A stretch of 45,575 nucleotides of DNA from NCBI GenBank assembly GCA_017476265.1, contig JAFVAC010000044.1, positions 1-45,575 of the forward strand, read 5' to 3'. The stretch is from Clostridia bacterium (GTDB lineage: Bacteria; Bacillota; Clostridia; Christensenellales; DTU072). The translations under genes were made by a program, and so were the position numbers. The notes under the pieces are model-generated. The model had not been told where the DNA came from and did not search any database. It saw only the letters and a list, made by a program, of their open reading frames with translations. Below are positions 1-45,575 of this stretch, one piece after another; the first letter of the stretch is position 1, and each line of letters starts with the position of its first letter.

Positions 1-1011
1 ATGAGTCGTGTACCCTTGCTCGGTACAGGTAGGCGCGGTGACTACACTATTGTAGTTATGTCCGAGTTTGTCTATCTTTTGATAGGTGGTATAATCGCAA
101 CGGGTACAAGTATCATATTCTTCCCACCCGTCTTCGGTACAGGTAGCCGCTTGCCCGGCGTGGTGGACGATATCATGACCGAGTTTATTGATTTTTTGAT
201 AGGTGGTATAGTCGCAACGGGTGCAAGTATCATATTCTTCCCAGCCGTCTTCGGTACAGGTCGCCGCTTGTCCGTCGTGATGGATAAGATCGTGACCGAG
301 GGCTTCGATCTCTTCATAGGTCGTATAGTCACAACGAGAGCAAGCGTCGTAAGCAGCCCAACCTATTTCGGTACAAGTCGCCGCTTGTCCGTCGTGATGG
401 ACGATATCGTGTCCGAGGGCGTCTATCTCTTCGGTCTCCTCTTCTCCGCAGGCGCAGGTACGCTTTTTCAGACCCTTTTCGGTACAAGTGGCGACGGTGA
501 TCGTTTGCCAATCGCCGAAAGCGTGTTGATGATCGACGACGGGGTCATCGCCGGTATTGCCGCCCGTATTGCCACCGGTATTGTCACCGGTATTGTCTGC
601 GCTTGCGGCTCTTGTGACGATCAATGAATACGTCAACGTCGTCTCTCCCGACGTAGCGACGACGAAGTAGTTGTTTTCGCCGACGGCGAGATCGACAGTC
701 CCATTGACGGGAGAAGTCAACAACTCGTCGGAGTACACGGTGACGGTGGCACCCTCCGGCAAGGACAGAGTGGACAAGTCAAAACGCGCAAAAGAGTTCT
801 TGACTGAGATCGCGATCGTCTTCTGCTCCTCGTTCAATTCGGCTGAGTCCACCCCCTCCATCGAGTCCACCGCCGACGACAACTCGGCGGAGATCTCCGC
901 TTCGGTCAGAGTGGTCGTCGAACTTTCGTCCCCGCAAGCGAACAGGGTACAGAGGCAGAACGTCGCCAAAAGAAGGATAAATATGACACGCAAAAGTCTT
1001 TTCGAATTCAT
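1..1011 (-). CDS. Surface lipoprotein with tandem Cys-rich repeats (3' end beyond the window)
   Basis: The frame opens with ATG at 1011, has a GGAG ribosome site at 1018-1021, and stays open to the left edge (337 codons), so the C-terminus is missing. The product starts with a lipoprotein signal peptide: positive MNSKR, a hydrophobic stretch, and the lipobox LFAC with Cys26 as the predicted lipidated residue. A small beta-rich domain follows, then a Thr/Gly/Asn linker (repeated NTGG), then a repeat region with CTEKG, CACGE and CTRCDY motifs. Each repeat ends in LGH and carries a CxxC pair, a pattern common in large surface proteins of gut Firmicutes. I infer an extracellular, membrane-anchored protein of unknown ligand. 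It is transcribed away from the XRE regulator at 1162, whose likely operators cover its promoter. Confidence 0.85.
   Translation of the reverse strand, partial: MNSKRLLRVIFILLLATFCLCTLFACGDESSTTTLTEAEISAELSSAVDSMEGVDSAELNEEQKTIAISVKNSFARFDLSTLSLPEGATVTVYSDELLTSPVNGTVDLAVGENNYFVVATSGETTLTYSLIVTRAASADNTGDNTGGNTGGNTGDDPVVDHQHAFGDWQTITVATCTEKGLKKRTCACGEEETEEIDALGHDIVHHDGQAATCTEIGWAAYDACSRCDYTTYEEIEALGHDLIHHDGQAATCTEDGWEEYDTCTRCDYTTYQKINKLGHDIVHHAGQAATCTEDGWEEYDTCTRCDYTTYQKIDKLGHNYNSVVTAPTCTEQGYTTH
67..417 (-). repeat. Three tandem 117-bp coding repeats
   Basis: Three full copies (417-301, 300-184, 183-67) and the start of a fourth (from 66) encode a 39-residue unit that begins LGHD, contains GQAATCTE, and has a CxRCDYTTY core. 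The two copies at 300-184 and 183-67 are nearly identical at the DNA level, which suggests recent duplication. Confidence 0.9.
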
Positions 1012-1046
1012 AAAATACTCCATAAGTAAGTACGCAAAAGCCTCCG

Positions 1047-1113
1047 AATATCTTTTCGGATATTTTTAATTTTATATTGTCTTTTGAGATAAGTCAATAT
1101 CTTTAAGGATATT
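1047..1113. promoter_or_regulatory. Pair of operator-like quasi-palindromes
   Basis: AATATCTTTTCGGATATT (1047-1064) and AATATCTTTAAGGATATT (1096-1113) share arms AATATC/GATATT. They sit immediately downstream of the -10 and across the -35 of the lipoprotein promoter. The second also lies just upstream of a TATAAT (1118-1123) that could serve the XRE gene. This is the arrangement expected of an autoregulated repressor; the assignment to the neighbouring XRE protein is inference. Confidence 0.55.
1069..1097 (-). promoter_or_regulatory. Sigma-A promoter of the repeat lipoprotein gene
   Basis: On the minus strand TTGACT (1097-1092) is followed by TATAAAAT (1076-1069). Read as TAAAAT the spacing is 17 bp, read as TATAAA it is 15 bp. 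It lies about 60 bp upstream of the ATG at 1011. Confidence 0.65.
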
Positions 1114-1161
1114 TTTTTATAATATATCTCTGGAAAGATTATTTTACGAGGTAAAGACGGT

Positions 1162-1512
1162 ATGGAATTTCGGGAACTGCTTGCACTGTTGATTTCGGAA
1201 AAAGCCAACGGAAACCAGACGCAAGTCGCTAAGGAGAGCGGAATTCCTATGCCCACGCTCAACGGCTGGCTGACCAAGGGGCGACTGCCGCGATACGAGC
1301 AGATCATCCTCCTGAGCAAGTACTTTCATGTGAGCGCCGACTATCTGATGGGGATGGAGGACGACGCGGGAAAAAAGCGCAATGACTCCGATAGGGCGTA
1401 TCTGATCACACCCGAAGTCATACGGCTGGCTAAGAGGATATACGATCTCCCGGACGGGGACCGTAGGCGGCTTGAATTCCTGTTCGACGCGATCGAGGAC
1501 GGAAAGATATGA
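1162..1512 (+). CDS. XRE-family HTH transcriptional regulator
   Basis: A 116-residue protein with an N-terminal Cro/C1-type helix-turn-helix (about residues 5-60). The motif TQVAKESGIPMPTLNGWL gives the two helices of the HTH, and SADYLMG closes the domain as in many small XRE repressors. The C-terminal half (residues 65-116) is charged and may dimerise. GAGGTAA lies about 9 bases before ATG 1162. The gene diverges from the repeat lipoprotein at 1011, and the 150-bp gap holds two matching quasi-palindromes, so it is likely a local repressor of the lipoprotein and of itself (inference). It ends in its own hairpin terminator. A second gene of the same type at 45256 has the same divergent arrangement with another surface lipoprotein. 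Confidence 0.88.
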   Translation: MEFRELLALLISEKANGNQTQVAKESGIPMPTLNGWLTKGRLPRYEQIILLSKYFHVSADYLMGMEDDAGKKRNDSDRAYLITPEVIRLAKRIYDLPDGDRRRLEFLFDAIEDGKI

Positions 1513-1538
1513 AAAAACCGCGAAACAGCGGTTTTTTT
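1512..1538 (+). terminator. Rho-independent terminator of the XRE gene
   Basis: Stem AAACCGC / GCGGTTT with loop GAAACA, followed by a run of T. It starts at the stop codon of the regulator. Confidence 0.9.
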
Positions 1539-1590
1539 CATTCATGTCGAGCCTTAATTATACGTCTATAGCGGGGACCCTTCGACAGGC

Positions 1591-3015
1591 TCAGGGGGAC
1601 GTTTTTCGCGGATATTTCGCTTTTATAGCGAGGACCTTATACGGATTGTCGATAGACGCGGTGGCTGTCGCCGTCTGCGCGGTGACGAGGTCCTCGGCTA
1701 TGGCGGTGCCCAATTCGGTATGGGCGTAGCCTTCGGTACGCAGGACGCGGTCGCTTACCGACCCGCCAAGGGTCGCGGAGAGGTACGGGACGGTCCCGTC
1801 GCCCTCGCCGGAACTTGTGCGGAAGGACAAAATTTCGCCCTCGGGGGACTTTTCGACGGTGACGGACTCGGTGGTGTTCCTGTCATATCCGGCGAAGTAG
1901 TAGGTATTGACGAGTTTGGACGCGTGGACGCCGTTGACGTAGAATGCCGCCCAATAGTCGGACAAATCAGCTACCCAACTGCGGACGGGGGCGTCGAGGT
2001 CTTCCCCTTCGTGCGCCCAGAAGCAACTCTCATAGTAGTCCGTCAACTGCTCTTCGGTGGTGATATACTCGCCGTTCACTTGCAGATTGGAGTGCTCTCC
2101 GTCCGGGCAGACGAGGTCGATGGTGGGCAAGAGCTGTACGATGCCGGGCATCCCGCGGAAGTAGGGCAGGACCTTTTCATAGCAAATGGCGTCGGCTTTG
2201 TCCAAAATGTTCTTGAACAAGAACTTCAGGGCGGGGTGATCGTTCAAAAACGACCTCGCCTGATCGAGGATCCCGCCGACGGTCCGCTCGCCGTCTTCGA
2301 GGATGTCCAGCGCGTTGTACGAGCCGAAGTAGGGTGCGGCGTAGGAGCAATTCAGAATGACTTTTTTTCGGAAACTCTCCGACTGCGCCAAGGCAAGCGA
2401 CACGACGATATTGCCCATCGAGTGCGCCACGGTGATGACGTCGTCGTACCCTTCGGTCACCTTGACGAGCGCTTCGGCGGCGATACGATTGTCCCGTCTC
2501 CAGTCGTACTGGAAGACGAAGACGTCGTAGTTTTTCTTATTCCTATATAAGTCGGCATAGTAGTCGTAGGGCTTTTTCATCACGGTCATCGCGCCATATC
2601 TTGCATAGCCCTCGTGGTCCCATTGAATAGCGGCGGAGGGGTAGACGGGTGCGCCCGTCTCATCGAGGGCGAACTTGTCTAAAAAGTTCCCCTCCTCCTC
2701 GTTGAGGACGGCGAAAAGTTTGTCCACCACCCCGGAGTGGACGGCGATATCGGTGACCGTCGCCATCATCCGATCGCCGAAAAAGTCGTCGAAGGAGTAG
2801 CCGTATTCGTCGGTATTGAGCGGGTCGTAGTAGATATCTTCGGTCTCGGTGTCCTGAATGGAACTGCACAAAAGACCGGGGATCACTACGACGGCGGTCT
2901 TGCGGACGGCAAAGACGGTGGCGACCGTCGCCAAAAACACACCCGTCGCCCCCACTATACTCGCGAGGACGATCGCGGTGATCTTACACGCTTTCGTTTT
3001 CAAAAATGCTTTCAT
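1591..3015 (-). CDS. Exported or membrane-anchored LCAT-like lipase (alpha/beta hydrolase)
   Basis: A 474-residue protein with an N-terminal hydrophobic segment (about residues 11-37) that is a signal anchor or signal peptide, so the enzyme acts outside the membrane. The fold is that of the lecithin:cholesterol acyltransferase/phospholipase family: FQYDWRRD (168-175), the nucleophile elbow AHSMG with Ser199, GDGTVPYLSA with Asp406, and AHTEL with His432 complete a Ser-Asp-His triad. This points to hydrolysis or transfer of acyl groups on lipids; the substrate is unknown. ATG 3015 is preceded by GGGAG. An extended -10 (TGGTAAGAT, near 3048-3055) without a good -35 lies upstream. The last codons run into a small intergenic-type repeat (CTTCGACAGGCTCAGGGG, near 1579), so the C-terminus may have been altered by that element. 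Confidence 0.85.
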   Translation of the reverse strand: MKAFLKTKACKITAIVLASIVGATGVFLATVATVFAVRKTAVVVIPGLLCSSIQDTETEDIYYDPLNTDEYGYSFDDFFGDRMMATVTDIAVHSGVVDKLFAVLNEEEGNFLDKFALDETGAPVYPSAAIQWDHEGYARYGAMTVMKKPYDYYADLYRNKKNYDVFVFQYDWRRDNRIAAEALVKVTEGYDDVITVAHSMGNIVVSLALAQSESFRKKVILNCSYAAPYFGSYNALDILEDGERTVGGILDQARSFLNDHPALKFLFKNILDKADAICYEKVLPYFRGMPGIVQLLPTIDLVCPDGEHSNLQVNGEYITTEEQLTDYYESCFWAHEGEDLDAPVRSWVADLSDYWAAFYVNGVHASKLVNTYYFAGYDRNTTESVTVEKSPEGEILSFRTSSGEGDGTVPYLSATLGGSVSDRVLRTEGYAHTELGTAIAEDLVTAQTATATASIDNPYKVLAIKAKYPRKTSP

Positions 3016-3110
3016 TCGGACGCTCCCGGATAATCTCGGCTGTCATTATCTTACCATAATGCGAATCATTTTCCCATACCTTCCCGAAAAAAATATTTTG
3101 ACAAGAAAAT

Positions 3111-3134
3111 CGCCCGCCGGATCTCCGGCGGGCG
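3111..3134 (-). terminator. Terminator after the metallophosphatase gene
   Basis: Perfect 10-bp stem CGCCCGCCGG / CCGGCGGGCG with a 4-base loop, followed on the minus strand by ATTTTCTT. The U-run is short but the stem is very stable. It separates the metallophosphatase from the lipase downstream. Confidence 0.75.
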
Positions 3135-3162
3135 AACGACTGTCAGACTGTGAAAAGTCTCT

Positions 3163-6100
3163 TTATTTAACGGCTTTGGCGGCGAAGAGAATGCCCTTCT
3201 TTTTGAGGATCAGGAGCACTCCGCCCGCGATGATGGCGGCTCCGCCCACACTACCGACCACGATGCCGGCGACGGCGCCCGCGGAAAGTCCGTCCTTGTA
3301 TTCGCCTTTGGCGATGGCTTTGATCTCCCCGCCCAGAACGTCGGAGTAGCCGTCCTCGCTCATCTCACGGATATATTGATAGCCGTAGTAGTAGAGTTTG
3401 CCATCGGACAGGACCAGTTTGCCGAAAGTTGGATCGGACAGTCTGCCCTCGTCGTGCAGATAGGCTCCGGTCTGGGTCGGGACAGCCCCGTTGTCCTTAT
3501 AGTTATAGAACTTTTCGCCCATCGTGCCCATCGTGACGTACAGGGTACCGTCCTTGGATATCTCGTTGCTGCCGTTGGCGTCGGTGCTGACCTTGTTGCC
3601 GGTGGCGTCGAGATAGAAGGTCTCGTTGTAGGTGTGATCGTGTCCGGCGATGACCAAATTGACGCCCTGTTCACGGAAGACGGGAGTCAACTGCTTGCGC
3701 ATTCCGACGACGTCCTTGTCGAAGGAGTGGCTACCCTCGGAGTACAGGCTCTTGTGCATAACGACGACTTTGTACTCGGCTTTGGACGCCTTGAGGTCCT
3801 CGACCAACCACGCGAACTGATCTTGTCCGAGCTGATTCTGCACGTCGATGTCGTTGGTGTTGAGCATCGTGAAGTGGACGCCCGCATAGTCGAACGAATA
3901 GTAGAATCCGGTGGTCTGATTCTGATCGTCGGTCAGATCGTAGTCGTAGTGCGACCACAGATAGTTGTACTTGTTGGTGACGACGTCTTTGACGCCTGAG
4001 ACGCTATTGCCCTTGTAGGTGACGTCTTTGGCATAATACTCGAGGTTCTTCGCCTTTTCGATATCGAAGTACTTGTTGTCGTGGTTGCCGGCGACGACGA
4101 CCATAGCGTTCTTGGCATAGATATCCGCCGAACTGTTCAAAAACCACTTGAACTGGGTGGCGTTTCTGCTGTTGTCTACGACGTCGCCCGGGTTGATGAA
4201 GAAGTCAACGCCGGAAGCAAACTGTTTTGCCAATACATCGCGGTAGATCTTGTCGATACGCTGATAGGAGGACTCCGTAGACGCCTGCAGGTCGGACGCG
4301 ATCAAGACTTCGAAGGCGTCGCTTCTTGCTGTGCGGAACTCGTACCACTCCGACCAATAACCCTTGTCGGGCTCGCCCAGTCTAAAGTAATAGGTGGTGT
4401 TGGCGGTCAGTCCGGTCAGTTTCACCGTATGGCGAGAGGTCTCATAGTAGCCCGCCTGGCACCAGATGCCGAGGTCGATGAGCGCCTTGGTGGACGCGTA
4501 CCGCTCGGTCGTGGCTTCCTTGGTGACCACGTTGGCGCTCTTGGCGGCGTCGGTGGTGTACTGAATGGCGCCCTTGGTGATACGACGATCGGTGAAATAG
4601 GTGAAGTTCCTCGTCGTGGCGGGATCGGAACCGAAGACGTTGGTGATCATGGAGGGCAGTTTGCCGTTCTCCACAGTGACGACTTCGTTTCTGTCTTTGG
4701 CGACGTAGGTGTACGCTTCGTCCTTGTAGACCTTGAGGACGACGTTGTGGTCCTTGGTGATGACGTCGGTGCGGTCGCCGTCCACGCCCAAAGATACGGC
4801 AATGTTGTAGGCATACTCGCCCAGTCCTTGTTTGAAGTTGTCGGTCAGGTACTTATCAACGATGTCGTCGATGACTTCGGGAATGGTCATATTTTCCAGA
4901 TCAACCTGAACGGGCAGTTTTGCCAATAGGTCCTTGACAAAAGCGGTCTTGCTCGCTCTTGCGACGTAATCGCCCAAATTGAAGTTAGCGAGGTAGTCGT
5001 ACTGCTCTTTGCTCTCGTCGCCTATGATGACTTTGAGGGCGAGGTTAATCGTCCCGTGGAAATCGGGATCCACGTCTTTGGCGAGATCGAAAGTGTTTGC
5101 GCAAAGACCGTTGATGATGCGCATAAGACCTTTGTCCTCGTCCAGAAGCATCTTGACGAGCATATCGACGAACTCGCCGCTCTTGACCTTTTTGAGGACC
5201 GCTTGATAGTTGGCGGGGAGTTCTTCAAAAGTGTCCACGTTAGTGCCGCGGCTGTGCGCCATATAAGCGTACAGGACGGTATCGAGAATGTCGGTGTCCT
5301 CGGCGACGGCGGTGTTGACCACGCGATAGACGAGATCTTCGGCAAAAGCAAACAGTTTCATATCCGCGCCCTTCAGACGAGCGTGCGGTCCTTGATAGGT
5401 GTAATCGGCGAGGACCTTTTCATTGATCCCCTTGACGAGGTTGTTGACGATGGTCACGACGTCGTCGGCGTTCTTGCCGAGGTCAAGCGTAACGGGTCCG
5501 ATGGAGAACTTCAGTCCCTCGACGATCCCGCCCACCTTTTCGGTGATCTCCGGGCGGAGGAACATATCGAGATAGTTGTCGACGACGTTCTCATAGATCC
5601 TGTGCTGAGCGTAGAGGGAGTAGTCGGCGATCTGCTCGGTCTCGTAGTTGATGTACGGTCCGGTGCCGGAGAGGTTCATCTGATTGGCTTGGACGTAGCC
5701 GTATTTGTCGTCTTCCAAAACACGGTCGAAGAGGTGCGCGTTGCCCAAGCCTTTGGTCGGATCGACAGGGTCGATATCCTCATTGGCGGCGATGGGTTGG
5801 TTCTCATACGCGTCCAGAATGGCTTTCTCGGCATATTTGCCGTCCACTCTGCCGCGCTCGATGGTGGTCCACTTGATTTGGCTGCCTACGCTGATGTGCG
5901 CGGCGGATTCCATATCGATGAGCTGATTGCCGTTGCCGCTGACGTAAGAAGTCGCGTCGTTGGCGTGTTGGTGCCCGGTATAGACGTAGCGGACGCCGTA
6001 GTCAGCCAAGAAGTCGGCGACTTCGATCCAGTTGTACATAATAAATCCGGTGGTCACCTCTTCTTCCATATCCCAATGGGGCAGGATAGAGTGATGAGCG

Positions 6101-7209
6101 GTGGCTACGACCAAAGTCTCTTCATTGGACTTGGCGAAAGTGCGATTCTGTTCGTCATCCAGCCAATCCCAGGTGGAAAACTGCAACTGTCCGCCGAGGA
6201 CGTGACCGTATTCGGCACAGGACTGTATGACGTCGAGGAAAAGGATGGAGAACATCCCGTCCAGACGAGCGGCGATACCGGTCATCTGTCCGATCTCGAT
6301 ATCCAGACCGCTGTTGAGTCTCTCTTTCGCGTAGCTTTGGTGCGATACATTGAAATAAGCGGACTTGTTGACCAATTTTACCTCATCCGCCTCCGCGAGT
6401 TTTGCAAAGGTGACGTCTTCCGCCGTATAATAGCCCGCTCCGAACCGGAAGGTGCGAACGGCGTTGTTTTCGTCCTCTTTGACGAATTGCCAACGGTACT
6501 CAAAGGCGTCGGAGAGGTCGCTGCGGACGTATTTGTATCCTGCGGGGAGGTCCTTTTCGGAGAGACCGCCGTAGAAGACTTCCGCCTCCTCTTCTGTCAT
6601 GTTCGGATACCCAAGTCCCGCAAAAATGCGGACCGCATCCACTCTGGAGGTGAAGAAAAATCCCTCTTTCTCGCCGGTCTCGTTGTCAAAACGCCAGGAC
6701 TCCGGATTGTAGAGGTCGTGGTTGCCCATAATGACGAAGATCTGGAAGTTGGGCTTGCCGTGACTGCGGATATAATTCTGAACCTTACGGAGTTTGTTTG
6801 CGACATCGATATGTCCGAGGAGTTCGCCGTCCTGCGCTACGTCGCCGGAGAGGATAAGATAGTCGGGCGCGTTCTCGGGGTCCTCGGTAGCGGCGGTCAA
6901 CAGGGTACGCAGACCCGCGTCGAAGATGAGTTCGCCCTCCATCCACATCTTGGTACTCTTCCGCATGACGTAATTATAGAAATAATCGTCGTCGGTCGTA
7001 TCCACGGGATCACCCTCGGTATACAACAGTCGGAAGGAGTAGTAGTGCGTGTCGGAAAAATGCGCTATTGTGACTTCGCTCTCTTTGACGAACTCTTCCG
7101 CGTCGGCGGCACTCGCCGAGACGGAGAGACAGAGGATCGTCGTCAAAAGCACAAGCGCGAGAGACACGACTACGATGAGAAAACCGTTTCGTCTCAAACG
7201 TACTTTCAT
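3163..7209 (-). CDS. Membrane-anchored protein with two metallophosphatase domains
   Basis: A 1,348-residue exported protein. Residues 1-35 are a signal peptide. The first calcineurin-like domain spans about 45-430: FSDTHYYS (Asp53, His55), SGDV (Asp123), GNHD (163-165), AHHS (372-373), TGHQH (412-415). A helical linker (about 480-850) of unknown role follows. Residues 855-960 resemble the fibronectin-like N-domain of purple acid phosphatases. The second catalytic domain (965-1280) has ASDLQ (Asp973), PGDV (Asp1009), GNHD (1041-1044), MHKS (His1152) and AGHDH (1189-1192). A C-terminal transmembrane helix (about 1310-1337) followed by KKK anchors it. The first metal motif is DxH in domain one but DxQ in domain two, so the two sites may differ in metal or substrate. 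Both probably act on extracellular phosphate esters. GGAGG precedes the ATG. It is monocistronic, with its own promoter and terminator. Confidence 0.9.
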   Translation of the reverse strand: MKVRLRRNGFLIVVVSLALVLLTTILCLSVSASAADAEEFVKESEVTIAHFSDTHYYSFRLLYTEGDPVDTTDDDYFYNYVMRKSTKMWMEGELIFDAGLRTLLTAATEDPENAPDYLILSGDVAQDGELLGHIDVANKLRKVQNYIRSHGKPNFQIFVIMGNHDLYNPESWRFDNETGEKEGFFFTSRVDAVRIFAGLGYPNMTEEEAEVFYGGLSEKDLPAGYKYVRSDLSDAFEYRWQFVKEDENNAVRTFRFGAGYYTAEDVTFAKLAEADEVKLVNKSAYFNVSHQSYAKERLNSGLDIEIGQMTGIAARLDGMFSILFLDVIQSCAEYGHVLGGQLQFSTWDWLDDEQNRTFAKSNEETLVVATAHHSILPHWDMEEEVTTGFIMYNWIEVADFLADYGVRYVYTGHQHANDATSYVSGNGNQLIDMESAAHISVGSQIKWTTIERGRVDGKYAEKAILDAYENQPIAANEDIDPVDPTKGLGNAHLFDRVLEDDKYGYVQANQMNLSGTGPYINYETEQIADYSLYAQHRIYENVVDNYLDMFLRPEITEKVGGIVEGLKFSIGPVTLDLGKNADDVVTIVNNLVKGINEKVLADYTYQGPHARLKGADMKLFAFAEDLVYRVVNTAVAEDTDILDTVLYAYMAHSRGTNVDTFEELPANYQAVLKKVKSGEFVDMLVKMLLDEDKGLMRIINGLCANTFDLAKDVDPDFHGTINLALKVIIGDESKEQYDYLANFNLGDYVARASKTAFVKDLLAKLPVQVDLENMTIPEVIDDIVDKYLTDNFKQGLGEYAYNIAVSLGVDGDRTDVITKDHNVVLKVYKDEAYTYVAKDRNEVVTVENGKLPSMITNVFGSDPATTRNFTYFTDRRITKGAIQYTTDAAKSANVVTKEATTERYASTKALIDLGIWCQAGYYETSRHTVKLTGLTANTTYYFRLGEPDKGYWSEWYEFRTARSDAFEVLIASDLQASTESSYQRIDKIYRDVLAKQFASGVDFFINPGDVVDNSRNATQFKWFLNSSADIYAKNAMVVVAGNHDNKYFDIEKAKNLEYYAKDVTYKGNSVSGVKDVVTNKYNYLWSHYDYDLTDDQNQTTGFYYSFDYAGVHFTMLNTNDIDVQNQLGQDQFAWLVEDLKASKAEYKVVVMHKSLYSEGSHSFDKDVVGMRKQLTPVFREQGVNLVIAGHDHTYNETFYLDATGNKVSTDANGSNEISKDGTLYVTMGTMGEKFYNYKDNGAVPTQTGAYLHDEGRLSDPTFGKLVLSDGKLYYYGYQYIREMSEDGYSDVLGGEIKAIAKGEYKDGLSAGAVAGIVVGSVGGAAIIAGGVLLILKKKGILFAAKAVK

Positions 7210-7244
7210 AAAAACCTCCGTATATGAAAATATTCTAAAATAAC

Positions 7245-7272
7245 ATTATATCATAATAGACATCTTTGTCAA
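7245..7272 (-). promoter_or_regulatory. Sigma-A promoter of the metallophosphatase gene
   Basis: Perfect TTGACA (7272-7267) and TATAAT (7250-7245) with 16 bp between, about 40 bases before the ATG at 7209. Confidence 0.88.
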
Positions 7273-7319
7273 GATGGCTGAAGCGTAGTTTTGCGCGCAC
7301 ATGCGAAAAAAATATTCTT

Positions 7320-7528
7320 ATTAAAAAACCTTAAAAATAACCGCGACGCCGTATCCGCAAGGAGTTAAAACCCGCTTAAAGCAGGTGGGTCCTCTGCCGT
7401 GTCTATCTGCCTTCCCCTGACCATACCGTTTCCGGCGAGGGCGTGACATCGGACATCTTGGACTTTCGAGGTCCCTTTCGTAAAGGTTGCGGTTAAAAAT
7501 GAACTTGCAGACTACGGGCGTCCCAGTC
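7320..7528 (-). ncRNA. ssrS: Structured small RNA, probably 6S RNA
   Basis: A ~205-nt stretch with no credible protein has its own consensus promoter and a T-rich 3' end (GGTTTTTT at about 7328-7321). Visible structure includes a closing helix TAACCGC/GCGGTTA, hairpins CCTTT-ACG-AAAGG and GGAC-CTCGAAA-GTCC, a GNRA-capped CCG-GAAA-CGG inside CCCT/AGGG, and near the 3' end GGACCCACCTGC followed by GCGGGT. The CCCACCTGC...GCGGGT 3' hairpin, the length and the strong promoter match my memory of clostridial 6S RNAs, which bind the sigma-A RNA polymerase. No covariance search was run. An upstream leader for the metallophosphatase is less likely because that gene has its own perfect promoter downstream of this RNA. 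Confidence 0.6.
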
Positions 7529-7534
7529 ACCTAT

Positions 7535-7563
7535 AGTATATCACGGGAAAGGCACAAAAGCAA
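7535..7563 (-). promoter_or_regulatory. Sigma-A promoter of the small RNA
   Basis: TTGCTT (7563-7558), 17 bp, TATACT (7540-7535). It places the transcription start near 7528. Confidence 0.82.
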
Positions 7564-7632
7564 TAGCCGGAAGAATTTTCCTCCGAAAACCTTTCCGCCC
7601 CGAAAGTGGGATCGCCGGACTCATACTATACT

Positions 7633-7654
7633 AAAAAAGCGCCCTTTTCGAGCG
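7633..7654 (-). terminator. Probable terminator after the YerC-like gene
   Basis: On the minus strand CGCTC-GAAAA-GGGCG (one G-T pair) is followed by C and six T. The stem is short (5 bp). Confidence 0.55.
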
Positions 7655-7674
7655 TAAGACCAAGGACTGTCCCC

Positions 7675-7968
7675 TCAGTCTCTTTTTTGCAGTTTGTCAA
7701 GCACGCTCTTATAGCCGCCGCTCCCACGACGGACGCAGTTGCTGACCCGGCTGAGCGTCGCGCTCGATATGTCGGTCTTGGCGATGATCTGCGCGTAGGT
7801 CTGCCCTTCGATCAAGAGCTTCGCCGCGCGTAGTCTCTGCGCAAACTGCTCTATCTCCGTCGCCGTAAAGACGTCGTGCAAAAACGACTCGCATTCCTCG
7901 GCGTCATCCACTGCGACGATCGCATCGATAAAATCCTGTATCATATCTTTGGTGATCTTTCCTTCCAT
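7675..7968 (-). CDS. YerC/YecD-family TrpR-like regulator
   Basis: A 97-residue protein of the TrpR-related YerC/YecD family. The body carries ATEIEQFAQRLRAAKLLIEG, the helix before a Trp-repressor-type HTH, then YAQIIAKTDISSATLSRVSN, the HTH itself, and a tail CVRRGSGGYK that is diagnostic for the family. The usual family length is about 95-105 residues, so it is complete. The role in Firmicutes is poorly defined; a DNA-binding regulator without tryptophan binding is the usual assumption. It is a single-gene unit with a consensus promoter upstream. Confidence 0.93.
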   Translation of the reverse strand: MEGKITKDMIQDFIDAIVAVDDAEECESFLHDVFTATEIEQFAQRLRAAKLLIEGQTYAQIIAKTDISSATLSRVSNCVRRGSGGYKSVLDKLQKRD

Positions 7969-8002
7969 AGCAATCCCCTATCTTTCACTTTATCGCTTTA
8001 CT

Positions 8003-8031
8003 ATGATAAACTAAAAAAGTGATTTTGTCAA
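8003..8031 (-). promoter_or_regulatory. Sigma-A promoter of the YerC-like gene
   Basis: TTGACA (8031-8026), 17 bp, TATCAT (8008-8003). Confidence 0.85.
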
Positions 8032-8121
8032 CGTAGAAATTCTCGGATTTCGTTAAATCCTCTCAATCGGACAAAGAACACGCTTGTTTTCCGGAATCGT
8101 CCATATGACCTAACTATCAAT

Positions 8122-8150
8122 TTGATTTCCTCCCGGATATCGGATATAAT
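8122..8150 (+). promoter_or_regulatory. Sigma-A promoter of the GIY-YIG/GNAT gene
   Basis: TTGATT (8122-8127), 17 bp, TATAAT (8145-8150), giving a leader of about 25 bases. Confidence 0.82.
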
Positions 8151-8180
8151 GATGGTGAGAAAAACAATTCGGAAAAACGT

Positions 8181-9200
8181 ATGGCGTATTACATTTATCT
8201 CTTACGATGCGGGGACGGATCGCTTTACAGCGGGATCACGACGGACCCGGCAAGACGACGGGAAGAGCACCGTTCGGGCACGGGCGCAAAGTATACGCGC
8301 GCGCATAAAGCTGTATATATAGAGAGGATATGGGCGTGCGCCGATCGTTCGAACGCGAGCAAACTTGAATATGCTCTCAAGCGCCTGAATAAAGCGCAGA
8401 AAGAGAATCTTGCTCTCGGCAGACCGCTGTCGGAGACCGGGATCGCATTCGACGGAATAGCCTGCGGCGGAAAGGACTACCCCGACCGACTCCGCGCCGC
8501 TCTGACCTACTGCAAAAAAGACCCTCTTATAACGATAGACATCACCGAAGCGATCGGGCTGGGACTTGCTCGCGTGATCGCGGCGGAGGAAAAGGGAGTG
8601 CTCGTCTATCTCCCCGCGCCGTCAAAGGCGTACTATCTTTGCACCGACGACGTCGATACGGCGGAGCGGCTCTGTGACCTCATCACCGAAGAAAAAGAAA
8701 TGATCGTCACGCACCGCGCGCACGTACAATCGGTGATAAAAGCGCGCTTTGTTACCGAATCTTTTGAGCCGTGCTACAATGTGGCGTATCTGAAAAAAGT
8801 TCCGCCTATCTCCCCCGTCGCCGAAATCGTCGTGCGCCCGATGGATCAAGTCGATCTACCGACGGCTCTCTCGGTCTATACCCTCTATCAAGCGGAAGAG
8901 GAGATGATCGAACTCATACAACGGAAAAAACTCCTCGGCGCCTACGCCGGAGAAAAACTTGTCGGCTTTGTCGGATTCCACGCCGAAGGCGCTATGGGTA
9001 TGCTGGAAGTCCTGCCCGAGTACCGAAAAAAAGGCTACGGCACCGCCCTCGTCTGCGCACAGATCGATTCCGTCCTGCAAGAAAAACACGTCCCCTTCGG
9101 GCAGATCTTCGCGTCCAATCTCCCCTCCCTCGAAATGCAGAAAAAACTCGGCTTTTCTTTCAGCGAACCGACCGTGGTCTGGAATCATATCGTCCGCTAA
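8181..9200 (+). CDS. GIY-YIG nuclease domain fused to a GNAT acetyltransferase
   Basis: One uninterrupted 339-residue frame. Residues 1-85 form a GIY-YIG domain of the UPF0213/YhbQ type: YIYLLRC (4-10), YSGIT (16-20), the conserved Arg in PARRREEH (23-30) and a Glu in LEYALKRL (62-69). In this family that fold cleaves or binds nucleic acid with a metal ion. From about residue 110 a second module runs to the end. Its last 130 residues are a GNAT domain, with the acetyl-CoA loop pattern YRKKGYGTAL around 281-290 and a final beta-hairpin region. UPF0213 proteins normally end at about 80-100 residues, so the fusion is unusual. Both active-site sets look intact. The RBS is weak. The acceptor of the acetyl group is unknown. 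Confidence 0.85.
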   Translation: MAYYIYLLRCGDGSLYSGITTDPARRREEHRSGTGAKYTRAHKAVYIERIWACADRSNASKLEYALKRLNKAQKENLALGRPLSETGIAFDGIACGGKDYPDRLRAALTYCKKDPLITIDITEAIGLGLARVIAAEEKGVLVYLPAPSKAYYLCTDDVDTAERLCDLITEEKEMIVTHRAHVQSVIKARFVTESFEPCYNVAYLKKVPPISPVAEIVVRPMDQVDLPTALSVYTLYQAEEEMIELIQRKKLLGAYAGEKLVGFVGFHAEGAMGMLEVLPEYRKKGYGTALVCAQIDSVLQEKHVPFGQIFASNLPSLEMQKKLGFSFSEPTVVWNHIVR

Positions 9201-9270
9201 GATAAAGGAACGCAATGCAGTCTGAAGACGGCGGGATATGTCCGTTGGACGTGAGATGCCTACCGGCGCG

Positions 9271-9298
9271 CAATTTTGCGCAAGCAAAACTAACGAGG
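9271..9298 (+). repeat. Hairpin plus CTAACGAGG intergenic repeat, copy 1
   Basis: TTTTGC-GCAA-GCAAAA hairpin (9274-9289) preceded by GCAA and followed by CTAACGAGG. The second copy at 28346 has a different stem with the pairing kept and the same tail. Confidence 0.6.
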
Positions 9299-9456
9299 AA
9301 GCCCCGAACTCAACAGTCGTATCGGTTTGTTCGTATGGATTTTTTTCGCCCAAAGTTTATTACAGACAGAGGGGCATAATTACGCATTACGAATTGCTTT
9401 AATCGTCCTCGGACTCCGTCCGCACTTTCATTCCACTCTTCTCACCACTGTATAAA

Positions 9457-9482
9457 AACAAGGCACCGCTCGGTACCTTGTT
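9457..9482. terminator. Bidirectional terminator between converging genes
   Basis: AACAAGGCACC-GCTC-GGTACCTTGTT, one mismatch in 11 bp, with T-rich tracts on both sides. It serves the GIY-YIG gene and the LRR lipoprotein gene. Confidence 0.85.
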
Positions 9483-9518
9483 CTTTTTCATACGTTTTTA
9501 TCATAACACTACGTTCGA

Positions 9519-12500
9519 TCAGCCCTCCCGGGACGGGATATTGCTGTAGTCGTCGCTTAGCAGGGCGTACGTCACGCCGTAGCTCCTGGCAAAGATAGTC
9601 TCATGAATGGACAGTTCGCTGCCCGGTACGTAGATGGTCATATACGGTACGGCGTCGGAATCGTAGATCGCCGTCGGCAAGGCTCGATAGTAGAACGTAT
9701 CGTCGGCGGTGGGGCTGTTGACTTGCGAAACGCCCTTGCAGGGAATAATGACGTAACGCAACGAGCGACACCCGGTGAACAAGCCCTCCGGCACCTGTTT
9801 GAGTCCGAGCGGCAGGGCAACCCACTTGAGACTGCTGCACCCGCGGAATGCGCCGTCGTAGAGGACGTCGTAGTGGTCGGTGCGGTCTTTGCCGTTCTTC
9901 TTCAGTTCGTACTCGTACTTGTACTGCTGGACGTGGACGATACGCGGGTTGTTACTGCCTATCTTGAAGGGGTTGGTGATGGAGGTGTCCATCAGATCCA
10001 CCCACTTCAAAGCGGTACACCGCATAAAAGCGTTTTCCCCGATGACTTTCAACGCGGCTCCTCCCTCAAAACTGCTTATCTTCGTCCCGAAGAAGGCGTA
10101 GTCGCCGATATAGGTGAGCGTATCTTTGTTCTCGTAGTTGATCTTTTCCAAGTTGACGCAGCCGTTCAGAGCGTCGTGCTCGAGTCTGGTGATGGTCGCG
10201 GGGATCGTGATCTCGGTCACGCTCGTCGGCATCGAGTACATCGACAGTTCGATGATCTTGCCGTTGGCGTGTTTCATACCCGGGAAAGAACTCGGCAGCG
10301 TGATGACTTTGCTCCTCTGCGCCCAATAGACGATGCTGTAGCCGAGGACCGCTCCGCTGTTGGCGTCGTACACTTCCTGCAATGCGATGTCCACTTCCGG
10401 CTCTTCTCCTTGAAGCGCGGTCGGGTTTTCGTACTGTCTGATGAGGTCGATGTCGTGGACGAAGACCACGTTGTTGTACTCGCCGGAGTGGTAGGTCTTG
10501 TCGTTGTTGTAGAACGTGTCCTTTCCGGTGATGATCGTATCGCGGAACTTGTTCAGGATCACGTTTTCGGTGCCCGCCTTGCAGAAGATACGGGTGGGCA
10601 GGGAATAACCGGACTGTTGTTGCTGTCCGCCGGAGGTACCTTCCTCGTCGTCGGAAGCGTCGCTCCCCGTCTCAAAGGTCCCGAACATCAGATCGGCGTA
10701 GTAGTGACGGGTGGTCGTGTTGACTTCGGCGGCGTTCTCATTCTTGTCAAAGGGAACGGGTACAAGGTCAACGTCGTTGATATTGGGGAACTCGATACTC
10801 TTCAGTCTCCCGCACCCCTCGAAGGGTCCGTCGCCGTAGCGCATGAGCTGAGAAGAGATGATCTCCACGCGGTCGATGCTTGCCAGATTGCCGAAGCACC
10901 GTCTGTGCAGAACGGTCAAAAGGCTCCCCTCGCGGAAGGTCAGGCTTGCGACGGAAATGTTGTTGTAGAAAGCCGACCGTCCGACTTCTTTCAGCGACGC
11001 CGGCAGATCGAGATAGGTGATCTTCTCCTGGTAGTTGAACGCTTCGTCTCCGACAAACTCCAACCCTTCGGCAAAGACCAATCTCCCGAGGAGCTTCATA
11101 TTCTTATAGTTCCCGGCGTCAAAACAGCGATCGGGAATGATGTTGAGGGCGTTATTGTCCGGGTCGTCGGACAAGAACTCGACGTCCTCGAGATTCCTGT
11201 TGCAACCGAACAGGTTCATTCCGATACGATTGGTCCCGTAGTGGATCTCTTTCCAGGAATAGTTCTTTTCCATCTCTCTGCCTTCGTCGTAGCCGATCTG
11301 AGACTCGAAGTGACAGCCCGGCTCGAAAACTATTTTGGAAAACCCGGTCTCAAAGAACGCCGCCACGCCGAGGAAAGTATACCGCGGATAGATGTGCAGG
11401 ACGCTCTCGTTGATACCGTTGTTGTTGGTCAAAGACCACCCGCTGTAGCGGAAGCAGAAGTTGCCGATATACTCCACCGTGTCGGGGAGGGTAAAGGCAT
11501 TGGTGATGCCCATCGCTTTGGTGTTCTGGAAGGCGAAATCGCCGAGGTACTTCAGCGACGAAGAAGTCGAAAAAGTGACTTTGGCGAGTTTGTTACAGTT
11601 ATCGAAAGCTTTATACCCGATCTCGGTGACGTGACTGCCGATAGACAGGGTCGTGATGTTGTTGACGTCCTTGAACGCTTCGTTGGCGACCTTGACGACG
11701 GGGTACTCCACGGCGTAGACGTAGCCGGATTCCTGCACCGTCTCGTCCACGATCGTGTCATAGATATCGAGATAGGGGTACTTTCCGGCGGTGGCGTCCC
11801 CGGTGATGACGACGCCTTTGGAGAAAGTCCTTGTATTGACGGAGGCGGACCCGCCGGAGGTCGTGACGTACTCGTGGACGATGGGCTCATCCAGATCCAC
11901 TATCTCGTACTCGAAGAGTCGGGAGTAGTCGGCGTACAGCGTGACGTTTCCCCAGAAAAAGTACTTGTCGTTGCTGCCGACGCAGATCCCCTTGCCGTGG
12001 GGCTCGGTATACCACCCCTCGAACTTCCATCCGCCGGCTTTGGAGGGCAGGCTGTCCGGATTGGCGTAGTCCTTACTGAGTACGCCGAGAGAGGTCATAT
12101 CCGCGCCGTAGGAGACGTTGGCGGTGGTCGTCTTGTCGTCCTCCGTCTTCAGGCTCCCCGATCTTCTGTCGGTGTTCTGATAGTTAAGTTCCAGCGTGTA
12201 CGTCGGATTGACGATGACGCTGAACTCGGTCTTGAATTCCTTTTCGAACTTGACGGCGATGGTATCGTTGCCGGTGACGTAATAGATCTTTTTGATGATA
12301 TAGTTATGGACCTCGTTACTGACGTTGGTCGCGGGGATGCTGAAGCGGATCACGGTCTTGGTTTTGGTCGATTTCGCGTCGAACTCCTTATTGGTGATAC
12401 GCATGGCGTTTTCCCCTTCCGGGGTGACGGTGATGTAGCTGATCGCGTACTTTTTGGGATTGTTGTAGGTGATCTGCAAATAGAAGTCCTCGCCCGACTG

Positions 12501-12725
12501 GAGCGCCATAGAGTTGTTTTTGTCCTTGTTATATTCGTACTCGACCGAGGAGGTGTAGTCCGTAGCCGTCTTGAGGACGGTGATGGAGTCCACCGTCACG
12601 GGTACGACGTCTTCGTCTCCGCCGAAGAGCCCGAAAAAGGAACAGGACGTACACAGCGCCGATAGTACCAACGCCACGAACGTCACGATCAAGGACAAGA
12701 GCAAGATTCTTTTTTTGTTTTTCAT
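9519..12725 (-). CDS. BspA-type leucine-rich-repeat surface lipoprotein
   Basis: A 1,068-residue protein with a lipoprotein signal (KNKKR, hydrophobic core, lipobox LCTSC). The first ~200 residues are beta-rich. Around 235-275 is an InlB B-repeat-like unit (FEGWYTEP ... TLYADYS). From about 330 to the end are LRR_5/BspA-type repeats with the pattern TEIGYKAFDNCNKLAKVTF. They are interrupted near 690-720 by a low-complexity acidic/Gln linker. LRR_5 proteins of this type are surface exposed and often bind host or microbial ligands; the ligand is not predictable here. It starts 63 bases after the adhesin gene upstream on the same strand, with GGAG before the ATG, so the two surface proteins are probably co-transcribed. 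A terminator follows at 9457-9482. Confidence 0.9.
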   Translation of the reverse strand: MKNKKRILLLSLIVTFVALVLSALCTSCSFFGLFGGDEDVVPVTVDSITVLKTATDYTSSVEYEYNKDKNNSMALQSGEDFYLQITYNNPKKYAISYITVTPEGENAMRITNKEFDAKSTKTKTVIRFSIPATNVSNEVHNYIIKKIYYVTGNDTIAVKFEKEFKTEFSVIVNPTYTLELNYQNTDRRSGSLKTEDDKTTTANVSYGADMTSLGVLSKDYANPDSLPSKAGGWKFEGWYTEPHGKGICVGSNDKYFFWGNVTLYADYSRLFEYEIVDLDEPIVHEYVTTSGGSASVNTRTFSKGVVITGDATAGKYPYLDIYDTIVDETVQESGYVYAVEYPVVKVANEAFKDVNNITTLSIGSHVTEIGYKAFDNCNKLAKVTFSTSSSLKYLGDFAFQNTKAMGITNAFTLPDTVEYIGNFCFRYSGWSLTNNNGINESVLHIYPRYTFLGVAAFFETGFSKIVFEPGCHFESQIGYDEGREMEKNYSWKEIHYGTNRIGMNLFGCNRNLEDVEFLSDDPDNNALNIIPDRCFDAGNYKNMKLLGRLVFAEGLEFVGDEAFNYQEKITYLDLPASLKEVGRSAFYNNISVASLTFREGSLLTVLHRRCFGNLASIDRVEIISSQLMRYGDGPFEGCGRLKSIEFPNINDVDLVPVPFDKNENAAEVNTTTRHYYADLMFGTFETGSDASDDEEGTSGGQQQQSGYSLPTRIFCKAGTENVILNKFRDTIITGKDTFYNNDKTYHSGEYNNVVFVHDIDLIRQYENPTALQGEEPEVDIALQEVYDANSGAVLGYSIVYWAQRSKVITLPSSFPGMKHANGKIIELSMYSMPTSVTEITIPATITRLEHDALNGCVNLEKINYENKDTLTYIGDYAFFGTKISSFEGGAALKVIGENAFMRCTALKWVDLMDTSITNPFKIGSNNPRIVHVQQYKYEYELKKNGKDRTDHYDVLYDGAFRGCSSLKWVALPLGLKQVPEGLFTGCRSLRYVIIPCKGVSQVNSPTADDTFYYRALPTAIYDSDAVPYMTIYVPGSELSIHETIFARSYGVTYALLSDDYSNIPSREG

Positions 12726-12788
12726 AGTTTACGTCTCCGTAATTGCGCCCACTGCTCGGGGCGATCGTTTTTTATGACGGTTATGCCG

Positions 12789-13796
12789 TCAGCCGTTTTT
12801 CTTTCTCCAAATGATGAGGACCACCGCGATGACCGCAGCCAAACCGAGGACACCGCCACCGATTCCGAAATAAAGAGCGTAGTTTATCGTCTGTTCCGTC
12901 ATCGGTTCCTCCTTTTTGACGGTGTAGATGCGAGAGAAGACCGCTTTGCCGTCCGACTTCTGCCTTACGCTCACGACGACGCTCCCCTCTTCTCCGTACA
13001 GGACGTAATTGTCGGTGAGGATGCCGTCCACATACAGATTATACTCCGTTTTTGCCGATTCGGCAAGACTGATTCTTATCCCGCCCTCCGGGACGGTGAT
13101 GGTCGCATTGGCGTGCGTAGCGGTGCCGAAGTCCAGAAGGCTCTCTCCCAGGACCACCGGCGCTTCCCCGGTCTCCAAAGTAACGTCGAGCAAAAAGGAC
13201 AACGCGACGTCTTCACCGAGGCGCACCGCGATATTGAGTCGGTCGGTCTTGGACAAATTGACGTAAGGGACGACGTAGCCGTTCAGGAGCAATTCCAGTT
13301 CGTCCAAGACCGGTCGGAGCGTCATTCGAACGGGTCCGCCGATCCGGGCGCGACAAGTCGAGCCGTCGTAGCCGAGCATATCGAAGTTCTCCAACGGGTC
13401 GAAGTCGAAACTGAACAGGTCCACCGACTCCGTCTTGACCGAGACGGTCGTGCGGGCGACGTTGACGTTCTTATCGTCCAACGGGCGGAAGACGACTTCG
13501 CACTCGCTTTCTCCCTCTTGCATATACTGCTCTTCCGCAAAGGAGAAAGTCCCCCGGATCTCCTTGCCGGCGACGTAGGCGTGCCCCTTGATGAGCTCGT
13601 CGGAGAGGAGTTTTTCCCGGACGAAAATCGCTTGTATGTCGGAGACGGTCAGATCCGGATTGGCGCTGACGATGGACAGTCTTGCCGTGGACACGCGCAC
13701 TCTGCCGGACGGGTAGGTGACGATGGCGCTGACCGTATACGCTCCCACGTCCTTTTTGACGTTGTTGTTATAGCTGACCGACACCGCGGGATCCAC
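12789..13796 (-). pseudogene. C-terminal part of the MBG-domain adhesin, in a shifted frame
   Basis: This 335-codon frame continues the protein encoded at 13797-18874 after a one-base shift. It opens directly into mature sequence (VDPAVSVSYNNN), has no ribosome site, and ends in a transmembrane helix (YFGIGGGVLGLAAVIAVVLI) followed by RKKNG, the membrane anchor the long N-terminal fragment lacks. The intervening residues are more beta-rich domain. I therefore read it as the 3' end of one gene, not a separate gene. If the frameshift is a sequencing or assembly error, the intact product is about 2,030 residues. If it is real, the long fragment would be released without an anchor. Confidence 0.85.
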
Positions 13797-16700
13797 GTCG
13801 GGATCGTCAACGTCTTATAGGTACCGTCGTAGACGTAGCTTGCGTCGGACAGGACGTAGTCCGGGTACGGATTGGCGACGACGGTCAGAGTCCCGGTACG
13901 GACCACTTCCGCCTCGTAGTCGTCGAACTTCGCGTCCGCCGTCACGGTATAGCGCGCGTTGACGCGGGAAGCGGCGGTATAGCCGTGGATATAGTTTATG
14001 CTCGCGCCTTTGAGTTCGTACACTTCGCTCCTCGCGTCCGAACCGACCTTGCCGACGGCGGTTATCGCCGGGGCGACGAAGTTCTCCCCTTGTTCGACCG
14101 TGACGTCGGACAGGGACAGTTGCAGACTCGTCTTGATGACGGAGACGTTCATGGGCGACGCCGGGAGGATATAGTTGATACTGTCGGACAAAGTGATCGC
14201 GAGCGCATACTCGCCGACATGATAGACGTCTTCCGCACTGCCGGTGACCACCTTCGTCAGATGGAGATCCCGCGCGGAGTCCCCTTCGGCAAGATTGGTG
14301 ACTTCATACGAAAAGCGTCCGGTCAGACTCACGCCCTCGTACGTCCGCACGAAGGGAGAGGATATCTCCGCGCCGTTGTACGTCCAACCCACGCTCAGCG
14401 TCCTGCGGGAGATCGTGACGACGTGATTCCCGTCGCTCAGCGAGAAGTCGTAGTTGGTCGAATCGACAAGGTCGTCGTCGGTCAGGACGTACCTTCCGGC
14501 GTCCGCCGAAGGTAGATTGACGATGATATCGGCGAAAAGGGCGCCCGTCGTGGGATAATTCCTGCGGGTGACCCCCGACTCGGTGACGTTGTAGTACACG
14601 CCGTCGAGGACAAGGGAACCTCTCGTCCCGTACAAGTACCCTATCGCGCCGATATCGACTTCGACGGAGAGTTTTTCCACCGTCATCGTATAGCGCTCTT
14701 CCGACGGGTAATAGTCCCCGCCCCGTATCGTCGGGACGAACTCGTAGGAGTCGGTGTTGACCACCCGACTGAGAGACCCTCCGCCCGCGCGATAGTAAGC
14801 AAAAGTCAAATCCTCCTGGTCCACTTCCTCCCCGCTCACCGTGCCGTCCACGCTCAGCAATTCCGGCACGATCCTGTCCCCGGAGAAGACGTAAGACGTC
14901 CGAAAAGCCATCGTAAGCGGAACGGGACCGATGGTAAGGTCCGCCTGCGCCGAGCAGGGCTCGTGATTGTCGTCCCCCGCATACGAGAGCGTCAGGACGT
15001 AGTCCCCCGCGTGTATTGCGGCGCTCACCGCGCCGGACTTCCGGCAGGTCAAAACCAGTTCTTCCGTCCCGACCGTCGTCGTCACGTCGTAATAGGACAG
15101 ATCGGCACGATCGATCCCCGCGTATAAGAAGTCGTAGGAATCGGCGTTAAAACGGACTTCGGTGACGGCTTTTTTGATCCGGACCGTCTTCCGATAGACA
15201 GTGACGAGATAGTCCGCCTCAAGGTCACCGGTCGGCGTGACGGTCGCCGTAACGTCATACGTCCCGGCGTCCCTTATCGCGCCTTCCGCCTCGAACGGAT
15301 CGCCGTCCTTTTTGACCGTATAAGCGATGGTCGCGCTCAAGCCGTGATCGGCAAAGTACGTCAGGGTCTTTTCCGTCCCGGTCCCGTCGTAAAAACGCTC
15401 TTCGTCCGCATAGTCCGAGCCGTCGTACAGGACGAAAAGTGACGCCTTGTCGATCTTGCAGAGCCCGGTTCGGTACACAAAAAAGTAGTCGCGCAGGGTA
15501 CAAGCGGTATCGGAAGAGACGTCGTACGTCCCTGCGTGGAGGTTATCGGACGGCTCCCGGCTGACTTCCTCTCCGTCTTTGGACAGATAGTAAGAAAAGG
15601 TCGTCCCGACAAGCAGCGCCTCGTCGTCCGTCCCCAAAAATCCCTCGAAGACGGGATCCGCCGTCACCGACCAGCCGGAGCCGTATGTGCCGGACCCGTC
15701 GGGCAGGACCACAGTGAGAGGAGCCGCTTCGATGGTCAGGTCCACGGTCAGGACGAGATCGAGATAGTTTTTCTTGGATAAGGTCGCACGGACTTCGTAG
15801 TCGCCGACGGAGACGTTCTCATTGCCGTCGTAGACGACCGAGACTCCCTCGGGACAAGTCGCAGCGAGCGTGATGGGACTCGCCGTATAGGTCTCCGTCA
15901 AAGAGCCCCTTTCGGTCCGGGTCGCGCCGTAGAAGGACACGCCCTCGGTAGATAAAGCGATCGGCAGGACCGTAAGCGTCCCGGAGGTCACCTCGAGATA
16001 GTAGTCGGTCCCTTCCGTCTCCAGTCCGACGGTGTACTCTCCCGTATCGTCGCCCGAACGGTAGTCGGTGACGAACTTGTCGCTATAGTCCCCGACAAGG
16101 GCGGAGAGCGTCTTATTTTCGTCCGCGGGCACCCGACCGCCCGTGATCGCAACCGAAACGGAGGACAAGTCCGGCTCCGTCAGATAGTCGCACGAAAGGT
16201 CCCCCACCGCGACGTACAAGGGTACGCGCTCGATAGTCACCGTTCGGGACAGGACGAGGTCCTCATAGTCGTCCGAACTTGCCGTGACGGTCTGCTCGTA
16301 CTCCCCGCAAGACAGGGCGTAAGCGACCGCAACGTCGTCTTTGACGAACGCAAAAGTCAATCCGTACCCGTAGGAAACGAGTTCGGACGCGTTTTCGGGG
16401 GTGGGTTGCGCCGGGGCGAAATACTCCCCGTCATAGGGATGGGACAGGGACGAAAACGCCCCTTCGGAAAAGGTTATCGCACACGGAGCGAGCCCTTTTT
16501 CTATGCGGAAGGAGTCGAAGAACGATTGGTAGAGGTAGTGATCGTCTCCGGCATAGGTCGCCGTGACGGTATACTCTCCGGCGTGATGGACGTCTCCGTC
16601 GAACGTCTCTCCCTCGAAAGTCCATACATAGGTCGTGTCGGACAGGATCGCCGAGGCGGTCATGCCCGCCTCCAACTCCTCCTGCGTGTAAGATATCTCC

Positions 16701-18874
16701 TCCGAAAACCTTTCGCTGATGATCGGCACGGCGGAAAAGGCGTCGGGATAGTTCTCTTTATACTCCCCTCCGTAGACCCGTAGGACGGGCAGGGAGGAAG
16801 CGACGGGATAGGCGAACGAACCGTTGACGAAGTCGAAGCAGTCATAATCACCGAGAATATCCTCCGTCAATCGGGACTCGACGGTCTTGTCTTGATCGTC
16901 GATCACGGCATAGAAAGGGGTCGCCTTGTCGATATAGAGGGAGGAGAACACGCCGGTGTAGACGGTGGACGAGTCCTGCCCGTAGGAAATGCAGTCGATA
17001 AAAGTCCCTTCTTCCGATGGCGTAAAGGCGATATCCGCCGTCCCCTTGACCACGCAACGAGCGACGGAGCCGGCGTTATGTTCGCAGAAGGCGTAAGTCG
17101 CCGTCCCGGCAAAGACGCTGTCGGAGATATCTCCCTCGTTGTCATCGGCAAAACCGCTCGTCAGACTCCCCGAGCCGACCGTGACCGAGCGGATACTCCC
17201 GGTCAAAGTCCCGGCGACGTACCCACCGTGTCCGACGAGAGAGAAATTTTTGACCGTGCCCGAAAGGGTGGCGCAAAGCGGCTCTTCGTTCAGTCCGACG
17301 ACGGATCTGCCGTTGCCGAAAAGGGTGACGGAGAGCGAATCGATCGAGAGTCTGACCGGCTCGTTTCCCGAAGCGTTTACGACCACGTCGGCGCACAGCG
17401 CGGCGTAGCCCGACTTCCCGTCCAGATACTTGAGTTCTTCTTTCGACGTGATCCGATAGGGATCGGCAAGAGTCCCCGACCCGTCGGGTGTTTCGGCGAC
17501 GACTTCCGTCGGCGTCTCCCCCAAAGTATAGCCGAAGTCGCTCGCCCCGGTATAGGCTCCGACCGCCCAAGAGGAGGCGGGGTAGTGCGCGGTAAACCCG
17601 GTGGGCTCGACGGGCGCGCTCGACGATCCGACTTCGTCCACGACGTAGCCCGCTGCATAATCGTACTCGCCGCAACACTCGGCTACGCGGATCCGCATAT
17701 AGTCGCCCACGTCCGAAATGACGTAGGGAGAAAGAGCAGTCCCCTCGCCGGACAGCAAAGTCGAAAGGATCGGATAGGTCCCTCCGTACAGGAATCCGTC
17801 GCCGAGGTTTGCTTCGATAAGATCGCTTGCGTCGGCGGCGACGGTCTCGGTCCCGTCGGACAGGAACAGATCGACGGAGTAGTCCGCTCCGTCATAGACG
17901 GAAAGGGCTCCGTACACGCCGGAAAGAGTCCCTTGCGCGATCTTCGCTTCGGCTTTATATTCGACGTAAACGGGGGTCTCTTCGTCGCCCTCGTTTATGG
18001 TGAAGGAGTACTCCTGCATCCGCATCAGCCCGAAGCTGTCTTCGATCGTCCCGCCGTCGGTCAGCGCAAAGATCGTGGGGAGCTTGGTGTTCGTCGCGCC
18101 ATCGCGCTCAAAAAAGTCGATCTCCGTCGCCACAGCGCAACTTGTGATCGTGCCGGTGTTTTTGACGGCGATCCCGCCGAAAACGTACTCCATCGTGCCG
18201 TAATAGCGACAAAGGACGTCTCCGACGAACACGCAATCCGAGATCGTGCCCTCGTTTTCACAGGCGAAGCCGCCGAACTCGTTGAGGCGGGAGTCGTAAT
18301 TCCCGCAAAAGCGCACGTTTGAAGTGGAATGAGAGATGACGCCGGTGTTTTTCGACGTCAAAGACGCCGGAGAATAGCGCACGGTGTTCGTCTCCGCCCG
18401 GACAGTCTGGTCTCCGTCTATGACGATCTTCTCCAATCGCCCGGCGTTGGTCCCGATCATCGCCCCCACCAAGTCGATATCCGAAAAACAGACGTCAACG
18501 ACGCGCCCGTTGGCGGTCACCGTCCCGAACAAGGGAGAAGAGAGCCTTTTGAGTTCGTTGCCAAATGCGTCCAGCGTCCCGGAAAAACTCGTCAGATAAA
18601 AGGGCGTGAGCGTAAGGTCCACGTCGTCTGCGATAAAGATCTTTTTTCCGTAAAAGGTCCGATTGCTCCCGTTGTAAAGGGTGGCGAAAGAAGCGAAGTC
18701 CTCCTGCGACTCGATCAAAAAGACCTCGTTTGCGTCGTAGGAATAGTCCTTGTCCGACGCGGCGACAGCGGTCTCACCGTGGACCGACAGGAAAGAAAAA
18801 GCACACGAAAAAGCGGACAATAAGACGATTATTGCAAAAATCAGGCATAACTTTTGTGCGCGTCCGCTTGACAC
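13649..18874 (-). CDS. Giant MBG-domain surface adhesin, N-terminal ~1,740 codons (frameshifted)
   Basis: I place the start at GTG 18874, nine bases after AGGAGG (18889-18884); GTG 18880 is an alternative. ATG 18955 lies upstream of the likely transcription start and is unlikely. A signal peptide (KLCLIFAIIVLLSAF) is followed by about 700 residues of beta-helix/GLUG-like repeats (NTGVISHST, NEGTISDCVF). A long series of MBG-type beta-sandwich modules comes next, recognisable by HAGEYTVTATYAGDDHY, DAGTYDVTATV and HAGDYVLTLSYAGDD. Such domains form stalks on bacterial surface proteins. After YDGTYKTLTIP the frame loses a base near 13797-13806; the codons down to 13649 are read out of frame, and the true sequence continues in the frame ending at 12789. 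The LRR lipoprotein gene follows. Confidence 0.88.
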   Translation of the reverse strand: MSSGRAQKLCLIFAIIVLLSAFSCAFSFLSVHGETAVAASDKDYSYDANEVFLIESQEDFASFATLYNGSNRTFYGKKIFIADDVDLTLTPFYLTSFSGTLDAFGNELKRLSSPLFGTVTANGRVVDVCFSDIDLVGAMIGTNAGRLEKIVIDGDQTVRAETNTVRYSPASLTSKNTGVISHSTSNVRFCGNYDSRLNEFGGFACENEGTISDCVFVGDVLCRYYGTMEYVFGGIAVKNTGTITSCAVATEIDFFERDGATNTKLPTIFALTDGGTIEDSFGLMRMQEYSFTINEGDEETPVYVEYKAEAKIAQGTLSGVYGALSVYDGADYSVDLFLSDGTETVAADASDLIEANLGDGFLYGGTYPILSTLLSGEGTALSPYVISDVGDYMRIRVAECCGEYDYAAGYVVDEVGSSSAPVEPTGFTAHYPASSWAVGAYTGASDFGYTLGETPTEVVAETPDGSGTLADPYRITSKEELKYLDGKSGYAALCADVVVNASGNEPVRLSIDSLSVTLFGNGRSVVGLNEEPLCATLSGTVKNFSLVGHGGYVAGTLTGSIRSVTVGSGSLTSGFADDNEGDISDSVFAGTATYAFCEHNAGSVARCVVKGTADIAFTPSEEGTFIDCISYGQDSSTVYTGVFSSLYIDKATPFYAVIDDQDKTVESRLTEDILGDYDCFDFVNGSFAYPVASSLPVLRVYGGEYKENYPDAFSAVPIISERFSEEISYTQEELEAGMTASAILSDTTYVWTFEGETFDGDVHHAGEYTVTATYAGDDHYLYQSFFDSFRIEKGLAPCAITFSEGAFSSLSHPYDGEYFAPAQPTPENASELVSYGYGLTFAFVKDDVAVAYALSCGEYEQTVTASSDDYEDLVLSRTVTIERVPLYVAVGDLSCDYLTEPDLSSVSVAITGGRVPADENKTLSALVGDYSDKFVTDYRSGDDTGEYTVGLETEGTDYYLEVTSGTLTVLPIALSTEGVSFYGATRTERGSLTETYTASPITLAATCPEGVSVVYDGNENVSVGDYEVRATLSKKNYLDLVLTVDLTIEAAPLTVVLPDGSGTYGSGWSVTADPVFEGFLGTDDEALLVGTTFSYYLSKDGEEVSREPSDNLHAGTYDVSSDTACTLRDYFFVYRTGLCKIDKASLFVLYDGSDYADEERFYDGTGTEKTLTYFADHGLSATIAYTVKKDGDPFEAEGAIRDAGTYDVTATVTPTGDLEADYLVTVYRKTVRIKKAVTEVRFNADSYDFLYAGIDRADLSYYDVTTTVGTEELVLTCRKSGAVSAAIHAGDYVLTLSYAGDDNHEPCSAQADLTIGPVPLTMAFRTSYVFSGDRIVPELLSVDGTVSGEEVDQEDLTFAYYRAGGGSLSRVVNTDSYEFVPTIRGGDYYPSEERYTMTVEKLSVEVDIGAIGYLYGTRGSLVLDGVYYNVTESGVTRRNYPTTGALFADIIVNLPSADAGRYVLTDDDLVDSTNYDFSLSDGNHVVTISRRTLSVGWTYNGAEISSPFVRTYEGVSLTGRFSYEVTNLAEGDSARDLHLTKVVTGSAEDVYHVGEYALAITLSDSINYILPASPMNVSVIKTSLQLSLSDVTVEQGENFVAPAITAVGKVGSDARSEVYELKGASINYIHGYTAASRVNARYTVTADAKFDDYEAEVVRTGTLTVVANPYPDYVLSDASYVYDGTYKTLTIPTWIPRCRSAITTTSKRTWERIRSAPSSPTRPAECACPRQDCPSSAPIRI
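13797..13806 (-). other. Site of a one-base frameshift
   Basis: The minus strand reads ATCCCGACGTGGATCCC. One additional G after CCC would give I-P-D-V-D-P and join the two frames without loss of a residue. Homology-like repeats on both sides (YDGTYKTLTI before, KDVGAYTVSAIV after) show that the two halves belong to one module. Confidence 0.8.
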
Positions 18875-18925
18875 AAGCACTTTCCTCCTATTATTATCGG
18901 TCGGGACAAGTCCCTTTCGCGTACC

Positions 18926-18955
18926 ATTATACCACATATGCGCGCATATACGCAA
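18926..18955 (-). promoter_or_regulatory. Adhesin operon promoter with a palindrome in the spacer
   Basis: TTGCGT (18955-18950), 18 bp, TATAAT (18931-18926) with an extended TGG. The perfect 14-bp palindrome ATATGCGCGCATAT (18936-18949) occupies almost the whole spacer, a position where a bound repressor would block polymerase. Confidence 0.7.
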
Positions 18956-19007
18956 TATGAAATTTTTTACTTCTATAAACTTAACTTAGGCGCGGAAAAG
19001 AAAAAAC

Positions 19008-20159
19008 TTAACGTCTTTGTTTGACGGAGCGGACGACGCCGCGAACGGAGTCGTAGATATGGAGCAAAAAACCGATAAAAACGGGCAGATAAAACACGGC
19101 TATACGCCAAAACAGGACAGCCCAGAAGAGATAGCCGTCGGGCACGATCGTCGCAAAAACGGCGTAAAAACTGAGTTCGGCAAGACCCGCGCCGCCGGGC
19201 GTGGGCGCGACCCCCGACGCGTAAGTGACGTACACGCACAATACGAAGGTGCGCCAAAAATTCACCTCCGCATAGCCGAAGGCACGGATGACGAAATAGG
19301 GCAAAGAATTGGTGACGACAAGTTCTATGATCGCGGCGCAAGCGATCACCGGAAGCGCCCACCTGTTCTTGGTCAGATGATCGACTCCGAGCGAAAATTT
19401 ACGGATGTTCTCCTTGAGTCGATCCGTGATCTTTTGCGGATCCTTTACGATCCTGACCTTGGTCAGAACGCGGATGACAAAGAGTCCGATCTTCTCTCCG
19501 ACGACGGGTCTTTTAGCGCAGATCAGCATGAGCGTGGGGACGATCAACCCGAAAATGACGCTCAGAATCGCCGCCGCCATCACGACGGCGTTGGTGGAGA
19601 TCCTGCCGATCAAGAGTATGGCGATCACGATCGGCGCCGTCGTAAAAAAGCGCACGATGTGCCTGCTCATCGTCACCGCGCAGGACTCTCCCGCGCGCAG
19701 CCCCCCGAAGATCAGATAGCCGATCTGAAAGGGTTCTCCCCCGACCGACCACGGAGTGATCTTGTCGTAATATCTTCCGTAAACAGCCGCTTTGGTAGCC
19801 AAAACGGATTTGTTTCGGCCCCCTAATTTGTAAATGAGAACATTAAAGACAAGGACGTCGGCAAGGAGCACCAATACATATCCAAAGAGCGCCGGTATGG
19901 CAAAGAGGAGATTGTCCGACAAATTTATTTTTACATTTTCCCAAAGTGCGCGATCTCCCGTCTTGTCCTCCTGTAGCAAAAAGACGGCGATGACGATCGC
20001 GTTGACGAGGAAAAACAAAAGATAAAGAAGCACGCTCCGCACGCGCTTGTTTCTCTCCCGCTTTTTTTCGCTCTCCGACGTTGGGGCTTCCTGCGCTTTG
20101 GCGGACGCCTCTACAGGAGCGGCTTTTTCGGTAGGTCTCTCTTTGTCCGACTCGTCCAT
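19008..20159 (-). CDS. LPG-synthase-type integral membrane protein (UPF0104)
   Basis: 383 residues from ATG 20159, chosen because AGGAGG lies just upstream; a longer frame would overlap the preceding gene. A charged Lys/Glu-rich cytoplasmic tail (1-45) is followed by about seven or eight membrane helices. The family signature of the lysylphosphatidylglycerol synthase membrane domain is visible in ITPWSVGGEPFQIGYL, and in SGVAPTPGGAGLAE near the C-terminus. The catalytic aminoacyl-transferase domain of full MprF is absent, so this is the flippase-like half, found widely as a stand-alone protein and thought to move lipids. It is the third gene of a tight operon, seven bases after the flavoprotein gene. 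Confidence 0.87.
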   Translation of the reverse strand: MDESDKERPTEKAAPVEASAKAQEAPTSESEKKRERNKRVRSVLLYLLFFLVNAIVIAVFLLQEDKTGDRALWENVKINLSDNLLFAIPALFGYVLVLLADVLVFNVLIYKLGGRNKSVLATKAAVYGRYYDKITPWSVGGEPFQIGYLIFGGLRAGESCAVTMSRHIVRFFTTAPIVIAILLIGRISTNAVVMAAAILSVIFGLIVPTLMLICAKRPVVGEKIGLFVIRVLTKVRIVKDPQKITDRLKENIRKFSLGVDHLTKNRWALPVIACAAIIELVVTNSLPYFVIRAFGYAEVNFWRTFVLCVYVTYASGVAPTPGGAGLAELSFYAVFATIVPDGYLFWAVLFWRIAVFYLPVFIGFLLHIYDSVRGVVRSVKQRR

Positions 20160-20166
20160 ACCCCTC

Positions 20167-21708
20167 CTACGACAGACTCGAAAGCACAACGCGGATCCCG
20201 TCGGCAGCCGCGCTGGTGATGCCGCCGGCATATCCCGCTCCCTCCCCCATCGGATAGAGTCCGGATATAGACGACTCGCCCCGTTCGTCCCGCAAAATGC
20301 GCAATGGGCAAGAGCTCCTCGTCTCCGGTCCGGTCAGGACGGCGTGCGGATCGTCGAAGCCCCTGATGCGACGTCCGATCAATCGGACGCCCTGCTTTAT
20401 CCCCTCTGCGACGTAATCGGGCAATACGGCGTTGAGATCGGCGTTCTTGGCCCCGCCAAGACAGCTCGGACCGATCTCAAAAAAGCCGTCCGTGCGCCCG
20501 GAAAGAAAGTCGCCGTAGGTCTGCGCCGGGGCAAAAAAGCCGCCCGTCGCCGCATACGCCCGTCTCTCCCAGATCCGTTGATATTCCACTCCGGCAAGGG
20601 GATCGTCGCCGAACCGCTCGGAGTTGACGTTGACTAAGAGCGCGGCGTTGGCGTTCTTTCCGTCGCGGGCATAATAGCTCATGCCGTTGACGTTGATCCC
20701 GCCCGCTTCGCCGGACGCGTTAATGACCGTCCCGCCCGGACACATACAAAAGGTATACAGCTTGTTGCCGCCGCCGATATCCACCGCCGCCTTGTAGTCA
20801 GCCGGAGGCAGATCCCCCCTCTCTCTGCCGTACTGCGCTCTGTCGATGGTCGTCTGTAAGTGTTCTATCCTGGTGCCCATACTGAATGTTTTCGGGACCA
20901 TTTTTGCGCCTTTTCTGTAAAGTACCTCAAAGGTATCTCGCGCGGAATGCCCCAAAGCGAGATAGACCCTATCGGTCAAGATCGTACCCTGATCGGTCAC
21001 GACGCCGCTTACTTTCCCGTCTCGCAACAAAAAGTCCCTCGCCGCCGTCCCGAAGCGGACTTCCGCCCCAAGCGTATGCAAGCGGACGATCATATTCTTG
21101 ACCACCTCGCGCAGTCGGTCGGTCCCGACGTGGGGCTTGTTGAGATAGACGATCTCCTCCGGCGCGCCGCACCGAGCGAGTTCGTACAAAACGGTAGAGA
21201 CGTAGGGACTGTTGGTGCCGGTGGTCAGTTTTCCGTCCGAAAAGGTCCCCGCGCCGCCCGCGCCGAACAGGACGTTGCTGTCCGGGTCCAGTCGATGGGA
21301 GGAAAAAAAATCCTCCACGTCCTTGGCTCGCTCGTCCACATCCTTGCCCCGGTCGATCAGGATCGGTCTCGCGCCCAGTTGCGCCAAGGTGAGCGCGGCG
21401 AAGAGTCCGCACGGTCCGGCTCCCACGACGACGGGTCTTGTCCCGGTATACTTTGCGCCTTCGACGGCTTTTTCGATGGAATAATCGGGCTTTTCAAAAG
21501 TAGACGCGCCGTTTTTTACGGCGACCGCCTCGCGATCGGTCTCGAAAGCGACGGTGTACACATACCTAAGGTCCGACTTATCGCGAGCGTCCAGGCTCTT
21601 TTTTATGATCTCGCCCTTGCCGGAATACTTGACGCGGAGTTTTTTCGCCGCCGCTTCCGATACGTCCCCTTCGTACCCGACGGGTAGCGAGAAAGAAAAC
21701 TTGATCAT
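20167..21708 (-). CDS. FAD-dependent dehydrogenase (NAD(FAD)-utilising family)
   Basis: 513 residues from ATG 21708, which overlaps the stop codon of the upstream flavoprotein gene (ATGA) and has GGGGGAG in front. Residues 1-80 form the small N-terminal domain of this family. RPVVVGAGPCGLFAALTLA is the dinucleotide-binding Rossmann motif. FGAGGAGTFSDGKLTTGT, MCPGGTVINAS and MGEGAGYAGGITSAAADG are conserved blocks of the large uncharacterised FAD-dependent oxidoreductase family common in Clostridia. The substrate is unknown. Pairing with a second flavoprotein in one operon suggests a shared redox pathway, but nothing in the sequence names it. Confidence 0.9.
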   Translation of the reverse strand: MIKFSFSLPVGYEGDVSEAAAKKLRVKYSGKGEIIKKSLDARDKSDLRYVYTVAFETDREAVAVKNGASTFEKPDYSIEKAVEGAKYTGTRPVVVGAGPCGLFAALTLAQLGARPILIDRGKDVDERAKDVEDFFSSHRLDPDSNVLFGAGGAGTFSDGKLTTGTNSPYVSTVLYELARCGAPEEIVYLNKPHVGTDRLREVVKNMIVRLHTLGAEVRFGTAARDFLLRDGKVSGVVTDQGTILTDRVYLALGHSARDTFEVLYRKGAKMVPKTFSMGTRIEHLQTTIDRAQYGRERGDLPPADYKAAVDIGGGNKLYTFCMCPGGTVINASGEAGGINVNGMSYYARDGKNANAALLVNVNSERFGDDPLAGVEYQRIWERRAYAATGGFFAPAQTYGDFLSGRTDGFFEIGPSCLGGAKNADLNAVLPDYVAEGIKQGVRLIGRRIRGFDDPHAVLTGPETRSSCPLRILRDERGESSISGLYPMGEGAGYAGGITSAAADGIRVVLSSLS

Positions 21709-22784
21709 ACGCTCTCCCCCACTATGATCCCGGACAAGAACGCCCAATGCATATTGTACCCTCCGCAGTCTCCGTCCACGTCCAGGACTTCGCCGCAAGC
21801 GTACAGCCCGGGAGAAAACTTACTCTGCAATCGGTCGTCGAACTCTCCTAAGGGGAGCCCGCCCTGCATGACTTGCGCCTGTTTGTGCCCCATCCGCTCG
21901 ACGCTATGGACGCGATAGTCCTTTATTGTCTCGGCGACGGAGATGTTCCTCCGTTGGCTTTGCGCGAGGACGCGCTCGGCGATCGGCCGCTGCAACACCC
22001 CTTCTATACTGTGCTCCGACAAGAACGCCTCCGTCTCCCGCGCCGACCAATCGGGCACAAAGTCGATGGCGACGTCCCTTTTTCCGAAGACTTTTCGGGA
22101 CAACTCCAGCGTGACGACCCCGCTTATGCCGTCTTCCTTGAAGAGGATCTCTCCGAGACGACGCTCGACGACCCTGTCTCCGTCCATCAGACTGAGCGCG
22201 CCTTTGACTCGCAGTCCGGATAGACCTTTTACGTCCGTCCGACAGCAACGGAGCGGACAAAGCGCGGGCAAGAGCCCCCGCACGGTATGACCGAAGGGTG
22301 AATACAGAAAATGGCTCTCCCGTCCGACGGTCGCTTGACTGCCGGTAGCAAGTACGACCGACCGAGCGGTCTCTCCGCATACGCGAAAAACGTCGCCGAC
22401 TCTTTCTATCCCGTCCACAACGACGCCGGTACGGACGAACTTCTCCGGCACAACGGCGCGCAAAAGATTGAGGACGGTCTTCCCGCTCTCGGTATACGGA
22501 TATATCCTACCGTCGATCGTCCTCGTCACCAGACCGATCGCATCAAAAAAGGCGGGTACTTTCTCACTTTTCTCCAAAAAAGGGGCGACTAAGGGGTCGT
22601 TATACCGATCGACGGAAATATGCTCGTTGGTGACGTTGCAACGGCCGTTGCCGGCGAGCAGGATCTTTTTGCCCACACGCTCCCCCGCCTCCAAAACAAG
22701 GACGGTCTTTCCCCTCGACAGCGCGACAGCCGCCACCGTCAATCCGGACGCTCCTCCTCCGATCACGATCACATCGTACGTCAT
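21705..22784 (-). CDS. HI0933/BaiN-family flavoprotein
   Basis: A 359-residue NAD(P)/FAD-dependent oxidoreductase. VIVIGGGASGLTVAAVA near the N-terminus binds the FAD ADP moiety, GKKILLAGNGRCNVTN is the signature of the HI0933-like family, and CGEVLDVDGDCGGYN with MHWAFLSG marks the C-terminal FAD site. Family members include BaiN/RdsA-like enzymes and many of unknown substrate. It is slightly shorter than the usual ~400 residues but the key blocks are present. It is the first gene of the three-gene operon, directly after a consensus promoter. Confidence 0.92.
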   Translation of the reverse strand: MTYDVIVIGGGASGLTVAAVALSRGKTVLVLEAGERVGKKILLAGNGRCNVTNEHISVDRYNDPLVAPFLEKSEKVPAFFDAIGLVTRTIDGRIYPYTESGKTVLNLLRAVVPEKFVRTGVVVDGIERVGDVFRVCGETARSVVLATGSQATVGRESHFLYSPFGHTVRGLLPALCPLRCCRTDVKGLSGLRVKGALSLMDGDRVVERRLGEILFKEDGISGVVTLELSRKVFGKRDVAIDFVPDWSARETEAFLSEHSIEGVLQRPIAERVLAQSQRRNISVAETIKDYRVHSVERMGHKQAQVMQGGLPLGEFDDRLQSKFSPGLYACGEVLDVDGDCGGYNMHWAFLSGIIVGESV

Positions 22785-22813
22785 ATTTCTCCTCGTCTGA
22801 TCCGAATGTTATC

Positions 22814-22842
22814 ATTATACTCCAAGAAAGAAAAATAGACAA
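22814..22842 (-). promoter_or_regulatory. Sigma-A promoter of the flavoprotein operon
   Basis: TTGTCT (22842-22837), 17 bp, TATAAT (22819-22814). Confidence 0.82.
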
Positions 22843-23075
22843 GTCATACCTTGTCCGAATCAAAACGAAGATACCGATCGCTATACCGCAACGATCAAAC
22901 CGCCGCAAGGCTCGGCGCAAAAAGCGCGTCGAACAGCGCTTTCGAGACGGAGCATGGGACTCGACCGACACGGGAACGGACGAAACGTGATCTTGCGGAC
23001 ATATGACGAATGGGACATAAGAAAAGATGGACATATTTTCTTTCTTTCCCGACAATAATATGATAAGATAGTCCT

Positions 23076-23696
23076 ATGAACGAAACGTCAAACGAGCGTA
23101 TGCGCATAAGAGACGGCGCGGGAAAATTCTTCAAAGAGATACTCACCCTTTTCTTTACCTTTTTTAAGATAGGGCTTGTGTGCTTTGGCGGCGGATATAC
23201 GATGATCGCCCTCATCGAGCGGGACGTGGTGGAGAAAAGGAAATGGCTGACGACCTCGGAGATGATGGACATCCTCGCCGTGGCGGAGTCCACGCCCGGA
23301 CCGATCAGTATGAACACGGCGACATATGTCGGGACCAAGCGAGCCGGATTTTTGGGGGCGCTCGCCTGCACGTTCGGCGCCGCGTTGCCGTCCTTTTTGA
23401 TCATCTTCGCGTTGAGCTTTTTTATCGAAGAATTTCAGAACCTGACCTACGTCGGGTACGCTTTCCGCGGGATCCGCGTGGCGGTACTGGTGCTGATTCT
23501 CAACGCCGTCCTGAAAATGTTCCGCAACGTGGAAAAGGGCGTGTTTTCTATCTTAGTGATCCTATTCGTACTGCTCATCAGTCTTTTGACCGACTTTTAC
23601 GTCATCTATACTCTCCTCATCTGCGCCGCGGCGGGAATCTTGTATAACTTCGTCTTGCGGGCGGTCCGTTACACAAGGGGGTACAAAAAGAGATGA
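23076..23696 (+). CDS. Chromate transporter family, first half-size subunit
   Basis: A 206-residue membrane protein matching one half of ChrA. The family signature appears as FKIGLVCFGGGYTMIALIE, and the conserved ESTPGPISMNTATYVG block follows. About six hydrophobic segments are visible. Half-size ChrA proteins occur as adjacent pairs in Firmicutes, and both halves are probably needed. ATG 23076 has no Shine-Dalgarno and lies six bases after a -10-like TAAGAT (23064-23069), so the message may be leaderless; ATG 23100 is another candidate start. The true substrate need not be chromate, since many members of the family are uncharacterised. Confidence 0.88.
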   Translation: MNETSNERMRIRDGAGKFFKEILTLFFTFFKIGLVCFGGGYTMIALIERDVVEKRKWLTTSEMMDILAVAESTPGPISMNTATYVGTKRAGFLGALACTFGAALPSFLIIFALSFFIEEFQNLTYVGYAFRGIRVAVLVLILNAVLKMFRNVEKGVFSILVILFVLLISLLTDFYVIYTLLICAAAGILYNFVLRAVRYTRGYKKR

Positions 23697-24322
23697 CGTA
23701 TCTGACGCTTTTTTGGACCTTTTTTAAGATTGGGCTCTTCACCATCGGCGGCGGATATGCGATGATCCCTTTGATCAACGCCGAAGTCATATCTCACGGC
23801 TGGCTGACCGAGGCGCAACTGATCGACTTTATTGCGATAAGCGAGTCCACTCCGGGGGCTTTTGCCATCAACATAGCGACCTTTGTCGGGACGACGGCGG
23901 GAGGATTTTTCGGTGCGATCTGCACCACGCTCGGCGTCATCGCGCCCAGTCTTCTCATCATATTCCTCATTGCGACGTTCTTCCGCAGACTCACCGACAA
24001 GACCGTCGTCAAGGACGCCTTTTTCGGTCTCCGCCCCGCTGTGGTCGGGCTGATCGGGTACGCCTTTTTGTCCCTGACGGCGCAGGTGATCTTCCATGGG
24101 GCGACCGTCACCGATCCGCAGTCCTTTGCCGACGTGGACTTTTGGGCGGTCGGGTTATTCGTATTTTTGTTCGTCTTGTCCAAAATGCGATTCCGTATGC
24201 CTGTGCTTAAACAAAAATACCCCCAAGTGCGGGAGTACAAACGAGTCAAGATCCATCCGATCCTTCTTATCCTCGTCTCCGCCGCACTCGGCATCCTTGT
24301 GTACGGCGTGATCTTGCAATAA
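23693..24322 (+). CDS. Chromate transporter family, second half-size subunit
   Basis: 209 residues, overlapping the previous gene by four bases (ATGA), so translation is coupled. FKIGLFTIGGGYAMIPLIN and ESTPGAFAINIATFVG repeat the signature blocks of the first subunit, and the hydrophobic pattern is the same. A cytoplasmic loop around 160-185 is rich in Lys/Arg. The two proteins presumably form a heterodimer equal to one full ChrA. It converges on the phosphatase gene, with only 33 bases between stop codons and no clear terminator hairpin. Confidence 0.88.
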   Translation: MTYLTLFWTFFKIGLFTIGGGYAMIPLINAEVISHGWLTEAQLIDFIAISESTPGAFAINIATFVGTTAGGFFGAICTTLGVIAPSLLIIFLIATFFRRLTDKTVVKDAFFGLRPAVVGLIGYAFLSLTAQVIFHGATVTDPQSFADVDFWAVGLFVFLFVLSKMRFRMPVLKQKYPQVREYKRVKIHPILLILVSAALGILVYGVILQ

Positions 24323-24355
24323 TCTTTGCTTTTTTAAAAATCTCCTGTTCCCCGA

Positions 24356-26395
24356 CTACGACAAACTCTTTTTCAAAGTCAAAATATTCTTGCCGTCCAC
24401 ATACGAATAGGTGACTTCGTCCATATTCTTTTTGACCAGATAAATGCCCAGTCCGCCCACTTCCCGCTCGTCGGCGGAGAGCGTCAGATCGGGGTCCGGT
24501 TTTGCCAGCGGGTCATAGTGCATGCCGCCGTCCATGAAGGTCAGGTAGGCGGCGGTCCCCTCTTTTCGGATCGACACGCACACCGGCCCGATCTCGGGGT
24601 GATAGGCGTAGTTTTTGATATTGACGTAGATCTCTTCGGCGCAGAGGCGGAATTGTTTTTGCACCCTATCGGAGGCGCCGACGCCGATCAAAAAGTCTTG
24701 GACAAAGTCGTACACTTTCTGCTCGTTTTCGGCATTTGCCAAGACGGTAAGGCTCTCTTCTTGACCGCCGCCCTTATACTCGAAACAGAGCGTCGTCAAA
24801 TCGTCGAATCGGGGCGCGTCTTTTACAAAGTCTTTTACGCTCGTCTCTATGCTTTCGACGATCTCTTTCGGCGCGGCTCCTCTCCCGGCGAAGAGTCTCG
24901 CCATTACGCGATCCATTCCGAACATCTTTTTGTCCACGTCCATCGCCTCGGGCAGACCGTCGGTGTACAGGAAGAGTTTTTCTCCACGCTTCAGAGAGAA
25001 CTCGTACTCTTTATACCGCACCCCCTCCATCGCTCCGATCACAGGACCGTGCTTACTTTTGACAAATTCCACTTCACCGCCCTCTCTTACGACCAAAGCG
25101 TCGTCGTGTCCGGCATTGGCGAACTTCACCGAGCCGTCTTTCAAGTCGATGACGCCCAGCCACACGGTGACGAACATATCGGCGTTGTTGTTCGCTAAAA
25201 CGCGCTCGTTGACGAAAGTCAAAGTCTCCGCCGGAGTCCTGTTGGTCAAGACGCTCTCTTTGATCAATATCTTAGACACCATCATAAACAGCGCGGCAGG
25301 GACGCCCTTGCCGGAGACGTCCGCCATCACCACAGCCAAATGATCTTCATCGACGAGATAGAAATCGTAAAAGTCCCCTCCGACCTCCTTTGCCGGCGTC
25401 ATCATCCCGAAAAGGTCGAAGTCCGTCCTGTCCGGAAATGCGGGATAGACCGACGGAATGGCGCCCTCCTGAATGACGCTCGCCACTTGGAGTTCGGTCC
25501 CGATGCGCTCCTTTTCGGCGGTCGCCAGAGTCAAATTTTTCATATACTCCAGCGTTTCGGTCTCCATTTTCACCATACTGGTAGACAAAACTTTAATTTC
25601 TCGCAAAGAACGGAAGCGATGCGCTTTCCAGTCGATATCGCCTTTTTTGCTTTCCGAAGCGAAGCGTTTTGCTTCGGCGGAGAGTTCTCCGATGGGGCGG
25701 ACGAGATTGAATCGTAAAAACAAGCCGAAGAGCGCCGCCACCACCGCGATGAGTACCGCCGTCACAATGGCGATCAGATTCAGGTAGCTTTGACGTCCCT
25801 GTCGCAGTTCTTCCATGGGACGCTGGACGCACAGGATCCCTTTTGTCGTCCCGTCGCTGCCGACGAGGGATTTTAGGTAGGTGATATGAGGCAAGGCGAC
25901 TTCCGTCCGAACGTCGCGCACGACAGTCGCCGACAACAGACCGTTTTCGTACATATTTTTATAGATCGCGGCATACTCGTCGTTGGTCGTGGCGACGACT
26001 GTTCCGATCTCCCACGGCGTGTATGAAGTCGTATCGGGGTTGGGCGAATTGAAGACGGACACGAAGTGTTTGTAGTCGGTCGCGTCAGGGACGATGACGT
26101 AGACGATACTGACCCCCTGCGATACACAAAGAGCGTCCAGATAGCCTTTGCTTCGGACATAATCCTCGCTCTGTCCGTCGCTTTCCAGATACGCCTCGAT
26201 CCTATCGACGTCGATGAGCATAGTCGCTGTCTTCGCGGTGGAAAAAGCCGCCGCTTCGTACTGCGCCGTCAAGCTCTCGGTGAACTTTTCATAGCCGATC
26301 CAACTGACCGACAGCCCGAAGACGCTCAAAAAAACGACTACGGACAAAACGACGCGAAATGTGATCCCTGTGAAAAAACTCTTTATTTTCTCCAT
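24356..26395 (-). CDS. Membrane sensor with PP2C/SpoIIE phosphatase and anti-sigma-type ATPase
   Basis: 679 residues. TM1 (about 11-33), an extracytoplasmic sensor (34-205), TM2 (206-228) and a HAMP-like linker starting RFNLVRPIGEL (228-285) lead to a short coiled coil. A PP2C/SpoIIE domain (320-545) has the metal residues: GGDFYD (Asp341), ADVSGKG (Asp359), YTDG (Asp479) and DDLT (531-534). A HATPase_c_2 domain (550-677) follows, with an N-box-like EEIYVNIKNYAY (588-599), DGG (622-624) and GGLGIYLVKK (647-656), as in RsbW/SpoIIAB. The family dephosphorylates STAS proteins; the ATPase domain phosphorylates them or binds them. Having both in one chain, next to a STAS gene, implies a self-contained switch. 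It is the last gene of the operon, six bases after the STAS-kinase. Confidence 0.92.
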   Translation of the reverse strand: MEKIKSFFTGITFRVVLSVVVFLSVFGLSVSWIGYEKFTESLTAQYEAAAFSTAKTATMLIDVDRIEAYLESDGQSEDYVRSKGYLDALCVSQGVSIVYVIVPDATDYKHFVSVFNSPNPDTTSYTPWEIGTVVATTNDEYAAIYKNMYENGLLSATVVRDVRTEVALPHITYLKSLVGSDGTTKGILCVQRPMEELRQGRQSYLNLIAIVTAVLIAVVAALFGLFLRFNLVRPIGELSAEAKRFASESKKGDIDWKAHRFRSLREIKVLSTSMVKMETETLEYMKNLTLATAEKERIGTELQVASVIQEGAIPSVYPAFPDRTDFDLFGMMTPAKEVGGDFYDFYLVDEDHLAVVMADVSGKGVPAALFMMVSKILIKESVLTNRTPAETLTFVNERVLANNNADMFVTVWLGVIDLKDGSVKFANAGHDDALVVREGGEVEFVKSKHGPVIGAMEGVRYKEYEFSLKRGEKLFLYTDGLPEAMDVDKKMFGMDRVMARLFAGRGAAPKEIVESIETSVKDFVKDAPRFDDLTTLCFEYKGGGQEESLTVLANAENEQKVYDFVQDFLIGVGASDRVQKQFRLCAEEIYVNIKNYAYHPEIGPVCVSIRKEGTAAYLTFMDGGMHYDPLAKPDPDLTLSADEREVGGLGIYLVKKNMDEVTYSYVDGKNILTLKKSLS

Positions 26396-26401
26396 ATCGC
26401 T

Positions 26402-27586
26402 CTAAAAATACAGTTTGTCCATCGTCGGGACCAGCTCTTCCAGTCCGGAAACATACGCGGTCAACATCGCGCTCTTTTCCTCTTCGGTGGCTTGCGTCTT
26501 GTTGAGAGTCCGACGCACCAAGCGTGTAAAGCAGAGGACGCGTAGTTTTTTCTCCACCTCTCTGAGCTTTTCCTCGTCGTCGGTCCCGAAGTAAAAGCGC
26601 ATCGTTTCGTCGAAGAAACGTCGCGCTAAAGCCGCTGGGATCCCCAAAAACTTTTCCACGACAGTGGGATCAAGTTCGGAAAAACCGACGTAAGCGAGAT
26701 AGATCGCAGCCAACTCGAACACGGGATGTCCCATCGTCAGCGTATCCATATCGATCAAAAGATTCTCCCCGCCCTGACGCATGATGTTTTTGATATGAAA
26801 GTCTCCGTGCAACATATTGGTTGTATCGGGAATATCCTCGACGAGGCGACGGAGTTTGACAAAAGTCTCCCTCTTCAGGTACGGCTCGGTATGTGAAACC
26901 CAACTGCGCGCCTCGATCTTGACGTCCGGAAGGTCTCCGGGCTTCAACTTGGTGGCGTGTATGATTTTCAGGATATCGACGCCGGCTTTGGCGAGTTCTT
27001 GCACGCGCTCCGGCTGTCTTTGCAAGATCGCGGCAAAGGACAGTGCGTCCAGCATCTCGAAGACAGAACCGTACTTGTCCCCCACTTTAACGACGTCGTA
27101 CGGTATGGCGGTAGGGACTCCCATCACGAACGCTTTTCTGGCGAGGTCTCGCTCTTTTTGTATCTCTTCCAGCGCGTCGGCGTTCCTGTACACCTTTACG
27201 ATCATATCCGCTCCCACTCTGTAGACGACGCCGTTGGCACCCTCCCCAAGTATCTCGCATCCTGTGATATCGACGGTGCGATACGCTTTTTCTATTTCCA
27301 TCATCTCGGTAAAACCGGTCATATCGAATATCTCGTACACGTCGGAACGGACGTTTGTGACGACCGTGTTTTTGTGCGCTTTCTTGACGCGGAGAACAAC
27401 GCGGAGCCCCGCGCTGGAGACGTAGGCAAGATCTTCGGCGTCAAGGACGAGACGATCGGCGTCATCAAGACCTTCCATCGCGGAAAAGATCTCCCTTTCC
27501 ACTGAGGAGGCGTTGCTTGACTCTATCCGTCCGGCTATACGAAGAATGACGCAACCGGGTTCGCTCTTTTTCTCTAAGGCAAACAT
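26402..27586 (-). CDS. STAS domain fused to an APH-type kinase
   Basis: 394 residues. Residues 1-105 are a STAS (anti-anti-sigma) domain: LVLDAEDLAYVSSAGLRVVL has the conserved Ser58/Ser59 where SpoIIAA/RsbV proteins are phosphorylated. Residues 108-394 are an aminoglycoside/choline-kinase-like domain: a nucleotide loop LGEGANGVVYRV (113-124), Lys131 in IVKVY, the catalytic HGDFHIKN (260-267) and the metal-binding LIDMDTLTMG (277-286). The kinase motifs are complete, so activity is likely. Its substrate could be a small molecule, a protein or the STAS domain itself. AGGAG stands before ATG 27586. The gene lies nine bases after the HD gene and six before the phosphatase gene. The fusion is unusual next to stand-alone RsbV-type proteins. 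Confidence 0.9.
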   Translation of the reverse strand: MFALEKKSEPGCVILRIAGRIESSNASSVEREIFSAMEGLDDADRLVLDAEDLAYVSSAGLRVVLRVKKAHKNTVVTNVRSDVYEIFDMTGFTEMMEIEKAYRTVDITGCEILGEGANGVVYRVGADMIVKVYRNADALEEIQKERDLARKAFVMGVPTAIPYDVVKVGDKYGSVFEMLDALSFAAILQRQPERVQELAKAGVDILKIIHATKLKPGDLPDVKIEARSWVSHTEPYLKRETFVKLRRLVEDIPDTTNMLHGDFHIKNIMRQGGENLLIDMDTLTMGHPVFELAAIYLAYVGFSELDPTVVEKFLGIPAALARRFFDETMRFYFGTDDEEKLREVEKKLRVLCFTRLVRRTLNKTQATEEEKSAMLTAYVSGLEELVPTMDKLYF

Positions 27587-27595
27587 ATTTTACTC

Positions 27596-28162
27596 CTATT
27601 CGTAACGGTCAAAAATATCGTGGAAGATCGAAGAAAGTTCTTTGTACGCAGGGTACTCCGCCAAGACGCCCAAATAGGACAACACGGCGTCATAGTACCA
27701 CTTGTGCATCAGAGGATCGTGGACGTTAAAGTGCAAAAAAGCGTCTTTCCCCTCTCGATCGTGGGTGCGCTTGAGACTCCTCAGATTGCTGAGTTTGTCC
27801 CCGAGCCAGAGCATTTTTTCCTCCATCCTACCCTCTTTGAGATAGTTCAGCGTCTCTTCCTTGCGGACTTTCCAGGTATCTCCTTTGGGGAGACCATCGC
27901 GCTTATTTTCCGTTTCGGCGAGGACAAGAGAGAGCACTCGATCGCCGAAAGCCGCTCTGATCTGCTCCTCCGTCGTATCGGTGTCCTCCAATACGTCGTG
28001 CAGGACCGCCGCGGCAAGGACTTCCGGGTCATGCGTCATCGTAGCGACGATCGAAGCGTCCTCCAAAGGATGCACGATGTAGGGCGCGCCGTCTTTCCTG
28101 ACCGTGCCCGAATGCGCTTCCGTCGCAAAAACGATCGCTCTGTCCAAAACACTGTTATCCAT
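27596..28162 (-). CDS. HD-domain hydrolase, (p)ppGpp hydrolase (Mesh1/SpoT) type
   Basis: 188 residues from ATG 28162, chosen for GGAGGAG just upstream. The metal ligands of the RelA/SpoT HD domain are in place: His31 in YIVHPLED, His55-Asp56 in VLHDVLEDT, and Asp122 in LGDKLSNLR. No synthetase or TGS domain follows, so it is a single-domain hydrolase like Mesh1, which removes the 3'-pyrophosphate of (p)ppGpp and related nucleotides. Related small HD proteins may use other phosphorylated nucleotides. It is the first gene of the operon with the STAS-kinase and the PP2C sensor, which suggests that a nucleotide signal feeds into that switch (inference). Confidence 0.88.
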   Translation of the reverse strand: MDNSVLDRAIVFATEAHSGTVRKDGAPYIVHPLEDASIVATMTHDPEVLAAAVLHDVLEDTDTTEEQIRAAFGDRVLSLVLAETENKRDGLPKGDTWKVRKEETLNYLKEGRMEEKMLWLGDKLSNLRSLKRTHDREGKDAFLHFNVHDPLMHKWYYDAVLSYLGVLAEYPAYKELSSIFHDIFDRYE

Positions 28163-28200
28163 ATCTCCTCCAAACGATTCCCGTAACTCAAAAAACAAGC

Positions 28201-28238
28201 AAAAATGTTCTTCCCCCTACAAGGACAAAAACATTTTT
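28201..28238 (-). promoter_or_regulatory. Long hairpin in the leader of the HD/STAS/PP2C operon
   Basis: Arms AAAAATGTT / AACATTTTT extend inward (TTT/GAAG side with GU pairs, then GTCC/GGGG with one mismatch) to a ~16-bp stem and a loop of about six bases. It lies between the promoter and the ATG at 28162, and the 3' arm ends in a U-rich stretch, so it could act as an attenuator. Confidence 0.55.
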
Positions 28239-28254
28239 CATCGTCTTTACTGTA

Positions 28255-28283
28255 ATGATACCATAAAAACACTATCCGTCCAA
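28255..28283 (-). promoter_or_regulatory. Promoter of the HD/STAS/PP2C operon
   Basis: TTGGAC (28283-28278), 17 bp, TATCAT (28260-28255) with an extended TGG in front of the -10. Confidence 0.75.
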
Positions 28284-28314
28284 ACAAATGAACGGCATTT
28301 GTCTTGCATCGCAC

Positions 28315-28345
28315 GCCGTGCATATGGATAAAAATCGTCATCCTG
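28315..28345 (+). repeat. Dispersed repeat, copy 1
   Basis: GCCGTGC, then GGATAAAAATCGTCATCCTG. Nearly identical to 28519-28548. Confidence 0.75.
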
Positions 28346-28374
28346 CAATTTGCCCAAAGGGCAAACTAACGAGG
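28346..28374 (+). repeat. Hairpin plus CTAACGAGG intergenic repeat, copy 2
   Basis: TTTGCCC-AAA-GGGCAAA (28349-28365) directly followed by CTAACGAGG. Compare 9271-9298. Confidence 0.6.
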
Positions 28375-28518
28375 GAAAACAAAAACCCAAAACCGTATTG
28401 ACTTATACGCATAGACCAAACCCGAATATATAATCGGTAAATACGAGTGGCGTAGCCGAAGAATCTCCGGGGATACTTCGACTTCGTGCTACGCACTTCG
28501 CTCAGTATGACGGCATTC

Positions 28519-28548
28519 GCCGTGCGCAAGGATAAAAACGTCATCCTG
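28519..28548 (+). repeat. Dispersed repeat, copy 2
   Basis: GCCGTGC, then GGATAAAAACGTCATCCTG, about 200 bp after copy 1. Confidence 0.75.
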
Positions 28549-28695
28549 ACCAAGCGAGTGCAACAAGCGCGTGGAAGGATCCCGGGGATGGTTCGACTAC
28601 GCTCACCATGACGGTTGTGTCCCGACCGTTCTTTCGATTCCTTTCTTTGCGCCAAGAAAGGAACATACTATTTTGATATATAAATTCGTGAAAAT

Positions 28696-30057
28696 TTATG
28701 CGCCCAAGGCGCCCATGATCGATATCGCTATGTTGCAATAGACCATCAAGGACAGCGCGTCCACAATGGTGCTAATAAACGGACTCGCCACGACGGCGGG
28801 ATCCAACTTCAGTTTTTTTGCAAGCAAAGGCAAGATACAGCCGACGGTCTTGGCGATCGCCACCGTCACCACCATAGTGACGCAGATGATCGCGGCGATC
28901 CAGTAGCCGTTCTCCACCCGGAAGAGTTGATCCACAGCCATGAGTTTGGCAAAGCACGCTACGGCGAGTGTGACGCCGACAAGGAGTGACACCCGGATCT
29001 CCTTCCAGACGACTTTGAACAGATCAGAGAAGTGTATCTCGTCCAGTGCTATCCCACGAATGACGGTAGCCGAAGCCTGCGTACCCGCATTACCGCCCGT
29101 CCCGGTCAGCATGGGAATGCAAGCGGTCAGTGTGATGGAGATGGCGAGGGCGCTCTCGTAATGTGTGATGATAATACCTGTCGCCGTCGCGCTGAGCATC
29201 AAAATAAGCAGCCAGGGCGCTCGATTGAGCCACAGTCGCCAGACGCTGGTCTTCAGATACGGCTTGTCGTTGGGGATGACGGCGTTGATCTTACTGATGT
29301 CTTCGGTCGCCTCTTCGGTGATGACGTCCATCGCGTCGTCTACGGTGATGATGCCGACGAGTCTCGTCTCCTTGTCTACGACCGGCATCGCCAAAAAGTT
29401 ATATTTGTTGAATTGGTTCGCCACCTCTTCCTTGTCGGTGTCGGTGGAGATGGAGATGATGTTGGTCTCCATAATGTCGGAGATCTTGGTCTCGTACTCG
29501 TTTAGGAGCAGCGTCTTGACCGAGACCATGCCGAGAAGAAATCTACTTTCGTCGGTGACGTAGCAGGTGTAAATCGTCTCCTTGTCCACGCCGGTCGCGC
29601 GGATGCGGGCGAAAGCGTCCTGCACCGTCATATCCTGTCGCAGGGAGACGTACTCGATCGTCATCAGACTCCCGGCACTGTCTTCCGGGTACTTTAAGAT
29701 TTCGTTAATAGCGGTTCTGGTAGCCGGATCGGACTGGTTCAGGATACGATTGACGACGTTTGCCGGCATCTCTTCGATCAGATCGACCGTGTCGTCCAAA
29801 AACAGCTCGTCGATGATGACCTTCAGTTCTCGATCGGAGAACGAAGCGATCAGAAGCTCCTGCAAGTCGGGATCCATTTCGACGAAGGTCTCCGACGCGA
29901 GATCCTTCGGCAATAGCCGAAAGACGATGGGGAGGTCCTTTTCGTCCACCTTGGTCAAGAACTGCGCTATGTCGGCGGGGTTCATCGCGTCAAGTATGGG
30001 CTTGAGCTCTCTGACGTTTTTTTGTTCCAATAAGGAAAAGAGTATTTCTTCATCCAT
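28696..30057 (-). CDS. mgtE: MgtE magnesium transporter
   Basis: 453 residues in the full MgtE order. The N-terminal helical domain (about 1-130) includes PADIAQFLTKV. A pair of CBS domains (about 135-260) carries YVTDESRFLLGMVSVKTLLL and LVGIITVDDAMDVI. Five membrane helices (about 285-453) contain LTACIPMLTGTGGNAGTQAS, the pore and dimer signature. MgtE is a dimeric Mg2+ channel gated by Mg2+ binding between the cytosolic domains. GGAGGG is upstream of ATG 30057 and a consensus promoter lies close by. The leader is too short for an M-box riboswitch, so control is probably at the protein level. No terminator hairpin is clear downstream, where the repeats begin. Confidence 0.97.
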   Translation of the reverse strand: MDEEILFSLLEQKNVRELKPILDAMNPADIAQFLTKVDEKDLPIVFRLLPKDLASETFVEMDPDLQELLIASFSDRELKVIIDELFLDDTVDLIEEMPANVVNRILNQSDPATRTAINEILKYPEDSAGSLMTIEYVSLRQDMTVQDAFARIRATGVDKETIYTCYVTDESRFLLGMVSVKTLLLNEYETKISDIMETNIISISTDTDKEEVANQFNKYNFLAMPVVDKETRLVGIITVDDAMDVITEEATEDISKINAVIPNDKPYLKTSVWRLWLNRAPWLLILMLSATATGIIITHYESALAISITLTACIPMLTGTGGNAGTQASATVIRGIALDEIHFSDLFKVVWKEIRVSLLVGVTLAVACFAKLMAVDQLFRVENGYWIAAIICVTMVVTVAIAKTVGCILPLLAKKLKLDPAVVASPFISTIVDALSLMVYCNIAISIMGALGA

Positions 30058-30103
30058 GGACGTCTTCCCTCCGTTCTGTTTGGCGTAACAACGCGACTAC
30101 TAT

Positions 30104-30133
30104 ATTATATGACAATTCACGGTCCATCGTCAA
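30104..30133 (-). promoter_or_regulatory. Sigma-A promoter of mgtE
   Basis: TTGACG (30133-30128), 18 bp, TATAAT (30109-30104). Confidence 0.82.
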
Positions 30134-30149
30134 GCCTTGCCGCCGACGG

Positions 30150-30176
30150 AAAAAAAGAAACGCGCCCTCGGCGCGT
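30150..30176 (-). terminator. Terminator after the DUF4364 gene
   Basis: ACGCGCC-GAG-GGCGCGT stem followed on the minus strand by TTCTTTTTTT. Confidence 0.92.
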
Positions 30177-30185
30177 CCGAATAAA

Positions 30186-30716
30186 TCAGTCGATCAAGAG
30201 ATCGGTATACAGTTTGTAAAACTCCGTCGCCTTGTTCTGCCATTTGTTGCGGATGTCGATGGCTTTGGCGAGGGTGGGGACGGTGAAAGTGATCTCGAAT
30301 ACGGGGGCGTCCACGTTGAGGACCGAGCAGTTGACCGCGAAGGTGCCGTCGGGACGGCGGGAATAGTTGCAGGCGAGCTCCTGCTTCTTTCTGTACGTCA
30401 ACTTGTTGGTACGGATATAGGTGGTGACTTCGTCCCGGACGGACTTGTAGATATCCTTATAGAAATGGCTCAGGCACACCTTGCCGTCCTCGGACAGGCT
30501 CAAAAGGTAGTCTCGCGCCGGGCTCTCCTCGTAGACGCGCTTGATGAATCCGGCGCCGGCGAGTTCGTTGACGTATTGAGAAAAGCAAAGATACGGGATC
30601 CAGTCGTTGTCCAAAGAGCACATCTGCAAAAGGATGTCCTCGTTGATGGGCATCTCCAACTTCTCCAATATAAACAAAATCAGTAGTTTGCTCTTTACGT
30701 CTTCGTCGTTAATCAT
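30186..30716 (-). CDS. DUF4364 family protein
   Basis: 176 residues. The N-terminal half resembles a winged helix (LLILFILEKLEMPINEDILLQ, then a recognition-like FSQYVNELAGAGFI), and the C-terminal half holds the family's conserved RDEVTTYIRTNKLTYRK and a beta-rich tail. DUF4364 is conserved in Clostridia and taken to be a transcriptional regulator, but no target is known. The RBS is weak. The gene is monocistronic with an extended -10 promoter upstream and a strong terminator downstream. Confidence 0.9.
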   Translation of the reverse strand: MINDEDVKSKLLILFILEKLEMPINEDILLQMCSLDNDWIPYLCFSQYVNELAGAGFIKRVYEESPARDYLLSLSEDGKVCLSHFYKDIYKSVRDEVTTYIRTNKLTYRKKQELACNYSRRPDGTFAVNCSVLNVDAPVFEITFTVPTLAKAIDIRNKWQNKATEFYKLYTDLLID

Positions 30717-30789
30717 CCGAAAAAACCAATCCTCTGCGACGGTATGACCGCCCTTCCCCCTTGTGACCGCTCAAAGTGCGTGTAGCGCA

Positions 30790-30819
30790 ATTATACCACT
30801 CCGCGCAGCAAAAAGTAAA
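30790..30819 (-). promoter_or_regulatory. Promoter of the DUF4364 gene
   Basis: TTTACT (30819-30814), 18 bp, TATAAT (30795-30790) with extended TGG. Confidence 0.8.
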
Positions 30820-30895
30820 CGTAAATTTGAAAAACGGAAGAAAAATAATTTTTTTCGCCACTACATATAGTGTTTGTTGCGATCGGCAAAACACA

Positions 30896-30913
30896 AAAGG
30901 CTCTTCAGCCTTT
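30896..30913 (-). terminator. Terminator overlapping the antiporter stop codon
   Basis: AAAGGCT-GAAG-AGCCTTT followed by TGTGTTTT on the minus strand. The TGA stop of the antiporter lies at the stem-loop junction. Confidence 0.75.
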
Positions 30914-32158
30914 GTCCAAGGGCGACGAATCGACGTTCGGGAGGAGGTCCTCCTTCGGGTCGCCGAGCGTGTGAGGCGGGCGACTGACGTCGGACTTGCG
31001 GTAGATGAACTTCAAAAGCACCGGCGCAAGAAAACTGGAGACGATGACGAGCAAAACGCCCATCGCAAGGTAGTCCGGCTCGATGAGACCGGCGGCGATG
31101 CCTTTTTGCAAGACGATGAGGCAGACCTCCCCGCGAGCGATCATACCGACGCCGACGACGAGACTCTCTCCCCAGCCATAGCGCAAGACCTTGGCGGCGG
31201 AGAAACAGCCGAGCGCTTTTGTCAAGATCGCAACCGAGACGAAAGCGAGCATAAACCAGACGGTGTTGGCGTTAAACCCGGCAAAACTTGCGTTGATGCC
31301 GATGCCGGCAAAGAACACGGGCGCGAAGAACATATACGCGTTGATCTCCACCTTGCGGTCGATGTACTCCGTCTCCTTGAGTCCCGACATCATGATCCCG
31401 GCAAGATACGCTCCCGTGATATCCGCCACGCCGAAGAACCTTTCGGCGCAATAGGCGTACAAAAAACAAACGACCAATCCCAAAATAGGCAAACGCCGGG
31501 TGTGGGGGAACTTTTTGTTGAGCCACTTGAAAAGGAAGTGAATCCCGATCCCGACCGCGACCGCCGCGGCAAAGAATCCCACCGTCTTTAATATCGCCTC
31601 CAACGGCTTGACGTCGGGGTTTTTGAACCCGATGACCACGGACAAGAGGACGATGCCGATCACGTCGTCGATGATGGCGGCGGACAAAATGACCGTGCCC
31701 GCACGGGACTTGAGTTTTCCCAATTCGCGCAAGGTCTCGACCGTGATGGAGACGCTGGTCGCCGTCATGACCACGCCGACGAAGACGTAGCGAAGGATCT
31801 GCTCGGTATCGACGCCGGAAAAACCGCCGTGAAAAGCCGCCGCCAGCAAAAAGCCGAACACCAGGGGCAAAGCAACCCCTGCCGCCGCGACGAGAAGGGC
31901 AGCAAGACCGCACTTTTTCAAGTCCTCCACGTTGGTCTCCAGCCCCGCCGAAAACATGATTAAAATAACGCCGAGTTCGGCTATTATCTTTAACGTCTCG
32001 GAGGGGTGGACCCACCCGAGGACGCAAGGACCGAGTAGAAGACCCGCTATCAAAAAGCCAACCACTTGCGGCAGTCCGATTTTTTTGACCACGATACCGA
32101 ACAGTTTGGTAAAAAGCAGTATCAGTGCCAGCTCCAACAAGATCGTATAGTCGCCCAT
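30905..32158 (-). CDS. CPA2-family monovalent cation:proton antiporter
   Basis: 417 residues, about 12 membrane helices. GLPQVVGFLIAGLLLGP near the N-terminus and AELGVILIMFSAGLET are typical of the KefB/NapA (CPA2) group. TSVSIT (134-139) and the ion-binding Asp164-Asp165 in IIDDVIGIVLL form the crossed-helix transport core; a DD pair suggests electrogenic Na+/H+ exchange in this superfamily. The C-terminus is a short polar tail (about 30 residues) with no TrkA-N or USP domain. The gene lies 67 bases after the dUTPase-like gene on the same strand with a hairpin between, so it may be partly co-transcribed. Confidence 0.92.
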   Translation of the reverse strand: MGDYTILLELALILLFTKLFGIVVKKIGLPQVVGFLIAGLLLGPCVLGWVHPSETLKIIAELGVILIMFSAGLETNVEDLKKCGLAALLVAAAGVALPLVFGFLLAAAFHGGFSGVDTEQILRYVFVGVVMTATSVSITVETLRELGKLKSRAGTVILSAAIIDDVIGIVLLSVVIGFKNPDVKPLEAILKTVGFFAAAVAVGIGIHFLFKWLNKKFPHTRRLPILGLVVCFLYAYCAERFFGVADITGAYLAGIMMSGLKETEYIDRKVEINAYMFFAPVFFAGIGINASFAGFNANTVWFMLAFVSVAILTKALGCFSAAKVLRYGWGESLVVGVGMIARGEVCLIVLQKGIAAGLIEPDYLAMGVLLVIVSSFLAPVLLKFIYRKSDVSRPPHTLGDPKEDLLPNVDSSPLDKG

Positions 32159-32188
32159 TTCTTATTCGCCTCTTTTTTCACATACTAA

Positions 32189-32212
32189 GGGCGACCGCAT
32201 TTTCCGTCGCCC
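32189..32212 (-). other. Intercistronic hairpin
   Basis: GGGCGAC ... GTCGCCC, 7 bp with a 10-base loop, between the dUTPase-like and antiporter genes. There is no U-run, so it may be a processing or stability element. Confidence 0.5.
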
Positions 32213-32225
32213 GCGCTATCGCTTA

Positions 32226-32771
32226 TTATTTCTTATCCGTACTGCCGAAACCGCCGTTCCTGACGCCGGACGCGTCGTCGTCGAACGTGACGCCGTACTC
32301 GTAAAAGATTCCCTGACAAAAGCCCTGACCCGGCGACAACGTTAAAGTTTTGTTTTCTTTGCTGTCGTCGGTTATTTTGACCATGAGGTGTCCCTCGTTG
32401 TCGCTATAGTAATAGTCGCTGTCGATGATGGCGACGGTGTTGTTGAGTTGGAGCCGGTACTTGAATCCCAGTCCGCTCCTCGGATAGAGTTGAAGCACCC
32501 ACCCTTCTTCCATATAACTGCGGATCCCGGTCGGGATACGAGCGCTTTCGCCCGGTCGGAGAGTGAGCGCAAAGGGCGTCCCTATGTCGTAACCGGCACT
32601 GCCCGAGGTGGCTCTTTTCGGCAATTCGATCGCGTCGTACGCCGCACGGACGTCCTCTTCGGTCAGATCGAGCCCGCGCTCTATGACGAAGTCCTTCGCC
32701 GCGGCGAAAAAGATCGGGTACGAGACTTTTTCAAACCTTGCTATGCGTTTCATCAGTTCTTGTTCGCCCAT
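32226..32771 (-). CDS. dUTPase-like protein with an N-terminal extension
   Basis: Up to 181 residues. The trimeric dUTPase motifs are visible: motif I-like [13 protein letters not shown] (53-65), motif [21 protein letters not shown] then AIIDSDYY with the catalytic Asp, and motif [12 protein letters not shown] at the C-terminus. The usual bacterial dUTPase is about 145 residues; this one has about 45 extra residues at the N-terminus. The Gly-rich segment after DSDYY is also altered (YSDNEGHL), so specificity for dUTP is not certain. ATG 32771 lies inside the end of the upstream gene. ATG 32753 overlaps its stop codon (TGATG) and is the other plausible start. Neither has a good RBS, which fits translational coupling. 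Confidence 0.85.
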
Positions 32772-34102
32772 ACCGGTGCGGGTATGCGCCCTCCTCTTTG
32801 AATGAATCTTGCGGGGGAGACGGTAGAGAGCGGCATAACAGGAGCGGTCCCCAAAAGTCCGCCGAAACTCACTTCGTCCCCGACCGACTTGCCGTAGACG
32901 GGTATCACGCGGACGGCGGTGGTCTTGTTATTGACGACGCCGATCGCCGCTTCGTCGGCGATCAGAGCGGAGATGACTTCCTCTTTCGTGTCGCCGGGGA
33001 CGGCTATCATATCCAGTCCGACCGAACAGATGGCGGTCATCGCCTCCAACTTTTCGATCCTGAGCGCGCCCGACTTGGCGGCGTCTATCATACCGACGTC
33101 CTCGCTGACCGGGATAAACGCCCCCGACAGACCTCCGACGTGACTGGTCGCCATAATGCCGCCCTTTTTGACGGCGTCGTTGAGGAGGGCGAGACAAGCC
33201 GTAGTCCCACAAGCGCCGACCGACTCCAGCCCCATCTCCTCCAGTATGTGCGCGACGGAGTCCCCCATCGTCGGCGTGGGCGCCAAAGAGAGATCGACGA
33301 TGCCGAAGTTGGCGTTCAGTCGTCTCGACGCCTCCTGCGCGACGTATTGTCCCACGCGCGTGATTTTATAAGCCACCTTTTTGACCGTCTCCGCCACCTC
33401 GGTCAGGTCGCCGCGGACCCTTTCGAGCGCGGCTTTCACCACGCCCGGACCGCTGACGCCGACGTTGATGACCACGTCCTTTTCTCCCACTCCGTGGAAC
33501 GCCCCCGCCATAAAGGGATTGTCCTCGACGGCGTTGGCGAAGACGACGAGTTTGGCGCATCCGATGCTACCGTTGTCCCTCGTCGCGTAAGCCGTCTCTT
33601 TGACGATCTTGCCCATCAGGGCGACCGCGTCCATATTGATGCCCGCTTTGGTGGAGCCCACGTTGACGGAAGAGCAAACTCTGTCCGTACAAGCGAGCGC
33701 CTCGGGGATCGAACGAATAAAGTCCTCTTCATAAGAGGTCATACCCTTCTGCACCAGCGCCGTATAGCCGCCGATGAAGTCCACGCCGATGTCCTTTGCC
33801 GCACGGTCCAACGCTTTGGCGATCAAAACCGCCCCGCCGGTATGCGCGGTGATGATGGAGACGGGCGTGACGGAGACGCGCTTGTTGACGATGGGGATCC
33901 CGGTCTCGTGCGCGATCTCTTCGCCCACTTCCACAAGCCGCCCCGCCTTGTCTACGACCTTGTCATAGACGCGCCGAGCGGTGACCTCCGCCGTCTCTCC
34001 GATGCAGTCCAATAAGGATATACCCATCGTGATGGTCCTGACGTCCAGATGCTGGCTGTCCACCATGCGGTTGGTTTCCAATACTTCGTTAATCGAGATC
34101 AT
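32753..34102 (-). CDS. UPF0210 (PFL/DUF711) family protein
   Basis: A 449-residue cytosolic protein of the UPF0210 family, full length. Recognisable blocks are [30 protein letters not shown], the Gly-rich [15 protein letters not shown], and [16 protein letters not shown]. The family's enzymatic role is not established; the fold is related to pyruvate formate-lyase-like or glycyl-radical-associated proteins by name only. It follows the ACT-domain gene by 14 bases, the same pair seen in many Firmicutes, and the ACT protein probably acts as its ligand sensor (inference). Confidence 0.93.
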
Positions 34103-34116
34103 ACTACGTCCCCGTC

Positions 34117-34386
34117 CTAAATCCTGTGCATCGTCCGGAAGATATCCTCGGTCTGGATGCGGATCTCCACGCCGATCTCTTTGCCCAAGTCGGACAAGAC
34201 GTCCGCCACCTCGGCGAACTTTTTGACGCAGTCCGTCGTATCCACCAACATGATCATAGAAAAGTACTTTTGCATGATCGTCTGCGAGATGTCCTCGACG
34301 TTAATGCCCAGTTCGTACAGCTTTCCGCTGACTTTGGCGATGATCCCTTTTTGGTCGGTCCCGAAGACCGATACGATCGCTCTCAT
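34117..34386 (-). CDS. ACT-domain protein (UPF0237)
   Basis: An 89-residue single ACT domain with the beta-alpha-beta-beta-alpha-beta pattern; [20 protein letters not shown] holds the Gly at the ligand-binding turn, and NVEDISQTI follows. ACT domains bind amino acids. CAGGAGAG precedes the ATG. It leads the operon with UPF0210 and the dUTPase-like gene. Confidence 0.93.
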
Positions 34387-34425
34387 GACGCTCTCCTGAA
34401 AATGATTTTTTATTTTTGTCCTATT

Positions 34426-34454
34426 AGTATATCAAATTTATTCACGATAGACAA
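34426..34454 (-). promoter_or_regulatory. Sigma-A promoter of the UPF0237-UPF0210-dUTPase operon
   Basis: TTGTCT (34454-34449), 17 bp, TATACT (34431-34426). Confidence 0.8.
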
Positions 34455-34481
34455 ATATCTACAAAGATTTTCGGTTTTTTT

Positions 34482-35042
34482 ATGAAAAAAACGGTCCATA
34501 ATTGTGGTATGAAAAAATTACGCAAAAAGAAGGCATCACCCGTCGCCGATCCGTCCGTCCTCGTCAAAGAACAAGCGGCGCGCATAGCCGAACTGAAACA
34601 AGAAAACGCTTCTCTCGTCAAAAGGCTGGACGAATACGTCGCGCGGGAAAAGGAACTCGCCGATACGATCGCTTTTGCCAAAAAGAAGTGTGACGAATGG
34701 GTCTCCAACGCCAAAATAAAGTACGCTCTCGAATGCGAGCGACTGAAGACCTTCCGCGCAAAGTGGCTCTCCGCAGCCAAGGACGGCTACCTCAAATACG
34801 GGGTGGAAAAGACGGATCAGATCCTGCAAGAGTGCCGGGCGGAACTGGAAAAAGCCTTCGCCGACGATCTCGGCGTGACCGACTATCTGTTTGAACGCGA
34901 CCGGATCTCCGCCGAGCCCACGCTGGACTACCGCGCCATCATCTCCGACGAAGTGAAAAAGTCCCCGTCTACGTCCGACCAAAGACGAAAAATCGAGGAA
35001 CTGTCGGAGTCCGACCTCGCCGAACTGTTAAAACAGCTATAG
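34482..35042 (+). CDS. Coiled-coil protein of unknown function
   Basis: Up to 186 residues; no family recognised. A basic N-terminus (KKLRKKK) is followed by a heptad-rich coiled coil (about 28-70, LVKEQAARIAELKQENASLV) and then a helical segment with KYALECERLKTFRAKW. The tail is acidic and predicted helical. There is no signal peptide or membrane segment, so it is cytosolic. ATG 34509 (KKLRKKK) follows CATAAT by about seven bases and has no SD, so a leaderless message is possible; ATG 34482 also lacks an SD. Convergent with the unknown gene at 35076. Confidence 0.7.
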   Translation: MKKTVHNCGMKKLRKKKASPVADPSVLVKEQAARIAELKQENASLVKRLDEYVAREKELADTIAFAKKKCDEWVSNAKIKYALECERLKTFRAKWLSAAKDGYLKYGVEKTDQILQECRAELEKAFADDLGVTDYLFERDRISAEPTLDYRAIISDEVKKSPSTSDQRRKIEELSESDLAELLKQL

Positions 35043-35065
35043 TAAGGACAAAAACGACGTAAAAT

Positions 35066-35116
35066 AGGCAGACTTCTATCCCATATCCAATCCGAGGAGT
35101 AAGAATCTGCCTTTTT
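35066..35116 (+). terminator. Possible terminator inside the converging gene
   Basis: AGGCAGA (35066-35072) pairs with TCTGCCT (35106-35112), then TTTT. The loop is large (33 bases) and the 3' arm lies in the last codons of the opposite gene. Confidence 0.4.
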
Positions 35117-35882
35117 CGGCGACTCTTCGTATCTCGGACTTGTCGTATCGATAGACGAACTTCTCGTCGTCCTTTCTCCACTCCATCTCCGAAAGAAAGT
35201 CCTCCACCGTATCGTAACAGAGGAGCTGTCGTATCGTCGCGGTCAAGAAGTCCGTCGGGACGTTCTCTTTTACGATGGTGACGATATCCTCCAACCAGTA
35301 GTAAGAGCCCTCCTGCGGCAAAACGGGCAAGAGAAAAAGGTTCGTCTGCATATTGTCGTCGTAAAAACTGTCCGTATACTTGTCCTCATCGGTCAAAAGA
35401 TAGTTCTTATCCCCCGTCTCCGATATCCTCTTAGCAAGCAGCGTCGCGTATCCCGACGCCTCGAACATCTCCCGATAGAGGGATTTTGGCACCGAAAACT
35501 CGGTCTTGGGGGGCGTGACGTTTGCCAAAGTCCGCTTCCCCGTGGGTCTCACGAGATCTTTCCGGTCCATTCCGAAATTCCAAGCGTAGGCAGAATAGTT
35601 TTTTTTCGGGTCCTCTCCGTGCGCTTTCGCCATCACCCAGCCGAAATGGCGGGTCGAGTAGCGTATCATACGGTAGTCGTCCAGAACGGGCGCGCAGTCA
35701 TAGCCGTCCTGATGCTCGTTGCCGCTGAAAAAATACCCGTGCGCGCGGATATCCTCCGCCACCGCCTCGTCCTCTTTATCGGTCCCGCCGTAGCCGAGCC
35801 GGTTGCACTTGTTGCCGACAAAATTGTGTTCGTCGAAGGTCGTCCACCCAAGCACCCGCGGCCTTTTCTTCTCGTCAGCCAT
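35076..35882 (-). CDS. Protein of unknown function
   Basis: 268 residues from ATG 35882, chosen because AGGAGGAG lies directly upstream and the likely transcription start is near 35925, which excludes a longer form. No family recognised. The product is soluble and rich in Asp, Tyr and charged residues, with motifs such as WTTFDEHNFVGNKCNRLGYG at the N-terminus and STRHFGWVMAKAHGEDP in the middle, which look like a conserved globular fold. No signal peptide, no membrane segment, no nucleotide-binding loop. It is a single-gene unit between two promoter-bearing neighbours. Confidence 0.78.
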   Translation of the reverse strand: MADEKKRPRVLGWTTFDEHNFVGNKCNRLGYGGTDKEDEAVAEDIRAHGYFFSGNEHQDGYDCAPVLDDYRMIRYSTRHFGWVMAKAHGEDPKKNYSAYAWNFGMDRKDLVRPTGKRTLANVTPPKTEFSVPKSLYREMFEASGYATLLAKRISETGDKNYLLTDEDKYTDSFYDDNMQTNLFLLPVLPQEGSYYWLEDIVTIVKENVPTDFLTATIRQLLCYDTVEDFLSEMEWRKDDEKFVYRYDKSEIRRVAEKGRFLLLGLDMG

Positions 35883-35931
35883 TTTCTCCTCCTCGCGCCG
35901 CTTGCGCGTAGATTGCGATCGTTCTTTTCCT

Positions 35932-35960
35932 ATTGTATCATACGCCTCCGATCGTGACAA
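35932..35960 (-). promoter_or_regulatory. Sigma-A promoter of the unknown gene at 35882
   Basis: TTGTCA (35960-35955), 17 bp, TACAAT (35937-35932). Confidence 0.82.
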
Positions 35961-36097
35961 CCGAAAAAAATCCCTGAATTTGCGCCCGAGACGAGCGACC
36001 TTTTGCATAATTCTTTTGCATATTTGAATATTATTTTATTTTTATGCGTATATTGTGAATATTTTTAGATTTTTTTTGGATAATTATAATAAAATGT

Positions 36098-36126
36098 TTG
36101 ACGAACGGGACCGAGTGGGATATAAT
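36098..36126 (+). promoter_or_regulatory. Sigma-A promoter of argG
   Basis: TTGACG (36098-36103), 17 bp, TATAAT (36121-36126). Two AT-rich TGAAT half-sites (36025-36029, 36056-36060) lie upstream and are weakly ARG-box-like. Confidence 0.85.
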
Positions 36127-36141
36127 CGAATCACAAACGTG

Positions 36142-36165
36142 CCGAAAGAGCGTCATCTCTTTCGG
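36142..36165 (+). other. Leader hairpin of argG
   Basis: Perfect 9-bp stem CCGAAAGAG / CTCTTTCGG with loop CGTCAT, ending a few bases before the GGAGG ribosome site. There is no U-run. It could stabilise the message or mask the start. Confidence 0.65.
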
Positions 36166-36178
36166 GCGACGGAGGAAT

Positions 36179-37402
36179 ATGAAAAAGATAAAGAAGATCG
36201 TCCTTGCCTACTCGGGCGGACTGGATACGTCCATCATCATACCGTGGTTAAAGGAGAACTTTGACGACCCGGAGATCATCGCGGTCAGCGGCGACGTGGG
36301 GCAGGGGACCGAACTGGACGGACTGGAAGAAAAGGCGATCAAGACCGGCGCAAGCAAACTGTACATCGCCGACTTAAAAGAAGAATTTGTGCAAGACTAC
36401 GTATACCCCACCCTGAAAGCGGGAGCGAAGTACGAAAACGAGTACCTTTTGGGCACGTCTTTCGCCCGCCCCATCATCGCGAAGAAGATCGTGGAGATCG
36501 CCAAAGCGGAGGGCGCGGACGCCATCTGTCACGGCTGTACCGGAAAAGGAAACGATCAGGTGCGCTTTGAATTGACGATCAAAGCCTTTGCGCCGGACAT
36601 GCAGATCATCGCCCCGTGGCGGATCTGGGACATCAAGTCGCGCGAAGAGGAAATAGCCTACGCCGAGGCGCACAACGTCCCGCTGAAGATCAACCGCGAG
36701 ACCAACTACAGCAAGGACAAAAACCTCTGGCACTTGTCCCACGAAGGACTGGACCTCGAAGACCCGGCGAACGAGCCGCAATACGACAAGGAGGGTTTTC
36801 TCGAAATGGGCGTCAGTCCCGAACAGGCACCCGACAAGCCGACCTATATCACTTTGCACTTTGAAAAGGGCGTCCCCACCCACCTCGACGGGAAAAAGCT
36901 GAACGGCGTCGAAATGGTCTCCGCCCTCAACGAACTCGGCGGAAAGAACGGCGTCGGTATCATCGATCTGGTCGAGAACCGCCTGGTCGGAATGAAGTCC
37001 CGCGGCGTATACGAGACCCCGGGCGGCACCATTTTGTACAAGGCGCACGAACTCTTAGAGACCCTGTGCCTCGACCGCGACACCCAACACTACAAGTACC
37101 TCGTATCTCAACAGTTCGCCGAACTGGTCTACTTCGGAAAGTGGTTCACCCCGCTACGCGAGGCTCTTTCCGCTTTCGTCGAGAAGACGCAGGAGACGGT
37201 GACCGGGGACGTCAAACTGAAACTGTACAAAGGTAACGTCATCCCCGCCGGGATCACCAGTCCGTATTCTCTGTACGACGAGGAGATCGCCACCTTCGAC
37301 GAAGATCACGTCTACGACCAAAACGACAGCGCGGGCTTCATCAACCTCTTTGGTCTTCCGATCAAAGTGCGCGCGAAGATGGAGCAAAAAAACAACAAAT
37401 AA
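36179..37402 (+). CDS. argG: Argininosuccinate synthase
   Basis: 408 residues from ATG 36179, chosen for GGAGG eight bases upstream; the upstream in-frame codons overlap the promoter. It joins citrulline and aspartate with ATP to argininosuccinate in arginine synthesis. The ATP-binding AYSGGLDTS (9-17) is intact, as are [24 protein letters not shown], and [17 protein letters not shown], which bind citrulline and aspartate. The length matches the family (about 400). No other arginine gene is in the window, so argH, which often follows argG, must lie elsewhere. It ends in a strong convergent terminator. Confidence 0.97.
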
Positions 37403-37430
37403 TCGTCATCAATCTCTTCTCCCTTTTGTA

Positions 37431-37464
37431 AAAACGCGTCCCATCCTCCTTTGGGGCGCGTTTT
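37431..37464. terminator. Bidirectional terminator between argG and the SirTM operon
   Basis: 12-bp stem AAAACGCGTCCC / GGGGCGCGTTTT (one G-T pair) with a 10-base loop; T on the + side and T-run on the - side. Confidence 0.88.
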
Positions 37465-37472
37465 CCTCTGTT

Positions 37473-38327
37473 TCATTTTCCGAGGACGTCTTTGATCGTC
37501 CGTCCGATATCGGCGTCGATCAGGACGCTTCGATCGGCGATCCGATCGGGGCAGACCGCCTCGCCGAGATTGATACAGACGTAAGTCGCCTGCGTATTGG
37601 CGGCTGCCATTCGCCAAAACGGGTACTTGATGATGACGGGGGTATTGCCGCCTACGCCGAGTTCCAATAAGACGATCTTTTTGTCCGCGAATCTATCCAC
37701 GAAGTCGGAGTATCGCTTGGCGGCGGCGTGCCAGCCGGCGTCCTCGACGAAAGTATCGTCGCATCGGAGATTGGTCTCCATCGGTCCGCCGCAGACCGGA
37801 CAGCGCGGCAAAAGACTTTTTGGCACGCGCATATCCTTTTGCTCCGCGCACATCTTTTTGACGATCTCCTCGTTGTCGTACGTCCGCTTGTGACAGGGCT
37901 TTTTGCACTGAAAAAGCCCATAGTCCCCTTGGGTATAAAACAGCCGCTTTTTATCGAACCCACTTTTTTGAAAACAGTGGTCCACGTTGGTGGTCAGGAC
38001 GAAATACTCCTTGTTTTTGACCAGCTCAAACAGATCGGAATATACGGGTTTGGGTATCTCGGAATAGCGGTTGAGGAGTATATTCCTCGACCAAAACGCC
38101 CATTTCTCCTCCTCGGTCTTATACGGGTAAAAGCCGCCGGAATACATATCCGTAAAGCCGTATTTAGCGCGGAAGTCGGAAAAGGTATTCTCAAACCGCT
38201 CGCCGGAATAGGTATATCCCGCCGAGGCGGACAGTCCCGCGCCGCCGCCGATAAGCACTGCGTCCGCGTCCGCAAGGGCGCGTCTTATTCTATCGATTTT
38301 TTTCGAGTAACTGTCGGTATAATTCAT
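37473..38327 (-). CDS. Class M sirtuin (SirTM), protein ADP-ribosyltransferase type
   Basis: About 284 residues from ATG 38327 (AAGAAG seven bases upstream); ATG 38333 and TTG 38351 are alternatives. The sirtuin NAD site is IGGGAGLSASAGY (26-38), then LTTNVDHCF (111-119). At the place of the catalytic His of deacetylase sirtuins the sequence is YTQGDYG with Gln133, the hallmark of class M sirtuins, which ADP-ribosylate proteins instead of deacetylating them. CKKPC (141-145) and CPVCG (176-180) form the zinc site. The start overlaps the macrodomain gene by about 38 bases, so the two are translationally coupled. Last gene of the operon before a bidirectional terminator. Confidence 0.92.
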   Translation of the reverse strand: MNYTDSYSKKIDRIRRALADADAVLIGGGAGLSASAGYTYSGERFENTFSDFRAKYGFTDMYSGGFYPYKTEEEKWAFWSRNILLNRYSEIPKPVYSDLFELVKNKEYFVLTTNVDHCFQKSGFDKKRLFYTQGDYGLFQCKKPCHKRTYDNEEIVKKMCAEQKDMRVPKSLLPRCPVCGGPMETNLRCDDTFVEDAGWHAAAKRYSDFVDRFADKKIVLLELGVGGNTPVIIKYPFWRMAAANTQATYVCINLGEAVCPDRIADRSVLIDADIGRTIKDVLGK

Positions 38328-39054
38328 AGTCATACTTCTTAAAGACGTCAAAGATCACTTTGATCCCGCTCCCGGTGCGCGCCTTGAAGTCCCGCACGGT
38401 GCGGACGGCGATCTTGGCGGCTTCGTCGTTGGGGAAGCCGAAGACCCCGGTGGAGATACAGCAAAAGGCGACGGACTCCAAGCCGTTCTTTACGGCAAGA
38501 TCCAGACAGCTGACGTAGCAGGACCGCAGGTCCGACTTGTTTTTTTCGGTCAATCGTCCGCTTACGATGGGTCCCACCGTATGCAGAACGTACTTGGACG
38601 GCAGATTGTATGCGGGGGTGATTTTGGCGACCCCGGTAGGCTCGTCGTGCCCTTGCGCGCGCATCAGTTCGTCGCACGAAAGCCGCAGTCGGACGCCGGC
38701 ATAGGTGTGGATGCAGTTGTCGATGCAGGCGTGACAAGGGGCAAAACAGCCGAGGAGTTCCTTATTGGCGGCGTTGACGACGGCGTCCGATTGCAGCCGG
38801 GTGATGTCCCCCTGCCAAAGGGCGATCCCGTCCTCGTCAAACGTCAGATCGGAGAGCCTCACGATCCCGCGCTCGAAAAGGCGCCCCTGCAAGTACTCGT
38901 CCTCCTTTTTGAGATACTCTTCGGAGACGGGGTAGGGCGGACGCACGTTGACGAGCGACCGATAAAGACGTTTTTCTTCCTCCGCCGAAAGGCGTCCGTC
39001 CCATTTCTCCCCTCGCTCTTGCAAGAGGTAGGATATCAGATCCGCTCTGCTCAT
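38290..39054 (-). CDS. Zinc-dependent macrodomain, ADP-ribosyl hydrolase
   Basis: 254 residues. An N-terminal helical extension (1-75) precedes the macrodomain: WQGDITRLQSDAVVNAANKE (80-99) and STGVFGFP (201-208) form the ADP-ribose pocket. GCFAPCHACIDNCIH (102-116) carries the Cys and His ligands that define the Zn-macro subgroup linked to SirTM sirtuins. Members remove mono-ADP-ribose from proteins modified by their neighbour SirTM. Start and previous stop overlap (ATGA), and the gene overlaps the SirTM gene, so writer and eraser are made together. Confidence 0.93.
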   Translation of the reverse strand: MSRADLISYLLQERGEKWDGRLSAEEEKRLYRSLVNVRPPYPVSEEYLKKEDEYLQGRLFERGIVRLSDLTFDEDGIALWQGDITRLQSDAVVNAANKELLGCFAPCHACIDNCIHTYAGVRLRLSCDELMRAQGHDEPTGVAKITPAYNLPSKYVLHTVGPIVSGRLTEKNKSDLRSCYVSCLDLAVKNGLESVAFCCISTGVFGFPNDEAAKIAVRTVRDFKARTGSGIKVIFDVFKKYDYELYRQLLEKNR

Positions 39055-39446
39055 TCTTCGATCCTCTCCGGCGCGGCGTAAAAGTTGTATTTCAGGGCGA
39101 CTACGTCCTCCAAACGGAAGACGACGAACCTGCCGTCCCCCGCTCTGTAAAGCTGTCTGGGTCCGGTCGGGTCGGCAAGGACCGCCTCTTGCGCCTCTAT
39201 ACGGTCGTCTTGGACCGCTCTCGCCGTCACGCGGAGCCAGGTACCGCCGTCGTACATCCCGGAGAGCTCCAAAAGCGGATTCTTCGACAGCTGTTTGTAG
39301 ATCTCCTTGTGATTCCCACAGCAGATATACGCCTTGTCCTCGAACTCCGCGACGGTGGAAAAAGGTCTCACCCGCGGCTGATCGCCCTCGACGGTCGCAA
39401 TGTAAAAGATCTTCACTTTCTTCAATTCTTGTACGACTTTGTTCAT
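39051..39446 (-). CDS. PNPOx-like FMN-binding split-barrel protein
   Basis: 131 residues of the pyridoxamine-5'-phosphate-oxidase-like fold. KIFYIATVEGDQPRVRPFS is the usual start of the small flavin-binding members of this family, and YICCGNHKEIYKQLSKNPLL follows; the C-terminus is short and hydrophilic. Such proteins bind FMN, F420 or haem-like cofactors, and most are uncharacterised; true PNP oxidase is longer (about 200), so vitamin B6 synthesis is unlikely. AGGAGG precedes ATG 39446. It stands between the Rrf2 gene and the macrodomain gene, four bases overlapping the latter, which suggests a redox role tied to the ADP-ribosylation pair. Confidence 0.9.
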   Translation of the reverse strand: MNKVVQELKKVKIFYIATVEGDQPRVRPFSTVAEFEDKAYICCGNHKEIYKQLSKNPLLELSGMYDGGTWLRVTARAVQDDRIEAQEAVLADPTGPRQLYRAGDGRFVVFRLEDVVALKYNFYAAPERIEE

Positions 39447-39456
39447 ATTTTTCCTC

Positions 39457-39897
39457 CTATGATTGTTTTTCGATCGCTCTTTTTACATCCTCGTAGACGT
39501 CGGAGAGGTATATTTTTTTCATCTCGCCCTCCATCGCCAAGCGGACTTGGGTCAGTCGGTCGTCCAAAGCCGCGTGTACGTTCCTCCCCACGGGACAGAG
39601 AGGATTGGGCTCGTGAAAGTGAAACAGTTCTCCCTCCGCTCCGCTGTCCACGGCGGCGTAGACGTCGAAGAACGTGATCTCCTCCAAGGGTCGGGAGAGC
39701 GTGATGCCCGTCTTGCCCTGACTGGACGTCAACAACCCGGCTCTTTTCAAGTCGGACATCACCGTCCGCACGATGACGGGATTGGTCCCCACGCTCCCGG
39801 CTAAAAAGCCGCTCGTCACCTCTCTCCCCTCGAAATACTTCACGGCGACAAGCAGATGCACGGCTATGGTGAATTGATTGGTGATACGCATACGCAC
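39457..39897 (-). CDS. Rrf2-family transcriptional regulator
   Basis: 146 residues. The winged helix begins RITNQFTIAVHLLVAVKYF and has SGFLAGSVGTNPVIVRTVMS as its recognition part. PNPLCPVGRNV near residue 95-105 keeps one conserved Cys as in YwnA-like members, not the three Cys that hold a 2Fe-2S cluster in IscR or NsrR, so redox sensing by thiol is more likely than by a cluster. The promoter and an inverted repeat lie just upstream, which fits autoregulation of the whole operon (inference). AAGGAG lies before ATG 39897. First gene of the operon. Confidence 0.9.
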   Translation of the reverse strand: MRMRITNQFTIAVHLLVAVKYFEGREVTSGFLAGSVGTNPVIVRTVMSDLKRAGLLTSSQGKTGITLSRPLEEITFFDVYAAVDSGAEGELFHFHEPNPLCPVGRNVHAALDDRLTQVRLAMEGEMKKIYLSDVYEDVKRAIEKQS

Positions 39898-39912
39898 TCC
39901 TTTTTCTCCTCT

Positions 39913-39941
39913 ATCTTACCGCGGGAAAGTCTACTTGTCAA
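39913..39941 (-). promoter_or_regulatory. Sigma-A promoter of the Rrf2-SirTM operon
   Basis: TTGACA (39941-39936), 17 bp, TAAGAT (39918-39913). Confidence 0.87.
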
Positions 39942-39957
39942 TTATTTTTTTACAAGT
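39933..39957. promoter_or_regulatory. Inverted repeat over the -35, candidate Rrf2 operator
   Basis: ACTTGT (39933-39938) and ACAAGT (39952-39957), 13 bases apart, AT-rich centre. The first arm covers most of the -35 box. Confidence 0.5.
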
Positions 39958-39986
39958 GGAGCGAAAATTTTTTTTGCAAAAAAAAA

Positions 39987-40006
39987 ATTGGGGGCGAGCC
40001 CCCAAT
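39987..40006 (-). terminator. Terminator after the 4-TM membrane protein gene
   Basis: ATTGGGGGC-TC-GCCCCCAAT followed by nine or more T on the minus strand. Confidence 0.95.
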
Positions 40007-40007
40007 G

Positions 40008-40577
40008 CTATGCGTTTTTCTTTGAGCCCTTTCGAGCGAAAAGGAAAATCGCCGTCGTAACGGACAGATAGAGAAAACAGGCAACGGCGACGATAACGAT
40101 CACCGCGATATTGCCGAGGACTTTTTCATTCAGCCCTCGATACAGGAACAATAAACACCCGATGATCGGCACCGCAAAAGCGGCGCAGGAAAAGAAAAGT
40201 TTTCTCTTCCCGACGGCATTCCGGTGTTCCTTATCCTTATTTGTCTCGCAATTCGATTCCCAAAACAACTTATCTACGTCCCCTTGATAGTCCAACAACT
40301 CCGCGATTTTACTTTCCAACTCTTTGAGAAAATTATGTAATCTCTTATGCATTGAATACGAATAGAGTATCTGAATCGTGTAAAAAACGGATATGATCGG
40401 CATAATGAGAAAGGCGAAAAGCGCATAATCGAAAGACGTGAATCCGATCGTCAACAAAGCGCATATCGCCACCACCTCCTGTATGGCGAAATGATCGCGT
40501 TGCGTGATCCGCATCTGTATCTCCTTGCGACAATCGAGATAGGACGCCTTAAAAAAATCAAGCTGTTTTTCTTTCAT
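40008..40577 (-). CDS. Small membrane protein of unknown function
   Basis: 189 residues; family not recognised. Residues 1-30 are polar (CRKEIQMRITQRDHFAIQEV), followed by two hydrophobic segments (about 33-72), a charged helix (75-120) with KELESKIAELLD, and two more membrane segments (about 127-146 and 154-176), ending in RKGSKKNA. The arrangement of a soluble helix between two pairs of membrane helices resembles small SLATT-like proteins, but I see no diagnostic motif. AAAAGGAG precedes ATG 40577. A plausible promoter overlaps the stop codon of the BspA gene. Confidence 0.75.
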   Translation of the reverse strand: MKEKQLDFFKASYLDCRKEIQMRITQRDHFAIQEVVAICALLTIGFTSFDYALFAFLIMPIISVFYTIQILYSYSMHKRLHNFLKELESKIAELLDYQGDVDKLFWESNCETNKDKEHRNAVGKRKLFFSCAAFAVPIIGCLLFLYRGLNEKVLGNIAVIVIVAVACFLYLSVTTAIFLFARKGSKKNA

Positions 40578-40615
40578 CTTTTTCTCCTTTTCGGAAGGAT
40601 GTTTCTCCTATCCGA

Positions 40616-40644
40616 CATATACTTTTTTCGTTATTACTTTGCAA
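40616..40644 (-). promoter_or_regulatory. Possible promoter of the small membrane protein gene
   Basis: TTGCAA (40644-40639), 17 bp, TATATG (40621-40616), overlapping the end of the BspA gene. Confidence 0.5.
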
Positions 40645-43600
40645 TATCCCCATCGCTACAATGGATCGTATAGGCTCCGGTAGAAGAATTCCACCCCGAT
40701 TTCTTGTCGATTGCGTTCCACCGCGTTTTCGTCCCTTGGTAGATGATGCTCGTAAGGGAGATGCAATTTTCGAACGCACGCTCAGCTATATACCTCACGC
40801 TGTTGGAAATCGAGACACTGTCTAAACTAAAGCATCTATAGAACACCCGCTCATCTATCACTGTCACGCTGTCCGGAATCGTTATACTTGTTAAACTAGT
40901 ACAACCGCGGAATGCCTGTTTCCCTATGCTCGTCACACTGTCAGGGATCGTGATGCTTGTAAGAGAGGTGCAATAGGAAAACGCAGATTCCCCTATGCTC
41001 GTCACGCTATCCGGGATCGTGATACTCGTAAGGGAGGTGCAATCATAGAACGCCCATTCCCCTATGCTCGTCCCACTCGTGATGGTCACCGATCGCAAAG
41101 CACTATTTGCAATAAAACTACATGCTATCGCAGGGATTATCGCTGTCTCAATCAGACACCCCTCAAACGCATTCATCCCTATTCTCGTCACACTGTCAGG
41201 GACCGTGACGCTCTCTATACTTATTTTTTCATTATGATAGAACGCCCCTTGATTGATCTCCGTTATCCCTGCGGGTAAAGTTAGTACGGTATCATTTCCG
41301 GTATATCCGATCAAAGATATCTCCTCTCCGTCGGTATACAGGATATAGCCGTCTTCATCGGTGGAGAGTTTGCTGACGTAAGGTTCGGTATAAACCGCTT
41401 TGGCATAACGTCCAACGTAGCCATTATCTTCACTGCCTATCGTAATATTCAAAGAGGACTTATTGTAGACTTCCACTAATTTATAGCAATATCTGAATGC
41501 CGCACTCCCTATGCTCGTCACACTGTCGCCGATCGTCACGCTCGTAAGTCCCATGCAATCACGGAACGCATAATTCCCTATGCTCGTCACCCCGTCATCG
41601 ATCGTCACACTCCTAAGAGAGGTGCACTTATCGAACGCATACTGTCCTATACTCGTCACGCTGTCAGGAATCGTAATGCTAGTAAGAGAGGTGCATCTCG
41701 CAAACGCACTATTCCCTATGCTCGTCACGCCGTCGCCGATCGTCACGCTCGTAAGTCCGGTGCAATTAGAGAACGCAATACCCCCTATACTCGTCACGCT
41801 GTCACCGAGTGTAATAGACGTCAACATAGAGCAATAGGAGAATGCTCCGTACGGGATATTCCCACCCGTGACCGTTACGCTCCGCAAAGTGGACGGTATA
41901 TAGTAGGTTGTCTTTGTGGTGCTCGTCGTGGAAGAACCATAGTAATATTGTGTTACCTTAGTCCCGCCGGTATAGGAATCCGTACCAAAGATATATCCAA
42001 AGGGATATTGATACGTATCACTACTCGTCTTGCCGGCAACAGCTCCTATGAAAGGTATGGTTATACTCTCTAACGAGGAACAACCGTAAAAAGCATCGTA
42101 CCCGATACTTGTCACGCTGTCCGGGATCGACACACTCGTTATGCTCGTATTGTTATTGAAAACATATTGATAAATCTTCGTTATCCCTGCGGGTAAAGTG
42201 AGTTCGGTATCATTTCCGGTATATCCAATCAAAGAGATCTCTTCTCCGTCGGTATACAGGATATAGCCGTCTTCATCGGTGGAGAGTTTGCTGACGTATG
42301 GTTCGGTATAAACCGCTTTGGCATAATAGCCAACGTAGCCATTATCGCTACTGCCTTTCGTTATATTCAAAGAGGACTTATTGTAGACTTCTACTAATTT
42401 ATAGCAACCATAGAACGCACGCTCCCCTATGCTCGTCACACTGTCCGGGATCGTGATGCTTGTAAGAGAGGTGCAACCGGAAAACGCAGATCGCCCTATA
42501 CTCGTCACACTGTCGGGGATCGTTACGGCCGTTGATGTCATATCTTTTATTCCCGTTAAGGTACAAGTCGTTTTTGTAGACGTAAAAGTAAATGGCTGCA
42601 AATCTTCTACAACTTCCCATTTTGCAGAATATAACTTATTATCTGCAGACGTCATAAATAAATAAGTATTATTCGTATTGTCGCTGACCTTTGTTTCTCT
42701 TTCATACCACCCGAGCCAAGTGTACTCGATATTGGTGTCTATCACAAGGGACACGGACGTATCTTTCGGTACAAAGACCGCCTGTCCGCCGATCTTGCCG
42801 CCGGAAGTCGGGGTATTGGCGCCGGATACGCAAACGTAGAAGGTGTTGCTGTAATACCCTTTGGTGCACTGTAATTGATAGACGTGCCCCGCGGTCCCCG
42901 TAAAGGTGAAAGAATTCGACGAAGTGGACGAGCAAGTAAAGGACTTGATCGTTTCGTCAGCGGTGGCGTCGTACAATACGACGGACACGCTATAGGAAGA
43001 GCCGCTCGATTCGACGTAGTAGCGGGTCGTGAACGTGCCGTCGGCGAGAATGGCGAACTGCCTGCATACCAGCGTCCCGACGACTCCGACGGCGGTGTAC
43101 TTGTAAGACGAGGACTCCACCGGCAATATGCTCCCGACCGTCTCTACCCAACCGGCATAGACCTTGGTATCATTGCCGATGCCTTTGGAGAAGTCAAAGA
43201 GTTCTTCACACCCTTTGGTCGTGTACCACCCGGTAAAAGTGTATCGGTCGGAGGTGGGAATTGTCGGATAGCGCATTCCGCTGTCTTTGGTGATAATCTG
43301 CGGCTCGATAGCCTCCGCTTTGACGCCGTTGAGATCGAAGGACAGGACGTAGCTATCCTTGTTGACGTACACGATCGCCTCGCCCGCTTCATCTATGTTC
43401 TTTTCCACGGCAATTTTGTAGAGTTTTTCGATCGTATATTCTTTTGCCGGGGAGATGAGATAATCGGCGTTATCGTCGAATGCATGTACGGTGAAAGTGA
43501 TGGCTTCTCCCGACCATAGCGAGGCGTCTTTGGCGACTTTGTACGTCCGTTCTTCCTGCCGTATCTGTTTTTCTCCGAACGTAAGGACGTACGTGGTGGC

Positions 43601-45121
43601 ATACGTCACGGCGTCCCACGACAAGGTATACTCCTCCGTCGTATAGTCATAGTCGATATCCACCGTCGGCATTCTTAATTTCATCTTGTTACAACGCACC
43701 GAGGAGGAAGACGTCACCCAATTCTCTCTCGCCGCGTCTACGACGATGGTATAACTGCCGGCGTCATAGGCAGACATATCGAAGGTGGTCTCCGTCTGCT
43801 CGGAGAGGAGAGTGTTGCCGGTGACTTCTCTGTTATAGACCCGGTATACCGAAGCGTTTTCCACCGGGTTCCAACTGACAATAGCCGTCTGCTTGTCAAA
43901 AGACAATCCGGTCAGGTTGTCCAATACGCGGAGTTTGTAGGTGTATGTCCTCGTGACGTAGGAGGAGTTCGTCGTCGTGTTACCGTCGCCGCGTGCTCGG
44001 ATCCCGACCGTATAGCGGTACGTCCCCTCCAGCGTGGGAAGAAGATTATACGGGAAGACCCATTGCGTGCTGTTGTTGTTTTCATTCAGCGTGTTCTCGT
44101 CCAGATACTTGACGTACACTTGATAGCCTTCCGCCCCGCTGACGGGATCCCACGAGAAAGTCCTGTCCTCGACGGACACCGACGGCGCGCGGAGTTGTCC
44201 CTCTTCGGTGATCTCCTCCACCCAGTCGGCATAGAGGACCAGGTCGTCGGTAGTCACTTTTGCGCTCATGTTCCATTTGATATTCAACGTTTCGTCCGTA
44301 TACCAACCGTTAAACTCATATCCTCTACGGACGGGGACAAACGTGACAAAGCCGTTTTCGGTGGTTTTTATTTCCCGTCCCGCGCCGGAATAATTCAATA
44401 CAAAATCAACTTGATGTTCGACCAAAACCTTTGTCCACATGGCGTACAAAGTCAAATTTCCCGTGACCTTGTCAGTCGAAAAATCCCATCTTACATTGCC
44501 GCTCTCATCCTTCGCCCAACCGCCGAATTCGTATTCCTCTCTGGAGGGGGAAGCGGGTTCGGAAAGGGTCTCGTTATTGTTGACTCTGACGGTCAGTTGC
44601 GATCCGGAAGAAAAGCGTCCGCCGTTCCCATCGAACGTGACGGAGTATTGTATTACGGTCGGCGTAGGATCGGAAGGTGTAGACGGTCCGGAGGGTGTGG
44701 TCGGATCTCCGCCCTCTTCGCCGGGAAGGAGGGGCGTGGAGTCCTTGTTGGTCGCGGAGCTCTTATCGGAGTAATAGCTTCGATAGGTCAGTCCTGCCGT
44801 CGTCCAACGGAAGATCCCGTCCGAAGCGGTCCCATAGCAGAAGACGTCCTCTTCTCCGAAGACGGAGACGTACAGATACAGTACGCCGTTTTTGTTTTCC
44901 AACCGTCCGCTTTCGCCCTCGTTGTCCGACCAGGTGTCTCCGGAGAGGCGGATCCAGTCGTTCGACTGTTTGACGTTATTTTTATAGGCGTAATAGGTGC
45001 CGTCGATCCCGCTATCCGAGCCGCCACCGCTGCCGCAAGCGACCAAGAGCAAAGAGCAGACCATCAGCAGACACACCACCGACAGAAAGGAAAGACTTAT
45101 TCTTCTTTTAGACGACTTCAT
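40634..45121 (-). CDS. BspA/InlB-type LRR surface lipoprotein (1,495 aa)
   Basis: Lipoprotein signal (KSSKRR, hydrophobic core, lipobox LLVAC with Cys29 lipidated), then a short beta domain and a Pro/Thr/Ser linker (about 130-155). Two InlB B-repeat-like units follow (FGGWAKDES...TLYAMWTK; FNGWYTDET...VLYADWVEE), then fibronectin-like segments (about 315-600), a third B-repeat-like unit (FTGWYTTKG), and from about residue 870 to the end a long set of LRR_5 repeats of ~23 residues with the pattern SVTSIGESAFSYCTSLTSI. Two 229-bp copies of one segment lie inside the LRR region. The LRR part is more AT-rich than the N-terminal half. Surface adhesins of this kind are common in gut Firmicutes; the ligand is unknown. 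ATG 45121 is preceded by AAGGAG. Divergent from an XRE gene. Confidence 0.92.
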   Translation of the reverse strand: MKSSKRRISLSFLSVVCLLMVCSLLLVACGSGGGSDSGIDGTYYAYKNNVKQSNDWIRLSGDTWSDNEGESGRLENKNGVLYLYVSVFGEEDVFCYGTASDGIFRWTTAGLTYRSYYSDKSSATNKDSTPLLPGEEGGDPTTPSGPSTPSDPTPTVIQYSVTFDGNGGRFSSGSQLTVRVNNNETLSEPASPSREEYEFGGWAKDESGNVRWDFSTDKVTGNLTLYAMWTKVLVEHQVDFVLNYSGAGREIKTTENGFVTFVPVRRGYEFNGWYTDETLNIKWNMSAKVTTDDLVLYADWVEEITEEGQLRAPSVSVEDRTFSWDPVSGAEGYQVYVKYLDENTLNENNNSTQWVFPYNLLPTLEGTYRYTVGIRARGDGNTTTNSSYVTRTYTYKLRVLDNLTGLSFDKQTAIVSWNPVENASVYRVYNREVTGNTLLSEQTETTFDMSAYDAGSYTIVVDAARENWVTSSSSVRCNKMKLRMPTVDIDYDYTTEEYTLSWDAVTYATTYVLTFGEKQIRQEERTYKVAKDASLWSGEAITFTVHAFDDNADYLISPAKEYTIEKLYKIAVEKNIDEAGEAIVYVNKDSYVLSFDLNGVKAEAIEPQIITKDSGMRYPTIPTSDRYTFTGWYTTKGCEELFDFSKGIGNDTKVYAGWVETVGSILPVESSSYKYTAVGVVGTLVCRQFAILADGTFTTRYYVESSGSSYSVSVVLYDATADETIKSFTCSSTSSNSFTFTGTAGHVYQLQCTKGYYSNTFYVCVSGANTPTSGGKIGGQAVFVPKDTSVSLVIDTNIEYTWLGWYERETKVSDNTNNTYLFMTSADNKLYSAKWEVVEDLQPFTFTSTKTTCTLTGIKDMTSTAVTIPDSVTSIGRSAFSGCTSLTSITIPDSVTSIGERAFYGCYKLVEVYNKSSLNITKGSSDNGYVGYYAKAVYTEPYVSKLSTDEDGYILYTDGEEISLIGYTGNDTELTLPAGITKIYQYVFNNNTSITSVSIPDSVTSIGYDAFYGCSSLESITIPFIGAVAGKTSSDTYQYPFGYIFGTDSYTGGTKVTQYYYGSSTTSTTKTTYYIPSTLRSVTVTGGNIPYGAFSYCSMLTSITLGDSVTSIGGIAFSNCTGLTSVTIGDGVTSIGNSAFARCTSLTSITIPDSVTSIGQYAFDKCTSLRSVTIDDGVTSIGNYAFRDCMGLTSVTIGDSVTSIGSAAFRYCYKLVEVYNKSSLNITIGSEDNGYVGRYAKAVYTEPYVSKLSTDEDGYILYTDGEEISLIGYTGNDTVLTLPAGITEINQGAFYHNEKISIESVTVPDSVTRIGMNAFEGCLIETAIIPAIACSFIANSALRSVTITSGTSIGEWAFYDCTSLTSITIPDSVTSIGESAFSYCTSLTSITIPDSVTSIGKQAFRGCTSLTSITIPDSVTVIDERVFYRCFSLDSVSISNSVRYIAERAFENCISLTSIIYQGTKTRWNAIDKKSGWNSSTGAYTIHCSDGDIAK
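41261..41489 (-). repeat. 229-bp internal repeat in the BspA gene, copy 1
   Basis: Pairs with 42179-42407; I count 15 differences by eye. Encodes VYTEPYVSKLSTDEDG and the residues around it. Confidence 0.93.
42179..42407 (-). repeat. 229-bp internal repeat in the BspA gene, copy 2
   Basis: Copy spacing is 918 bp, an exact multiple of three, so recombination between the copies would stay in frame. Confidence 0.93.
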
Positions 45122-45135
45122 AATAATAACTCCTT

Positions 45136-45171
45136 TTTTATAAATATAACCAATTTTATAAATATAACCAA
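45136..45171. promoter_or_regulatory. Two tandem 18-bp direct repeats in the BspA leader
   Basis: TTTTATAAATATAACCAA twice without a gap (45136-45153, 45154-45171). It shares TAACC with the inverted repeat at 45214 and covers the region from about +1 to the ribosome site. Confidence 0.65.
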
Positions 45172-45205
45172 ATTATATAGTACTAACTAACAGTTAGCTT
45201 GTCAA
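45172..45205 (-). promoter_or_regulatory. Promoter of the BspA lipoprotein gene
   Basis: TTGACA (45205-45200) with TACTAT (45182-45177) at 17 bp; a perfect TATAAT (45177-45172) follows five bases further on, at 22 bp. Confidence 0.65.
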
Positions 45206-45226
45206 CAAAAAACTAACCATAGGTTA
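45183..45226. promoter_or_regulatory. Two inverted repeats in the BspA/XRE intergenic region
   Basis: CTAAC-TAACA-GTTAG (45183-45197) fills the spacer of the BspA promoter. TAACC-ATA-GGTTA (45214-45226) lies upstream of its -35 and ahead of the XRE gene. They are candidate operators of the divergent XRE protein. Confidence 0.6.
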
Positions 45227-45255
45227 TATCTTGAAGTAAAAAAGGAGATAGGACA

Positions 45256-45471
45256 ATGTACGAAATCATCAAACAACGTCTGCGTGACGAGATAAAAAAC
45301 TCCAAACTGACCACGGTGGAAATAGCGCGGCGAATAGGCGTATCCCCCGAGATGGTGACCCAGTACGTAACCACCGCGAAACTGCCGAAACTGGACACCT
45401 TTGCCAAATTGTGCAAAGAGCTGGACGTGTCTGCGGACTATATCCTCGGCTTAACCGATTATCCCCTCTGA
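45256..45471 (+). CDS. Small XRE-family HTH regulator
   Basis: A 71-residue protein that is almost only a Cro/C1-type HTH domain: TVEIARRIGVSPEMVTQYVT contains the two HTH helices, and the end SADYILGLTDYPL is the usual closing motif. AAGGAG before ATG 45256. It is divergent from the BspA lipoprotein gene, with inverted and direct repeats in the 134-bp gap, so repression of the lipoprotein and of itself is the simplest reading (inference). It has the same general design as the XRE gene at 1162, with a low sequence similarity outside the HTH. Confidence 0.9.
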   Translation: MYEIIKQRLRDEIKNSKLTTVEIARRIGVSPEMVTQYVTTAKLPKLDTFAKLCKELDVSADYILGLTDYPL

Positions 45472-45517
45472 GAAGGTCGCCATAATTATTTTCCGCCTGC
45501 TCTTTAATAACTTTTTC

Positions 45518-45546
45518 TTGACTTTCAGAAAAAAATTCCCTACAGT
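45518..45546 (+). promoter_or_regulatory. Possible promoter reading out of the window
   Basis: TTGACT (45518-45523), 17 bp, TACAGT (45541-45546). The inverted repeat CAAATC-AC-GATTTG (45554-45567) sits just past the expected start. Confidence 0.5.
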
Positions 45547-45575
45547 CGTTTTACAAATCACGATTTGACAAATCG

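Follow-up and report, generated by a model that had tools for sequence, protein, structure and literature searches.

Partner switching is best known for freeing sigma factors, and there are few exceptions in which the output is an enzyme. In the SiaABCD system of Pseudomonas aeruginosa, SiaC activates the diguanylate cyclase SiaD (PMC8457831), while in Vibrio fischeri the dual Ser kinase/phosphatase SypE acts on the STAS protein SypA, the target of which is unknown (PMC8256260). Rv1364c of Mycobacterium tuberculosis has a PAS domain at its N terminus and an anti-anti-sigma domain at its C terminus (PMC12143880). HD enzymes of the small alarmone hydrolase type strip the 3′ (pyro)phosphate from alarmones and the 2′ phosphate from NADPH, and XccSAH hydrolyses several alarmones as well as NADPH (PMC9765508). 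Dual phosphatase/kinase chains and sigma-free partner switching are both known, and we could not find a description of a STAS-fused kinase as the output; a full-text search of open-licence papers returned no account of a STAS-APH fusion, or of a link between such a fusion and a small alarmone hydrolase or a PHP enzyme.

We propose that a three-gene set from a Clostridia bacterium forms a partner-switching operon that works independently of sigma factors and regulates, as its output, a STAS-fused APH-type kinase, a proposal that we hold with slightly better than even confidence. The sequences themselves show its domains, intact catalytic residues, conserved clustering and fusions, together with the absence of an unassigned sigma factor, and from these we infer every biochemical step. 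The window, the whole 45,575-nucleotide stretch that was analysed, is contig 24 of the host assembly (2.0 Mb, 93% complete, 122 contigs). The genes run along the minus strand in the order HD_4 (RelA/SpoT-type, small alarmone hydrolase-like; 27596..28162, 188 aa), STAS-APH fusion (26402..27586, 394 aa) and membrane sensor phosphatase/ATPase (24356..26395, 679 aa), with gaps of 9 and then 6 bases, in agreement with an earlier sequence-only reading of the locus. The HD reading frame opens with TTG at 28198 and stops at 27596, its best start being the ATG at 28162 that follows GGAGGAG. The operon is flanked by unremarkable genes, MgtE on one side and an opposite-strand chromate-transporter pair on the other. 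The same reading had given the operon one promoter, which we cannot uphold, as the sole promoter-like match upstream (TGGACG-16-TATCAT with a TG upstream of the -10; 28255..28282, minus strand) comes from a consensus scan in which 2 matches were found vs 2.9 expected, and hence is not above chance. A dispersed repeat upstream of the operon was also considered and rejected, since the 23-base piece that was tested is unique in the genome.

The sensor combines, in one chain, a SpoIIE/PP2C domain (24776..25351, minus strand; E 1.5e-48 to 2.7e-47) followed by an RsbW/SpoIIAB-type ATPase domain (24368..24739, minus strand; HATPase_c_2, E 2.1e-17 to 4.2e-16). The AlphaFold2 model and the Pfam matches together give the architecture as a transmembrane helix, an extracellular alpha/beta domain (residues ~60-193) around which two long helices are modelled, a second transmembrane helix, a linker helix, PP2C and HATPase_c_2. 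The extracellular domain is likely of the Cache fold, as weakly suggested by the shape of the model and by Pfam matches in a few relatives. Across 16 sequences, the metal-binding Asp residues of the PP2C domain (D341, D359, D479, D532) are invariant, as are E588 and N592 of the intact N box and D622, G624, G648 and G650 of the ATPase domain, whose motifs are as in the SpoIIAB of the host genome. The best solved match to the sensor is the RsbU-RsbW domains of Rv1364c (3ke6, E 4e-19), and its PP2C domain resembles SiaA. A complete PP2C site and an RsbW-like ATPase in one membrane-bound chain, as had been seen from the letters, are thus borne out, although this arrangement, which the sequence-only reading highlighted, already has precedents in Rv1364c and SypE.

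The middle gene encodes a STAS domain (Pfam E 1.6e-12, residues ~3-102) and then an APH domain (1.1e-16, residues ~108-394), and the earlier description of it as a STAS domain with a conserved Ser fused to a complete APH-type kinase is confirmed by both domains being present in one chain with invariant catalytic residues. In the AlphaFold2 model (pLDDT 93.7) the STAS part aligns structurally with RsbV as seen in complex with RsbW (6m36; Z 16.2, 97 residues, 1.8 A). Among 30 sequences S58 is invariant and S57 nearly so (codons 27413..27418, minus strand), and S58, which aligns with the Ser of SpoIIAA and RsbV, is predicted by analogy with these proteins to be the site of phosphorylation. The APH residues K131, H260-G-D262, N267 and D279 are invariant in the same number of sequences. 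The best NCBIfam match of the APH part is TIGR02172, at 107.6 bits and below the cut-off of 228.2, and in the model this part has structural matches to many small-molecule kinases with Z values of 14-16. A reading of the substrate from structure was rejected, as the solved APH relatives include aminoglycoside, choline, methylthioribose, fructosamine and other kinases, all with similar scores.

The first gene product matches Pfam HD_4 (E 3.7e-19) and NCBIfam spoT_relA (4.5e-24), and its closest solved chain is Lmo0812 (4yf1, 8e-28), with human Mesh1 (3nr1) at 3e-13. Residues H31, H55-D56, E59 and D122-K-L-x-N126 (numbered from the ATG) are invariant in 15 sequences, so that the HD, ED and N residues are intact and the full set of Mesh1/SpoT-type ligands first noticed in the protein is indeed there. 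An antitoxin role for this HD protein against a toxic alarmone synthetase is not favored, as the small synthetase lies on contig C67 and the long Rel on C7, neither of them adjacent to the operon.

The conservation of the neighborhood was analyzed from a collection scan that gave 37 STAS-APH relatives, to which taxon-drawn genome samples were added to avoid bias from the patterns of the query. STAS-APH genes are found in 24 of 391 genomes of the class and 15 of 200 of the order, in 5 of 398 genomes of the phylum at a stricter cut, and, with the cut raised further, in 44 of 394 genomes from another order within the class. For 75 different loci the flanking DNA was read in all six frames and neighbors within 6 kb were scored, and 58 close relatives from the taxon-drawn samples with APH scores >300 bits were taken as the core set. 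Either a PP2C or an RsbW-type ATPase is fused or lies within 6 kb at 49 of these 58 loci. Among the same 58, stand-alone STAS genes (41 loci), PP2C (37), PHP (26) and HD (16) recur. In many of the 37 scan relatives STAS-APH is immediately preceded by HD and followed by PP2C-ATPase, and a separate STAS gene of 98 residues often lies in between; the layout of the window, which lacks the extra STAS, recurs at two loci (L028 and L031). Only three SpoIIE-type and three HD_4 genes are present in the 2.0 Mb host genome, and hence their chance adjacency would be rare, at an estimated ~2% or less per locus. The three-gene set is not a chance association and is conserved across families; non-conservation would have told against the sequence-only reading. 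One ~195-residue neighbor, first taken for RsbW-like, has a weak profile match to the ATPase domain (26% probability).

The association does have its exceptions. At some loci (L104, L107, L111, L145, L146 and L181), mostly with distant STAS-APH genes, no phosphatase or ATPase is nearby, and hence the kinase can occur on its own, outside this circuit. Within the host lineage, STAS-APH is absent from the remaining genus and family genomes that were sampled, which indicates that the copy in the window is patchy in distribution or acquired; carriage on a mobile element was looked for among 72,556 plasmids and gave no STAS-APH match. In addition, the stand-alone STAS that is common in relatives is missing from the window locus, which makes it doubtful that the circuit is self-contained, as was originally claimed, and means that the usual substrate of the ATPase could be another protein.

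An RsbW-type ATPase is present in the same chain as STAS-APH at 32 of the 58 core loci (confirmed by Pfam for L025), with its motifs intact. In the first tree the eight STAS-APH-ATPase fusions then known form one clade with support of 100/100 and with one unfused member inside it, and the fusion was probably a single event given this single, strongly supported clade. In a more distant relative (L147, a single draft genome), HD, STAS and APH are encoded in one open 582-residue frame.

The HD gene appears to be exchanged for a PHP gene in many relatives. HD adjoins STAS-APH on the same strand at 16 core loci and PHP is so placed at 26, so that one or the other, mostly directly adjacent, is near STAS-APH on the same strand at 42 of 58 and both are at none. 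By distance, 21 of the 26 PHP genes are directly behind STAS-APH or STAS-APH-ATPase, and the others are one to two genes away or upstream. The expected number of overlaps is 7.2 (plain hypergeometric P 8e-6), but on the tree the HD/PHP state changes only about four times and significance is lost in a pairs test that takes kinship into account, which is why we treat the exclusion as a lead. PHP is, moreover, mostly confined to the fused-ATPase clade. Its best NCBIfam match is 3′,5′-nucleoside bisphosphate phosphatase, at 98 to 110 bits and well under the cut-off of 400, and its solved relatives include 2yb1. Enzymes of the HD and PHP families act on ribose-bound phosphates of nucleotides, and we infer that the present members do likewise. 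The HD protein would then hydrolyse a nucleotide phosphate, possibly of the same metabolite as that used by the kinase or a related one, and kinase and nucleotide-phosphate hydrolase may act together, perhaps sharing a single metabolite. A role as an alarmone input had been envisaged for the HD protein; the exchange with PHP and the one fusion to STAS-APH point at least equally to an enzyme beside the kinase. A third phosphatase type, Y_phosphatase3, neighbors some distant STAS-APH genes.

The host genome encodes six sigma-70 proteins, RpoD, SigE, SigF, SigG, SigH and SigK, and most of these assignments score below strict equivalog cut-offs, yet there is no better match for any of them. With all six assigned to RpoD and sporulation, no free sigma-70 is found, within the limits of a search that covered sigma-70 region 2 and of an assembly that is 93% complete. 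SpoIIAA, SpoIIAB and SpoIIE are separate genes, the first two preceding SigF and the last lying on a different contig. Similarly, no sigma neighbor recurs among the 75 STAS-APH loci, as a sigma-like gene lies within 6 kb at only four, and the two classified are SigK. The only other STAS/PP2C set in the host genome, on contig 62, is accompanied by a MatE transporter bearing an RsbW-type ATPase and includes no sigma gene. Of the original idea that the circuit acts on the STAS-kinase rather than on a sigma factor, then, the central part is favored by the conserved set, the lack of a free sigma-70 and the ATPase fusions at 32 of 58 loci, and neither of the two outcomes named as refuting it, non-conservation or a cognate sigma factor, turned up in these searches. 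The single promoter and the self-contained circuit that came with it are not supported.

In the mechanism that we propose, the membrane protein would sense something extracellular and set the balance of its own PP2C vs its own RsbW-type kinase, the latter phosphorylating and the former dephosphorylating the STAS residue Ser58. If RsbV/RsbW is a guide, the ATPase domain would bind STAS in its dephosphorylated form and not in its phosphorylated one. The state of S58 would in this way determine docking on the ATPase domain and, through it, the activity or place of the APH kinase, which would be tethered to the sensor or set free accordingly; in the fused clade the tether would be the ATPase domain that the chain itself carries. 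Docking may either activate or inhibit the kinase, a direction that the proposal does not fix, and the HD protein would hydrolyse a nucleotide phosphate and most likely act beside the kinase. The STAS-APH fusion makes such phosphorylation-dependent STAS control of an enzyme likely. The same parts could also serve classical sigma control, with STAS as the anti-anti-sigma factor, the ATPase as the anti-sigma factor for SigF or another sporulation sigma encoded elsewhere, and APH as an accessory. All three catalytic parts of a partner switch do have the residues needed and the SigF of the host is of the kind bound by SpoIIAB, but SigF is already served by adjacent SpoIIAA and SpoIIAB genes and by SpoIIE, there is neither an unassigned sigma-70 nor a recurrent sigma neighbor in the 75 loci, and the invariant active-site residues of APH argue that the kinase is not a relic. 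We regard this explanation as distinctly unlikely.

A different emphasis would place the nucleotide chemistry at the center, with HD (or PHP) and APH acting as paired enzymes on a single metabolite and the partner switch being only one of several regulators. The presence of HD or PHP, never both, near STAS-APH at most core loci, the PHP match to a nucleoside bisphosphate phosphatase (if below the curated cut-off) with 2yb1 as a solved relative, and the one HD-STAS-APH fusion all fit this possibility, which we nevertheless consider rather unlikely because the exclusion reduces to about four switches on the tree, is not significant when kinship is allowed for, and has PHP mostly within one clade. 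The output might instead be a transporter or another partner in trans, such as MatE or dicarboxylate-symporter proteins with RsbW-type domains, and STAS-APH a modified STAS messenger. A rough profile, which catches other ATPase domains as well, places a MatE-ATPase-type match near 20 of the 58 core loci, at four loci (L009, L015, L019 and L026) a symporter with an RsbW-like part separates STAS-APH from STAS or PP2C, and the set on contig 62 is of the MatE-ATPase kind. However, there is no such transporter at the window locus or at many others, and the ATPase-like domain of the symporters has lost the N-box Asn, which makes this option very unlikely. A bolder and still speculative version of sigma-free control of the STAS-fused kinase, which we think unlikely as it stands, is that the partner switch sets the level of a phosphorylated nucleotide, with the STAS-gated APH adding a phosphate (e.g., to the ribose 2′ or 3′) and HD or PHP removing it, the product forming a sigma-free nucleotide messenger or cofactor pool of its own.

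If sigma-free control of the STAS-fused kinase is correct, partner switching would be a general device for enzyme control, and what this circuit controls directly is probably a chemical reaction and not the reading of genes. In many uncultured gut and rumen Clostridia, partner-switch parts recur beside, or in one chain with, a small-molecule-type kinase, and the HD/PHP exchange offers a concrete, testable lead to the substrate of the kinase.

When compared with known systems, the operon shares with RsbU/RsbV/RsbW/SigB and SpoIIE/SpoIIAA/SpoIIAB/SigF a PP2C phosphatase, a STAS domain of RsbV fold with the conserved Ser, and a GHKL kinase with an intact N box, but here there is no sigma gene, the phosphatase and kinase are in one membrane chain, and STAS is fused to APH. 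The window kinase resembles APH phosphotransferases (TIGR02172) in its HGDxxxxN motif, downstream Asp, ATP-site Lys, kinase-like fold and Pfam APH score over the cut-off, and differs from them in its N-terminal STAS domain. The HD protein, like the small alarmone hydrolases Mesh1, XccSAH and those similar to Lmo0812, is a stand-alone HD_4 with its metal and catalytic residues present, but it is encoded with a STAS-kinase and a sensor phosphatase. Rv1364c likewise has PP2C followed by an RsbW-type domain in one chain, whereas the window sensor is membrane-bound and its STAS is on another chain. SypE also unites a Ser kinase and a phosphatase, but SypA is STAS only, and neither an APH kinase nor an HD hydrolase is involved there. 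No diguanylate cyclase domain is found by Pfam in the three window proteins. The operon would share with SiaABCD a partner-switch-like logic with an enzyme as the output and no sigma factor, the difference being that the output here is predicted to be a STAS-fused APH-type kinase.

The genome that carries the operon also contains a further sigma-free partner switch, located at 4417-8601 of its contig 62 (L057), in which a MatE transporter with an RsbW-type ATPase at its C-terminal end is followed by a gene for a 98-residue STAS protein and a second sensor-PP2C-ATPase. The transporter is possibly the controlled output of this set, and an NRPS-like gene lies immediately upstream. STAS-APH genes on four relatives' contigs are adjoined by genes for symporters of the sodium:dicarboxylate type that carry an RsbW-like domain at the N-terminus, in L009 (6378-7970), L026 (9126-10730), L015 (9138-10733), and L036 (1229-2872). 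These domains are candidate pseudo-ATPase receivers; their N-box Asn is substituted.

Within the window, a stretch of ∼500 bases without a clear gene (28199-28695) lies upstream of the operon and includes several hairpin-like stretches. A 1495-residue protein with tandem repeats of 69 bases (23 residues), encoded at 40634-45121 of the window, is perhaps a leucine-rich-repeat surface protein. Y_phosphatase3-type genes adjoin the distant STAS-APH genes of L103, L104, L106, and L212-L214, most of which have no partner-switch neighbors; the one at 7269-8207 of L106 shows a signal resembling that of lipoproteins.

Near 18 of the 58 core STAS-APH loci (APH score over 300 bits) is a ∼195-residue protein with no match in Pfam and at most weak similarity to the RsbW-type domain, represented in L095 (4159-4728), L101 (4341-4937), and L139 (3332-3934). 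The HD gene and a PHP-family phosphoesterase gene co-occur at none of the 58 loci. In a more distant relative, L147, HD, STAS, and APH domains share a single open frame (3279-5025). The phosphoesterase, present in L099 (8049-8915) and 25 further core loci, mostly immediately behind the STAS-APH(-ATPase) gene, is kin of 3′,5′-nucleoside bisphosphate phosphatase.
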